DNA from: Kiritimatiellia bacterium
Lineage (GTDB): Bacteria; Verrucomicrobiota; Kiritimatiellia; RFP12; UBA1067
Assembly: GCA_017525225.1 (NCBI GenBank)
Contig: JAFXTB010000050.1
Location: forward strand, 1 to 34,719
DNA length: 34,719 nucleotides
Direction: 5' to 3'
Positions 1-34,719 of the stretch are shown here, piece after piece; position 1 is the stretch's first letter, and every line of letters starts with the position of its first letter. The notes beneath the pieces were generated by a model. The model made no database searches. It saw only the letters and a list, made by a program, of their open reading frames with translations, and was not told the origin of the DNA. The translations under genes were made by a program, and so were the position numbers.

Positions 1-1
1 G

Positions 2-637
2 AACTACCACCGCATGATCGCCACGAGGAAGTACTACCAGGTGGTGGCGGACGTGATCCGCGACACGTGCGAGATATTCGGTCATCCCCGGCTCTTCCAC
101 ATCGGCTTCGACGAGGAGATGCCCATCGCGCAGTTCAACCACTTCCATTCCGTCTGCCGCCAGGGCGACCTGTGGTGGCACGACCTGTTCTACACGGTCG
201 GCGAGGTGGAGCGGCACGGCGCGCGGGCGGTCATGTGGTCCGATGCCATCTGGGTGGGGCGCGACGAATATCTCAAGAAGATGTCGAAGCGCGTGCTGCA
301 GTCGAACTGGTACTACCGCAGCGACTTCTCGGAGAAGAAGCTGAAGTGGGACTACGCCTTCGAGAAGAAGGGCGGCTGGGGCGAGACGGTCAACGGCGCG
401 GCGGCCTTCCAGGTCCTGGAGGATGCCGGATTCGACCAGCTGCCGTGCACGTCCAACTGGGCGGAGGATGCGTCTGCGGAGGCGGTCGTGAAGTACTGCC
501 GCAACCATATCGATCCATCGCGCCTGAAGGGCTTCTACACCGCGCCCTGGGCGAGGTGCATCCCCGACACCCCAGACAAGATGAACATAACGAAGGTTCT
601 TCGCGGCATCGAGCTTTTCGCCGCCCAGAAGAGCTGA
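2..637 (+). CDS. GH20-like beta-N-acetylhexosaminidase, C-terminal part (5' truncated by window edge)
   Basis: The open frame runs in from the left edge, so the true start lies outside; 211 residues are visible. They look like the second half of a family 20 glycoside hydrolase barrel. The sequence HIGFDEE fits the GH20 signature H-x-G-x-D-E, whose Asp-Glu pair does substrate-assisted cleavage of N-acetylhexosaminides. A later stretch VMWSDAIW resembles the aromatic strand lining the GH20 pocket. From family knowledge the enzyme would release GlcNAc or GalNAc from glycans. Localisation cannot be judged without the N-terminus. The next gene begins 59 bases downstream on the same strand with no visible promoter between them, so the two are probably co-transcribed. 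GH20-like is fairly safe; the exact substrate is unknown, and a catalytically altered homologue is possible. Confidence 0.72.
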   Translation, partial: NYHRMIATRKYYQVVADVIRDTCEIFGHPRLFHIGFDEEMPIAQFNHFHSVCRQGDLWWHDLFYTVGEVERHGARAVMWSDAIWVGRDEYLKKMSKRVLQSNWYYRSDFSEKKLKWDYAFEKKGGWGETVNGAAAFQVLEDAGFDQLPCTSNWAEDASAEAVVKYCRNHIDPSRLKGFYTAPWARCIPDTPDKMNITKVLRGIELFAAQKS

Positions 638-696
638 GCAGTCCGCCGACATGTCGCATTCACCGAACGCGGCAGGGCGGGAGAGGAGAAGGCAAG

Positions 697-3432
697 ATGA
701 AATACGGTGGAAAGAACGGGATCGTGGCGGCGTGCGCGGTCCTTTCGGCTGCGCTTTGCGCGTGCCACGGGGAGAACCTCCTTCGTACGGACTTCGCGCC
801 GGACAACATCGGAGGCGTCCTTGGATGGAGCGCCGACGGCGACTCGAACGTGAGGGTGGAGCTCAAGCTGCTGGGGGCGGAGAAGCCAGGCGCCCCTAAC
901 GGCGTGCGGATCATAGGGCATCGCCTCAGAACCTGCCCCAGCGACTACAAGTTCCAGACGGCGCAGCGCCTTCCGCTCATACGCGGCCAGCGCTACCGTC
1001 TTTCTGTGCAGGTGCGCACGCACGGCCTCGACAGGGACATGCAGGCCCTCCGCTTCGTCATCGCCGCGGCCCCGTGGCAGAGCGGGGTGGGGCTGGGGCG
1101 CCTGCCCGGCGACACGCATGGCGAGTGGCGCGAGCTGACATGGGAGGGCGAGCTGAACCTGCCCGGCCTCAATGGCGACTATGCATGCGCGTTCTATGCA
1201 TGCTCGGCCAAGGCGGGCTTTCCGGACGAAGCATGGATCGACCTGCGCGCGCCATGCCTGGAAGGCCCCGTCGGGGCCGGGTACGACAAGGGCAAGCTCA
1301 TGGCCCTGAAGCCGTTTCCGGCGCGTGTTACGCCCGTGGACCCGCTGCTGAGCGAGATACGCGCGGAAAACGCGCAGATGCTGTTCTACTGTCCGCTCGC
1401 CTCCGACGAGTTCCTCTACGGCAGCGAGCGCAGGATCCTGCGGGCAACGGCGGCGGACAGGACCGTGACCGTGCCGTTCGGCGCGGACGGGTGGGCGAAG
1501 GCGGTCTTCGGGCCGATGGCGCCCGGGAAGATCAACCTGCGAGCGGAGCTTGTGGGCGCTGACTCCGGCAAGGTCTATGCCAGCCACGACTACCGTGCGT
1601 ACGTGCGGGCCGAGATCCATGACGCCACGCCGGCGAAGCGGCTCAACAACTTCGTGTCCGAGTTTGTCCGCCGCCCCTACGCGGAGGGCGACATCGCCCT
1701 GACGCTTGCGAAGGACACATGGCTTTACGTGGCGCTCACGGATGTGAAGGCGGATGTCGCAGCCACGGTCGACGGCCATCCGGCGAAGTTCTTCAAGGAG
1801 GCCGGCCGGCTCGAGCTGATGCGCCGCCTTCCGCGCGGCCGCCATGTGCTGTCGCTCAAGGGTGGCGCGAAGGGCGAGGTGATCGTGCGCTCCATTAAGT
1901 GCATCTACCGCAACGCCCTGCACAAGGCTGCGCGCATGGAGCGCAATTTCACCGGCTACAACTACGGAGAGGATTTCTTCAGGACGTTCGGACTCTTTGG
2001 CGGCATGAACGCCACGGCGGTCCTTGACACGGAGGGCAGCAATCCCCAGACGGCCCGTATCGTGAACATGATGCTGGAACGCGGCGTGCAGGTAAACTAC
2101 AGCTACGGCATGGGGCACGATCCCCGGCGCGACGTGTACGAGGACTATCTCGCGTACGTGACAAACCAGCCATCGTACGTGGCCGGTCTGAAAGGGCAGT
2201 TCGACGAGAACACGATCTCCATCGCGCAGGGGGTGCGGTCCAAGGCGAATTCCACCGAGGTATGGTGGCACGCCTACGCGCAGGAGAGGGCGATCGACAT
2301 ATTCTTCTGCGACGGCGTGTGCGCCATCCACCGCTATCCGCACCTCGACATCCCCGAGCTTTCCGCCTACATCAACTCTGGCGACGGCACCAGCATGATG
2401 CTTGCCGAGGTGTACTACCGTTCGCCCGAGACACAGACCGACTTCGACGCCATCGTGGATTTCGCTCGGCTTCAGGTGAAGACGATGGGCGAGCTGGTGC
2501 CTGCGGCCCCGTCGCGCTTCTTCTACCTCTTCAACGGCTGGATGATGATCGGCGGCTGGACGAGCTGGTATTCCCCCGGCACGGACATGCGGGCCTTCAA
2601 CGCCGAGATGCTCCGCATACTTGCCACCGACCCGGATTTCGCGGAAATGGGCGGCGCGGCGTTCTCCACGCCTTCGTGCTACGAGGATTTCTTCCGCTTC
2701 GCATGCGCGATGCTCCGCTACTACTGCATCGAGGGCGGCACGGACAGCTTCGCCAGGATGAACGGCATGGAGGTGTGGCCCCGCCACATCGAGAACGGCG
2801 ACTTCAGCGAAGGCTTCGCCGGCTGGACGGCGTCCGCCGCCGAGCCCGGCTCGCTCGCGCCCGGCCATCGCGGCGACATCGGCACGAAGTGGCAGGGTCG
2901 CCAGTATCCGGTCGGCTACTCCGTGCCGACGGAAAATCGTCCGGGCTGCGATTTCGCGGTGTTCACCGAGAGCGCCAAGGGGCCGAACACGCTCAGGCGG
3001 AAGATCGTCGGCCTCGAGCCGGGCCGGGTGTACCAGCTCACCTGCGCGGTGTCGGACCTTGCCACGATGGAGAAGGGCATGGACACGCAGGAGTTCCGCA
3101 TGGTGAAGCCCGTCAACATGCCGTACATGGGCATACATATCGAGGGGGCGGACGAGATTCCGGAGCTCCGGCACGTATTCGACAACCTTGGCAAGTACGG
3201 CCATCACTGCGTGTTCCCGCATCGCGTCGTCTTCCGTGCAAGGACCTCCGAGGCGGAAGTCGTGTTCTCCGACTGGAAGGATTCCGGCTCGCCGGCCGTG
3301 TCCATAGGCCAGAAGACGATGCTCAACTACATCGGCGTATATCCGTACTTCTACCAGGGTGAGTGGCAGCTCGAGCAGCTCAGGCGCTTCACCGAGCAGG
3401 CCAGAACCCTGTCCACGAAGAAGAGGAAATGA
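697..3432 (+). CDS. Large lipoprotein with probable carbohydrate-binding and barrel-like modules
   Basis: This encodes 911 residues. The ATG at 697 was chosen because GAGAGGAGAAGG lies just upstream and the protein then begins with a basic, hydrophobic signal ending in LCAC (Cys23), a plausible lipobox. The open frame extends further upstream, but only as antisense-like Arg-rich sequence. Residues about 25-190 and 697-890 look like beta-sandwich carbohydrate-binding modules: the second opens with ENGDFSEGFAGWT, typical of CBM4/9-type folds. Residues about 430-690 (from FGLFGGMNATAVLD, with GQFDENTISIA near 501) look like a TIM-barrel region with many aromatics. I do not recognise a named hydrolase family, so catalytic activity is not established. 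Following a GH20-like gene, it probably binds or processes glycans at the cell surface. Confidence 0.6.
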   Translation: MKYGGKNGIVAACAVLSAALCACHGENLLRTDFAPDNIGGVLGWSADGDSNVRVELKLLGAEKPGAPNGVRIIGHRLRTCPSDYKFQTAQRLPLIRGQRYRLSVQVRTHGLDRDMQALRFVIAAAPWQSGVGLGRLPGDTHGEWRELTWEGELNLPGLNGDYACAFYACSAKAGFPDEAWIDLRAPCLEGPVGAGYDKGKLMALKPFPARVTPVDPLLSEIRAENAQMLFYCPLASDEFLYGSERRILRATAADRTVTVPFGADGWAKAVFGPMAPGKINLRAELVGADSGKVYASHDYRAYVRAEIHDATPAKRLNNFVSEFVRRPYAEGDIALTLAKDTWLYVALTDVKADVAATVDGHPAKFFKEAGRLELMRRLPRGRHVLSLKGGAKGEVIVRSIKCIYRNALHKAARMERNFTGYNYGEDFFRTFGLFGGMNATAVLDTEGSNPQTARIVNMMLERGVQVNYSYGMGHDPRRDVYEDYLAYVTNQPSYVAGLKGQFDENTISIAQGVRSKANSTEVWWHAYAQERAIDIFFCDGVCAIHRYPHLDIPELSAYINSGDGTSMMLAEVYYRSPETQTDFDAIVDFARLQVKTMGELVPAAPSRFFYLFNGWMMIGGWTSWYSPGTDMRAFNAEMLRILATDPDFAEMGGAAFSTPSCYEDFFRFACAMLRYYCIEGGTDSFARMNGMEVWPRHIENGDFSEGFAGWTASAAEPGSLAPGHRGDIGTKWQGRQYPVGYSVPTENRPGCDFAVFTESAKGPNTLRRKIVGLEPGRVYQLTCAVSDLATMEKGMDTQEFRMVKPVNMPYMGIHIEGADEIPELRHVFDNLGKYGHHCVFPHRVVFRARTSEAEVVFSDWKDSGSPAVSIGQKTMLNYIGVYPYFYQGEWQLEQLRRFTEQARTLSTKKRK

Positions 3433-3460
3433 GCGGCATCCCCTTTGTCAAATTGCCAAC

Positions 3461-3489
3461 TTGTGCTTCTGTCATGTTTTTGGTATAAT
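3461..3489 (+). promoter_or_regulatory. Extended -10 sigma70 promoter for rpmH-rnpA-yidD
   Basis: The -35-like TTGTGC (3461-3466), a 17-base spacer and a perfect TATAAT (3484-3489) preceded by TGG give an extended -10 element. Expected initiation near 3496 leaves a leader of about 30 bases with GGAAGGA ahead of the rpmH ATG. It starts the ribosomal/RNase P/membrane-insertion operon. Confidence 0.8.
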
Positions 3490-3525
3490 AGCCCTTCAAT
3501 TTTCACCAAGGAAGGATAGAACACC

Positions 3526-3663
3526 ATGAAGATGATGTGGCAGCCATCGAAGATCAAGCGCGCGCGCAAGATCGGATATCGTGCCCGCAAAGCGACAAAG
3601 GGCGGGCGCAAGGTTCTGGCCCGTCGCAGGGCCAAGGGGCGCAAGCGCCTTACGCAGGTCTGA
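3526..3663 (+). CDS. rpmH: 50S ribosomal protein L34
   Basis: This 45-residue, strongly basic protein matches L34 along its whole length: it starts [12 protein letters not shown], has [18 protein letters not shown] in the middle and ends [11 protein letters not shown]34 is a small late-assembly protein of the large ribosomal subunit that binds 23S rRNA. A GGAAGGA ribosome-binding site lies ahead of the ATG and a strong extended -10 promoter just upstream. rnpA starts 12 bases after its stop, the usual bacterial rpmH-rnpA pairing. dnaA, which often precedes rpmH near the replication origin, is not here: a carbohydrate-type lipoprotein gene lies upstream instead. The identification is secure. 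Confidence 0.97.
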
Positions 3664-3674
3664 GGCGGCGGCCC

Positions 3675-4001
3675 ATGTCCACGCGGCTGGCCGGCTCGAA
3701 GTACAGGCGCGTCTTCGACCGGGGCCGCGCCATTCGTGCCCGTCTGCTGACCGCGTACGTGCTCAGGGCCGATGACGCCGGCGGGCAGGCCGGCGTTGTC
3801 GTTTCCAAGAAGAGTTTCCATGATGCCGTCGATCGGAACCGCGCCAAACGCATCCTGCGCGAAGGGTTTCGGATTCTGTCACCCGAGCTTCCGGTCGATG
3901 TCGACTGGGTGCTGGTCGGCAGATCCACCCTGCGCAACCGGCGTACCGCCGATGTGGTGGAGGAGCTGCGGGGTGTCGCAAGGCGATGCGGACTGTCCTG
4001 A
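3675..4001 (+). CDS. rnpA: Ribonuclease P protein component
   Basis: This encodes 108 residues from the ATG at 3675; the frame is open further upstream but overlaps rpmH. RnpA binds the RNase P RNA and helps it recognise pre-tRNA leaders for 5' maturation. The diagnostic RNR signature is present in [14 protein letters not shown], preceded by the strand [13 protein letters not shown] (usually VSKK-GxAV in the family). The length is close to the usual 110-120 residues. The ribosome-binding site is weak, so translation is probably coupled to rpmH 12 bases upstream. The 3' end overlaps yidD by 16 bases, an arrangement commonly seen for this pair. Confidence 0.94.
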
Positions 4002-4237
4002 TCCTATGCGTGCGGGCGTACCAGGTGACGCTGTCGCCGCTCTTTCGCGGCTGCTGCCGGTTCGAGCCGAGCTGCTCGAACTACGCGATCGAGGCGCTAC
4101 AGGTGCATGGCGCGTTCAAGGGCGCGGTGCTCGCCGCCTGGCGGATACTGCGTTGCCATCCGTTCGGGGCGCATGGATACGATCCGGTGCCGCCGAAGGG
4201 CAGTTGGAGGTGGAGGCGAGAGGGCGGAGAAGGTTGA
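3986..4237 (+). CDS. yidD: Membrane protein insertion efficiency factor YidD
   Basis: This 83-residue protein carries the full YidD signature: [29 protein letters not shown] and GYDPVP. YidD is a small amphipathic inner-membrane-associated protein that assists YidC/Sec-dependent insertion. Its start overlaps the 3' end of rnpA by 16 bases, and yidC follows. The C-terminus ([10 protein letters not shown]) runs directly into a tandem repeat array, and the stop codon TGA is itself formed by the repeat (4235-4237). The last residues may therefore have been set by repeat insertion rather than by conserved sequence. The family call is secure. Confidence 0.94.
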
Positions 4238-4322
4238 AAAGGTTGTGAGGGTTGAGGTTGAGAGGGTTGTGAAGGTTGAGAGGGTTGTGAAGGTTGTGAG
4301 GGTTGAGAAGGTTGAGAAGGTG
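4227..4322 (+). repeat. Tandem array of 9-bp GAGAAGGTT-type units between yidD and yidC
   Basis: About eleven near-identical units of consensus G(A/T)(G/A)A(A/G)GGTT run head to tail, with one shortened copy in the middle. Within it the 18-mer GAGAGGGTTGTGAAGGTT occurs twice in succession (4260-4277 and 4278-4295). The array supplies the yidD stop codon and fills most of the 136-base gap to yidC. Related arrays occur at 18226-18261 (reversed), 21247-21291 and, diverged, 22533-22572. There are no unique spacers, so it is not a CRISPR array. Confidence 0.92.
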
Positions 4323-4326
4323 CTTG

Positions 4327-4361
4327 GAAACCAGAAACTAGAAACTAGAAACCAGAAACTT
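4327..4361 (+). repeat. Tandem array of five 7-bp GAAAC(C/T)A units
   Basis: Five consecutive heptamers (GAAACCA, GAAACTA, GAAACTA, GAAACCA, GAAACTT) immediately follow the 9-bp array and end 12 bases before the yidC start. This is a second, unrelated unit in the same gap. It was not seen elsewhere in the window. Confidence 0.85.
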
Positions 4362-4373
4362 ACAGGTTGAGAT

Positions 4374-6176
4374 ATGAACAAGACGGAAAAGATCGTTGTC
4401 GTGCTGCTCGTGCTCGTGCTGGTCGGCTGGCTGTGGCATTCGTTCAACGAGCAGAAGAAGGAGGCTGCGCGCCGGGCGGAGCTTGCCGCGCAGGAAGCGG
4501 TACAGGCCAGGGATGCCGCGAACCGGAGTCCCGTAGGGCCTGTGGCCACCAACGCCACCGCCGTTGCGAAGGTCGCCGATGCATCCGCCATGGCGACCAA
4601 TGCGGTCGCCAGCGCCCCGAAGGTCGTGAGGGTCCACAAGGTTCCGGAGCAGGTCGTGGTGCTTTCCAACGCCGAGGTCGCGGTATCCTTCACCACGCGT
4701 GGGGCGGCGGTGAAGAAGGCGACGCTCTTCGGCTATGCCGAGGGATGCGGTGCGATCAGCGCCGAGAATCCGCCGTTGACGCTGGACTTCTCCTCGTCCC
4801 CGGCCTTGGCTCTGGAGGGCGTGGCCGGGCTTGAGCCGGACGACGACTACGAGGTGGCCGAGCAGGGCGCGGACTTCGTGGTGTTCCGCCATGCCGCCGC
4901 CACGCGCAGGCTTACGCTCAAGGACGGATACCGGATCGAGCTTGAGGAGACGTTCAGCACCCCTGCGGCGGCGGCGAACAGGCTGTCGCTGGGCTGCATG
5001 GCGATGGGCAGCTCGAAGAACGACATGCTGTCGATCGATTCCATGACGGCCGGCTCCGCGTTGGAGAAGGCAAAGGTGCTCCACCATGGCGAGGAGGAGC
5101 CTCTAAAGAGCTATCTCGTGGGGGCTGCCGGGGGCTGCGGGGGCAAGCGCAGCGCGGAGGGCATCCCCGAGACAAGCACCGTGGACGTGCCAGGTGCGCA
5201 GGCGTGGCTTGCGGTGAAGAACCGCTTCTTCGTGACGGCGCTGGCGAAGGCGAGCGAGACGAACGTGGGCTTTCGCGCCACCATGGTGCGCGACATGGCC
5301 CGCAGCGACTATGCGCTGAAGACGGTTGCCGCCTCGGCCGCGTATCCCACCCTGTCCGCCAAGCGCGGCTTCACGCTATATGTCGGCCCCAAGAAGCAGT
5401 CGCTCCTATGGGATCTCGGCATGCGCGACGTGATGGAGTACGGCATGTGGCGCTGGTTCTGCTATCCGATCGTGTGGCTGCTGAACGCATGCCATGCGGT
5501 GGTGCCGTCGTACGGCATCGCGATAATCCTCCTCACGCTTCTCGTGCGCGTGTTGTTCTGGCCGCTTACGCACAAGTCCACGGTCGGCATGCGCAGGATG
5601 CAGGAGATCCAGCCGAAGCTCAAGGCGCTCCAGGCCAGGTTCAAGGACAATCCCCAGCGGCTCCAGCAGGAGACCTGGCAGCTCTACCGCACCGAGAAGG
5701 TGAACCCGATGTCGAGCTGCCTTCCGATGCTCGTGCAGATACCCGTGTTCATTGCGCTGTTCAACGTGCTGCGCGCGTCGGTGGAGCTGCGCTACGCGCC
5801 GTTCCTCTGGATAGCCGACCTTTCCGAGCCCGAGGGCCTCTTCTCCTCGTGGTTCCCGTTCGGAGGGCTCAACATCCTGCCTATCCTGATGGCCGCCACG
5901 ATGGCGCTGCAGAGCGCGCTCACGCCGTCCACGGGCGACAAGAACCAGCAGCGCATGATGATGGTGATGATGCCTGTGATGATGCTTGTGATGTTCTATT
6001 CGTTCCCGTCGGCGCTGTCGCTGTACTGGACGCTCTCGCAGGTGTTCTCCATCGCGCAGATGTGGTGGATACGCAAGAAGTACGGTACCCCCGAGCCAAA
6101 GCCGGGTGTCATCGAGCCCGAGGTGGTGGATATGCCGCAGACCCGCCAGATGCGGCGGCATGGAATCCAGAAATGA
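4374..6176 (+). CDS. yidC: Membrane protein insertase YidC
   Basis: At 600 residues this is a full-length Gram-negative YidC/Oxa1-type insertase, which folds and inserts inner-membrane proteins alone or with SecYEG. One N-terminal transmembrane helix (about residues 6-23, VVVLLVLVLVGWLW) is followed by an Ala/Lys-rich linker and a large periplasmic domain (about 75-340). The conserved five-helix core follows: SYGIAIILLTLLVRVLFWPL contains the positively charged groove arginine (about Arg392), then a cytoplasmic hairpin (MQEIQPKLKALQARF), NPMSSCLPMLVQIPVF and FYSFPSALSLYW. A Met-rich stretch (RMMMVMMPVMMLVMF) precedes the last helices. The large periplasmic domain implies a diderm cell. The ribosome-binding site is poor (GGTTGAG close to the ATG) and lies just after the repeat arrays. 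Confidence 0.96.
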   Translation: MNKTEKIVVVLLVLVLVGWLWHSFNEQKKEAARRAELAAQEAVQARDAANRSPVGPVATNATAVAKVADASAMATNAVASAPKVVRVHKVPEQVVVLSNAEVAVSFTTRGAAVKKATLFGYAEGCGAISAENPPLTLDFSSSPALALEGVAGLEPDDDYEVAEQGADFVVFRHAAATRRLTLKDGYRIELEETFSTPAAAANRLSLGCMAMGSSKNDMLSIDSMTAGSALEKAKVLHHGEEEPLKSYLVGAAGGCGGKRSAEGIPETSTVDVPGAQAWLAVKNRFFVTALAKASETNVGFRATMVRDMARSDYALKTVAASAAYPTLSAKRGFTLYVGPKKQSLLWDLGMRDVMEYGMWRWFCYPIVWLLNACHAVVPSYGIAIILLTLLVRVLFWPLTHKSTVGMRRMQEIQPKLKALQARFKDNPQRLQQETWQLYRTEKVNPMSSCLPMLVQIPVFIALFNVLRASVELRYAPFLWIADLSEPEGLFSSWFPFGGLNILPILMAATMALQSALTPSTGDKNQQRMMMVMMPVMMLVMFYSFPSALSLYWTLSQVFSIAQMWWIRKKYGTPEPKPGVIEPEVVDMPQTRQMRRHGIQK

Positions 6177-6194
6177 CAGAAACGAGGTGAAAGA

Positions 6195-6575
6195 ATGTCC
6201 AATCAGGTCATATCGACGTCTTCCGCACCGGCGGCACTCGGCCCCTACAGCCAGGCCATCAAGGCCGGGAGCATGGTCTTCTGCTCCGGGCAGATACCGA
6301 TCAACCCCGCCACCGGCGCGATCGAGGCCGTGACGGTGGAGGACCAGACGCGCCAGGCGATCACAAACCTGAAGAACGTGCTTGAGGCGGCGGGTGCCGG
6401 GTTGGATCGCGTGGTGAAGACAACGGTGTTCATCGCCGACATGGACGATTTCGCCGCCGTCAACGGAGTCTACGCGGAGCTTTTCGGCGATACGAAGCCC
6501 GCGCGCAGCTGCGTGGAGTCGTCGCGTCTGCCGAAGGGGGCCAAGATCGAGATCGAGGCCATAGCCTGCATCTAG
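6195..6575 (+). CDS. ridA: RidA family reactive enamine/imine deaminase
   Basis: This 126-residue protein matches RidA (YjgF/YER057c/UK114) across its length. RidA trimers hydrolyse reactive 2-aminoacrylate and related enamines released by PLP enzymes, in the cytosol. Visible signatures are GPYSQAI (Tyr18), VFCSGQIPINP, the catalytic arginine in ARSCVESSRLPKGA (Arg104) and the acidic strand KIEIEAIA that places the second key carboxylate. A GAGGTGAAAG ribosome-binding site precedes the ATG. It sits 18 bases after yidC and 4 bases before rsmB, so it is probably part of the same transcript. There is no obvious functional link to either neighbour. Confidence 0.94.
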   Translation: MSNQVISTSSAPAALGPYSQAIKAGSMVFCSGQIPINPATGAIEAVTVEDQTRQAITNLKNVLEAAGAGLDRVVKTTVFIADMDDFAAVNGVYAELFGDTKPARSCVESSRLPKGAKIEIEAIACI

Positions 6576-6579
6576 CAAG

Positions 6580-7770
6580 ATGAAGAACACGCGCAGGCAG
6601 GCCGCCTTTATCGTGGCACGGTGGATCGCGACGCATGTCCCCCCTGCCGACATGTTGCCGCCTGGACCCGAACGCGCCTTCGTGCAGGATCTTGTGTATA
6701 CGGTCGTGCGCCGGTTTCGTCCGCTCCGCCGCGTTCTGGGCGAACTTGTCGCCAAATGGCCCAAGGGCGAGCTGGAGGCGCTGCTGCTGGTGGGCGGCGC
6801 ACAGATCCTCTACATGCCGGATGTGCCAGACTTCGCGGCGGTAAACGAAACCGTGGCGGCGGCGAAGCTCTGCGCCAACAAGTCGATCGCGAAGGTCGTC
6901 AACGGCGTATTGCGCAATCTCATCCGTCGTCGGACGGAATTCGAGGCGAAGCTGGCGGCATCTCCGCTTGCGGAGCGCGAGAGTTATCCAAACGCGCTTG
7001 TGGAACGATGGGTTGGGCGTTATGGCGCAGAAGGCGCTGAAGCACTTGCGAAATGGCACAACCAGCCCGCAGAAACTTTTTTGGCCTATCCGCCTGGCAC
7101 ATGCCTTAATGGCCTTAACGACCCGTTTGTTCGCTTGCCGCGCGGACAGCGCGTTGAAGATGTGCCTGGCTATGCCGAGGGGGCGTTCATCGTGCAGGAT
7201 CCGGCGACGGCGCTTGCAATCGGGCTTCTGGATGTGCATCCTGGCCAGTCGGTATTGGATTTCTGCGCGGCGCCTGGCGGCAAGACTGCCCAGATTGCCT
7301 GGCGGCTGCGAGGTGGCGGCGGGAAGTCCAGGCTTGTTGCTCAGGAGGTCAATCCCGCCCGTCTACGCCGTCTGCGCGAGAATCTCTCGCGTCTCCGTCT
7401 TGACTGGGTGGAGAGCGTTTCGGAGATCCCTTCGCCGTCCCCTTCGTTCGATCGCGTACTCGCCGACGTGCCCTGTTCAAACACGGGTGTTCTGCGGCGG
7501 CGGCCGGATGCGCGCTGGCGATGGTCGGCGCAACGGCTCAAGGACATTGCGGTCTTGCAGGACGCCATTCTTTCCGCCGCCGCCGCGCATGTCGCCCCTG
7601 GCGGTCTGCTGGTGTATTCCACCTGCTCCAACGAGCCGGAGGAGAACGCCGGGCGCATTGAGGCGTTTCTGGCCGCGCATCCCGACTTCACGGAGAAGGC
7701 GCGCCGCGAATCCGTGCCGCACGAGTCAAACCACGACGGCGCCTTCGCCTGCGCCCTTGTCCGCGCCTGA
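6580..7770 (+). CDS. rsmB: 16S rRNA (cytosine-5)-methyltransferase RsmB/Sun family
   Basis: This 396-residue protein has a NusB-like helical RNA-binding N-terminus (about 1-140; RQAAFIVARWI, AFVQDLVYTVVRR, NGVLRNLIRR) and a Rossmann methyltransferase domain. SAM-binding motif I is VLDFCAAPGGKTAQIA (about 224-239), DVPCSNTGVLRRRPDARW (about 294-311) holds the release cysteine, and YSTCSNEPEEN (about 345-355) holds the second conserved cysteine of the m5C RNA methyltransferase mechanism. From the family it would methylate C967-equivalent in 16S rRNA, using SAM. The gene follows ridA by 4 bases, ends the plus-strand operon and converges with a minus-strand gene 17 bases away. Confidence 0.92.
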   Translation: MKNTRRQAAFIVARWIATHVPPADMLPPGPERAFVQDLVYTVVRRFRPLRRVLGELVAKWPKGELEALLLVGGAQILYMPDVPDFAAVNETVAAAKLCANKSIAKVVNGVLRNLIRRRTEFEAKLAASPLAERESYPNALVERWVGRYGAEGAEALAKWHNQPAETFLAYPPGTCLNGLNDPFVRLPRGQRVEDVPGYAEGAFIVQDPATALAIGLLDVHPGQSVLDFCAAPGGKTAQIAWRLRGGGGKSRLVAQEVNPARLRRLRENLSRLRLDWVESVSEIPSPSPSFDRVLADVPCSNTGVLRRRPDARWRWSAQRLKDIAVLQDAILSAAAAHVAPGGLLVYSTCSNEPEENAGRIEAFLAAHPDFTEKARRESVPHESNHDGAFACALVRA

Positions 7771-7787
7771 AGAGGGCGTTTCGAAGT

Positions 7788-8675
7788 TCAGCGCCCGACC
7801 ACCGCCGGGCGTCCGCGCCACGTCTCGGGCACGCTGTAGCCGAGAAGGGCCGCGATCGTCGGCGCGGTGTCGGCCAGGAGCACCGGCTCGCGCATGCGCA
7901 TGCCCTTCACCGCCGGACTGGAAACGAGGAACGGCACTTCGAAGCATTCGAGATTGTCCATGCCGTGCTTCTTGCCGAGCCCGCCATGGTCCGCCACGAG
8001 AACGATCGCCGTGTCCTCCCAGGCGCCCATCTTCTTCAGGCCTTCCACCAGACGCCCGACCTGCCCGTCGACCTTGATGCAGGCGTTGGTGAATTCAGGC
8101 GATCCCCAGCCGTACTTGTGTCCGGCGCCGTCGGGGCTGCCGTAGTAGAGGAACGACAGCTTCGGACGGTGCGCCTTGAACTGCGCGAGGCCTTCCGCGG
8201 TGATGGTATCCTCGTTGGAGATGTTGCGCACGTAGTCGACTTCGTTCGTGGCGTGCACGAAGCTGATGCCGCCCCAGTTGTACAGCGAGACGGTGTAGGC
8301 CGAGGGATCCTGCTTCTTGATCTCATGGATGAGGCATGGCGGAATGCCCTTGTCCGTGACCTCGAAGGCGGGTACGTCGGGCTTCTGGCTGTTCCATCTG
8401 CGGTAGCCGTGGATCTCCACCACGGTGCCGAACATGACGGACGCCCAGTTGATGGCCGACGCCGTGGGGAAGTTGCAACGGCCAACGGCGTAGAGTCCAT
8501 CCTTGCGTAGCTGCGAAAGGACGGGCATCTTGTCCCATGGAATCCATTGCGCTCCCAGGCCGTCGACGCCTACAAGCACCACGTGCTTTGCCACGGCCCT
8601 GTTCTGGCAGGGACACTCGGTGAGGCAGCCGCAGATCGCGACGGCCAGAACCGGAAGCAGAATCGCCTTTTTCAT
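7788..8675 (-). CDS. Lipoprotein phosphodiesterase/pyrophosphatase-like enzyme, alkaline phosphatase superfamily
   Basis: This encodes 295 residues. The start at 8675 gives a canonical lipoprotein signal (MKKAILLPVLAVAICGC, Cys17) behind an AGGAG site; upstream in-frame extension has no signal-like character. The protein resembles type I phosphodiesterase/nucleotide pyrophosphatases: VGVDGLG (Asp38) binds metal, FPTASAINW supplies the nucleophile threonine (about Thr71), SPDGAGHKYG gives the Asp/His pair and VADHGG the last Asp-His pair. These are two-zinc enzymes that cleave phosphodiester or pyrophosphate bonds of nucleotides or phospholipid head groups, here likely outside the inner membrane. 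The substrate is not predictable; a phosphonoacetate or glycerophosphodiester hydrolase is also possible. It is monocistronic with its own promoter, divergent from nusA. Confidence 0.82.
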   Translation of the reverse strand: MKKAILLPVLAVAICGCLTECPCQNRAVAKHVVLVGVDGLGAQWIPWDKMPVLSQLRKDGLYAVGRCNFPTASAINWASVMFGTVVEIHGYRRWNSQKPDVPAFEVTDKGIPPCLIHEIKKQDPSAYTVSLYNWGGISFVHATNEVDYVRNISNEDTITAEGLAQFKAHRPKLSFLYYGSPDGAGHKYGWGSPEFTNACIKVDGQVGRLVEGLKKMGAWEDTAIVLVADHGGLGKKHGMDNLECFEVPFLVSSPAVKGMRMREPVLLADTAPTIAALLGYSVPETWRGRPAVVGR

Positions 8676-8711
8676 CTTGAACTCCTCTTGCTGTGATTCG
8701 GTGACGCTGAT

Positions 8712-8740
8712 AGTATAGCATAAACCAGATGCGCCGTCAT
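8712..8740 (-). promoter_or_regulatory. Promoter for the minus-strand phosphodiesterase lipoprotein
   Basis: On the minus strand, ATGACG (8735-8740) is followed after 17 bases by TATACT (8712-8717), which is preceded by TGC, an extended -10. Transcription would begin about 30 bases before the ATG at 8675. Confidence 0.65.
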
Positions 8741-8776
8741 CCCGGCACTTAAGCCCAAAAAAATTGCGTTTCCGGG

Positions 8777-8805
8777 TTGACATAGGCCGGTAAAAAGGGT
8801 ATCAT
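8777..8805 (+). promoter_or_regulatory. Near-consensus sigma70 promoter of the nusA-infB operon
   Basis: A perfect -35 TTGACA (8777-8782), a 17-base spacer and TATCAT (8800-8805) match the housekeeping consensus at 11 of 12 positions. It would start a leader of roughly 70 bases ahead of nusA. Confidence 0.85.
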
Positions 8806-8818
8806 GTGGCGGTTTTCA

Positions 8819-8841
8819 CGGTGATTTGTGTAAAGTCACCG
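8819..8841 (+). other. Hairpin in the nusA leader
   Basis: CGGTGA (8819-8824) pairs with TCACCG (8836-8841) across an 11-base loop, within the transcribed leader between the promoter and nusA. A T-rich run (about 8849-8860) follows after several bases. The spacing and short stem make it a poor intrinsic terminator, but it could be a leader regulatory structure. A role is unproven. Confidence 0.4.
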
Positions 8842-8880
8842 CAGGAATTGTTTGTTTTTTGACAGAAAAGGAGAGAAGAG

Positions 8881-10203
8881 ATGGCCATGGATGCTGATAG
8901 TCTGCAGGCGGTCGTGAGCTTTATCGAGCGCGAGCGTGGGGTTGACCGTGAAATCGTTCTGGAGGCCATAGAGGGGGCCCTTGAGCAGGCCGCGCGTCGC
9001 AATCCAGGCGTCACGAACGACCTTCGAGTGTCCATCGACCGCAACAACCTCTCTCTCCATGTGTTCGACACGATGGTGGTTTCCGACGAGGATACCGGTA
9101 CGGGCTTCATCTCCGTGGCGAGGGCGCGTCGTTTCAAGCCGGATGCCGCCGAAGGCGATACGATAGAGATCGAGATGCCGGCTTCCCGCCTGGGGCGCAT
9201 CGCGGCGCAGACATCCCGCCAGATGATCATGCAGAAGATCCGCGAGGCGGAGCGGTCGAACACCTTCAACGACTTCAAGGGGCGCATCGGCGAGATCGTA
9301 TCCGGCACGGTCACGGGCAGTTCGCACCGGGACCTGTACGTTCTGGTGGGGAAGACGGAGATGGTCCTGCCTGCGAAGGAGCGCATTCCCACCGAGGAAT
9401 TCAACGTTGGCGATCCAATCCGCGCGATCGTCCACCATGTCAAGGCCGAGTCGAACGGTCCGGCGGTGACGCTGAGCCGGGCGTCGGGCGAATTCGTACG
9501 CACGCTCTTCCGGCTCGAGGTCTCCGAGATAGCCGACGGCGTGGTGGAGATCATGGGCGTGGCGCGCGACCCCGGGTACCGTTCCAAGCTGGCGGTGCGC
9601 ACGCTCGACGAGAAGGTGGATCCAGTGGGTGCCTGCGTGGGCCTGAAGGGTGCGCGCGTGAGGCACATCGTGCGTGAGCTCAACGGCGAGAAGATCGATA
9701 TCGTGCGCTGGAGCGAGGATCCCCGGAACTACATCACGCAGGCGCTCGCCCCGGCGAAGCTGGAGTCCGTGGAGATAGATCCGGACGCCTCCAACACGGT
9801 GCATGTGACGGTGGCGCCGGACCAGTATTCGCTGGCGATCGGCAAGCGCGGGCAGAACGTGCGGCTGACATCAAAGCTCACGGGCTGGCACGTGGACATC
9901 ACGAAGGCGATGTCGCTCGCGTCGTTCGAGGACCAGAAGGCCGAGGCGATCAAGACCCTGGCCGACACGTTCTCCGTCTCCACGGCGGTGGCGACCCAGC
10001 TGGCCGATGCCGGCTTCCTCACCGTGGAGGGGATCGTGGAAAGCGACGAAGATGGCTTCATTGCCTCCACCGGGCTGGACGAAGTCACCGCAAAGGGGCT
10101 CTATGCGGCCGCGCAGGCCGTCGCCGAGCTTACCGGCGTGGGTGGCGGCGATGCTGACGACGGCGACTACGTGGAGGAGCCGGCCGGGGAGGATGATAGA
10201 TGA
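8881..10203 (+). CDS. nusA: Transcription termination/antitermination protein NusA
   Basis: The 440 residues follow the NusA architecture. An N-terminal RNA polymerase-binding domain (about 1-130; ERGVDREIVLEAIEGALEQAARR) leads to an S1 domain (about 135-200; GEIVSGTVTGSSHRDLYVLVGKTEMVLP). Two KH domains follow (about 225-345), with the signatures DPVGACVGLKGARVRHIVRELNGE and YSLAIGKRGQNVRL. A helix-hairpin-helix-like tail (about 365-425) ends in a short acidic segment (DADDGDYVEEPAGEDDR). NusA binds RNA polymerase and nascent RNA to modulate pausing, termination and rRNA antitermination. A clear AAGGAG site precedes the ATG. Its stop overlaps the infB start by four bases (ATGA), so the two are translationally coupled. 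Confidence 0.96.
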   Translation: MAMDADSLQAVVSFIERERGVDREIVLEAIEGALEQAARRNPGVTNDLRVSIDRNNLSLHVFDTMVVSDEDTGTGFISVARARRFKPDAAEGDTIEIEMPASRLGRIAAQTSRQMIMQKIREAERSNTFNDFKGRIGEIVSGTVTGSSHRDLYVLVGKTEMVLPAKERIPTEEFNVGDPIRAIVHHVKAESNGPAVTLSRASGEFVRTLFRLEVSEIADGVVEIMGVARDPGYRSKLAVRTLDEKVDPVGACVGLKGARVRHIVRELNGEKIDIVRWSEDPRNYITQALAPAKLESVEIDPDASNTVHVTVAPDQYSLAIGKRGQNVRLTSKLTGWHVDITKAMSLASFEDQKAEAIKTLADTFSVSTAVATQLADAGFLTVEGIVESDEDGFIASTGLDEVTAKGLYAAAQAVAELTGVGGGDADDGDYVEEPAGEDDR

Positions 10204-12809
10204 GAGCATACGAGTTCGCGCAGAAGACGGGCATCGACTACGGGTCGGTGGTCCAGCTGGCCGAAGCCAGCGACATCGAGATCTATTCGCCCTTGACGCA
10301 GTTCGAGGACGAAGAGGTGGATGCGCTGCATGCGGCGCTTCTGCGTGCGGATCGTTCGGTCTTCGCCTCCGCCGCCTCGCAGCTGGCTGAAAGGCGGCGT
10401 GCCAGGCAGAAGAAGGCCGCCCAGGCCCGTGCCGCGCACGACCGCGCACAGAGGGACGAGCTGGAGGCCGGCCGCCGGCGTGCGCTGGAGGCGGCGGGGC
10501 TGGTGGATGCCGCCCGTCCGCAGCCTCCGCACGAGACCGTCGTGGAGAAGCCGACGGCCGTGAAGGATCTCAAGGATCTTCTGGGGGGCAGCGAGTCTGG
10601 TCCGGACGAGGAAAGGCCGGCCGACGCCCCGCGCGTCTCGATAGAGCTCTCGAAGGATGATGCCGACTACGATGACGTGGATTCCGGTCGGCCGTCCGGT
10701 CCGCATGTCGCGGACGATGATGACGACGACGACGATGCGCTCGCCTATCTGCATGGGAAGGACCGCCGCGCCAAGCCGACCGGCAAGGCCGCCAAGGCGC
10801 AGCAGCCGAAGCAGCAGCTGGCGCCCAAGCCGGCGCAGAAGGAACCGCCGAAGCCGGAGCCGGTGAAGCCTGCGCCGGCGGCGAAGCCCGCACCGGGGAA
10901 ACCTGCCGTGCGGCCGGGGCAGTCCATGCGCGTCGGCGGAAAGCGCGCTGGGTTCTCGTCGGTGTCGATGCGTACCACGGCGGCATCGGCCGCCCTCGTG
11001 AAGCCGACCATATCGCTTTCGGTGTCCACGCGCGAGATATCCATCCGTGGCGCGGTGGTTGTGAAGGAGCTGGCGCTCAAGCTGGGTGTAAGGCCGAACC
11101 GCCTGATAGCCGACCTGATGCAGCTCAAGGTGCTGGCATCCATCAACCAGCGCGTCGAGCCGGACGTCGCCATCAAGGTGGCGCAGAAGTACGGCTACAG
11201 GGTCAATGTGGAGCACGCGCGCGACGCGGCTAACAAGAAGCCTGTGCTGAAGGCGATAGACGCGGACGACGAAATCCCGCAGGACAAGCCGGAGGACATG
11301 AAGCCCCGGCCGCCGGTGGTGACGTTCCTCGGCCATGTCGACCACGGCAAGACCACGCTCATGGACTACATCCGCCACACCAAGGTGGCGGCCGGCGAGG
11401 CCGGCGGCATCACGCAGCAGATCTCGGCCTACCAGGTAGATGTCAACGGGCGGCTGATAACGTTCCTCGACACGCCCGGCCATGCCGCGTTCAACGCGAT
11501 GCGCCAGCGCGGCGCGCAGCTTACCGACATTGCCGTGATCATCATCGCGGCCGACGACGGCATCATGCCCCAGACGCAGGAGGCCATCAAGTTTGCCCGC
11601 CAGGCGGGCGTGCAGATCATGGTGGCGATAACCAAGTGCGACAAGCCCACCGCCAACGTGCAGCGCGTCAAGCAGATGCTCCAGAAGGAAGGGCTCACGC
11701 CCGAGGAATGGGGCGGCGACGTGGTTTGCTGCGAGGTGTCCGGGGTGACGGGGCAGGGCGTCGACAACCTCCTTGAGATGATACTGCTGCAGGCGGACGT
11801 GCTGGAGCTGACCGCCAACCCGAGGCGCCGCGCCAACGGATATGTCATCGAGGCGGAGCTTGAGCAGGGCTTCGGACCTTCCGCCACGCTGCTGGTGTCG
11901 GGCGGGACGTTGAAGGTCGGGGACGCCGTACTCATCGGCGAGCACTTCGGCAAGGTGCGCTCGCTCATCGACGACCACGGCCGCCGCATAAAGGAGGCGC
12001 CGCCGGCGACGCCGGTGAAGTGCACGGGGCTTTCCGGCGTGCCGGAGGCGGGTGCGGAGTTCCGGGTGATGCTCGACGAGAAGCGCGCGCGCACGCTCGC
12101 CGAGGAGTCGGCGCGCATGCGCAAGGAGCAGGAGCTTTCCACCACGAAGGCCGTCTCGCTGGACGATCTTCTCTCGCAGATGGGCGAGGACGGGAAGCGC
12201 GAGCTTTCCGTCGTCGTGAAGAGCGACACGCAGGGGTCGCTGGAGGCGATCGTGGAGTCGCTCCGGCAGATCAAGAGCGAGAAGGTGTCGCTCAAGATCA
12301 TAGGCACCGGCACGGGCAACGTGTCCCTCACCGACGTGAAGAGTGCGGCGGCGGGCAAGGCCGTGATCGTGGGCTTCGACATCGGCTGCGACTCCGGCGT
12401 GCAGGGCCAGGCCCGCCACGACGGCGTGCGCATAAGCTCGTTCCGCATCATCTACGAGCTGATCGACTTCGTGAAGAGGTGCATGCTCGACCTGCTGCCG
12501 CCCGAATACACGGAGAAGGTGCTGGGCCACGCCACGATCAAGGCGGTGTACGACATCGGCAAGGTGGGCAAGATCGCGGGTTCGCAGATGCTCGACGGCA
12601 AGCTCGTATCCTCCGCCCGCTACCGCATACTGCGCGACGGTGGGAAGATCTGGGAGGGCAGACTGCAGTCGCTCAAGCACTTCAAGGACGAAGTCAAGGA
12701 GGTCACCGGCCAGCAGGAGTGCGGTGTCAATTTCGCCGGGTTCGAGGATTTCGCCGCGGGCGATACGATCGAGTGCTTCATGCTGGAGGAGCTGCCAAGG
12801 TCTCTCTGA
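10200..12809 (+). CDS. infB: Translation initiation factor IF-2
   Basis: This 869-residue GTPase delivers initiator fMet-tRNA to the small subunit. An IF2-N module at residues 1-50 (MRAYEFAQKTGIDYGSVVQLA) precedes a long charged linker with an Asp run and KP/PA-rich repeats. A second IF2-N-like module lies near 265-345 (VVVKELALKLGVRPNRLIADLM). The G domain follows: G1 GHVDHGKT (about 378), G2 GGITQQISAY, G3 DTPGHAAFNAMR with the catalytic His, and G4 TKCD. The C-terminal fMet-tRNA-binding domains end near SFRIIYELIDFVK and the tail. Two G-motif positions deviate from the usual GGITQHI and NKxD. It overlaps nusA by four bases and is followed by rbfA, the classic order. Confidence 0.96.
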   Translation: MRAYEFAQKTGIDYGSVVQLAEASDIEIYSPLTQFEDEEVDALHAALLRADRSVFASAASQLAERRRARQKKAAQARAAHDRAQRDELEAGRRRALEAAGLVDAARPQPPHETVVEKPTAVKDLKDLLGGSESGPDEERPADAPRVSIELSKDDADYDDVDSGRPSGPHVADDDDDDDDALAYLHGKDRRAKPTGKAAKAQQPKQQLAPKPAQKEPPKPEPVKPAPAAKPAPGKPAVRPGQSMRVGGKRAGFSSVSMRTTAASAALVKPTISLSVSTREISIRGAVVVKELALKLGVRPNRLIADLMQLKVLASINQRVEPDVAIKVAQKYGYRVNVEHARDAANKKPVLKAIDADDEIPQDKPEDMKPRPPVVTFLGHVDHGKTTLMDYIRHTKVAAGEAGGITQQISAYQVDVNGRLITFLDTPGHAAFNAMRQRGAQLTDIAVIIIAADDGIMPQTQEAIKFARQAGVQIMVAITKCDKPTANVQRVKQMLQKEGLTPEEWGGDVVCCEVSGVTGQGVDNLLEMILLQADVLELTANPRRRANGYVIEAELEQGFGPSATLLVSGGTLKVGDAVLIGEHFGKVRSLIDDHGRRIKEAPPATPVKCTGLSGVPEAGAEFRVMLDEKRARTLAEESARMRKEQELSTTKAVSLDDLLSQMGEDGKRELSVVVKSDTQGSLEAIVESLRQIKSEKVSLKIIGTGTGNVSLTDVKSAAAGKAVIVGFDIGCDSGVQGQARHDGVRISSFRIIYELIDFVKRCMLDLLPPEYTEKVLGHATIKAVYDIGKVGKIAGSQMLDGKLVSSARYRILRDGGKIWEGRLQSLKHFKDEVKEVTGQQECGVNFAGFEDFAAGDTIECFMLEELPRSL

Positions 12810-12847
12810 GGCCCGCAGTCCGTCTCCATGTCAAAGAGGTCCAGAAA

Positions 12848-13222
12848 ATGCCGGTAGACAGGTTGGAGCGAGTCAATTCGCTTTTGAAGCGTGTCATAGG
12901 GGATGCGATGTTCCGCATCCTCCAGGGCGACGACGTCAACCCCGGCATCGTCACCGTCACGGGCGTGACATGCGCGAGGAACCTCCGCAACGCCACGGTG
13001 AGGGTGTCGGTATTCGGCGAAGAGGCCGAGAAGCGACGCGTGCTGTCGCACATCATAGCCCGTACGCACGAGTTCGAGCGCACCATAAACCGCGAGGTGC
13101 GCATGAAGTTCACGCCCCAGCTCCGGTTCACGCTCGACTATTCCATAGAGAAGGGCGACGCCGTGCTGGCGCTTCTGGACAGGCTGGAGAACGCTGGAAG
13201 GCCAGAGACCCCGAACCCCTGA
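12848..13222 (+). CDS. rbfA: Ribosome-binding factor A
   Basis: This encodes 124 residues from the ATG at 12848 (MPVDRLERVNSLLKRVIGDA), with GAGGTCCAG just upstream; the frame is open further upstream only as a shadow of infB. RbfA is a small KH-type factor needed for late 30S maturation of the 16S 5' end and for cold tolerance. Family features are the N-terminal helix RLERVNSLLKRVIGDAMFRIL, VTVTGVTCARNLRNATVRVSVFG and EFERTINREVRMKFTPQLRFTLDYSIEKG. The position after infB supports the call. It is followed, unusually, not by truB but by three genes unrelated to translation. Confidence 0.94.
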   Translation: MPVDRLERVNSLLKRVIGDAMFRILQGDDVNPGIVTVTGVTCARNLRNATVRVSVFGEEAEKRRVLSHIIARTHEFERTINREVRMKFTPQLRFTLDYSIEKGDAVLALLDRLENAGRPETPNP

Positions 13223-13241
13223 AGACAGGAAAACCCACGCC

Positions 13242-15353
13242 ATGAAACCATCGAAGGCAGCATCCACCATGCTTGCGGCGGCGGCTATCGCCATCGCTTG
13301 TCCCGCAGATCCATTGAAGGTCCTCGTGCCGGTCGACTGGACGTCCGAGCCGGTGGATTCGCAGATCAGGGAGCTGCGCGGCATGCACGAGCGGTACGGG
13401 CTGAACAGGTTCGTCCTCATAGGCCCATGGAACAAGCAGTATCGTTGCGGAACGGACATCTCCGACTGGGAGAGGCTCGGCGACGCCATCGGCCGTGCCA
13501 GGAGCGAGCTGCGGGGCGAAGGCATCGAGATCGGATGGTGGGTGGTGCCCACGCTCAGCGGCGGCAAGTATCGTCCGTTCCAGTGCATGATGGACTGCGA
13601 CGGCAACAGGACGTATGCGACCTGTCCGCTCGATCCCGGCTTCACGAGGGACTTCTGCGACAAGGTGGCGGCCTGCGCGCGCCGCGCCCGGCCGAACATC
13701 ATCTTCTTCGAGGACGACTACACGCTCTCCAACCAGGGCGGCATGAACACCATGAAGGGGTGCTTCTGCCCGCTGCACCTGGCCGAGTACGCGAAGCGCG
13801 CGGGGAAGGCGTATTCCGCCGCCGAGATAGCGGGCATGTTCCGCAGGCCGACGCCGGAGAACGCGCCTCTGAGGCGCATGTTCGCGATGCTCTCGCGCGA
13901 TTCCCTCGCCGGCCTTGCAAAGGCGCTGCGTGCCGCGATAGACTCGGTGGACCCCTCCATCCGCACATGCCTGTGCCAGTCGGGCTTCGGGGACATCGAC
14001 GGCGACTCCACCGAGGCCGTCGCCCGCGCCTTGGCCGGCGGCACCAGGCCCATGGTGCGGATATTCGGCGCGGCGTACTTCAACGAGAATTCGCCGGCAA
14101 CGCTGCCGGGCGAGCTCGCGCACACCTTCTGGAGCGCGCAGCACCTGCCTGCCGACTTCGAGCTCATCCACGAGACGGACCCGTATCCGCACACGCGCTT
14201 CTACAACTCGACACTCTACCTCATATCGGAGCTCGCCGGCGCGATCATGGCCGGCGCGACGGGTTCCTACTACTATTGCACGCAGTATTCCGACGACCCC
14301 ATGGGCGACGACGGCTACGCGCGGCGACTCGTGGAGTTCCGCAGGCGTCTCGAGGTCGTGCGCGACATGCGCGCGACGATGCGTCCGTGCGGCGTGCGCG
14401 CCGTGTACACGCCGAAGGAGGTGTACATGGTGCGCGAGACGACGAAGAGCGCCTCCTCGGGGATGCTTCCCGTGCACGCCTACTTCCTCGGCAAGATGGG
14501 CCTGCCGATGACGACCGTCGAGGATGTCCCGGTCGCGATCCTCGCCGGATCCACGCCGAACCAGCTTTCAGACGACGAGCTGCGCGGTCTGCTCGCCGGC
14601 GGGCTTCTCGTGGACGCCGAGGCCGCCCTCATCCTCTCGCGGCGGGGCTTCTCGGCGCTGATGGGATGCACCGCCGAGGATGTGCCGAAGGACATGTACT
14701 ACATCTACGAGGCGATACAGCCCGCCGCCGGATGCACGCAACGCGGCAGGAAGCTCTACAACCGCAGGATGGAGTCGCTGCCGTACATCGGCTGGACCCC
14801 GAAGAAGAGCGCCGCCGCGAAACTGGTCCCGGCCGAAGGCGCCGAGGTGTGGTCCCGGCTGTACGACATGGGCGACAGGCCCGTCGCCCCGGCCACGGTG
14901 TTCTTCAGGAACGCCATCGGTGGACGCGTTGCCACGCTGAGCCGTTCTCTCGACGCAAAGGCGCATCCGTCCATCTACTCGCCGCGCAAGCAGGAGATGT
15001 TCCATCGCCTCTTCGAGAGGCTCGCCGGCGATTCCGCCATAGACGTGGCCGCGCCGCGCACGCCGTCGACCTGGCTTGCATCCGCGCGCAACGACCGCGA
15101 GCTGCTGGTCATGGCGGAGAACCTCTGCGGCGAACCGCGGGATGACTTTGCGCTTCGCTTCGCCCCGGAATGGCGTGGCGGTACCGTGTCGCTGCTGCAG
15201 GCGGACGGTACATGGCATCCGCTCGGCAAGGCGCAGGATATGTTCACGCTGCGGTCCGAGACGCTGCCGCCGTGCGTGCCGCAGTTCTTCAAGGTATCCA
15301 AGGATGGCAAGGCCGCTTCTGGAAGCGGGAAGGGGGAGACGAGATGCAGATAG
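13242..15353 (+). CDS. Exported glycoside-hydrolase-like protein (barrel plus glutamine-amidotransferase-like domain)
   Basis: This encodes 703 residues with an N-terminal signal (MLAAAAIAIAC); the Cys could be lipidated, but the lipobox is weak. Residues about 28-400 look like a TIM barrel: LKVLVPVDW, GIEIGWWVVPTL, IIFFEDDYTLSN (Glu/Asp near 155-160 as candidate acids) and FELIHETDPYPH. Residues about 440-480 (DDELRGLLAGGLLVDAEAA) resemble the amidotransferase-like domain that follows the barrel in GH42-type and related beta-glycosidases. A beta domain (about 580-690) ends the chain. I cannot assign a family with confidence. It sits 19 bases after rbfA and overlaps the next gene by 10 bases. 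It probably acts on a poly- or oligosaccharide outside the cytoplasm. Confidence 0.6.
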   Translation: MKPSKAASTMLAAAAIAIACPADPLKVLVPVDWTSEPVDSQIRELRGMHERYGLNRFVLIGPWNKQYRCGTDISDWERLGDAIGRARSELRGEGIEIGWWVVPTLSGGKYRPFQCMMDCDGNRTYATCPLDPGFTRDFCDKVAACARRARPNIIFFEDDYTLSNQGGMNTMKGCFCPLHLAEYAKRAGKAYSAAEIAGMFRRPTPENAPLRRMFAMLSRDSLAGLAKALRAAIDSVDPSIRTCLCQSGFGDIDGDSTEAVARALAGGTRPMVRIFGAAYFNENSPATLPGELAHTFWSAQHLPADFELIHETDPYPHTRFYNSTLYLISELAGAIMAGATGSYYYCTQYSDDPMGDDGYARRLVEFRRRLEVVRDMRATMRPCGVRAVYTPKEVYMVRETTKSASSGMLPVHAYFLGKMGLPMTTVEDVPVAILAGSTPNQLSDDELRGLLAGGLLVDAEAALILSRRGFSALMGCTAEDVPKDMYYIYEAIQPAAGCTQRGRKLYNRRMESLPYIGWTPKKSAAAKLVPAEGAEVWSRLYDMGDRPVAPATVFFRNAIGGRVATLSRSLDAKAHPSIYSPRKQEMFHRLFERLAGDSAIDVAAPRTPSTWLASARNDRELLVMAENLCGEPRDDFALRFAPEWRGGTVSLLQADGTWHPLGKAQDMFTLRSETLPPCVPQFFKVSKDGKAASGSGKGETRCR

Positions 15354-17104
15354 GGATCGCCTTTCTGGCGGCGGTGTTCACCGTAGATACCGTGCTGACC
15401 GACGGCACGAAGACGTCCGAGACGGTCGATGTACCGGTGAAGGACGGCATCGTCCACTTCGTCTGGCCCAGGGAGAAGGTGCCTGCGAACTTCAAGGAGG
15501 TGTCGGTGACGCCCGATTTCGCGACGGCGAAGAAGGGCGAGGACGGCTACTGGGTGCTGTCCGACAACACATACGGTACATACCGGCTCGACAACGGGCG
15601 GTATCTGCAGAATTGGCATGTCCCCATGCCGATGTTCGGGATGAAGACCCCGCGTTCGACGTACTGCGCCATCGTGAAGGGGATGCCGTATTCGCTCGAT
15701 CTCCTGGTGTGCGCGAAGGACGGCGTATATTCGCAGAGCGCCGTGTTCTCCGCCGCAAGGGATATTGAGTTGTACGAGGACATCTGCATCGACTACCATT
15801 TCCTGGAGGGTGGCGATGCCGACTATTCCGGCATTGCGCGCTGCTACCGCCGGTACCAGCTCGGCCGTGGCGCGGCCGTTCCGCTCGCGGAGAAGGCGAA
15901 AGGCAACCCGCTGCTCGCCTACGCCGTCACGAACATCGAGGTGCGCATACGCCAGGCGTGGAAGCCCGTGCCGACGCCGGAGCCGGAGCAGGTAACGCGC
16001 AACGAGCCGCCGGTGAAGCCTGTCGTCACTTTCGACCGCGTGAAGGAGATCGTGGACGAATGCGTGCGGCAGGGTGTGGCCGGCGCGGAGTTCTGCCTCG
16101 TGGGATGGAACGTCGGCGGGCACGATGGGCGCTATCCGCAGATATTCCCCGTGGAGCCTTCGCTCGGCGGCGAGGCGAAGCTCAAGGAGGCCATCGCCTA
16201 TACGCAGTCCCGAGGCTACCAGATCGTGGGGCATTCGTCGTTCCGCGACTGCTACATGATCGCCGACACGTGGGACAGCGAGTATGTCGTGGAGAAGAAC
16301 CCCGACGGCACCCTGAAGCGCGGCCGCACGACGTATGGTGGAGGGCGCCTCTTCACGATGTGTCCGCAGCGCGCCTACGAGCGGTTCTGCCCGAAGCAGT
16401 GCGCCGAGATGAAGGCGCTCGGCTTCAGGGGGCTGTTCTACGTGGATGTGACGACATGCCGGCGCCTGTATCCCTGCCCCGATCCGCGGCACAGGCTGAA
16501 CAACGGCCAGCGTGCCGTGTGGGAGAACAACATAATGCGCGAGATCTCCGCGAACTTCGGAGGCGTTGCCTCGGAAGGGGCGTGCGACTTCTGCGCGCTG
16601 ACGTGCGAATCGGGGCTCACGGTGCAGTGGGTTAAGCCGTTCGAACCGCCCAGGAACGCGATGGTCGATGGCTACATCCCCCTCTGGCAGCTCGTATACC
16701 ACGGCATCATCGTGTCGACGCCGTTCCGCACGATGATCAACTGTCCTGCCAATCCCGACCGCCGCTTCGCGCTCAAGCTCGTGGAGTTCGGTGGTCGCCC
16801 GACGTTCTACTGGCACAGCGTGTTCGTCACAGGCCGGCCGCCAAGCATGGGAACCGTCGACCTCGAGGCCACAACGGACGAGAAGATGCGCCAGGGCGTG
16901 GCGTGGATGAAGACCGGCCACGACGAGTTCGCGCGCCGCAGCAGCCTGCAGTTCGCCTTCATGGAACGCCATGAGAAGGCGGCCGAAGGCGTGGTCCGCA
17001 TATCCTACTCCAACGGTGCGCGGATATACGTGAACTACAACGACGCGCCGGTCTCGGTCGATGGCGTCGCCGTACCTGCGATGGACTACGCCCTGTCGCA
17101 GTAG
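15344..17104 (+). CDS. Glycoside-hydrolase-like barrel protein (DUF5696/GH101-like appearance)
   Basis: This encodes 586 residues from the ATG at 15344 (MQIGIAFLAAVFTVDT, possibly a short signal), with AGGGGGAGACGAG upstream; it overlaps the previous gene by 10 bases. A beta-rich N-terminal half (about 15-190) leads to a barrel-like half from about 228 (VTFDRVKEIVDECVRQGV). The stretch CLVGWNVGGHDGRYPQ followed by GG..LKEAIAYTQSRGYQIVGHSSFRDCY recalls the loop pattern of DUF5696-type proteins and of GH101-like endo-glycosidases. Candidate acids are in FYVDVTT (about 364) and GVASEGACDF (about 409). That resemblance is from memory. It is probably a glycosidase paired with the preceding gene; the export signal is uncertain. 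Confidence 0.55.
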   Translation: MQIGIAFLAAVFTVDTVLTDGTKTSETVDVPVKDGIVHFVWPREKVPANFKEVSVTPDFATAKKGEDGYWVLSDNTYGTYRLDNGRYLQNWHVPMPMFGMKTPRSTYCAIVKGMPYSLDLLVCAKDGVYSQSAVFSAARDIELYEDICIDYHFLEGGDADYSGIARCYRRYQLGRGAAVPLAEKAKGNPLLAYAVTNIEVRIRQAWKPVPTPEPEQVTRNEPPVKPVVTFDRVKEIVDECVRQGVAGAEFCLVGWNVGGHDGRYPQIFPVEPSLGGEAKLKEAIAYTQSRGYQIVGHSSFRDCYMIADTWDSEYVVEKNPDGTLKRGRTTYGGGRLFTMCPQRAYERFCPKQCAEMKALGFRGLFYVDVTTCRRLYPCPDPRHRLNNGQRAVWENNIMREISANFGGVASEGACDFCALTCESGLTVQWVKPFEPPRNAMVDGYIPLWQLVYHGIIVSTPFRTMINCPANPDRRFALKLVEFGGRPTFYWHSVFVTGRPPSMGTVDLEATTDEKMRQGVAWMKTGHDEFARRSSLQFAFMERHEKAAEGVVRISYSNGARIYVNYNDAPVSVDGVAVPAMDYALSQ

Positions 17105-18226
17105 GTGCAAACTCGTTTTCCCACGGATCTTGCCGTGAAGATCGGACTATCCCATCGAAGAGGCTGGATGCTTGCGGGCTTTGCCGCCGCGTTCCTAGTG
17201 GGAGACATGTTCCTTGCCGTACGAGGCGCGTCGACGAGGTCCGTGGAATTCCTGTATGGAGTGGCGGGTTTTTCCCTTGCGCAGGTGTTCTGGACGGTCG
17301 GCCAGCTCCGCGAGGCGCGGCCCGACTGGCGCGTCTTCCTCGCGCTGGCGGTTCCGCTCTCCGCGTTTGCGCTCGTGCGCCTGCGTCCGCCGGTCCTCCC
17401 GCCCGCTGCGGAGGTGGCGGTATGCATCTACTCCATCCTCACGGCGCTTTCACTCTCGGTGGCGGTCTCGACGCGGCGCGTTTTCTATGTCTGCGGCATC
17501 GCCCTGCTGCTTTTCTCCGACCTTATGATCGGCATGCGCTTCGTGAGGCTGCCGGGCAGCGGAGAGCTGATCGGTCCCCTGTACATCGCGGCGGAGGCAT
17601 GCCTGCTCGCATCGTTCTTCTGGGGCGGCGAATGGCGTATCTCGCATGGACGCATCAGCCTCAGATGGTACGCCATCGTCGGCGGGCTGGCCGCTTTCGC
17701 CTGCTTCGTCGTGGCCGCATGCTGCTATCCGGGCGGCGGATACAATCCGTTCCGCCAGATGCTCAGCGCGCTCGGTCGCACCGAGGTGCGCAGGATAGCC
17801 TATCCTCCATGTCACCACTGGTTCCTCGCCGGGATGTTCCTTGCCGCCGCGAGCGTGGCGGGCGTGTGGGCGCATCTTTCGCGTCGCTACGAGGGATGGC
17901 GGCGTCTCGCGGCAGGCTGGGGCGGCGCGCTGAACGTGGCCGGGCTTCTCACCATAGCGCTCGTGCCGGAGAACGTGCTTGTCGAGATCCACAACACCGG
18001 ATGCCACCTCGCCGTGGCCGGCGGTGCCATTGTGGCAGCTGCGCGCTTCCGCAAGGGAGGGGATCTCGTCTGGGGATGCTGGTTCCTGGTTCTCATCGCC
18101 TTCTTCACGGTGTGCCTCGAGGTCAAGGGAATACCTTTCAACCCGTGGGTCACATCTACGCAGAAGGCGCTGATTCTCTCCTTTGCCGCATGGGCCGGCT
18201 GGATCGCCTGGCAAGAAACTCCATAA
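17105..18226 (+). CDS. Polytopic membrane protein, YhhN (lysoplasmalogenase-like) plus DUF998-like fusion
   Basis: Up to 373 residues and mostly hydrophobic, with about nine to ten helices. The GTG at 17105 abuts the previous stop but has no ribosome-binding site. The ATG at 17168 (MLAGFAAAFLVGDMFLAV) has GAAGAGG just ahead and is a serious alternative. The first half (to about residue 170) looks like YhhN/TMEM86: FLVGDMFLAVRG, FLYGVAGFSLAQVFWT and a late ALLLFSDLMIGMRF. Animal TMEM86 members hydrolyse lysoplasmalogens. The second half (about 185-373) has YPGGGYNPFRQMLSALGRTE and CHHWFLAGMFLAA, resembling DUF998 membrane proteins. The two-module fusion is my inference. It follows two glycosidase-like genes and precedes truB. 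Confidence 0.6.
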   Translation: MQTRFPTDLAVKIGLSHRRGWMLAGFAAAFLVGDMFLAVRGASTRSVEFLYGVAGFSLAQVFWTVGQLREARPDWRVFLALAVPLSAFALVRLRPPVLPPAAEVAVCIYSILTALSLSVAVSTRRVFYVCGIALLLFSDLMIGMRFVRLPGSGELIGPLYIAAEACLLASFFWGGEWRISHGRISLRWYAIVGGLAAFACFVVAACCYPGGGYNPFRQMLSALGRTEVRRIAYPPCHHWFLAGMFLAAASVAGVWAHLSRRYEGWRRLAAGWGGALNVAGLLTIALVPENVLVEIHNTGCHLAVAGGAIVAAARFRKGGDLVWGCWFLVLIAFFTVCLEVKGIPFNPWVTSTQKALILSFAAWAGWIAWQETP

Positions 18227-18261
18227 ACCTTCACAACCCTCTCAACCTTCACAACCCTCTC
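18226..18261 (-). repeat. Two copies of an 18-bp repeat before truB, inverted relative to the yidD/yidC array
   Basis: The plus strand reads AACCTTCACAACCCTCTC twice in a row (18226-18243, 18244-18261) and then AACC. Its reverse complement, GAGAGGGTTGTGAAGGTT, is identical to the double unit at 4260-4295. It fills the gap between the preceding stop codon and truB, leaving truB without a purine-rich ribosome-binding site. Confidence 0.93.
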
Positions 18262-18269
18262 AACCATCT

Positions 18270-18992
18270 ATGGCAAATCTCTCATCCATCTCAATGCTGG
18301 CGGAAGTCGATGGTGCGGTGCTTGTCGACAAGCCCGCCGGGCTTGCCGCGCACGATGTCGAACGTGCCGTCAAGGTGCATTTCAACCTGGTGAAGACCGC
18401 GCACGGAGCAACGCTTGATCCGGGGGCGTCGGGCCTTTTCATAATACTTCTGGGCGACGGCACCCGGCTTGCCGAGGGCCTCCTGGGCGCGGATAGCGTC
18501 TATGCCGGCCGCATGCGGCTCGGACGCGAGACGGACACCTTCGACGCCCACGGGAACGTGCTTGCTGAGAAGGACTGCTCTGCCGTGACGCGCGAACGTC
18601 TGGACGAGGTATTGAAGGATTTCCGCGGCGACATCTACCAGTCGCCACCAGCCTTCTCCGCCGTGCGCATCGCGGGGCGTCCGAACTGGGAGATAGTAAG
18701 GACCGACAAGGGCGGCGAGCATCTGGTGCATTTGTACCGGTTGTCCATCACGGCTTTCGAGCCGCCGTTTGTGTCGTTCGAGGTGTCCTGTACCAGGGGC
18801 GTGTCTGTACGTGCGCTGGCGCATGACATCGGGCAGGCTCTTGGGTGCGGTGCTTCGCTGGAGGATCTTCGGCGCATCAAGTGCGGCAGGTTCGTGGTGG
18901 AGGACGCGATGCCGTTCATGGATCTTGTGCAGCTTGACGCCGTCGCGTTCAGGTCGCGCGTGATCTCCGTGTTCGAGGCAGGCCGCCGGTGA
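18270..18992 (+). CDS. truB: tRNA pseudouridine(55) synthase TruB
   Basis: This encodes 240 residues from the ATG at 18270 (MANLSSISMLAEVDGAVLVDKPAG). An in-frame upstream extension would translate the tandem repeat into (PSQ)n, so it is rejected. TruB makes pseudouridine 55 in the T-loop of tRNAs. The catalytic aspartate is Asp50 in HGATLDPGASG; KPAGLAAHDV, YAGRMRLGRETDTFDAHG and SCTRGVSVRALAHDIG are further family motifs. The protein is short and appears to lack the C-terminal PUA domain found in longer TruB proteins. There is no ribosome-binding site in the repeat ahead of it; a start at the next Met (residue 9) is possible. ribF follows, as in many bacteria. Confidence 0.92.
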   Translation: MANLSSISMLAEVDGAVLVDKPAGLAAHDVERAVKVHFNLVKTAHGATLDPGASGLFIILLGDGTRLAEGLLGADSVYAGRMRLGRETDTFDAHGNVLAEKDCSAVTRERLDEVLKDFRGDIYQSPPAFSAVRIAGRPNWEIVRTDKGGEHLVHLYRLSITAFEPPFVSFEVSCTRGVSVRALAHDIGQALGCGASLEDLRRIKCGRFVVEDAMPFMDLVQLDAVAFRSRVISVFEAGRR

Positions 18993-19023
18993 GGGCCAGG
19001 TACAGAGGCAGGGTGCACAGCAT

Positions 19024-19896
19024 ATGAATCTGGCGGTAGGTTTCTTCGACGGCGTGCATCTCGGCCACAGGGGTATACTGTCCCGGGCCGATGCGGCGCT
19101 GACCTTTCTGGAGCATCCGCTGTCGGTACTTGCACCTGAGAAGTCGCCGCCGCTCTTGATGACGCCTGAGGAGCGCCTGGTTGCCATCGCCTCCGCCCTT
19201 GACGGTTCCAACGGCATTAACGGTGTTGACCGGGTAAGGGCGCTGCCGTTCACGCGCGAACTGGCCGCGGAATTGCCGGAAAGCTTTGCGGACTGGCTAA
19301 GGCGCAGCTATCCGGGGCTTGAGACTGTCTTCTGCGGACCCAACTGGAGATTCGGCGCGGGTGGTACGGGTGATGCGGATTTCCTGCGGGCCAGGGGCTT
19401 TGCGGTGGAGACGGTCCCCATGGTGCGCCATGAAGGCGAGCCGATATCGTCCACACGCATACGCGCCGCGCTGAAGGCGGGCGACCTGCCGCTGGCGAAC
19501 GCCATGCTGGGCAGTCCCTTCCATATCTCCGGAGAGGTGGTAGCCGGCAAGGGTGAGGGACGCAGGCTCGGTTTCCCCACGATCAATGTACGCCCGGATA
19601 ATCCGAGTCTGCCGCGGCTTCTGCCTTCTGGCGTGTATGTGGTGGAGACGCAACATGGCCGTGCCGTGGCGAACTGGGGGCTTGCGCCCACGATGGGTGC
19701 GAGGGCCTGGCCAGAGCCGGTATTCGAAGTACACATCCTTGAGACATCAGTGCCCTCAGCGCCTTTAGACCGCTTGGCGGTCTCGCTGTTGGGATTCCTG
19801 CGGCCCGAAAGGCGGTTCGCCTCTATCAAGGAGCTGCGCGAACAAATTGCGGCGGATGTTTTTTCCGCTTCACATTACCATCTGAATAGGCTATAA
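19024..19896 (+). CDS. ribF: Bifunctional riboflavin kinase/FAD synthetase
   Basis: This 290-residue protein has the two RibF domains. The FMN adenylyltransferase half (about 1-155) carries GFFDGVHLGH (usually GNFDGVHLGH), FCGPNWRFGAGGTGD and SSTRIRAAL. The riboflavin kinase half (about 165-285) carries GEGRRLGFPTINV, LPSGVYVV and NWGLAPTM. It makes FMN and then FAD in the cytosol from riboflavin and ATP. The start has GAGGCAGGG upstream. It follows truB by 31 bases, the conserved truB-ribF order. Its stop codon lies within the -10 box of the next promoter, so this is probably the end of the operon begun at nusA. Confidence 0.93.
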   Translation: MNLAVGFFDGVHLGHRGILSRADAALTFLEHPLSVLAPEKSPPLLMTPEERLVAIASALDGSNGINGVDRVRALPFTRELAAELPESFADWLRRSYPGLETVFCGPNWRFGAGGTGDADFLRARGFAVETVPMVRHEGEPISSTRIRAALKAGDLPLANAMLGSPFHISGEVVAGKGEGRRLGFPTINVRPDNPSLPRLLPSGVYVVETQHGRAVANWGLAPTMGARAWPEPVFEVHILETSVPSAPLDRLAVSLLGFLRPERRFASIKELREQIAADVFSASHYHLNRL

Positions 19897-19897
19897 T
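19869..19897 (+). promoter_or_regulatory. Promoter of the pseudopilin operon, overlapping the ribF stop
   Basis: TTCACA (19869-19874), a 17-base spacer and a perfect TATAAT (19892-19897) sit at the very end of ribF; the TAA stop is inside the -10 box. Transcription would begin near 19904, about 25 bases before gspF. Confidence 0.8.
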
Positions 19898-19928
19898 AGC
19901 GGCAACCAAACAGCAGAGGCTACATCCA

Positions 19929-21248
19929 ATGGCAACATTCCAGTACATTGCGCTTGACGGAGCCGGACAGGAGCAGCGCGGAACGATAGAGGCGGGCGAC
20001 CGCGCGGCGGCCATCGCGGCCATCCGTGCGCACGGTCTATTCCCGAGTGCGCTTGGCGAGGTCAAGAGCAGTTCCGCGGCGAAGGCCGCCAAGCCTGCGA
20101 AGGCCGCCAAGGCCGCGAAGCCTGCCGCCAAGAAGAGTGGTCTCAACAAGGACATAAAGATCAGCTTCAAGATGCCCAAGTTCCTGATGGGCAAGGTGAA
20201 GACCAAGGACCTGACGGCCTTCACGCGCCAGCTGGCGACGCTGGTGAACGCAGGGCTTCCGCTGATGCGTTGCATAGAGGTGCTCAAGAAGCAGAAGATG
20301 GCCCCTGCGATGATGGATTGCCTCAACGGTATATCGGAGAACATCGCGGGCGGCGGCACGTTCTCGGACGCGCTCACCGCATATCCAAAGATATTCGACA
20401 ACCTATACGTGAACATGGTCAAGGCCGGCGAGGCCGGCGGCGTGCTGGAAGTCGTGCTGAACCGTCTGGCGGAGTTCGCTGAAAAGGCGCAGAAGATCAA
20501 GAACAAGGTGAAGGGCGCGATGATCTACCCGACGGTCGTGCTTGTCGCTGCGATCGGCATAACGACGTTCCTGCTTGTCACCGTGATCCCCAAGTTCCAG
20601 CAAGTGTTCAACGACCTCCTGGGCGGGCAGGCGCTGCCGGCGGTCACGCAGATGGTCATGGGGCTTTCGGACTTCGTGCAGCACAACGGCATTCAGATAG
20701 GTATCGGCGTTGCGGCGCTGGTGGTGCTATACAAGCTGTTCGGCAAGACGAAGTTCGGCTCGTACCAGCTCGACAAGATGCGCCTGTCGATGCCGGTGAC
20801 GGGTACGCTCGTCAGGCGGACGGCCATCTCGCAGGTCACGCGTACCCTCGGTACGCTGCTCGCATCCGGCGTGCCGATCCTCCAGGCGCTCATGATCGTG
20901 CGCGACACCACTGGCAACGGAGTGGTGAAGCGGGCCATCCAGAGCGTCCATGACGCTGTCAAGGAAGGCGAGTCGATGACCGACCCGCTGGCGGCGTCTG
21001 GCGTGTTTCCGCCGATGGTCGTGTCGATGGTGCAGGTAGGCGAGGAGACGGGCGCCCTCTCGGACATGCTTACGCGTGTCGCCAACACCTATGACGACGA
21101 GGTCGACAACGCCGTGGCCGGTCTTACGGCGGCGATCGAGCCGGTCCTCATCATCTTCCTCGCCGTGGTGGTCGGCACGATCGTCATCGCCATGTTCCTG
21201 CCGATGATCAAGATCATCTCCTCCGTGTCCTCCGGCGGCGCAGGCTGA
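19929..21248 (+). CDS. gspF: Type II secretion/type IV pilus inner-membrane platform protein GspF/PilC
   Basis: This 439-residue protein has the GspF/PilC layout. The N-terminal segment FQYIALDGAGQEQRGTIEA is followed by an unusual low-complexity Ala/Lys/Pro linker (about 50-75). A first T2SSF domain (about 97-215; FTRQLATLVNAGLPL, KAGEAGGVLE) ends in a membrane helix near VVLVAAIGITTFLLV. A second domain (about 299-415; TRTLGTLLASGVPILQAL, VGEETGALSDML) ends in LIIFLAVVVGTIVIAMFLP. GspF couples the cytoplasmic assembly ATPase to pseudopilin assembly. It opens the pseudopilin operon behind a strong promoter. The ATPase, secretin and prepilin peptidase are not encoded in this window. The stop codon is the first bases of a tandem repeat. 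Confidence 0.93.
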   Translation: MATFQYIALDGAGQEQRGTIEAGDRAAAIAAIRAHGLFPSALGEVKSSSAAKAAKPAKAAKAAKPAAKKSGLNKDIKISFKMPKFLMGKVKTKDLTAFTRQLATLVNAGLPLMRCIEVLKKQKMAPAMMDCLNGISENIAGGGTFSDALTAYPKIFDNLYVNMVKAGEAGGVLEVVLNRLAEFAEKAQKIKNKVKGAMIYPTVVLVAAIGITTFLLVTVIPKFQQVFNDLLGGQALPAVTQMVMGLSDFVQHNGIQIGIGVAALVVLYKLFGKTKFGSYQLDKMRLSMPVTGTLVRRTAISQVTRTLGTLLASGVPILQALMIVRDTTGNGVVKRAIQSVHDAVKEGESMTDPLAASGVFPPMVVSMVQVGEETGALSDMLTRVANTYDDEVDNAVAGLTAAIEPVLIIFLAVVVGTIVIAMFLPMIKIISSVSSGGAG

Positions 21249-21291
21249 GAAGGTTGAGAAGGTTTGGAAGGTTGAGAGTGTTGAGAAGGTG
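21247..21291 (+). repeat. 9-bp GAGAAGGTT tandem array between gspF and the first pseudopilin
   Basis: Five units: GAGAAGGTT, GAGAAGGTT, TGGAAGGTT, GAGAGTGTT and GAGAAGGTG. They begin in the gspF stop codon and end nine bases before the GTG start of the next gene. The last unit (GAGAAGG) could act as its ribosome-binding site. It is the same repeat family as at 4227-4322. Confidence 0.88.
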
Positions 21292-21300
21292 AGAATGTAG

Positions 21301-22527
21301 GTGAAAAAAGGGTTCACATTGATTGAGCTTCTGGTCGTGGTGGTCGTGATCGCCACGCTCATGGGGCTGGTGTTCCGTCTGGCGGGCGTTGGCGGAAACC
21401 AGAAGAACCGCAACATCACCATCACCAGGATGCAGAAGCTCGAGTTCGCCCTTTCCGGCTACTATGCCGCATTCGGGACGTATCCGCCCGTGCCACTCCA
21501 CGGCACGCGCGACATATTCTGCGATGTGAACGACCATGGCATACAGATGTCGTCCGGTGGTGGTTCCCAGAGTACGCGGCTTGAATGGTCACGTGTCCGG
21601 GCCGCCTGCCTCTCGCAGCCCGTCGCCTGCGAATTCCCATACAACAGCAAGTCCCAGAAGACGGATGACATGGTAAAGCTCATGAGGCAGCGGTATGCCG
21701 ATCTTGGCGACAAGTGGGCCAACTTCGCGAACTTCGACGCGCTGGACTCGGCAAGCGCGCTTTCCGGGTATGCGAGGTCGAGCGGCTGGACGGATGTGCA
21801 GGTGTTCAAGTTCGGCGTCATGTCCTTCCTCCTGCCGCGTTACCTTTTCATGTTGGCCGGTCCCAAGGAGCTTTACGACAACGAAGGCTACAATGCCCAG
21901 TGGAGGTCGCAGAACGACATTTCGCAGATCTTCCGGTTGAGGGACGGCAAGCGGCTCTATCCCAGCGGGAAATGGGAGGATCTGCAGAGGGATACCAACC
22001 AGCGCGAAAGCCGGGATTTGACATCGGCGGACTATGACAAGGCCAGCTACCGCCAAATTCTCGTACAGCCTTCGCAGACGGTGTGTGCGCGCTGGATGCA
22101 GGCGCTGGACGGCATCGTCTCCGGCGGCCAGACGTTCTACGGCGTCAATACCCGTCTGGACCACAGCGAAGAGCATGGCTACCACTACCACGAGGGCGGC
22201 GAGCTTGGTGGCGCCCCCTGGGAGATGTCCGGAATCTATGCGCCCGGCAAGGCCAGCAACAATTCTTCGGGAAGCCAGTACATTCTCGACGGCATGACGA
22301 TTCGCGATGGCTGGGGGATGGATCTTTTCTACTATTCGCCGCCACCGTACCAGAGCTATCGGGTGTGGTCGGCAGGCCCCAACCAAAAGACGATTCCGCC
22401 GTGGATCGATTTCAAGTCGCTGCAGTCGGCAGGCGCCGAGGAGGGGTCCGGCGACAAGAACGGGATGGAGACCGCCGCAAGGTGGACGGCCGATGATATC
22501 GTGGGGCTGTCGACGCCGGCGGACTAG
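21301..22527 (+). CDS. Prepilin-like protein (408 residues)
   Basis: It starts with GTG at 21301, giving MKKGFTLIELLVVVVVIATLMG: a very short leader, prepilin peptidase cleavage after Gly4, Phe+1 and Glu+5, then the hydrophobic assembly helix. The mature region is long for a pseudopilin. A C-terminal segment (about 330-370; IRDGWGMDLFYYSPP, YRVWSAGPNQKT) resembles the closing loop of GspG/GspH-type proteins (DxWG..l.Y, SAGPD). The protein would be an inner-membrane precursor assembled into a pseudopilus. It lies directly after gspF, separated by a repeat array whose last unit may serve as the ribosome-binding site. I do not recognise a specific family. Confidence 0.82.
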   Translation: MKKGFTLIELLVVVVVIATLMGLVFRLAGVGGNQKNRNITITRMQKLEFALSGYYAAFGTYPPVPLHGTRDIFCDVNDHGIQMSSGGGSQSTRLEWSRVRAACLSQPVACEFPYNSKSQKTDDMVKLMRQRYADLGDKWANFANFDALDSASALSGYARSSGWTDVQVFKFGVMSFLLPRYLFMLAGPKELYDNEGYNAQWRSQNDISQIFRLRDGKRLYPSGKWEDLQRDTNQRESRDLTSADYDKASYRQILVQPSQTVCARWMQALDGIVSGGQTFYGVNTRLDHSEEHGYHYHEGGELGGAPWEMSGIYAPGKASNNSSGSQYILDGMTIRDGWGMDLFYYSPPPYQSYRVWSAGPNQKTIPPWIDFKSLQSAGAEEGSGDKNGMETAARWTADDIVGLSTPAD

Positions 22528-22532
22528 GGAAT

Positions 22533-22572
22533 GTTGAAAGGTTGAAAAGTTGAAAAGTTGAAGGTTTGAAAG
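22533..22572 (+). repeat. Diverged 8-bp GTTGAAA(A/G) tandem array
   Basis: Five octamers (GTTGAAAG, GTTGAAAA, GTTGAAAA, GTTGAAGG, TTTGAAAG) fill the gap between two pseudopilin genes. The GGTTGA core is shared with the 9-bp arrays, but the unit is one base shorter. Confidence 0.8.
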
Positions 22573-22574
22573 AG

Positions 22575-23231
22575 ATGAGAAAGAAGTTGAAAGAGGGTTT
22601 CACGCTTGTGGAGATGCTGGTGGTGATGGGCATCATAGCGGTGCTTTCCGGTTCGCTCATCATCGGCATGGGGCGTATCCGTAAGTCCGCGCAGCGCGCC
22701 AAGGCGCAGGAGACGGTGTCGAACACCGCCGCCGCGCTCGGCATAATCTTCCAGACCGAGATGAACTGGCCGAAGATTCTAGTCAACAACAACAACAAGC
22801 AGCTTGATGCGCGAACGAGCCATGTGTTCGTGCGGTTCAAGCTTCTGGGCCTTTCGTACGATTCGAAGACGTACAGCCATGCGACGCACAAGGGGACGAT
22901 CAAGCTCACCGGCTCCGATCGGTGCGGTGTCGTGGATCCATGGGCCTTGACTACGCTCAAGCGCAACAATTCCGCCGCGGAAGGTGATGGCGAGGAACTG
23001 AAGGTCGATACCGGCGGAACGGTCAAGGACCACATCCTCTGGTACGCCATCGATGTCGACGGCGACGGCATCACGGAAGCGTCCGTCAACGGCGAGACCG
23101 TTAAAGTACGCGCGCCCGCATGCGTATGGTGCGCCGGGGCGGACGGCGTCCTCGGGCCCTACAAGGGCAAGCGCACGAAGGCTGCCGACGACGATGTCTA
23201 CAGTTGGGCGCGCGGACAGGAGGTGGAATGA
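22575..23231 (+). CDS. Prepilin-like protein (218 residues)
   Basis: The ATG at 22575 gives MRKKLKEGFTLVEMLVVMGIIAV: basic leader, Gly-Phe cleavage site and Glu+5, then the assembly helix. An in-frame TTG three codons upstream lies in the repeat and is less likely. The mature part ends with GADGVLG ... DDDVYSWARG, like the Asp-rich calcium-binding C-terminal loop of GspG-type pseudopilins (DG..G..DDI.SW). Four consecutive Asn codons occur near the middle. It overlaps the next pseudopilin by four bases (ATGA), showing translational coupling inside the operon. Confidence 0.85.
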   Translation: MRKKLKEGFTLVEMLVVMGIIAVLSGSLIIGMGRIRKSAQRAKAQETVSNTAAALGIIFQTEMNWPKILVNNNNKQLDARTSHVFVRFKLLGLSYDSKTYSHATHKGTIKLTGSDRCGVVDPWALTTLKRNNSAAEGDGEELKVDTGGTVKDHILWYAIDVDGDGITEASVNGETVKVRAPACVWCAGADGVLGPYKGKRTKAADDDVYSWARGQEVE

Positions 23232-23872
23232 TGCGCAGGCGTGGTTTCACCATAGTTGAGATGCTGATGGTGATCGCGGTGCTCGGCATACTGCTGGGCA
23301 TCGTCACGACCGCGGCCAGCACCGCCATCCGCCAGGCGCGCGTCAAGCGCGCCGCCGCCATGCGCACCGTGCTGCAGGCGGGACTTGCCACCTACTACGC
23401 CCAGAAGGGCGAATGGCCGGGGCAGCTCAAGAGCTGGTGCGATAACGGACCCGACCGCCAGAATCTGCGCGTGGACTATCTCTCCGATTCGCAGGCCGAC
23501 AAGGTGTTCCAGGAACTTGTGGAGGAATCGGTCAAGAGAAGCCAGATGCTGGATGTCTCCGGGCTTTTCGTCGCCGAGGCGGCGAAGGTGAACGGAAAGG
23601 ACTCCAAGACCCAGGGTATGGACTTCCGTGCGGCGAAGCTCGCGACGAAGAAGCGCGGGAAGCTCTCCACGAGCCAGCTCGCGTTCGGCTACTCGGAGAA
23701 GAAGACCGGTTTCTTCCGGCGCTACATAATCAAGTACAATTTCGAAACCGACTCCGTGACAGTGATGACCCAGGACGAAAGCGACTCCAGTGACGACTAC
23801 GCGAAGGAGATGGACCTCAGGCACAGCGGCCAGGGCATAAGATGGCCCAACAAACCGAACGATGGCGTATGA
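23228..23872 (+). CDS. Prepilin-like protein (214 residues)
   Basis: Two adjacent ATGs (23228, 23231) are possible. AGGAGG sits 4 and 7 bases ahead respectively, so 23231 may be the real initiator. The N-terminus RRRGFTIVEMLMVIAVLGILLGIV has the prepilin cleavage glycine, Phe+1 and Glu+5. AMRTVLQAGLATYYAQKGEWP follows, typical of GspG/GspH-like proteins. The rest of the mature region is rich in Lys and lacks an obvious calcium loop. It overlaps the preceding and following pseudopilin genes, consistent with a coupled operon. No finer family assignment. Confidence 0.83.
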   Translation: MMRRRGFTIVEMLMVIAVLGILLGIVTTAASTAIRQARVKRAAAMRTVLQAGLATYYAQKGEWPGQLKSWCDNGPDRQNLRVDYLSDSQADKVFQELVEESVKRSQMLDVSGLFVAEAAKVNGKDSKTQGMDFRAAKLATKKRGKLSTSQLAFGYSEKKTGFFRRYIIKYNFETDSVTVMTQDESDSSDDYAKEMDLRHSGQGIRWPNKPNDGV

Positions 23873-24755
23873 CGGCATGAAAGGCAGGAAATCCATACTC
23901 GGCTTCACGCTCATCGAATTGCTTGTCACGATGGGCCTGATGGCGCTTCTCGCGACGGTGGCGATAGGCGGCTACTATTCGGCTGTGCGCGGCATGACGG
24001 AGCGCGGTGTGAAGCAGGACGTCATCTCCTTCATCCGCCTGGCCCAGCAGCGCGCGCTCGTGGACCAGGTGCCCACGGCGGTATTCTTCATGAACCGCAA
24101 GCTTGCGGAGGAGGACCTCGATACGGGCGAGGCGGAGCGTATTGTCGGCATTGCCGTCGCCGTGCGCACCGTCGGCCGGGTGGGGTATGTGAAGGGTGAC
24201 CTGATTGCCGACGAGTATGGCGATCTTGACAAGACCTTCCCCACGAACGGGGCGAATACCAGGTCGAGTATGCGGCTTTACAGGATGGTGGACGCTTCGA
24301 GCGTGGAGGCCTGCTTCTCTACCGTGCGTGACCATGTCGTACGGTGCTCGCTGGACACGGAGGAGCTTTTCGGCGCCAATCTGCTGGGCGGGAAATCGGT
24401 CACGCTCCCCGACAGCACGACGTTCAGCGCCAATGCGCTCAACATCTGGGCGTTCCAGAAAATATCTGGCGACGGCAATGCGAACTGGCGCGTCGGCGAC
24501 CCGTACGGGGCGGAGATCGCCTCGCTCCAGCTGCCGCACGGGTACGTGTTCGGGAATTCCGTGCCGACTAAGGTTGGCGAGACGACGGGCGCCAGTGCCC
24601 CGTGCTTCTTCGACCCCGAAAGGCTCGGCGCGCTGGACTACCAGGGAAGCCAGTTCGAGTTCAACGGCGTGGAGATCCGCGTGCGCCGGCCTGGCAAGGA
24701 TTCGCTCGAACGAGTGGACACAATTTCGAAGAGCGACCTGAACGACAACAAGTGA
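23862..24755 (+). CDS. Prepilin-like protein resembling Verru_Chthon cassette protein D
   Basis: Up to 297 residues; the start is at 23862 (11-base overlap with the upstream gene) or at the ATG at 23877, and neither has a good ribosome-binding site. GFTLIELLVTMGLMALLATVAIG is a prepilin signal with Glu+5. The following stretch, VKQDVISFIRLAQQRALVDQVPTAVFFM, is reminiscent of GspH-type minor pseudopilins and of the family I remember as Verru_Chthon cassette protein D. It is the first of three such genes in a row (D, B, C order) before the large A-like gene. Predicted to be a minor subunit of a pseudopilus. The prepilin call is secure; the cassette assignment is from memory. Confidence 0.78.
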   Translation: MAYDGMKGRKSILGFTLIELLVTMGLMALLATVAIGGYYSAVRGMTERGVKQDVISFIRLAQQRALVDQVPTAVFFMNRKLAEEDLDTGEAERIVGIAVAVRTVGRVGYVKGDLIADEYGDLDKTFPTNGANTRSSMRLYRMVDASSVEACFSTVRDHVVRCSLDTEELFGANLLGGKSVTLPDSTTFSANALNIWAFQKISGDGNANWRVGDPYGAEIASLQLPHGYVFGNSVPTKVGETTGASAPCFFDPERLGALDYQGSQFEFNGVEIRVRRPGKDSLERVDTISKSDLNDNK

Positions 24756-24773
24756 CGAGGCTTTTTCCGGACT

Positions 24774-25412
24774 ATGGCAATCTTCCAACATAGACGCGGC
24801 TTTACGCTGATGGAGGTGAATCTCGCCATCTTCATCATGGCGGTGGCGGTGCTGGGCATGGTGGCCCTCTACCCGCTCGGCTTCCGCGAAAGCCAGCATT
24901 CGCGCGATGATATCGTGGAGGCGGCGGTTGCGGACGGCATCCTGAACCCGCTTGCGGCGGCGCTTTCGACCTGCGGCTCGAATATGACGTGGCAGGCGTG
25001 GAAGCAGATCGTGGGATCTTCAGGCGGCGCGCTCCAGCCCGCGAACGGCTGGTCGGACTACTGCAACGGCGACGCCTTCACGCCCAGGACGAAGTCCCAG
25101 GTGAACGTGCAGACGCGTGCCGTGATCCAGCGCATAGCAGATGCGTACAAGGGCGACGGCAATCCCGCCTCCGACGCGCTCGCGGTCCTCAACAACTGCG
25201 GGCTTGCATGCGCGCTCGTCCTCTCGCAGGGTGAGCTGCCCACGTTTGGAAACGCCGGCGGGAATAACGGGTTCTACCTCTACGACCATTCGCGCATCGT
25301 GCTGACGCTCCGGCTGTCGCGCCGGGCGGCGCAGCTTTTCGAGCAGCCTGCCTTCTATACGGAAGTGCATTACCAGGGCGATCCCAACTATGGGGGGGGG
25401 ACAGGGCCATGA
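24774..25412 (+). CDS. Prepilin-like protein resembling Verru_Chthon cassette protein B
   Basis: This encodes 212 residues. RRGFTLMEVNLAIFIMAVAVLGMVALYPLGFRESQHS combines a prepilin site (Gly-Phe, Glu+5) with a hydrophobic helix that ends in LYPLGFRES. That LLPLGL-like end after the helix is the trait I associate with GspI/PilV-like minor pilins and with Verru_Chthon cassette protein B. Near the 3' end the gene holds an uninterrupted run of nine G (25392-25400), encoding part of YGGGTGP. It overlaps the next gene by four bases. Slippage in the run would change the C-terminus and disturb coupling to the downstream gene. Confidence 0.78.
   Translation: MAIFQHRRGFTLMEVNLAIFIMAVAVLGMVALYPLGFRESQHSRDDIVEAAVADGILNPLAAALSTCGSNMTWQAWKQIVGSSGGALQPANGWSDYCNGDAFTPRTKSQVNVQTRAVIQRIADAYKGDGNPASDALAVLNNCGLACALVLSQGELPTFGNAGGNNGFYLYDHSRIVLTLRLSRRAAQLFEQPAFYTEVHYQGDPNYGGGTGP
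25392..25400 (+). repeat. G9 homopolymer at the 3' end of a pseudopilin gene
   Basis: Nine consecutive G bases lie 12 bases before the stop codon and eight bases before the start of the next pseudopilin gene. Such runs are prone to slipped-strand length change. Confidence 0.9.
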
Positions 25413-25906
25413 AGCGCGGTGGTTTCACCCTTGTCGAGGTGCTGGTGGCGTCGCTGCTCCTCAGCATGCTCGTCGTAATCCTGACGATGGTGTTCAACCA
25501 GTCGTCCATTGCCTGGCGCACCGGCAAGGCCAGCGTGGCGCAGCTGGACAAGACCCGTCGCCATCTCTCGCAGATCCAGCGCCAGGCGGACGATGTCCTT
25601 CCCGGAGTGCAGCCAGGCGGCGTCGCCCTGGGCAGGGTCGTAAGCGCCTGGAAGCAGCATGACTGGAACGGTTCTCCGGGCTCGCTCCGCAAACGTGCGG
25701 TGGAGCAGCTGGGTTCAACCGAGCTTACGGTCGGCGAGATAAATCCCGTCGCAAACGACAAGGGCTGGTCGCGGCCAACCATCAACTTCAACTATTTCGG
25801 GCTTGGATCCCTCAACCCGTATACCGTGGGCGTGTGGTCGTACGGGCCGGACGGCAAGCCCGACACCGAGGATGACATTTCCTCCTGGCCGGATGACATG
25901 GAGTGA
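25409..25906 (+). CDS. Prepilin-like protein resembling Verru_Chthon cassette protein C
   Basis: This 165-residue protein starts MKRGGFTLVEVLVASLLLSMLVVILTMVFNQSS, with a prepilin site and Glu+5. IAWRTGKASVAQLDKTRRHLSQIQRQADDVLPG follows, the GspJ/PilW-like pattern (helix, then N-x-S/T, W, charged helix, LxQ) that I associate with Verru_Chthon cassette protein C. The C-terminus SYGPDGKPDTEDDISSWPD looks like an Asp-rich calcium-binding loop as in GspG. It is shorter than I would expect for a full-length C protein, so it may be a compact form. It starts inside the stop of the previous gene and ends three bases before the next. Confidence 0.78.
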   Translation: MKRGGFTLVEVLVASLLLSMLVVILTMVFNQSSIAWRTGKASVAQLDKTRRHLSQIQRQADDVLPGVQPGGVALGRVVSAWKQHDWNGSPGSLRKRAVEQLGSTELTVGEINPVANDKGWSRPTINFNYFGLGSLNPYTVGVWSYGPDGKPDTEDDISSWPDDME

Positions 25907-25909
25907 GCC

Positions 25910-26392
25910 ATGAGAACCATGAAAAAAGGTTTCACGCTTGTAGAGCTGCTTGTGGTGATCGCGATGCTCATGATGCTGATGGGCTCCGTGACGAGCGCGC
26001 TCATGAACGCGCGCAGGCGCTCGAAGATAGCAAAGGCCACGGCGGCATGCCAGGAGATGACGAACGCGATCCTCGCATACGAGAACTACGCGCGCGACTA
26101 TTCGCTCGAAAGCAAGGCCACGGGCGACTCGTGGAAGGAGGCCACGAAGACCGATCTAGCCTTCATCCTTGGGGAGGAGAACATCCAGCAGGGGCAGGGG
26201 AGCGGAAAGATACCCGTGCTCTACAACGCCGAGTTCAAGGGCACGACGTTCCTCGATCCGTGGGGCAATCCATACTGGTATCGTATCAAGAAGGGGAGCG
26301 GCGGGCAGATTAGGAGCGAGAGCGCGTCCACGATAAACACATGCGTCATGTATCCCAACTACAACCGCCGCCGCGCGGGGGAGGTGTACTGA
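25910..26392 (+). CDS. Major-pseudopilin-like protein (GspG type)
   Basis: This encodes 160 residues, with starts at 25910 or, nine bases later, MKKG. KKGFTLVELLVVIAMLMMLMGSV is a classical prepilin signal with Glu+5. KIAKATAACQEMTNAILAYENYARDY and the diagnostic FLDPWGNPYWYRIKK (PxDPWGxPY) mark a GspG-type fold, the main fibre subunit of type II pseudopili. The usual C-terminal calcium loop (DDI.NW) is not evident here but is present in two neighbouring pseudopilins. Its stop overlaps the ATG of the giant A-like gene by one base. The GspG relationship is well supported; whether it is the most abundant subunit is unknown. Confidence 0.85.
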   Translation: MRTMKKGFTLVELLVVIAMLMMLMGSVTSALMNARRRSKIAKATAACQEMTNAILAYENYARDYSLESKATGDSWKEATKTDLAFILGEENIQQGQGSGKIPVLYNAEFKGTTFLDPWGNPYWYRIKKGSGGQIRSESASTINTCVMYPNYNRRRAGEVY

Positions 26393-29300
26393 TGGGGAAC
26401 AGACGTGGCAGCGCACTTCTGATCGTACTGGGCTTTCTCTCCTTCATGGTGGTGAGCGCCGTGGCGTTTTCCATCTACATGCGCTCCGAGCGCGTGCCTT
26501 CCTCCGTGTTCCGACGGAGCGTTTCGGTAAGGCATCTCGTGAAGGCGGGTCTCGCACATGCTATCGCCGAGCTTGACGACGCCATCCGCGGCGATCCGTA
26601 CCCGGGGATGCACAACGATAACTCGCTCAGGGCGAACCAGAATTTCTCCAGCGGAGAGTCGCATTATGCGGATACCTGGCTTGGACGCGTGTTCATGCCG
26701 CCGAATCCCGACGATGAGAACGATGGCAGCTACATGGCCCCTGGGGGCGAGACGGTATCCGTCCTGAATCTCGAAGGGCTGGGCTACGTGCCGCCGCCGC
26801 TTGTCAACGACGTCCGGTTCCTGAGCCGCCGCAGCTGGGCCGCGAAATGGCGCAACTTCGACTATGGTGCCGGGCGCTTCGCCTACTGCGCGGTCAACGT
26901 GTCGGACTACTTCGACATCAACCGGCTTCCGGCGGACGAGCCGAGAAGCTCTGCGCAGCGGATCAACCTTTCCTCGCTTTTCGCCGACGATTTCAAGAGT
27001 CAGAACAATGGCGTCTCGGACGCTGGGACGTTCCGCGATTTCGTCAGGACGCGCGGTGGCACGCAGTCGTCGTGGCCGTTCGTCTCGATGCTCGACTACA
27101 CTCTCGCGATGCGTAGCGGCGCGGGCGGTTTCGAGTCGCCCTACTACCGCTGGATCGGCAGCAGTTCTTCGGGGGTGATGTATCAGGGCGTGGACGACGA
27201 TGCGAAGGAACAGGTGTTCGTTACGGATTCGTGGATGCCGGAGGAGCCGAACGACGGACTTGCGGAATCGGCGATCATAGACCTGAACGATCGTGGCTCT
27301 GGGAATAGTCAGGATGCGCATAGCGGCCAGCCGTTCCCGTCTGCCTGGATGCAGGACGGCAATTCGAAATCACTCCAGGATGTGAAAAACTCGTCCAATT
27401 CGGACTTCATAAAGCGCGTCGCATCCGGGAACCTTCCAAGTGGCAGTTCGCTTGGCGGCGGGCAGAACAGGTCGCTCAACTATACCGACGCCGCGATGCT
27501 CAAGGACTATCTCGATCGGGACGACACGCCGACATCCCTTGCGCTTCCATGCGTGGAGCGCGTTCCGATGGCGGCCTCGCTCGGCATTTCGCGTCTTACG
27601 ATCAACCTCGGCCTTGTAGGTTCGACCCGGGTGGATGGCCCGACCCCGGGACCTGGCGGCACGAGTATCACCACTACATACACGGAGTTCAAGCCCAACC
27701 CGTCCATGTTCGGACCGGGAAATGTAGTGTCGGTCGGCGTAGTGTTTCCGTTCAAGCGCGCCAGGGAGATAAACCAGACTTTCAAGGCAAAGGCGATCAT
27801 GCGGGTGTTCCTTATCGAAGAGGGATCGACGGGGCTTCGTTTCAACGGGACGACGCTCGCGAACATGCGTCCTTCGGGCGATCTTGCCAGCTCCGAATGG
27901 AATACGGGTTCTTCGTTCACGCTTCCCGGAACCGCCGGCTCCGCCCCTTTCGTGTTCACGATGGTTTCCAGGGAGGAAAGCATAAATACCGGAGGCGGCG
28001 ACATTCTTGAACAGGAGGATGTCGCGGTCGGCAGTAACAACGGTTCCGTGACTTTCGAATTCGACCCCCCATCTGGTTTCGATGGTCAGATCGTGTTTAC
28101 CCAGAAGGTTGAAGCACATACGGCGGCCGCTACGCCTGCGGCTCCGTCCCCCACCCCCACACCCCAGCCGCCGGAGTACTGCTTCAATGTTTCGCCTTTC
28201 GGGGCGGACGGCAGTATGTTGGAGCCCAATGCGGCCACATGGTACAATGAGACGGACTTTGCCGCAAAATACGGCACAAGGAAATTCTCTCTCCATGCAG
28301 CAGTCTGGGTGTGTATCTTTGCGTCAAACGGAGATGTGGTCGATCTGGTGCCTGCGACAGGGGCGGATGACAACCAGTACAACGGAATCGACGGCAATCT
28401 CGTGCAGATGCAGGGTTATGATGGCGTCAATGGAGCCGGCATGCCGATATTCCGGTTCCGCATGGCCAATTCGACCATATATGACGTGGCCAACCAGTCG
28501 TCCCCCCTAAACATACCTGCGGGCGCCTGGACGCCGGGTGCGTACTGCGTGGTCGATCCTCGTTTCAACTGGGCGCCGGAAAACTGGATTCCGCGTGATG
28601 CCGTCGTGACAGGCGATGATTGGGTTAAATGGGTGACGGGTAGGACGCCTGCCAACGATACGGACACCCTGCTGGCCGATAACGGTCGCGATTCGGATAT
28701 ATTTATGTTCGTCTCGAACCAGGGGTTCCTGCAATCCATGGGCGAGCTCGCATTCCTCCCATTCCTCACCGACTTCGGAAACCAGACGGTCCAGGGCTCC
28801 ACTTCGTTATCGGATCTCCTGCGCGCATGCTGCATGAACTTCAATGGTACGGAATACGCGACGTCCGACCCCTGGACCAGGATCCCCTGTGCCGATATAG
28901 TTTGGCGTACGTACCGTCCGTACAGATCCGCTTCCAACTCCAACAACTCGCAGTATCTGCTTTCGTTCCTCAACTTCTATGGCGGCGGTAATCCGGCTTC
29001 GTCCCATGCGTTCAGGGATATGGGCGTTCGTGGTACACGTGTCAATCCCTACACCGACAACGAGAACGTCCGCATGGCGGCGTTTGCATATACGCCGTAC
29101 GACTGGTGGGCTGCGGCGGGGACGAACACCGTGGGCTCTTCGTCCAATTCCAGCGATTCGGAGGGTACAAGAAGGGGCAGGTTCGGGAATCTCTCCAGCA
29201 GCCGCAAGTACACGTTCCATGAGAATTCCTCGGAAGCGAAGATGAAGGACGAGGAGATACGGGCCTTGGGCAACGCCATCTGCAACGAGATCCGGAACCA

Positions 29301-29691
29301 GGCCGGATCTGACTGGCAAACGGTATACGACAACCTCGACTGGTACGGCAACAATTCCATCGATCCCGACAACGAGGATTCGTTCAGGGATTTTCTCGGC
29401 GTGCGGCTTGATGAGCCCCTCCACGGCGTGGACCGCAAGTTCCTCTACGCCTATTGGCGTGGATGCCTCGCCAACCGCCAGCAGTTGTTCCTCGTGTTCG
29501 TCCGCGCGGAATCCATGGCGCTTGGCGGCTCGGGCGGTGGACAGATCCCGCCGCAGCAGGGTGGACGCGCCGTGGCGCTCGTGTGGCGTGATCCGAAGGC
29601 TCCGTCGGGCAGTTCGGAAACGGCAACCACTGGAGCCGATAGCCGCAAGCCGCACCGCACGCGCGTTCTCTTCTACCACCAGTTCGACTGA
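26392..29691 (+). CDS. Giant GspK/PilX-like protein resembling Verru_Chthon cassette protein A
   Basis: This encodes 1099 residues from the ATG at 26392, with GGGGGAGG upstream. The N-terminus NRRGSALLIVLGFLSFMVVSAVAFSIYMRSERV has a prepilin-like Gly cleavage point and assembly helix but no Glu at +5, as in GspK/PilX tip subunits. SVSVRHLVKAGLAHAIAELD follows. The very large exported part contains FDINRLPADEPRS, a Pro/Thr linker (about 580-595) and a Ser/Asn-rich region. Length, N-terminus and company of three prepilin-like neighbours match what I remember of Verru_Chthon cassette protein A. It probably caps or decorates the pseudopilus; no enzymatic domain is recognised. It is the largest gene of the window. 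Confidence 0.75.
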   Translation: MGNRRGSALLIVLGFLSFMVVSAVAFSIYMRSERVPSSVFRRSVSVRHLVKAGLAHAIAELDDAIRGDPYPGMHNDNSLRANQNFSSGESHYADTWLGRVFMPPNPDDENDGSYMAPGGETVSVLNLEGLGYVPPPLVNDVRFLSRRSWAAKWRNFDYGAGRFAYCAVNVSDYFDINRLPADEPRSSAQRINLSSLFADDFKSQNNGVSDAGTFRDFVRTRGGTQSSWPFVSMLDYTLAMRSGAGGFESPYYRWIGSSSSGVMYQGVDDDAKEQVFVTDSWMPEEPNDGLAESAIIDLNDRGSGNSQDAHSGQPFPSAWMQDGNSKSLQDVKNSSNSDFIKRVASGNLPSGSSLGGGQNRSLNYTDAAMLKDYLDRDDTPTSLALPCVERVPMAASLGISRLTINLGLVGSTRVDGPTPGPGGTSITTTYTEFKPNPSMFGPGNVVSVGVVFPFKRAREINQTFKAKAIMRVFLIEEGSTGLRFNGTTLANMRPSGDLASSEWNTGSSFTLPGTAGSAPFVFTMVSREESINTGGGDILEQEDVAVGSNNGSVTFEFDPPSGFDGQIVFTQKVEAHTAAATPAAPSPTPTPQPPEYCFNVSPFGADGSMLEPNAATWYNETDFAAKYGTRKFSLHAAVWVCIFASNGDVVDLVPATGADDNQYNGIDGNLVQMQGYDGVNGAGMPIFRFRMANSTIYDVANQSSPLNIPAGAWTPGAYCVVDPRFNWAPENWIPRDAVVTGDDWVKWVTGRTPANDTDTLLADNGRDSDIFMFVSNQGFLQSMGELAFLPFLTDFGNQTVQGSTSLSDLLRACCMNFNGTEYATSDPWTRIPCADIVWRTYRPYRSASNSNNSQYLLSFLNFYGGGNPASSHAFRDMGVRGTRVNPYTDNENVRMAAFAYTPYDWWAAAGTNTVGSSSNSSDSEGTRRGRFGNLSSSRKYTFHENSSEAKMKDEEIRALGNAICNEIRNQAGSDWQTVYDNLDWYGNNSIDPDNEDSFRDFLGVRLDEPLHGVDRKFLYAYWRGCLANRQQLFLVFVRAESMALGGSGGGQIPPQQGGRAVALVWRDPKAPSGSSETATTGADSRKPHRTRVLFYHQFD

Positions 29692-29708
29692 TCCACAGGA
29701 GGTATAAC

Positions 29709-30701
29709 ATGGTTTTCCGTCTGTCGCAACCCTGCCGCCGCGGCGGCTTCACGCTTATTGAGCTACTTGTCGTGATTGGCATCATCGGCATCCTTTCCGC
29801 CGTGATGCTCAGCACGTTCGGTGGCGCCTCCGAATCGGCGCAGGCCGCGAAGTGTATGACGAACATGCGTACCCTTTCATCCGCCGTATATACTGCGGCA
29901 TCCGCCAACGACGACGGCCATTTCCCGGCGGCCAATTCCTTCGAGTATTTCGATTCTGCCAGCATCGCGTACAGGTCCGGGTGGGTCGGCTGGCAGAACA
30001 AGGTGTCCGATGCGTATAAGAATCGGAACAGGAAGACGGAGTCGCTCGTCCAGTATGCGTGGACGTCCTTCGCCACTTATCCGCAAGGCAACAGAGGCGA
30101 GTCTGACAAGTCGAAAGTCGCCCTTTCGACAGGTGCGATATGGCAGTATGTGGGCCGTACGGCTGAGGTGTACACCTGCCCCGTCCATGTGAAGGCATGC
30201 CGCGCCCAGGATCTCATACCGACATGGAGCTATGTGATGAATTCGCTTTTCGGCTACGACGACAAGAAGGGCAAGACGACCAGATGGCAGGCCAAGAGCC
30301 TTTCCGGGGTCACTTCCGTGAACGGGGTGCCGCTTGGTGCCGACAAGGTTCTCCTTTTCGCAGAACTACCGTTCAAGGACTGGTCAAAGGAGAGGACGGT
30401 CGATATCCAGAAAGGAGTCCGGCTCGAAGGTTCGGACGCCGAATTCGACAGCGCCCTCCAGTATGACGACGGCAAATGGTCGAAGCCAGAATCCATCGGG
30501 TTCAACCATAAGAGCGGCAAGAGGGTCCTTGCACATGTCGCGTATGCCGATGGCCATGTGGCGAAGCTATTCCTGCCCAAGAATGCAAGCGAGGGTGATG
30601 TCAGGAACCTCACAGTCTGGCTTTGCCAGGGCGACGAGATTTCGTTCGACGGCAGCCGCTACGAGCGTGTGAGCCAGGCGGACAGCAGGACGAAGAAGTG
30701 A
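29709..30701 (+). CDS. Prepilin-like protein with H-X-DG type C-terminus
   Basis: This encodes 330 residues. A textbook AGGAGG lies six bases before the ATG, the best ribosome-binding site of the cluster. RRGGFTLIELLVVIGIIGILSAVMLS is a prepilin signal with Glu+5; KCMTNMRTLSSAVYTAASANDDGHFP follows, typical of planctomycete/verrucomicrobial 'DUF1559/H-X9-DG' pilin-like proteins. Near the end, FNHKSGKRVLAHVAYADGHVAKL resembles the H-X9-DG motif but has 13 residues between His and Asp. These proteins are numerous in PVC genomes and of unknown function. The gene overlaps the next by four bases (GTGA). Confidence 0.85.
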   Translation: MVFRLSQPCRRGGFTLIELLVVIGIIGILSAVMLSTFGGASESAQAAKCMTNMRTLSSAVYTAASANDDGHFPAANSFEYFDSASIAYRSGWVGWQNKVSDAYKNRNRKTESLVQYAWTSFATYPQGNRGESDKSKVALSTGAIWQYVGRTAEVYTCPVHVKACRAQDLIPTWSYVMNSLFGYDDKKGKTTRWQAKSLSGVTSVNGVPLGADKVLLFAELPFKDWSKERTVDIQKGVRLEGSDAEFDSALQYDDGKWSKPESIGFNHKSGKRVLAHVAYADGHVAKLFLPKNASEGDVRNLTVWLCQGDEISFDGSRYERVSQADSRTKK

Positions 30702-31282
30702 ACGAAAGCCGCCTGATGGCGGCAGAAAGGCGCGGAATGGAACTTTCCGAAGAGCAGAAGCGGACGGTTGCGGAGTGGCTTGCGGCAGGTGCCGGGGTCG
30801 CCGAGATACAGAAGCGCATATCCTCCGAGTTCAACATCGACATGACGTATCTCGATGTGCGGCTTCTGGTTGCGGATCTGCCGCAGCCGGTGGAGCCCGA
30901 GACGCCAAAGGATGAACCGGCGGGACTGGAAGGGGTGGCAGGCGCGGATGGCTATGGCGAGGGCGACGAGGCCGGCGGATATCCGGCAGAAGGCGGTATG
31001 CCGTCTCCTGGCACACCCGATCTAGATCAGGCGGCGGGTGAACCGCAGGGCGAACAGGCGCCTGCGGAGCTTTCTGTCTCGGTCGATCCGCTCGCACCAC
31101 CCGGCATGATTGCCTGTGGTTCGGTGGTGTTCTCCGATGGCACGGCGGGCAAGTGGGCGCTCGACCAGATGGGGCGGCTCGGGCTTTCGGGTCTGCCCGA
31201 AGGGTATCGTCCATCGCCCGAAGACGGTGCGCAATTCCAGCCCAAGCTGCTCGCCGCCCTCCGCGCAAAGGGACTGGCGTGA
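30698..31282 (+). CDS. Unknown two-module protein
   Basis: 194 residues are predicted from GTG at 30698, which overlaps the previous stop (GTGA) behind an AGGA site; ATG codons at 30716 and 30737 are alternatives. The N-terminal module (MELSEEQKRTVAEWLAAGAGVAEIQKRISSEF, then TYLDVRLLVADL) looks like a compact helical domain, reminiscent of helix-turn-helix folds. A Pro/Glu/Gly-rich acidic linker (about 70-120) joins a C-terminal module (about 125-194; GSVVFSDGTAGKWALDQMGRLGL, GYRPSPEDGAQFQPKLLAALRAKG). There is no signal peptide, so it is probably cytoplasmic. I have the impression such proteins recur in Verrucomicrobiota but cannot name a family. It is coupled to the fumarase gene that follows (GTGA). 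Confidence 0.65.
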   Translation: MNESRLMAAERRGMELSEEQKRTVAEWLAAGAGVAEIQKRISSEFNIDMTYLDVRLLVADLPQPVEPETPKDEPAGLEGVAGADGYGEGDEAGGYPAEGGMPSPGTPDLDQAAGEPQGEQAPAELSVSVDPLAPPGMIACGSVVFSDGTAGKWALDQMGRLGLSGLPEGYRPSPEDGAQFQPKLLAALRAKGLA

Positions 31283-32175
31283 AGAGGCGTTCTAAAGGCT
31301 CTAAGGCTGTTAAAAGAGGCAATCCTTTGGTTGCCAGATTGGCCGAGTTTATTCGCCTTACTTCCAGTTCGCTGCCCGAAGATGCTGAGCGTGCGCTAAA
31401 GCGCGCGCTCCGCCGCGAGAAAAAGGCCCTTAATGGCTCTACCGGCGATTCGCCGGCCTCTACCGTTCTCAAGACGATCTTGGCCAATGTCGCGCTTGCG
31501 CGACGCCAGGGTACTCCCGTCTGCCAGGATACGGGTACGCTCACCTTCTTTGTCGATGAAACGCTGCGATGCAAGGTGACGCCAGCCGTTCTCGGACAGG
31601 CGGTCGCGCTGTCAACGGAAAAGGGCTGGCTCCGACGCAACACGATCGATTCCATATCCGGCAGATCGATCGATTCCAACGTCTGCCCGGGTGCCCCGGT
31701 TGTGCACTATCTTAAGGGCCATAATGGTTGTGTTTCGCTTCTGATGAAGGGCGGCGGCAGCGAGAACATGTCATGCCAGTTTTCTCTGCCGGATGCCGAT
31801 CTTGGCGCAGGACGTGATCTGGAGGGAGTTCGCCGCGCCGTACTGGCTGCCGTCCAGCGCGCGCAGGGTTTCGGGTGCGCGCCCGGCATCCTCGGCGTAT
31901 GTATCGGTGGTGACCGTGCCTCCGGTTTCGAGGAGGCCAAGCTTCAGCTGCTTCACGATCTTGACGACCGCAACCCCGATCCCGTCCTCGCCAAACTTGA
32001 ACGCCGTATCCTGCGCGAAGCCAATTCGCTCGGTATCGGACCGATGGGGCTTGGTGGAAGCACCACCCTGCTCGCCGTCAAGATCGGCACGCGTCCGCGC
32101 GTGCCTGCCAGCTATTTCGTGACCGTGGCCTATCTTTGCTGGGCCGCGAGAAGAAGAAGATTAGAGATAAAGTAA
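31279..32175 (+). CDS. Class I fumarate hydratase (Fe-S), alpha subunit
   Basis: This encodes 298 residues from GTG at 31279, coupled to the gene before (GTGA). It matches the N-terminal/alpha part of class I fumarases and tartrate dehydratases. The three cluster cysteines are in VCQDTGTLTFFV, NVCPGAPVVHYL and GILGVCIGGDRASGFEEAK; GGGSENMS and LGIGPMGLGGSTTLL are further signatures. These enzymes interconvert fumarate and malate with an oxygen-sensitive [4Fe-4S] cluster, fitting an anaerobe. In two-subunit forms the beta subunit gene usually follows, but here the next gene is an unrelated membrane protein. The beta partner must be elsewhere, or the enzyme acts on another substrate such as tartrate. 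Confidence 0.88.
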   Translation: MKRRSKGSKAVKRGNPLVARLAEFIRLTSSSLPEDAERALKRALRREKKALNGSTGDSPASTVLKTILANVALARRQGTPVCQDTGTLTFFVDETLRCKVTPAVLGQAVALSTEKGWLRRNTIDSISGRSIDSNVCPGAPVVHYLKGHNGCVSLLMKGGGSENMSCQFSLPDADLGAGRDLEGVRRAVLAAVQRAQGFGCAPGILGVCIGGDRASGFEEAKLQLLHDLDDRNPDPVLAKLERRILREANSLGIGPMGLGGSTTLLAVKIGTRPRVPASYFVTVAYLCWAARRRRLEIK

Positions 32176-32216
32176 AGAAAGGGACAGAGTAAGAGCTAGA
32201 GGGAAGGATGGCGAAT

Positions 32217-33047
32217 ATGGCCGAGGAACCGGTAAAAGTGAAGATGACCTTGAGGACTGCACGGCCTTCCATACAGGGCGCGGTTACGACGCCTGCGTCC
32301 GCCGCGGCCGTGGAGGCTGTCGAGGCGCGCTGGCGCGAGGAGGACAAGAAGGTCAGGTCCGCAAATCTCAGGAAACGGATCACGGGCTGCCTGTCATGGA
32401 TCGTCATCCTTGTGGCGGTGATCGGTGCCGTATGGTATTTCCTCGGAGAAAAGTACCTTCCTGCCGAATATACCCTCCCGAAGGTCTGGGAGCGGCTGGA
32501 ACGGTTCTGGACTCAACGGGGGGACGAACAGCCTCGTGAGGATCCTGCGGATGCTGCCGTGGCCGGGCAGCGGGTGAGGCTGCGTGAATTCGTTGATCTG
32601 CTGGATCACGTCTGCAAGAGCGCGCCGCCGGTAAGGCCCGATGGGAATCTCGAGTCGCGGATCAGGAAATCCGCTGGGAACAAGATTCTTGAATCAGTGA
32701 TTTCCGCCGATGCCGTATATCTCCAGGCCCAGACGAAGTTTGCGGAGATGAATGCGCACAACGAGAAGATCATACGGAAGAGCGCGGACAAGACGTTTTC
32801 GCATAACAGCCGTAATATCGGCCGTCATATTGGACAGTATAGCGTAAACGACCTTCTCCGCCAGCAGAACAGGATCGAAGAGCTGCAGAAGGCCTGCAAT
32901 GAGGCGCGGAAGAAGGCGGTGAAGCGGGCAGCGGACGCGATAAAGTCCGCCACGGCCAAATGGACGGGTCCGGAATCTAAGAAGGACGCCGCTCGGTTCC
33001 AGGACCGGCTTTTGAAACTTTTCAGGAGACTGGAGAGTCAGACATAG
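32217..33047 (+). CDS. Single-pass membrane protein, long member of a paralogous pair
   Basis: 276 residues are predicted from the ATG at 32217, chosen over 32208: GGGAAGG is nine bases ahead of 32217 but touches 32208, and the start then aligns with the paralogue at 33145. The N-terminal cytoplasmic-looking segment (EPVKVKMTLRTARPSIQGA, AVEAVEARWREED) precedes one helix (TGCLSWIVILVAVIGAVWYF) and the segment YLPAEYTLPKVW. An outside domain of about 180 residues, rich in Lys/Arg and predicted helical (QNRIEELQKACNEARKKAVKR), follows. No family is recognised. It lies 41 bases after the fumarase gene. The helical outer domain might bind an anionic partner, but this is speculation. Confidence 0.72.
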   Translation: MAEEPVKVKMTLRTARPSIQGAVTTPASAAAVEAVEARWREEDKKVRSANLRKRITGCLSWIVILVAVIGAVWYFLGEKYLPAEYTLPKVWERLERFWTQRGDEQPREDPADAAVAGQRVRLREFVDLLDHVCKSAPPVRPDGNLESRIRKSAGNKILESVISADAVYLQAQTKFAEMNAHNEKIIRKSADKTFSHNSRNIGRHIGQYSVNDLLRQQNRIEELQKACNEARKKAVKRAADAIKSATAKWTGPESKKDAARFQDRLLKLFRRLESQT

Positions 33048-33144
33048 CCAGACGAGGTGTCCGGCAGGGACAGGCAAGAAATGCCAAACCCGACATTGAA
33101 ACTCGGCCAATCTTTAAAATATCTATCGTATCAAGGAGCCTCTT

Positions 33145-33519
33145 ATGAGTAGCGAACCAGTCAAGGTCAAGATGACCCTCCGTCGCGCCCAGCCTTCGGT
33201 CCAGGGCGCAACTACGACGCCTGCCGCCGCGGCCGCGGTGGAAGCGGTTGAAGCGCGTTGGCGAGCGGAGGAGAAGAAGGAAAAGACCGAGAAGCGCAAG
33301 AAACGCTTCACGGGCTGCCTGTCATGGATCATAATCCTGCTGGCCGCCGCTGGCGGCGCCTGGTATTTCGCCGGCGACAGGTTCCTTCCGCCGGAATACA
33401 CCTTCCCGGCTGTGTGGCAGAAGATCAAGGAATGGCAGTCCCCGCCACCCTCCCATCCCGAACAGACAAATCCTGTCAATATCAGGACGGCTGCCAAACG
33501 GGACAAGACTACTTCTTAG
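33145..33519 (+). CDS. Single-pass membrane protein, short paralogue of the preceding gene
   Basis: This encodes 124 residues from the ATG at 33145 with AAGGAG six bases ahead. Its first 80 or so residues closely copy the preceding protein: EPVKVKMTLRRAQPSVQGA, AVEAVEARWRAEEKK, TGCLSWIIILLAAAGGAWYF and LPPEYTFPAVW. The long helical outer domain is missing and the chain ends in a short Pro/Thr-rich tail. This indicates tandem duplication with loss (or gain) of the C-terminal domain. It may regulate, or pair with, its longer neighbour. The function is unknown. Its 3' end overlaps the convergent minus-strand gene by 11 bases. Confidence 0.72.
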   Translation: MSSEPVKVKMTLRRAQPSVQGATTTPAAAAAVEAVEARWRAEEKKEKTEKRKKRFTGCLSWIIILLAAAGGAWYFAGDRFLPPEYTFPAVWQKIKEWQSPPPSHPEQTNPVNIRTAAKRDKTTS

Positions 33520-33988
33520 CCTTGTCTTTTGCCTTTGCCTGGGGCTTGTCCTTGGCCGGTGCCTTGTCCTTTGCCTGAGGCTTGCTTCCAGCGGCCAGGG
33601 CGAGGTGCTGCTTGCAGTACAGATGGTCGCCTTCGGCCTTGCGCGAGCAGCGTTCGCCGTTCCACTTGAGGGCGCGGCACTGATCGCCGGGCTTCTTTGC
33701 CTTGGCGTCCGGACCATGCTGCTTGCAGTAGTCGCTTTCGCCGTCCTTCTTGTGCTTGCAGCGCGTGCCTGACTCGGTCACGGCCCAGCATGTGCCATCG
33801 TCCTTCAGCTTGGCCGTCTGGTCCTTCGCCTGGTCGGCGTGGCCCAGGCAGTAGCTGCTGCCTTCCGCCGCATCGCGCTTGCACCTGGCGCCAGCCTTGG
33901 TCTTGCCCATGCACTGCGCTCCGAATGCGAGCGATGCCATGAGGCATGCCACCGTCAATGCCGTGAATCCCTTCATTCCTGTTTTCAT
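33509..33988 (-). CDS. Exported protein with three tandem Cys/His (zinc-finger-like, DUF5763-type) repeats
   Basis: 159 residues are predicted from the ATG at 33988, behind AAGGAGAA. The N-terminus MKTGMKGFTALTVACLMASLAFGA is a Sec-type signal. Three repeats of about 35-40 residues follow: CMGKTKAGARCKR..YCLGH, CWAVTESGTRCKH..YCKQH and CRALKWNGERCSR..YCKQH. Each has Cys-x8-Cys and Tyr-Cys-x2-His spacing that could hold one zinc. The tail is a Lys/Pro/Ala/Asp low-complexity repeat (KPQAKDKAPAKDK). The repeat resembles DUF5763, as I remember it. An exported multi-finger protein is odd because extracytoplasmic cysteines usually form disulphides. Function unknown. It has its own promoter and is divergent from dtd. 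Confidence 0.75.
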   Translation of the reverse strand: MKTGMKGFTALTVACLMASLAFGAQCMGKTKAGARCKRDAAEGSSYCLGHADQAKDQTAKLKDDGTCWAVTESGTRCKHKKDGESDYCKQHGPDAKAKKPGDQCRALKWNGERCSRKAEGDHLYCKQHLALAAGSKPQAKDKAPAKDKPQAKAKDKAKK

Positions 33989-34009
33989 TGATTTTCTCCT
34001 TTGGCCGCA

Positions 34010-34038
34010 ATTATACCATTTCCGCTGCGTCGGCACAA
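34010..34038 (-). promoter_or_regulatory. Extended -10 promoter for the Cys/His-repeat protein
   Basis: On the minus strand, TTGTGC (34033-34038) is followed after 17 bases by TATAAT (34010-34015), preceded by TGG. The two hexamers, spacing and TGG are the same as in the rpmH promoter. Initiation would be about 15 bases before the ATG. Confidence 0.78.
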
Positions 34039-34071
34039 TCCCAGCACCGCCGCTCCGCCACCAACCCGCTG

Positions 34072-34100
34072 TTGCGTCTGTGAGGAGGTTTGTGTATAAT
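34072..34100 (+). promoter_or_regulatory. Promoter for dtd
   Basis: TTGCGT (34072-34077), a 17-base spacer and a perfect TATAAT (34095-34100). It is divergent from the promoter at 34010-34038, and its transcript would have a leader of about 45 bases before dtd. Confidence 0.75.
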
Positions 34101-34153
34101 GTCGGCCGGAGTGCCAATCTGGCGCTGGCTCCGAAAGGAAGGGATGCATACGA

Positions 34154-34609
34154 ATGAAGGCGTGGATTCAGAGGGTTTCATCGGCATCGGTGGATATCGA
34201 CGGCGAACGGGTCGCCTCCATCGGCAGGGGCTATCTGGTGCTGCTGGGCGTGACCCACACCGATACCGTCGCCGAGGCGGACAGGATTGCCGACCGCATC
34301 CCGGTGCTGCGGCTCTTCCGCGATGGGAACGAGCAGATGAACCTGTCGCTCGAGGATGTTGGCGGCTCGGTAATCGTGGTCTCGCAGTTCACGCTCTACG
34401 CCGATACCGCCCACGGGCGACGGCCGGGTTTCGGCGGCGCGGCGCGTCCAGAACTCGCCGATCCGCTCTACGAGCGCGTGGTGGCGCGCCTTCGCGAACG
34501 GCTTGGCGAAGGCCGCGTGGGCACAGGCCGGTTCGGTGCCGACATGAAGGTCTCGCTCGTGAACGACGGCCCGGTGTCCATCGAGCTGCGGGTGGAGGCA
34601 TCGCAGTGA
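34154..34609 (+). CDS. dtd: D-aminoacyl-tRNA deacylase
   Basis: This 151-residue protein matches DTD along its full length. DTD removes D-amino acids (and glycine mischarged on tRNA-Ala) from tRNA in the cytosol. MKAWIQRVSSASVDIDGE, the SQFTLYADT motif (SQxxLx), GRRPGFGGAA and FGADMKVSLVNDGPVSI are all family signatures. The second motif normally reads NxGPVT; here Ser replaces the Thr next to the Gly-Pro substrate clamp, a conservative change. It is transcribed from its own promoter and appears monocistronic within the window. Confidence 0.95.
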   Translation: MKAWIQRVSSASVDIDGERVASIGRGYLVLLGVTHTDTVAEADRIADRIPVLRLFRDGNEQMNLSLEDVGGSVIVVSQFTLYADTAHGRRPGFGGAARPELADPLYERVVARLRERLGEGRVGTGRFGADMKVSLVNDGPVSIELRVEASQ

Positions 34610-34653
34610 ACCGGCAGACGGTGGCGGGGAAACACACATGCCGCAGATGACGG

Positions 34654-34682
34654 TTGCATGACCTCAATGTAAATGGTAAAAT
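34654..34682 (+). promoter_or_regulatory. Promoter reading out of the window
   Basis: TTGCAT (34654-34659), a 17-base spacer and TAAAAT (34677-34682), in the non-coding stretch after dtd. The gene it serves would begin beyond the right edge. Confidence 0.55.
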
Positions 34683-34719
34683 TGTCGCGTGCGTTTCGGG
34701 AGGATGTGCCGAGGAAGAC

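Follow-up and report, generated by a model that had tools for sequence, protein, structure and literature searches.

The closest described relatives of the locus analysed here are the type IVa pilus, the type II secretion system (T2SS), and the Verru_Chthon A-D cassette. The genes of type IVa pili are usually found in multiple loci, with the pilins apart (Denise et al. 2019, PMC6668835). Our analysis of the window, a 34,719-nt stretch that spans the whole of contig G000:C104 in a fragmented 4.2-Mb, 180-contig assembly, reveals ten genes arranged head to tail at 19929-30701 and encoding a platform protein (F), eight prepilins (P1-P8), and one giant pilin-like protein (Table 1). With the type IVa pilus, the locus shares a platform, Glu+5 prepilins, and a set of proteins in the H, I, J, and K positions (compare FimU-PilV-PilW-PilX), together with a genome that spreads the genes over several loci and contains PilT, PilB-type ATPases, a PilQ-like secretin, and a PilO match; it differs in that the PilC/GspF-family platform gene heads the pilin operon, in having several GspG-like subunits and a 1099-aa protein in the PilX/GspK position, and in that no PilA ortholog is identified here. 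With the T2SS, it shares five positional types plus a platform, GspG-type C-terminal motifs, and an EpsG-like core in P1, but its giant is roughly three times as large as GspK, its GspG-like proteins are multiple, GspE, C, D, L, and M are absent beside the operon, and the same genomes have a complete T2SS of their own. With the Verru_Chthon cassette, it shares the D, B, C, and A positions and an A-position giant with an RG-x-AL start, but it has a different gene order and includes gspF and GspG-like genes.

The motif G-F-[TS]-x-x-E occurs in exactly eight proteins of the operon (P1-P8), all of which match Pfam N_methyl above cut-off, and F matches Pfam T2SSF. The initial annotation, made from the letters of the window, had correctly counted and placed gspF, eight Gly-Phe/Glu+5 prepilins, and a 1099-residue GspK-like protein, and was also right in reading a promoter ahead of them and no ATPase, secretin, or peptidase gene adjoining the operon. 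The promoter call agrees with the relatives, 57 of which, out of 77, carry a TANAAT box no more than 130 nt ahead of F, as compared with 10 of 330 control stretches. Its description of most genes as overlapping by 1-11 bases was overstated: four of the nine junctions overlap (-1, -11, -4, -1), and the remaining five are spaced by +52, +47, +18, +3, and +17. A further reading frame, d1 (30737-31282), was considered as an operon member and dropped; among the relatives, only the congener L058 shares it.

Table 1. Features of the pilin operon in the window, with the evidence for each assignment
Feature	Position	Strand	Evidence
Promoter, sigma-70-type, TTCACA-17-TATAAT	19869-19897	+	11/12 consensus bases
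F, inner-membrane platform protein (PilC/GspF family)	19929-21248	+	PF00482 E 9e-65
P1, 408-aa GspG-like pilin with large insertion, GTG start	21301-22527	+	N_methyl; G1 profile; EpsG alignment
P2, GspG-like pilin	22575-23231	+	class G2 profile match
P3, pilin with G-like N-terminal half, type uncertain	23231-23872	+	N_methyl
P4, GspH / Verru_Chthon D-position pilin	23862-24755	+	marginal H and D profile matches; position
P5, GspI / Verru_Chthon B-position pilin	24774-25412	+	class I profile; TIGR02598, N-terminal only
P6, GspJ / Verru_Chthon C-position pilin, GspG-type C-terminal tail	25409-25906	+	TIGR02599, N-terminal only; tail match
P7, GspG-like pilin	25910-26392	+	class G2 and T2SS GspG profiles
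Giant, GspK / Verru_Chthon A-position protein, 1099 aa	26392-29691	+	GSALL[IV] start; class-level K profile match
P8, H-X-DG-like pilin	29709-30701	+	N_methyl; H-X9-DG below cut-off; in 35/52 loci

A scan based on F recovered 80 loci, in which gene families were called with profiles built in this analysis; almost all of these loci belong to assemblies of uncultured Kiritimatiellae type from the gut, including that of ruminants and horses. This survey of gene order, which the initial annotation had proposed, reveals that the operon is conserved in the lineage. In particular, the order F-P1 to P7-giant is the same in all 52 Kiritimatiellae loci long enough to show all nine genes, and chance association is therefore excluded; P8 comes next after the giant in about two thirds of these loci (35 of 52). 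The prepilin motif is retained in every pilin family across relatives, and the giant starts with GSALL[IV] in 56 of 57 loci. Thirteen loci have F with no cassette downstream, two of them because the contig ends, and the giant is present elsewhere in all 13 of these genomes, indicating that the cassette occurs throughout the group, within the present sampling, and that its linkage to F is strong, not absolute. A gene for a NarL-type response regulator follows the cassette in 16 relatives, and an ORF resembling a HisKA_3 kinase follows it in two; the window lacks this arrangement. Such neighbours are consistent with regulated expression of a surface filament.

Since the N-terminal helix alone makes all pilins match one another, profile-profile comparisons of the subunits were performed after trimming this helix, with reversed alignments as a control, for which E did not drop below 0.026 in any of 96 comparisons. 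The comparisons bear out the initial annotation in placing a GspG-like subunit in the operon. Specifically, P1 matches the class G1 profile (E 3e-8), P2 the class G2 profile (E 9e-10, 134 columns), and P7 both the class G2 profile (E 2e-12) and the T2SS GspG profile (E 8e-8). P5 matches the class I profile (E 6e-5), P4 is marginal against both the class H profile (E 0.002) and Verru_Chthon D (E 0.007), and the best match of P3 reaches only E 0.001. P6 resembles the J family only within the N-terminal helix and lacks the C-terminal domain of the Verru_Chthon C family; its tail (SYGPDG..DDI) matches the T2SS GspG profile (E 3e-8). GspG-type features are carried by P1, P2, P6, and P7, and GspG-type calcium-loop tails by P1, P2, and P6. 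P8, annotated initially as an H-X-DG pilin, does match H-X9-DG, with a score that stays below cut-off. P1 has the C-terminal motif DGWG..YYSP..WSAGPN, and its AlphaFold model (pLDDT 79) aligns with Vibrio cholerae EpsG at Z 5.4 (rmsd 2.3, 81 aligned residues, both chain ends covered). A Foldseek search with the P1 model gave only E values above 1, and its EpsG rows realigned at Z 5.0-5.4, a modest score, so that the structural match is taken as support, not proof. The model suggests that P1 is a GspG core with an inserted domain.

The giant begins with GSALLIVL and has no Glu+5, as in GspK. An alignment of 50 sequences of the giant family matches the 700-1150-aa proteins of other Kiritimatiellia cassettes (class-level K) at E 6e-46 over 718 columns, and the match persists at E 6e-28 with the N-terminus removed (reversed control, E 0.52). 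Profile comparison thus indicates that the giant is homologous over its full length to the 700-1150-aa proteins of class-wide cassettes. The match to canonical GspK covers only 57 N-terminal columns (E 3e-5). Conservation is concentrated in the N-terminus, residues 150-200, and the C-terminal 100 residues, and residues 400-650 are variable, a pattern to be expected for a pilin core carrying a putative exposed variable insertion. The AlphaFold model of the giant is of good quality, with a pLDDT of 79 and a pTM of 0.82. The giant profile found no match among solved structures, and Foldseek with the model returned nothing at E 0.001 or better, only scattered beta-rich rows; on structural realignment the best score, Z 4.8, falls in a beta-sandwich region (386-737) and is too weak to name a domain. 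A search of the same genome for PilY1 gave no match, but the control set likewise gave none, so that this negative carries no information.

The T2SS is encoded separately from the operon. In relatives, it forms a complete operon gspE-F-G-H-I-J-K-L-M-D, which includes an F and a G-H-I-J-K set of its own; in the genome of the window, its genes are scattered, all off the window contig (GspE on C133; GspF on C27; GspG, I, J, and K on C118; GspL, M, and D on C155). The GspK-like protein on C118 matches NF037980 at E 4e-16, below cut-off. Replacement of this genome's T2SS pseudopilins by the pilins of the window was considered and rejected, because canonical GspG and GspK are encoded on C118. A tree of platform proteins sets the F clade apart from T2SS GspF (95/87 vs 100/100), with long branches that limit the strength of the separation, and neither GspE nor GspD is ever found beside F in the loci seen in relatives. 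The operon is not the pseudopilus of the T2SS. The initial annotation had suggested a lineage-specific pseudopilus; a lineage-conserved, non-canonical pilin operon is what we find, and the presence of a separate T2SS and of a type IV pilus-type gene set that has no platform points to a type IV pilus-like filament and not to an orphan pseudopilus.

That second set includes a three-gene PilB-PilT-PilB operon that recurs in relatives, in none of which, among those examined, does it contain a PilC, and that has its counterparts in the genome of the window on C119 and C177. PilT of this genome scores 457 bits against a cut-off of 319, and the PilB-type ATPases on C119 and C177 score 605 and 563 bits against a PilB cut-off of 676. 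Contig C148 encodes a protein matching Pfam PilO and a PilQ-like secretin, with PilM, N, and P assigned by position only, Pfam having found nothing; a PDB search gave no match for the protein in the PilM position and found PilO for the PilO-like protein only at E 0.04. Loci with PF00482 in this genome comprise F, the T2SS GspF, a protein on C131 beside its own PilB, and proteins on three contigs that we interpret as Tad loci. This leaves F as the only platform without an assignment, as the T2SS and C131 proteins have partners and the rest are taken to be Tad. Where F lies apart from the cassette, a PilD-type peptidase is the next gene downstream in five relatives, and a C119-type PilB lies 2 kb upstream in a sixth. 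In addition, relatives contain a sister cassette (G, G, I, J, and giant A) in one operon with a secretin, PilM (Pfam PilM_2, PF11104), an MshEN-T2SSE ATPase, and a PilO-like protein; its A-type protein has 874-1301 aa. From this elimination and neighbourhood, and not from direct linkage in the genome of the window, we consider it probable that the operon encodes the PilC platform together with the pilins dedicated to a type IV pilus-like filament served by the type IV pilus motor and pore, although the C131 platform protein could partner the PilB-PilT-PilB motors instead of F.

A second, specialised T2SS-type pseudopilus, in which the cassette would plug into the shared GspE and GspD and export a particular class of cargo, is an unlikely reading. 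It would account for the calcium-loop tails of P1, P2, and P6, for the fit of the P1 core to EpsG, for the equal standing of F on the NCBIfam models (NF052607 PilC, 397 bits; GspF, 395 bits; both below cut-off), and for the canonical GspE and GspLMD in the genome. It is at odds with a T2SS that in relatives keeps its own F and pseudopilins in one operon, with a giant in which GspK is not detectable beyond 57 N-terminal columns, with an F whose neighbours in the loci seen include PilD and PilB but neither GspE nor GspD, and with the link of the sister cassette to PilM. Less probable still, and in our judgement improbable, is that F and the cassette form a common store of subunits for several machines, namely the type IV pilus motors, the C131 PilB system, and the PilM cassette system: the PilM-secretin-ATPase-giant operons of relatives and the PilB-PilT-PilB operon all lack gspF, and F is separable from the cassette, but F is tied to its own pilins in every one of the 52 complete loci and the C131 PilB has a PilC of its own.

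The relation to Verru_Chthon A-D is more distant than the initial annotation had it. The positions it recognised are there, with those of D, B, C, and A type adjacent (P4, P5, P6, and the giant, P7 lying between the last two), but these type calls rest on class-level families, for P4 only marginally, and no member reaches a cassette cut-off. In particular, the best scores against the NCBIfam models fall far below their cut-offs (TIGR02596, 30 bits against 70; TIGR02598, 22 against 51, by P5; TIGR02599, 27 against 256, by P6) and reflect N-terminal matches only, and TIGR02600 is matched neither by the giant nor by anything else in its genome. Against the Verru_Chthon A profile, only the N-terminal 64 columns of the giant align, and the match weakens to E 0.73 after N-terminal trimming. 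At class level, the H and J families, to which P4 and P6 are related and which sit in G-G-H-I-J-K cassettes, are homologous beyond the helix to Verru_Chthon D (E 3e-10, 150 columns) and C (E 3e-8, 192 columns), respectively, and class-level K matches other members of the phylum at its C-terminal end (E 6e-8). Because the relation runs through class-level intermediates and not through direct matches, these comparisons indicate that the window operon is a cousin of Verru_Chthon A-D within a phylum-wide kind of cassette, and that the two do not make up one family. That the locus is a genuine Verru_Chthon cassette to which gspF and additional pilins have been joined for a special function is very improbable, since the shared positions, the N-terminal TIGR02598 and TIGR02599 matches, and the class-level links to D and C are set against scores that are all far under cut-off, a giant unlike Verru_Chthon A past its N-terminus, and a P6 without the C-family C-terminal domain.

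In the type IV pilus-like filament that we favour, a PilD-type peptidase encoded elsewhere would cleave the eight Gly/Ala-Phe prepilins and probably also the giant. P4, P5, P6, and the giant, which occupy the GspH-I-J-K positions, would form the initiating tip, and the GspG-like subunits (P1, P2, P7, and perhaps P3 and P8) would build the shaft below it. PilB ATPases would drive extension and PilT retraction, both acting via F, and the filament would exit through a PilQ-type secretin, with PilO-like proteins providing the alignment. The variable, beta-rich central region of the giant (about residues 390-735) may face outward at the tip as an adhesin or binding domain.

The filament locus is real, strictly conserved, and apparently undescribed, and it belongs to the type IV filament superfamily as a new variant; it does not constitute a system of a wholly new category. 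Among the papers searched, none deals with Verru_Chthon proteins and none with the GspF genes of Kiritimatiellae. N-termini of TIGR02600 type are present in 102 of 184 good genomes of the phylum, and this kind of filament would therefore be phylum-wide and is essentially unstudied. Tentatively, and with more doubt than we attach to the assignment of the operon itself, we suggest that the Verrucomicrobiota, and especially gut Kiritimatiellae, may possess an undescribed branch of type IV filaments: a composite pilus that combines several types of GspG-like subunit and has at the core of its tip a 700-1700-aa protein in the GspK position. The variable outward domain of this protein may replace PilY1-type adhesins, and Verru_Chthon A-D would be one offshoot that diversified from cassettes of this kind. 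Such a reading would offer a function for the Verru_Chthon A-D families and connect them with filaments linked to PilM and a secretin. Ruminant and horse guts commonly harbour Kiritimatiellae, and the family represented here is uncultured; for these gut organisms, a conserved pilin operon with a giant candidate tip protein provides a concrete hypothesis of adhesion or uptake, with mucin or plant fibre as the possible target.

The 181-aa protein encoded immediately downstream of the window cassette has no Pfam match and has a counterpart in the congener L058 only; a fumarate hydratase alpha-like gene follows. In 16 relatives, a NarL/FixJ response regulator gene lies directly 3′ of the cassette, and in L096 and L100 a histidine kinase gene (HisKA_3 in L096) follows it; the window has neither gene.

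Coordinates of genes flanking the cassette and of related loci.
Feature	Location	Context
181-aa protein gene	window 30737-31282	directly after P8
Response regulator / histidine kinase genes	L128:15998-16597; L076:20044-20637; L087:18761-19366; L096:10425-11774	after cassette
Third pilus-like locus	L139:7561-15545 (G000:C131)	same genome as window
PilQ-like secretin	L265:2360-4645 (G000:C148)	
Secretin and export-type genes	L145:3342-11929 (G000:C6)	
Single-operon pilus-like system	L290:368-16426; L292:3-11979; L289	relatives G025, G030, G012

Elsewhere in the genome, the C131 locus comprises genes for PilB, PilC, a TPR protein, two pilin-like proteins, and a 647-aa K-like protein. The C148 secretin weakly matches family NF042912 (79 bits vs a cut-off of 750), which is named for Amuc_1098, the protein that serves as secretin in Akkermansia's Amuc_1098-1102 locus. 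On C6, a secretin, the only HMM-based assignment, precedes an SctV/FlhA-like export protein and then a short needle-like protein; read by eye, this arrangement resembles a locus for type III secretion, here in a genome of gut Kiritimatiellae.

A-type proteins also occur singly (L281-L285, one genus of the phylum; ~1130-1385 aa), with no adjoining pilin genes. The single-operon system of relatives comprises a secretin, PilM, PilN/O-like proteins, an ATPase, ~5 pilins, and an 874-1301-aa A-type protein, and lacks gspF; it is a second giant-pilin machine within the same bacterial family.
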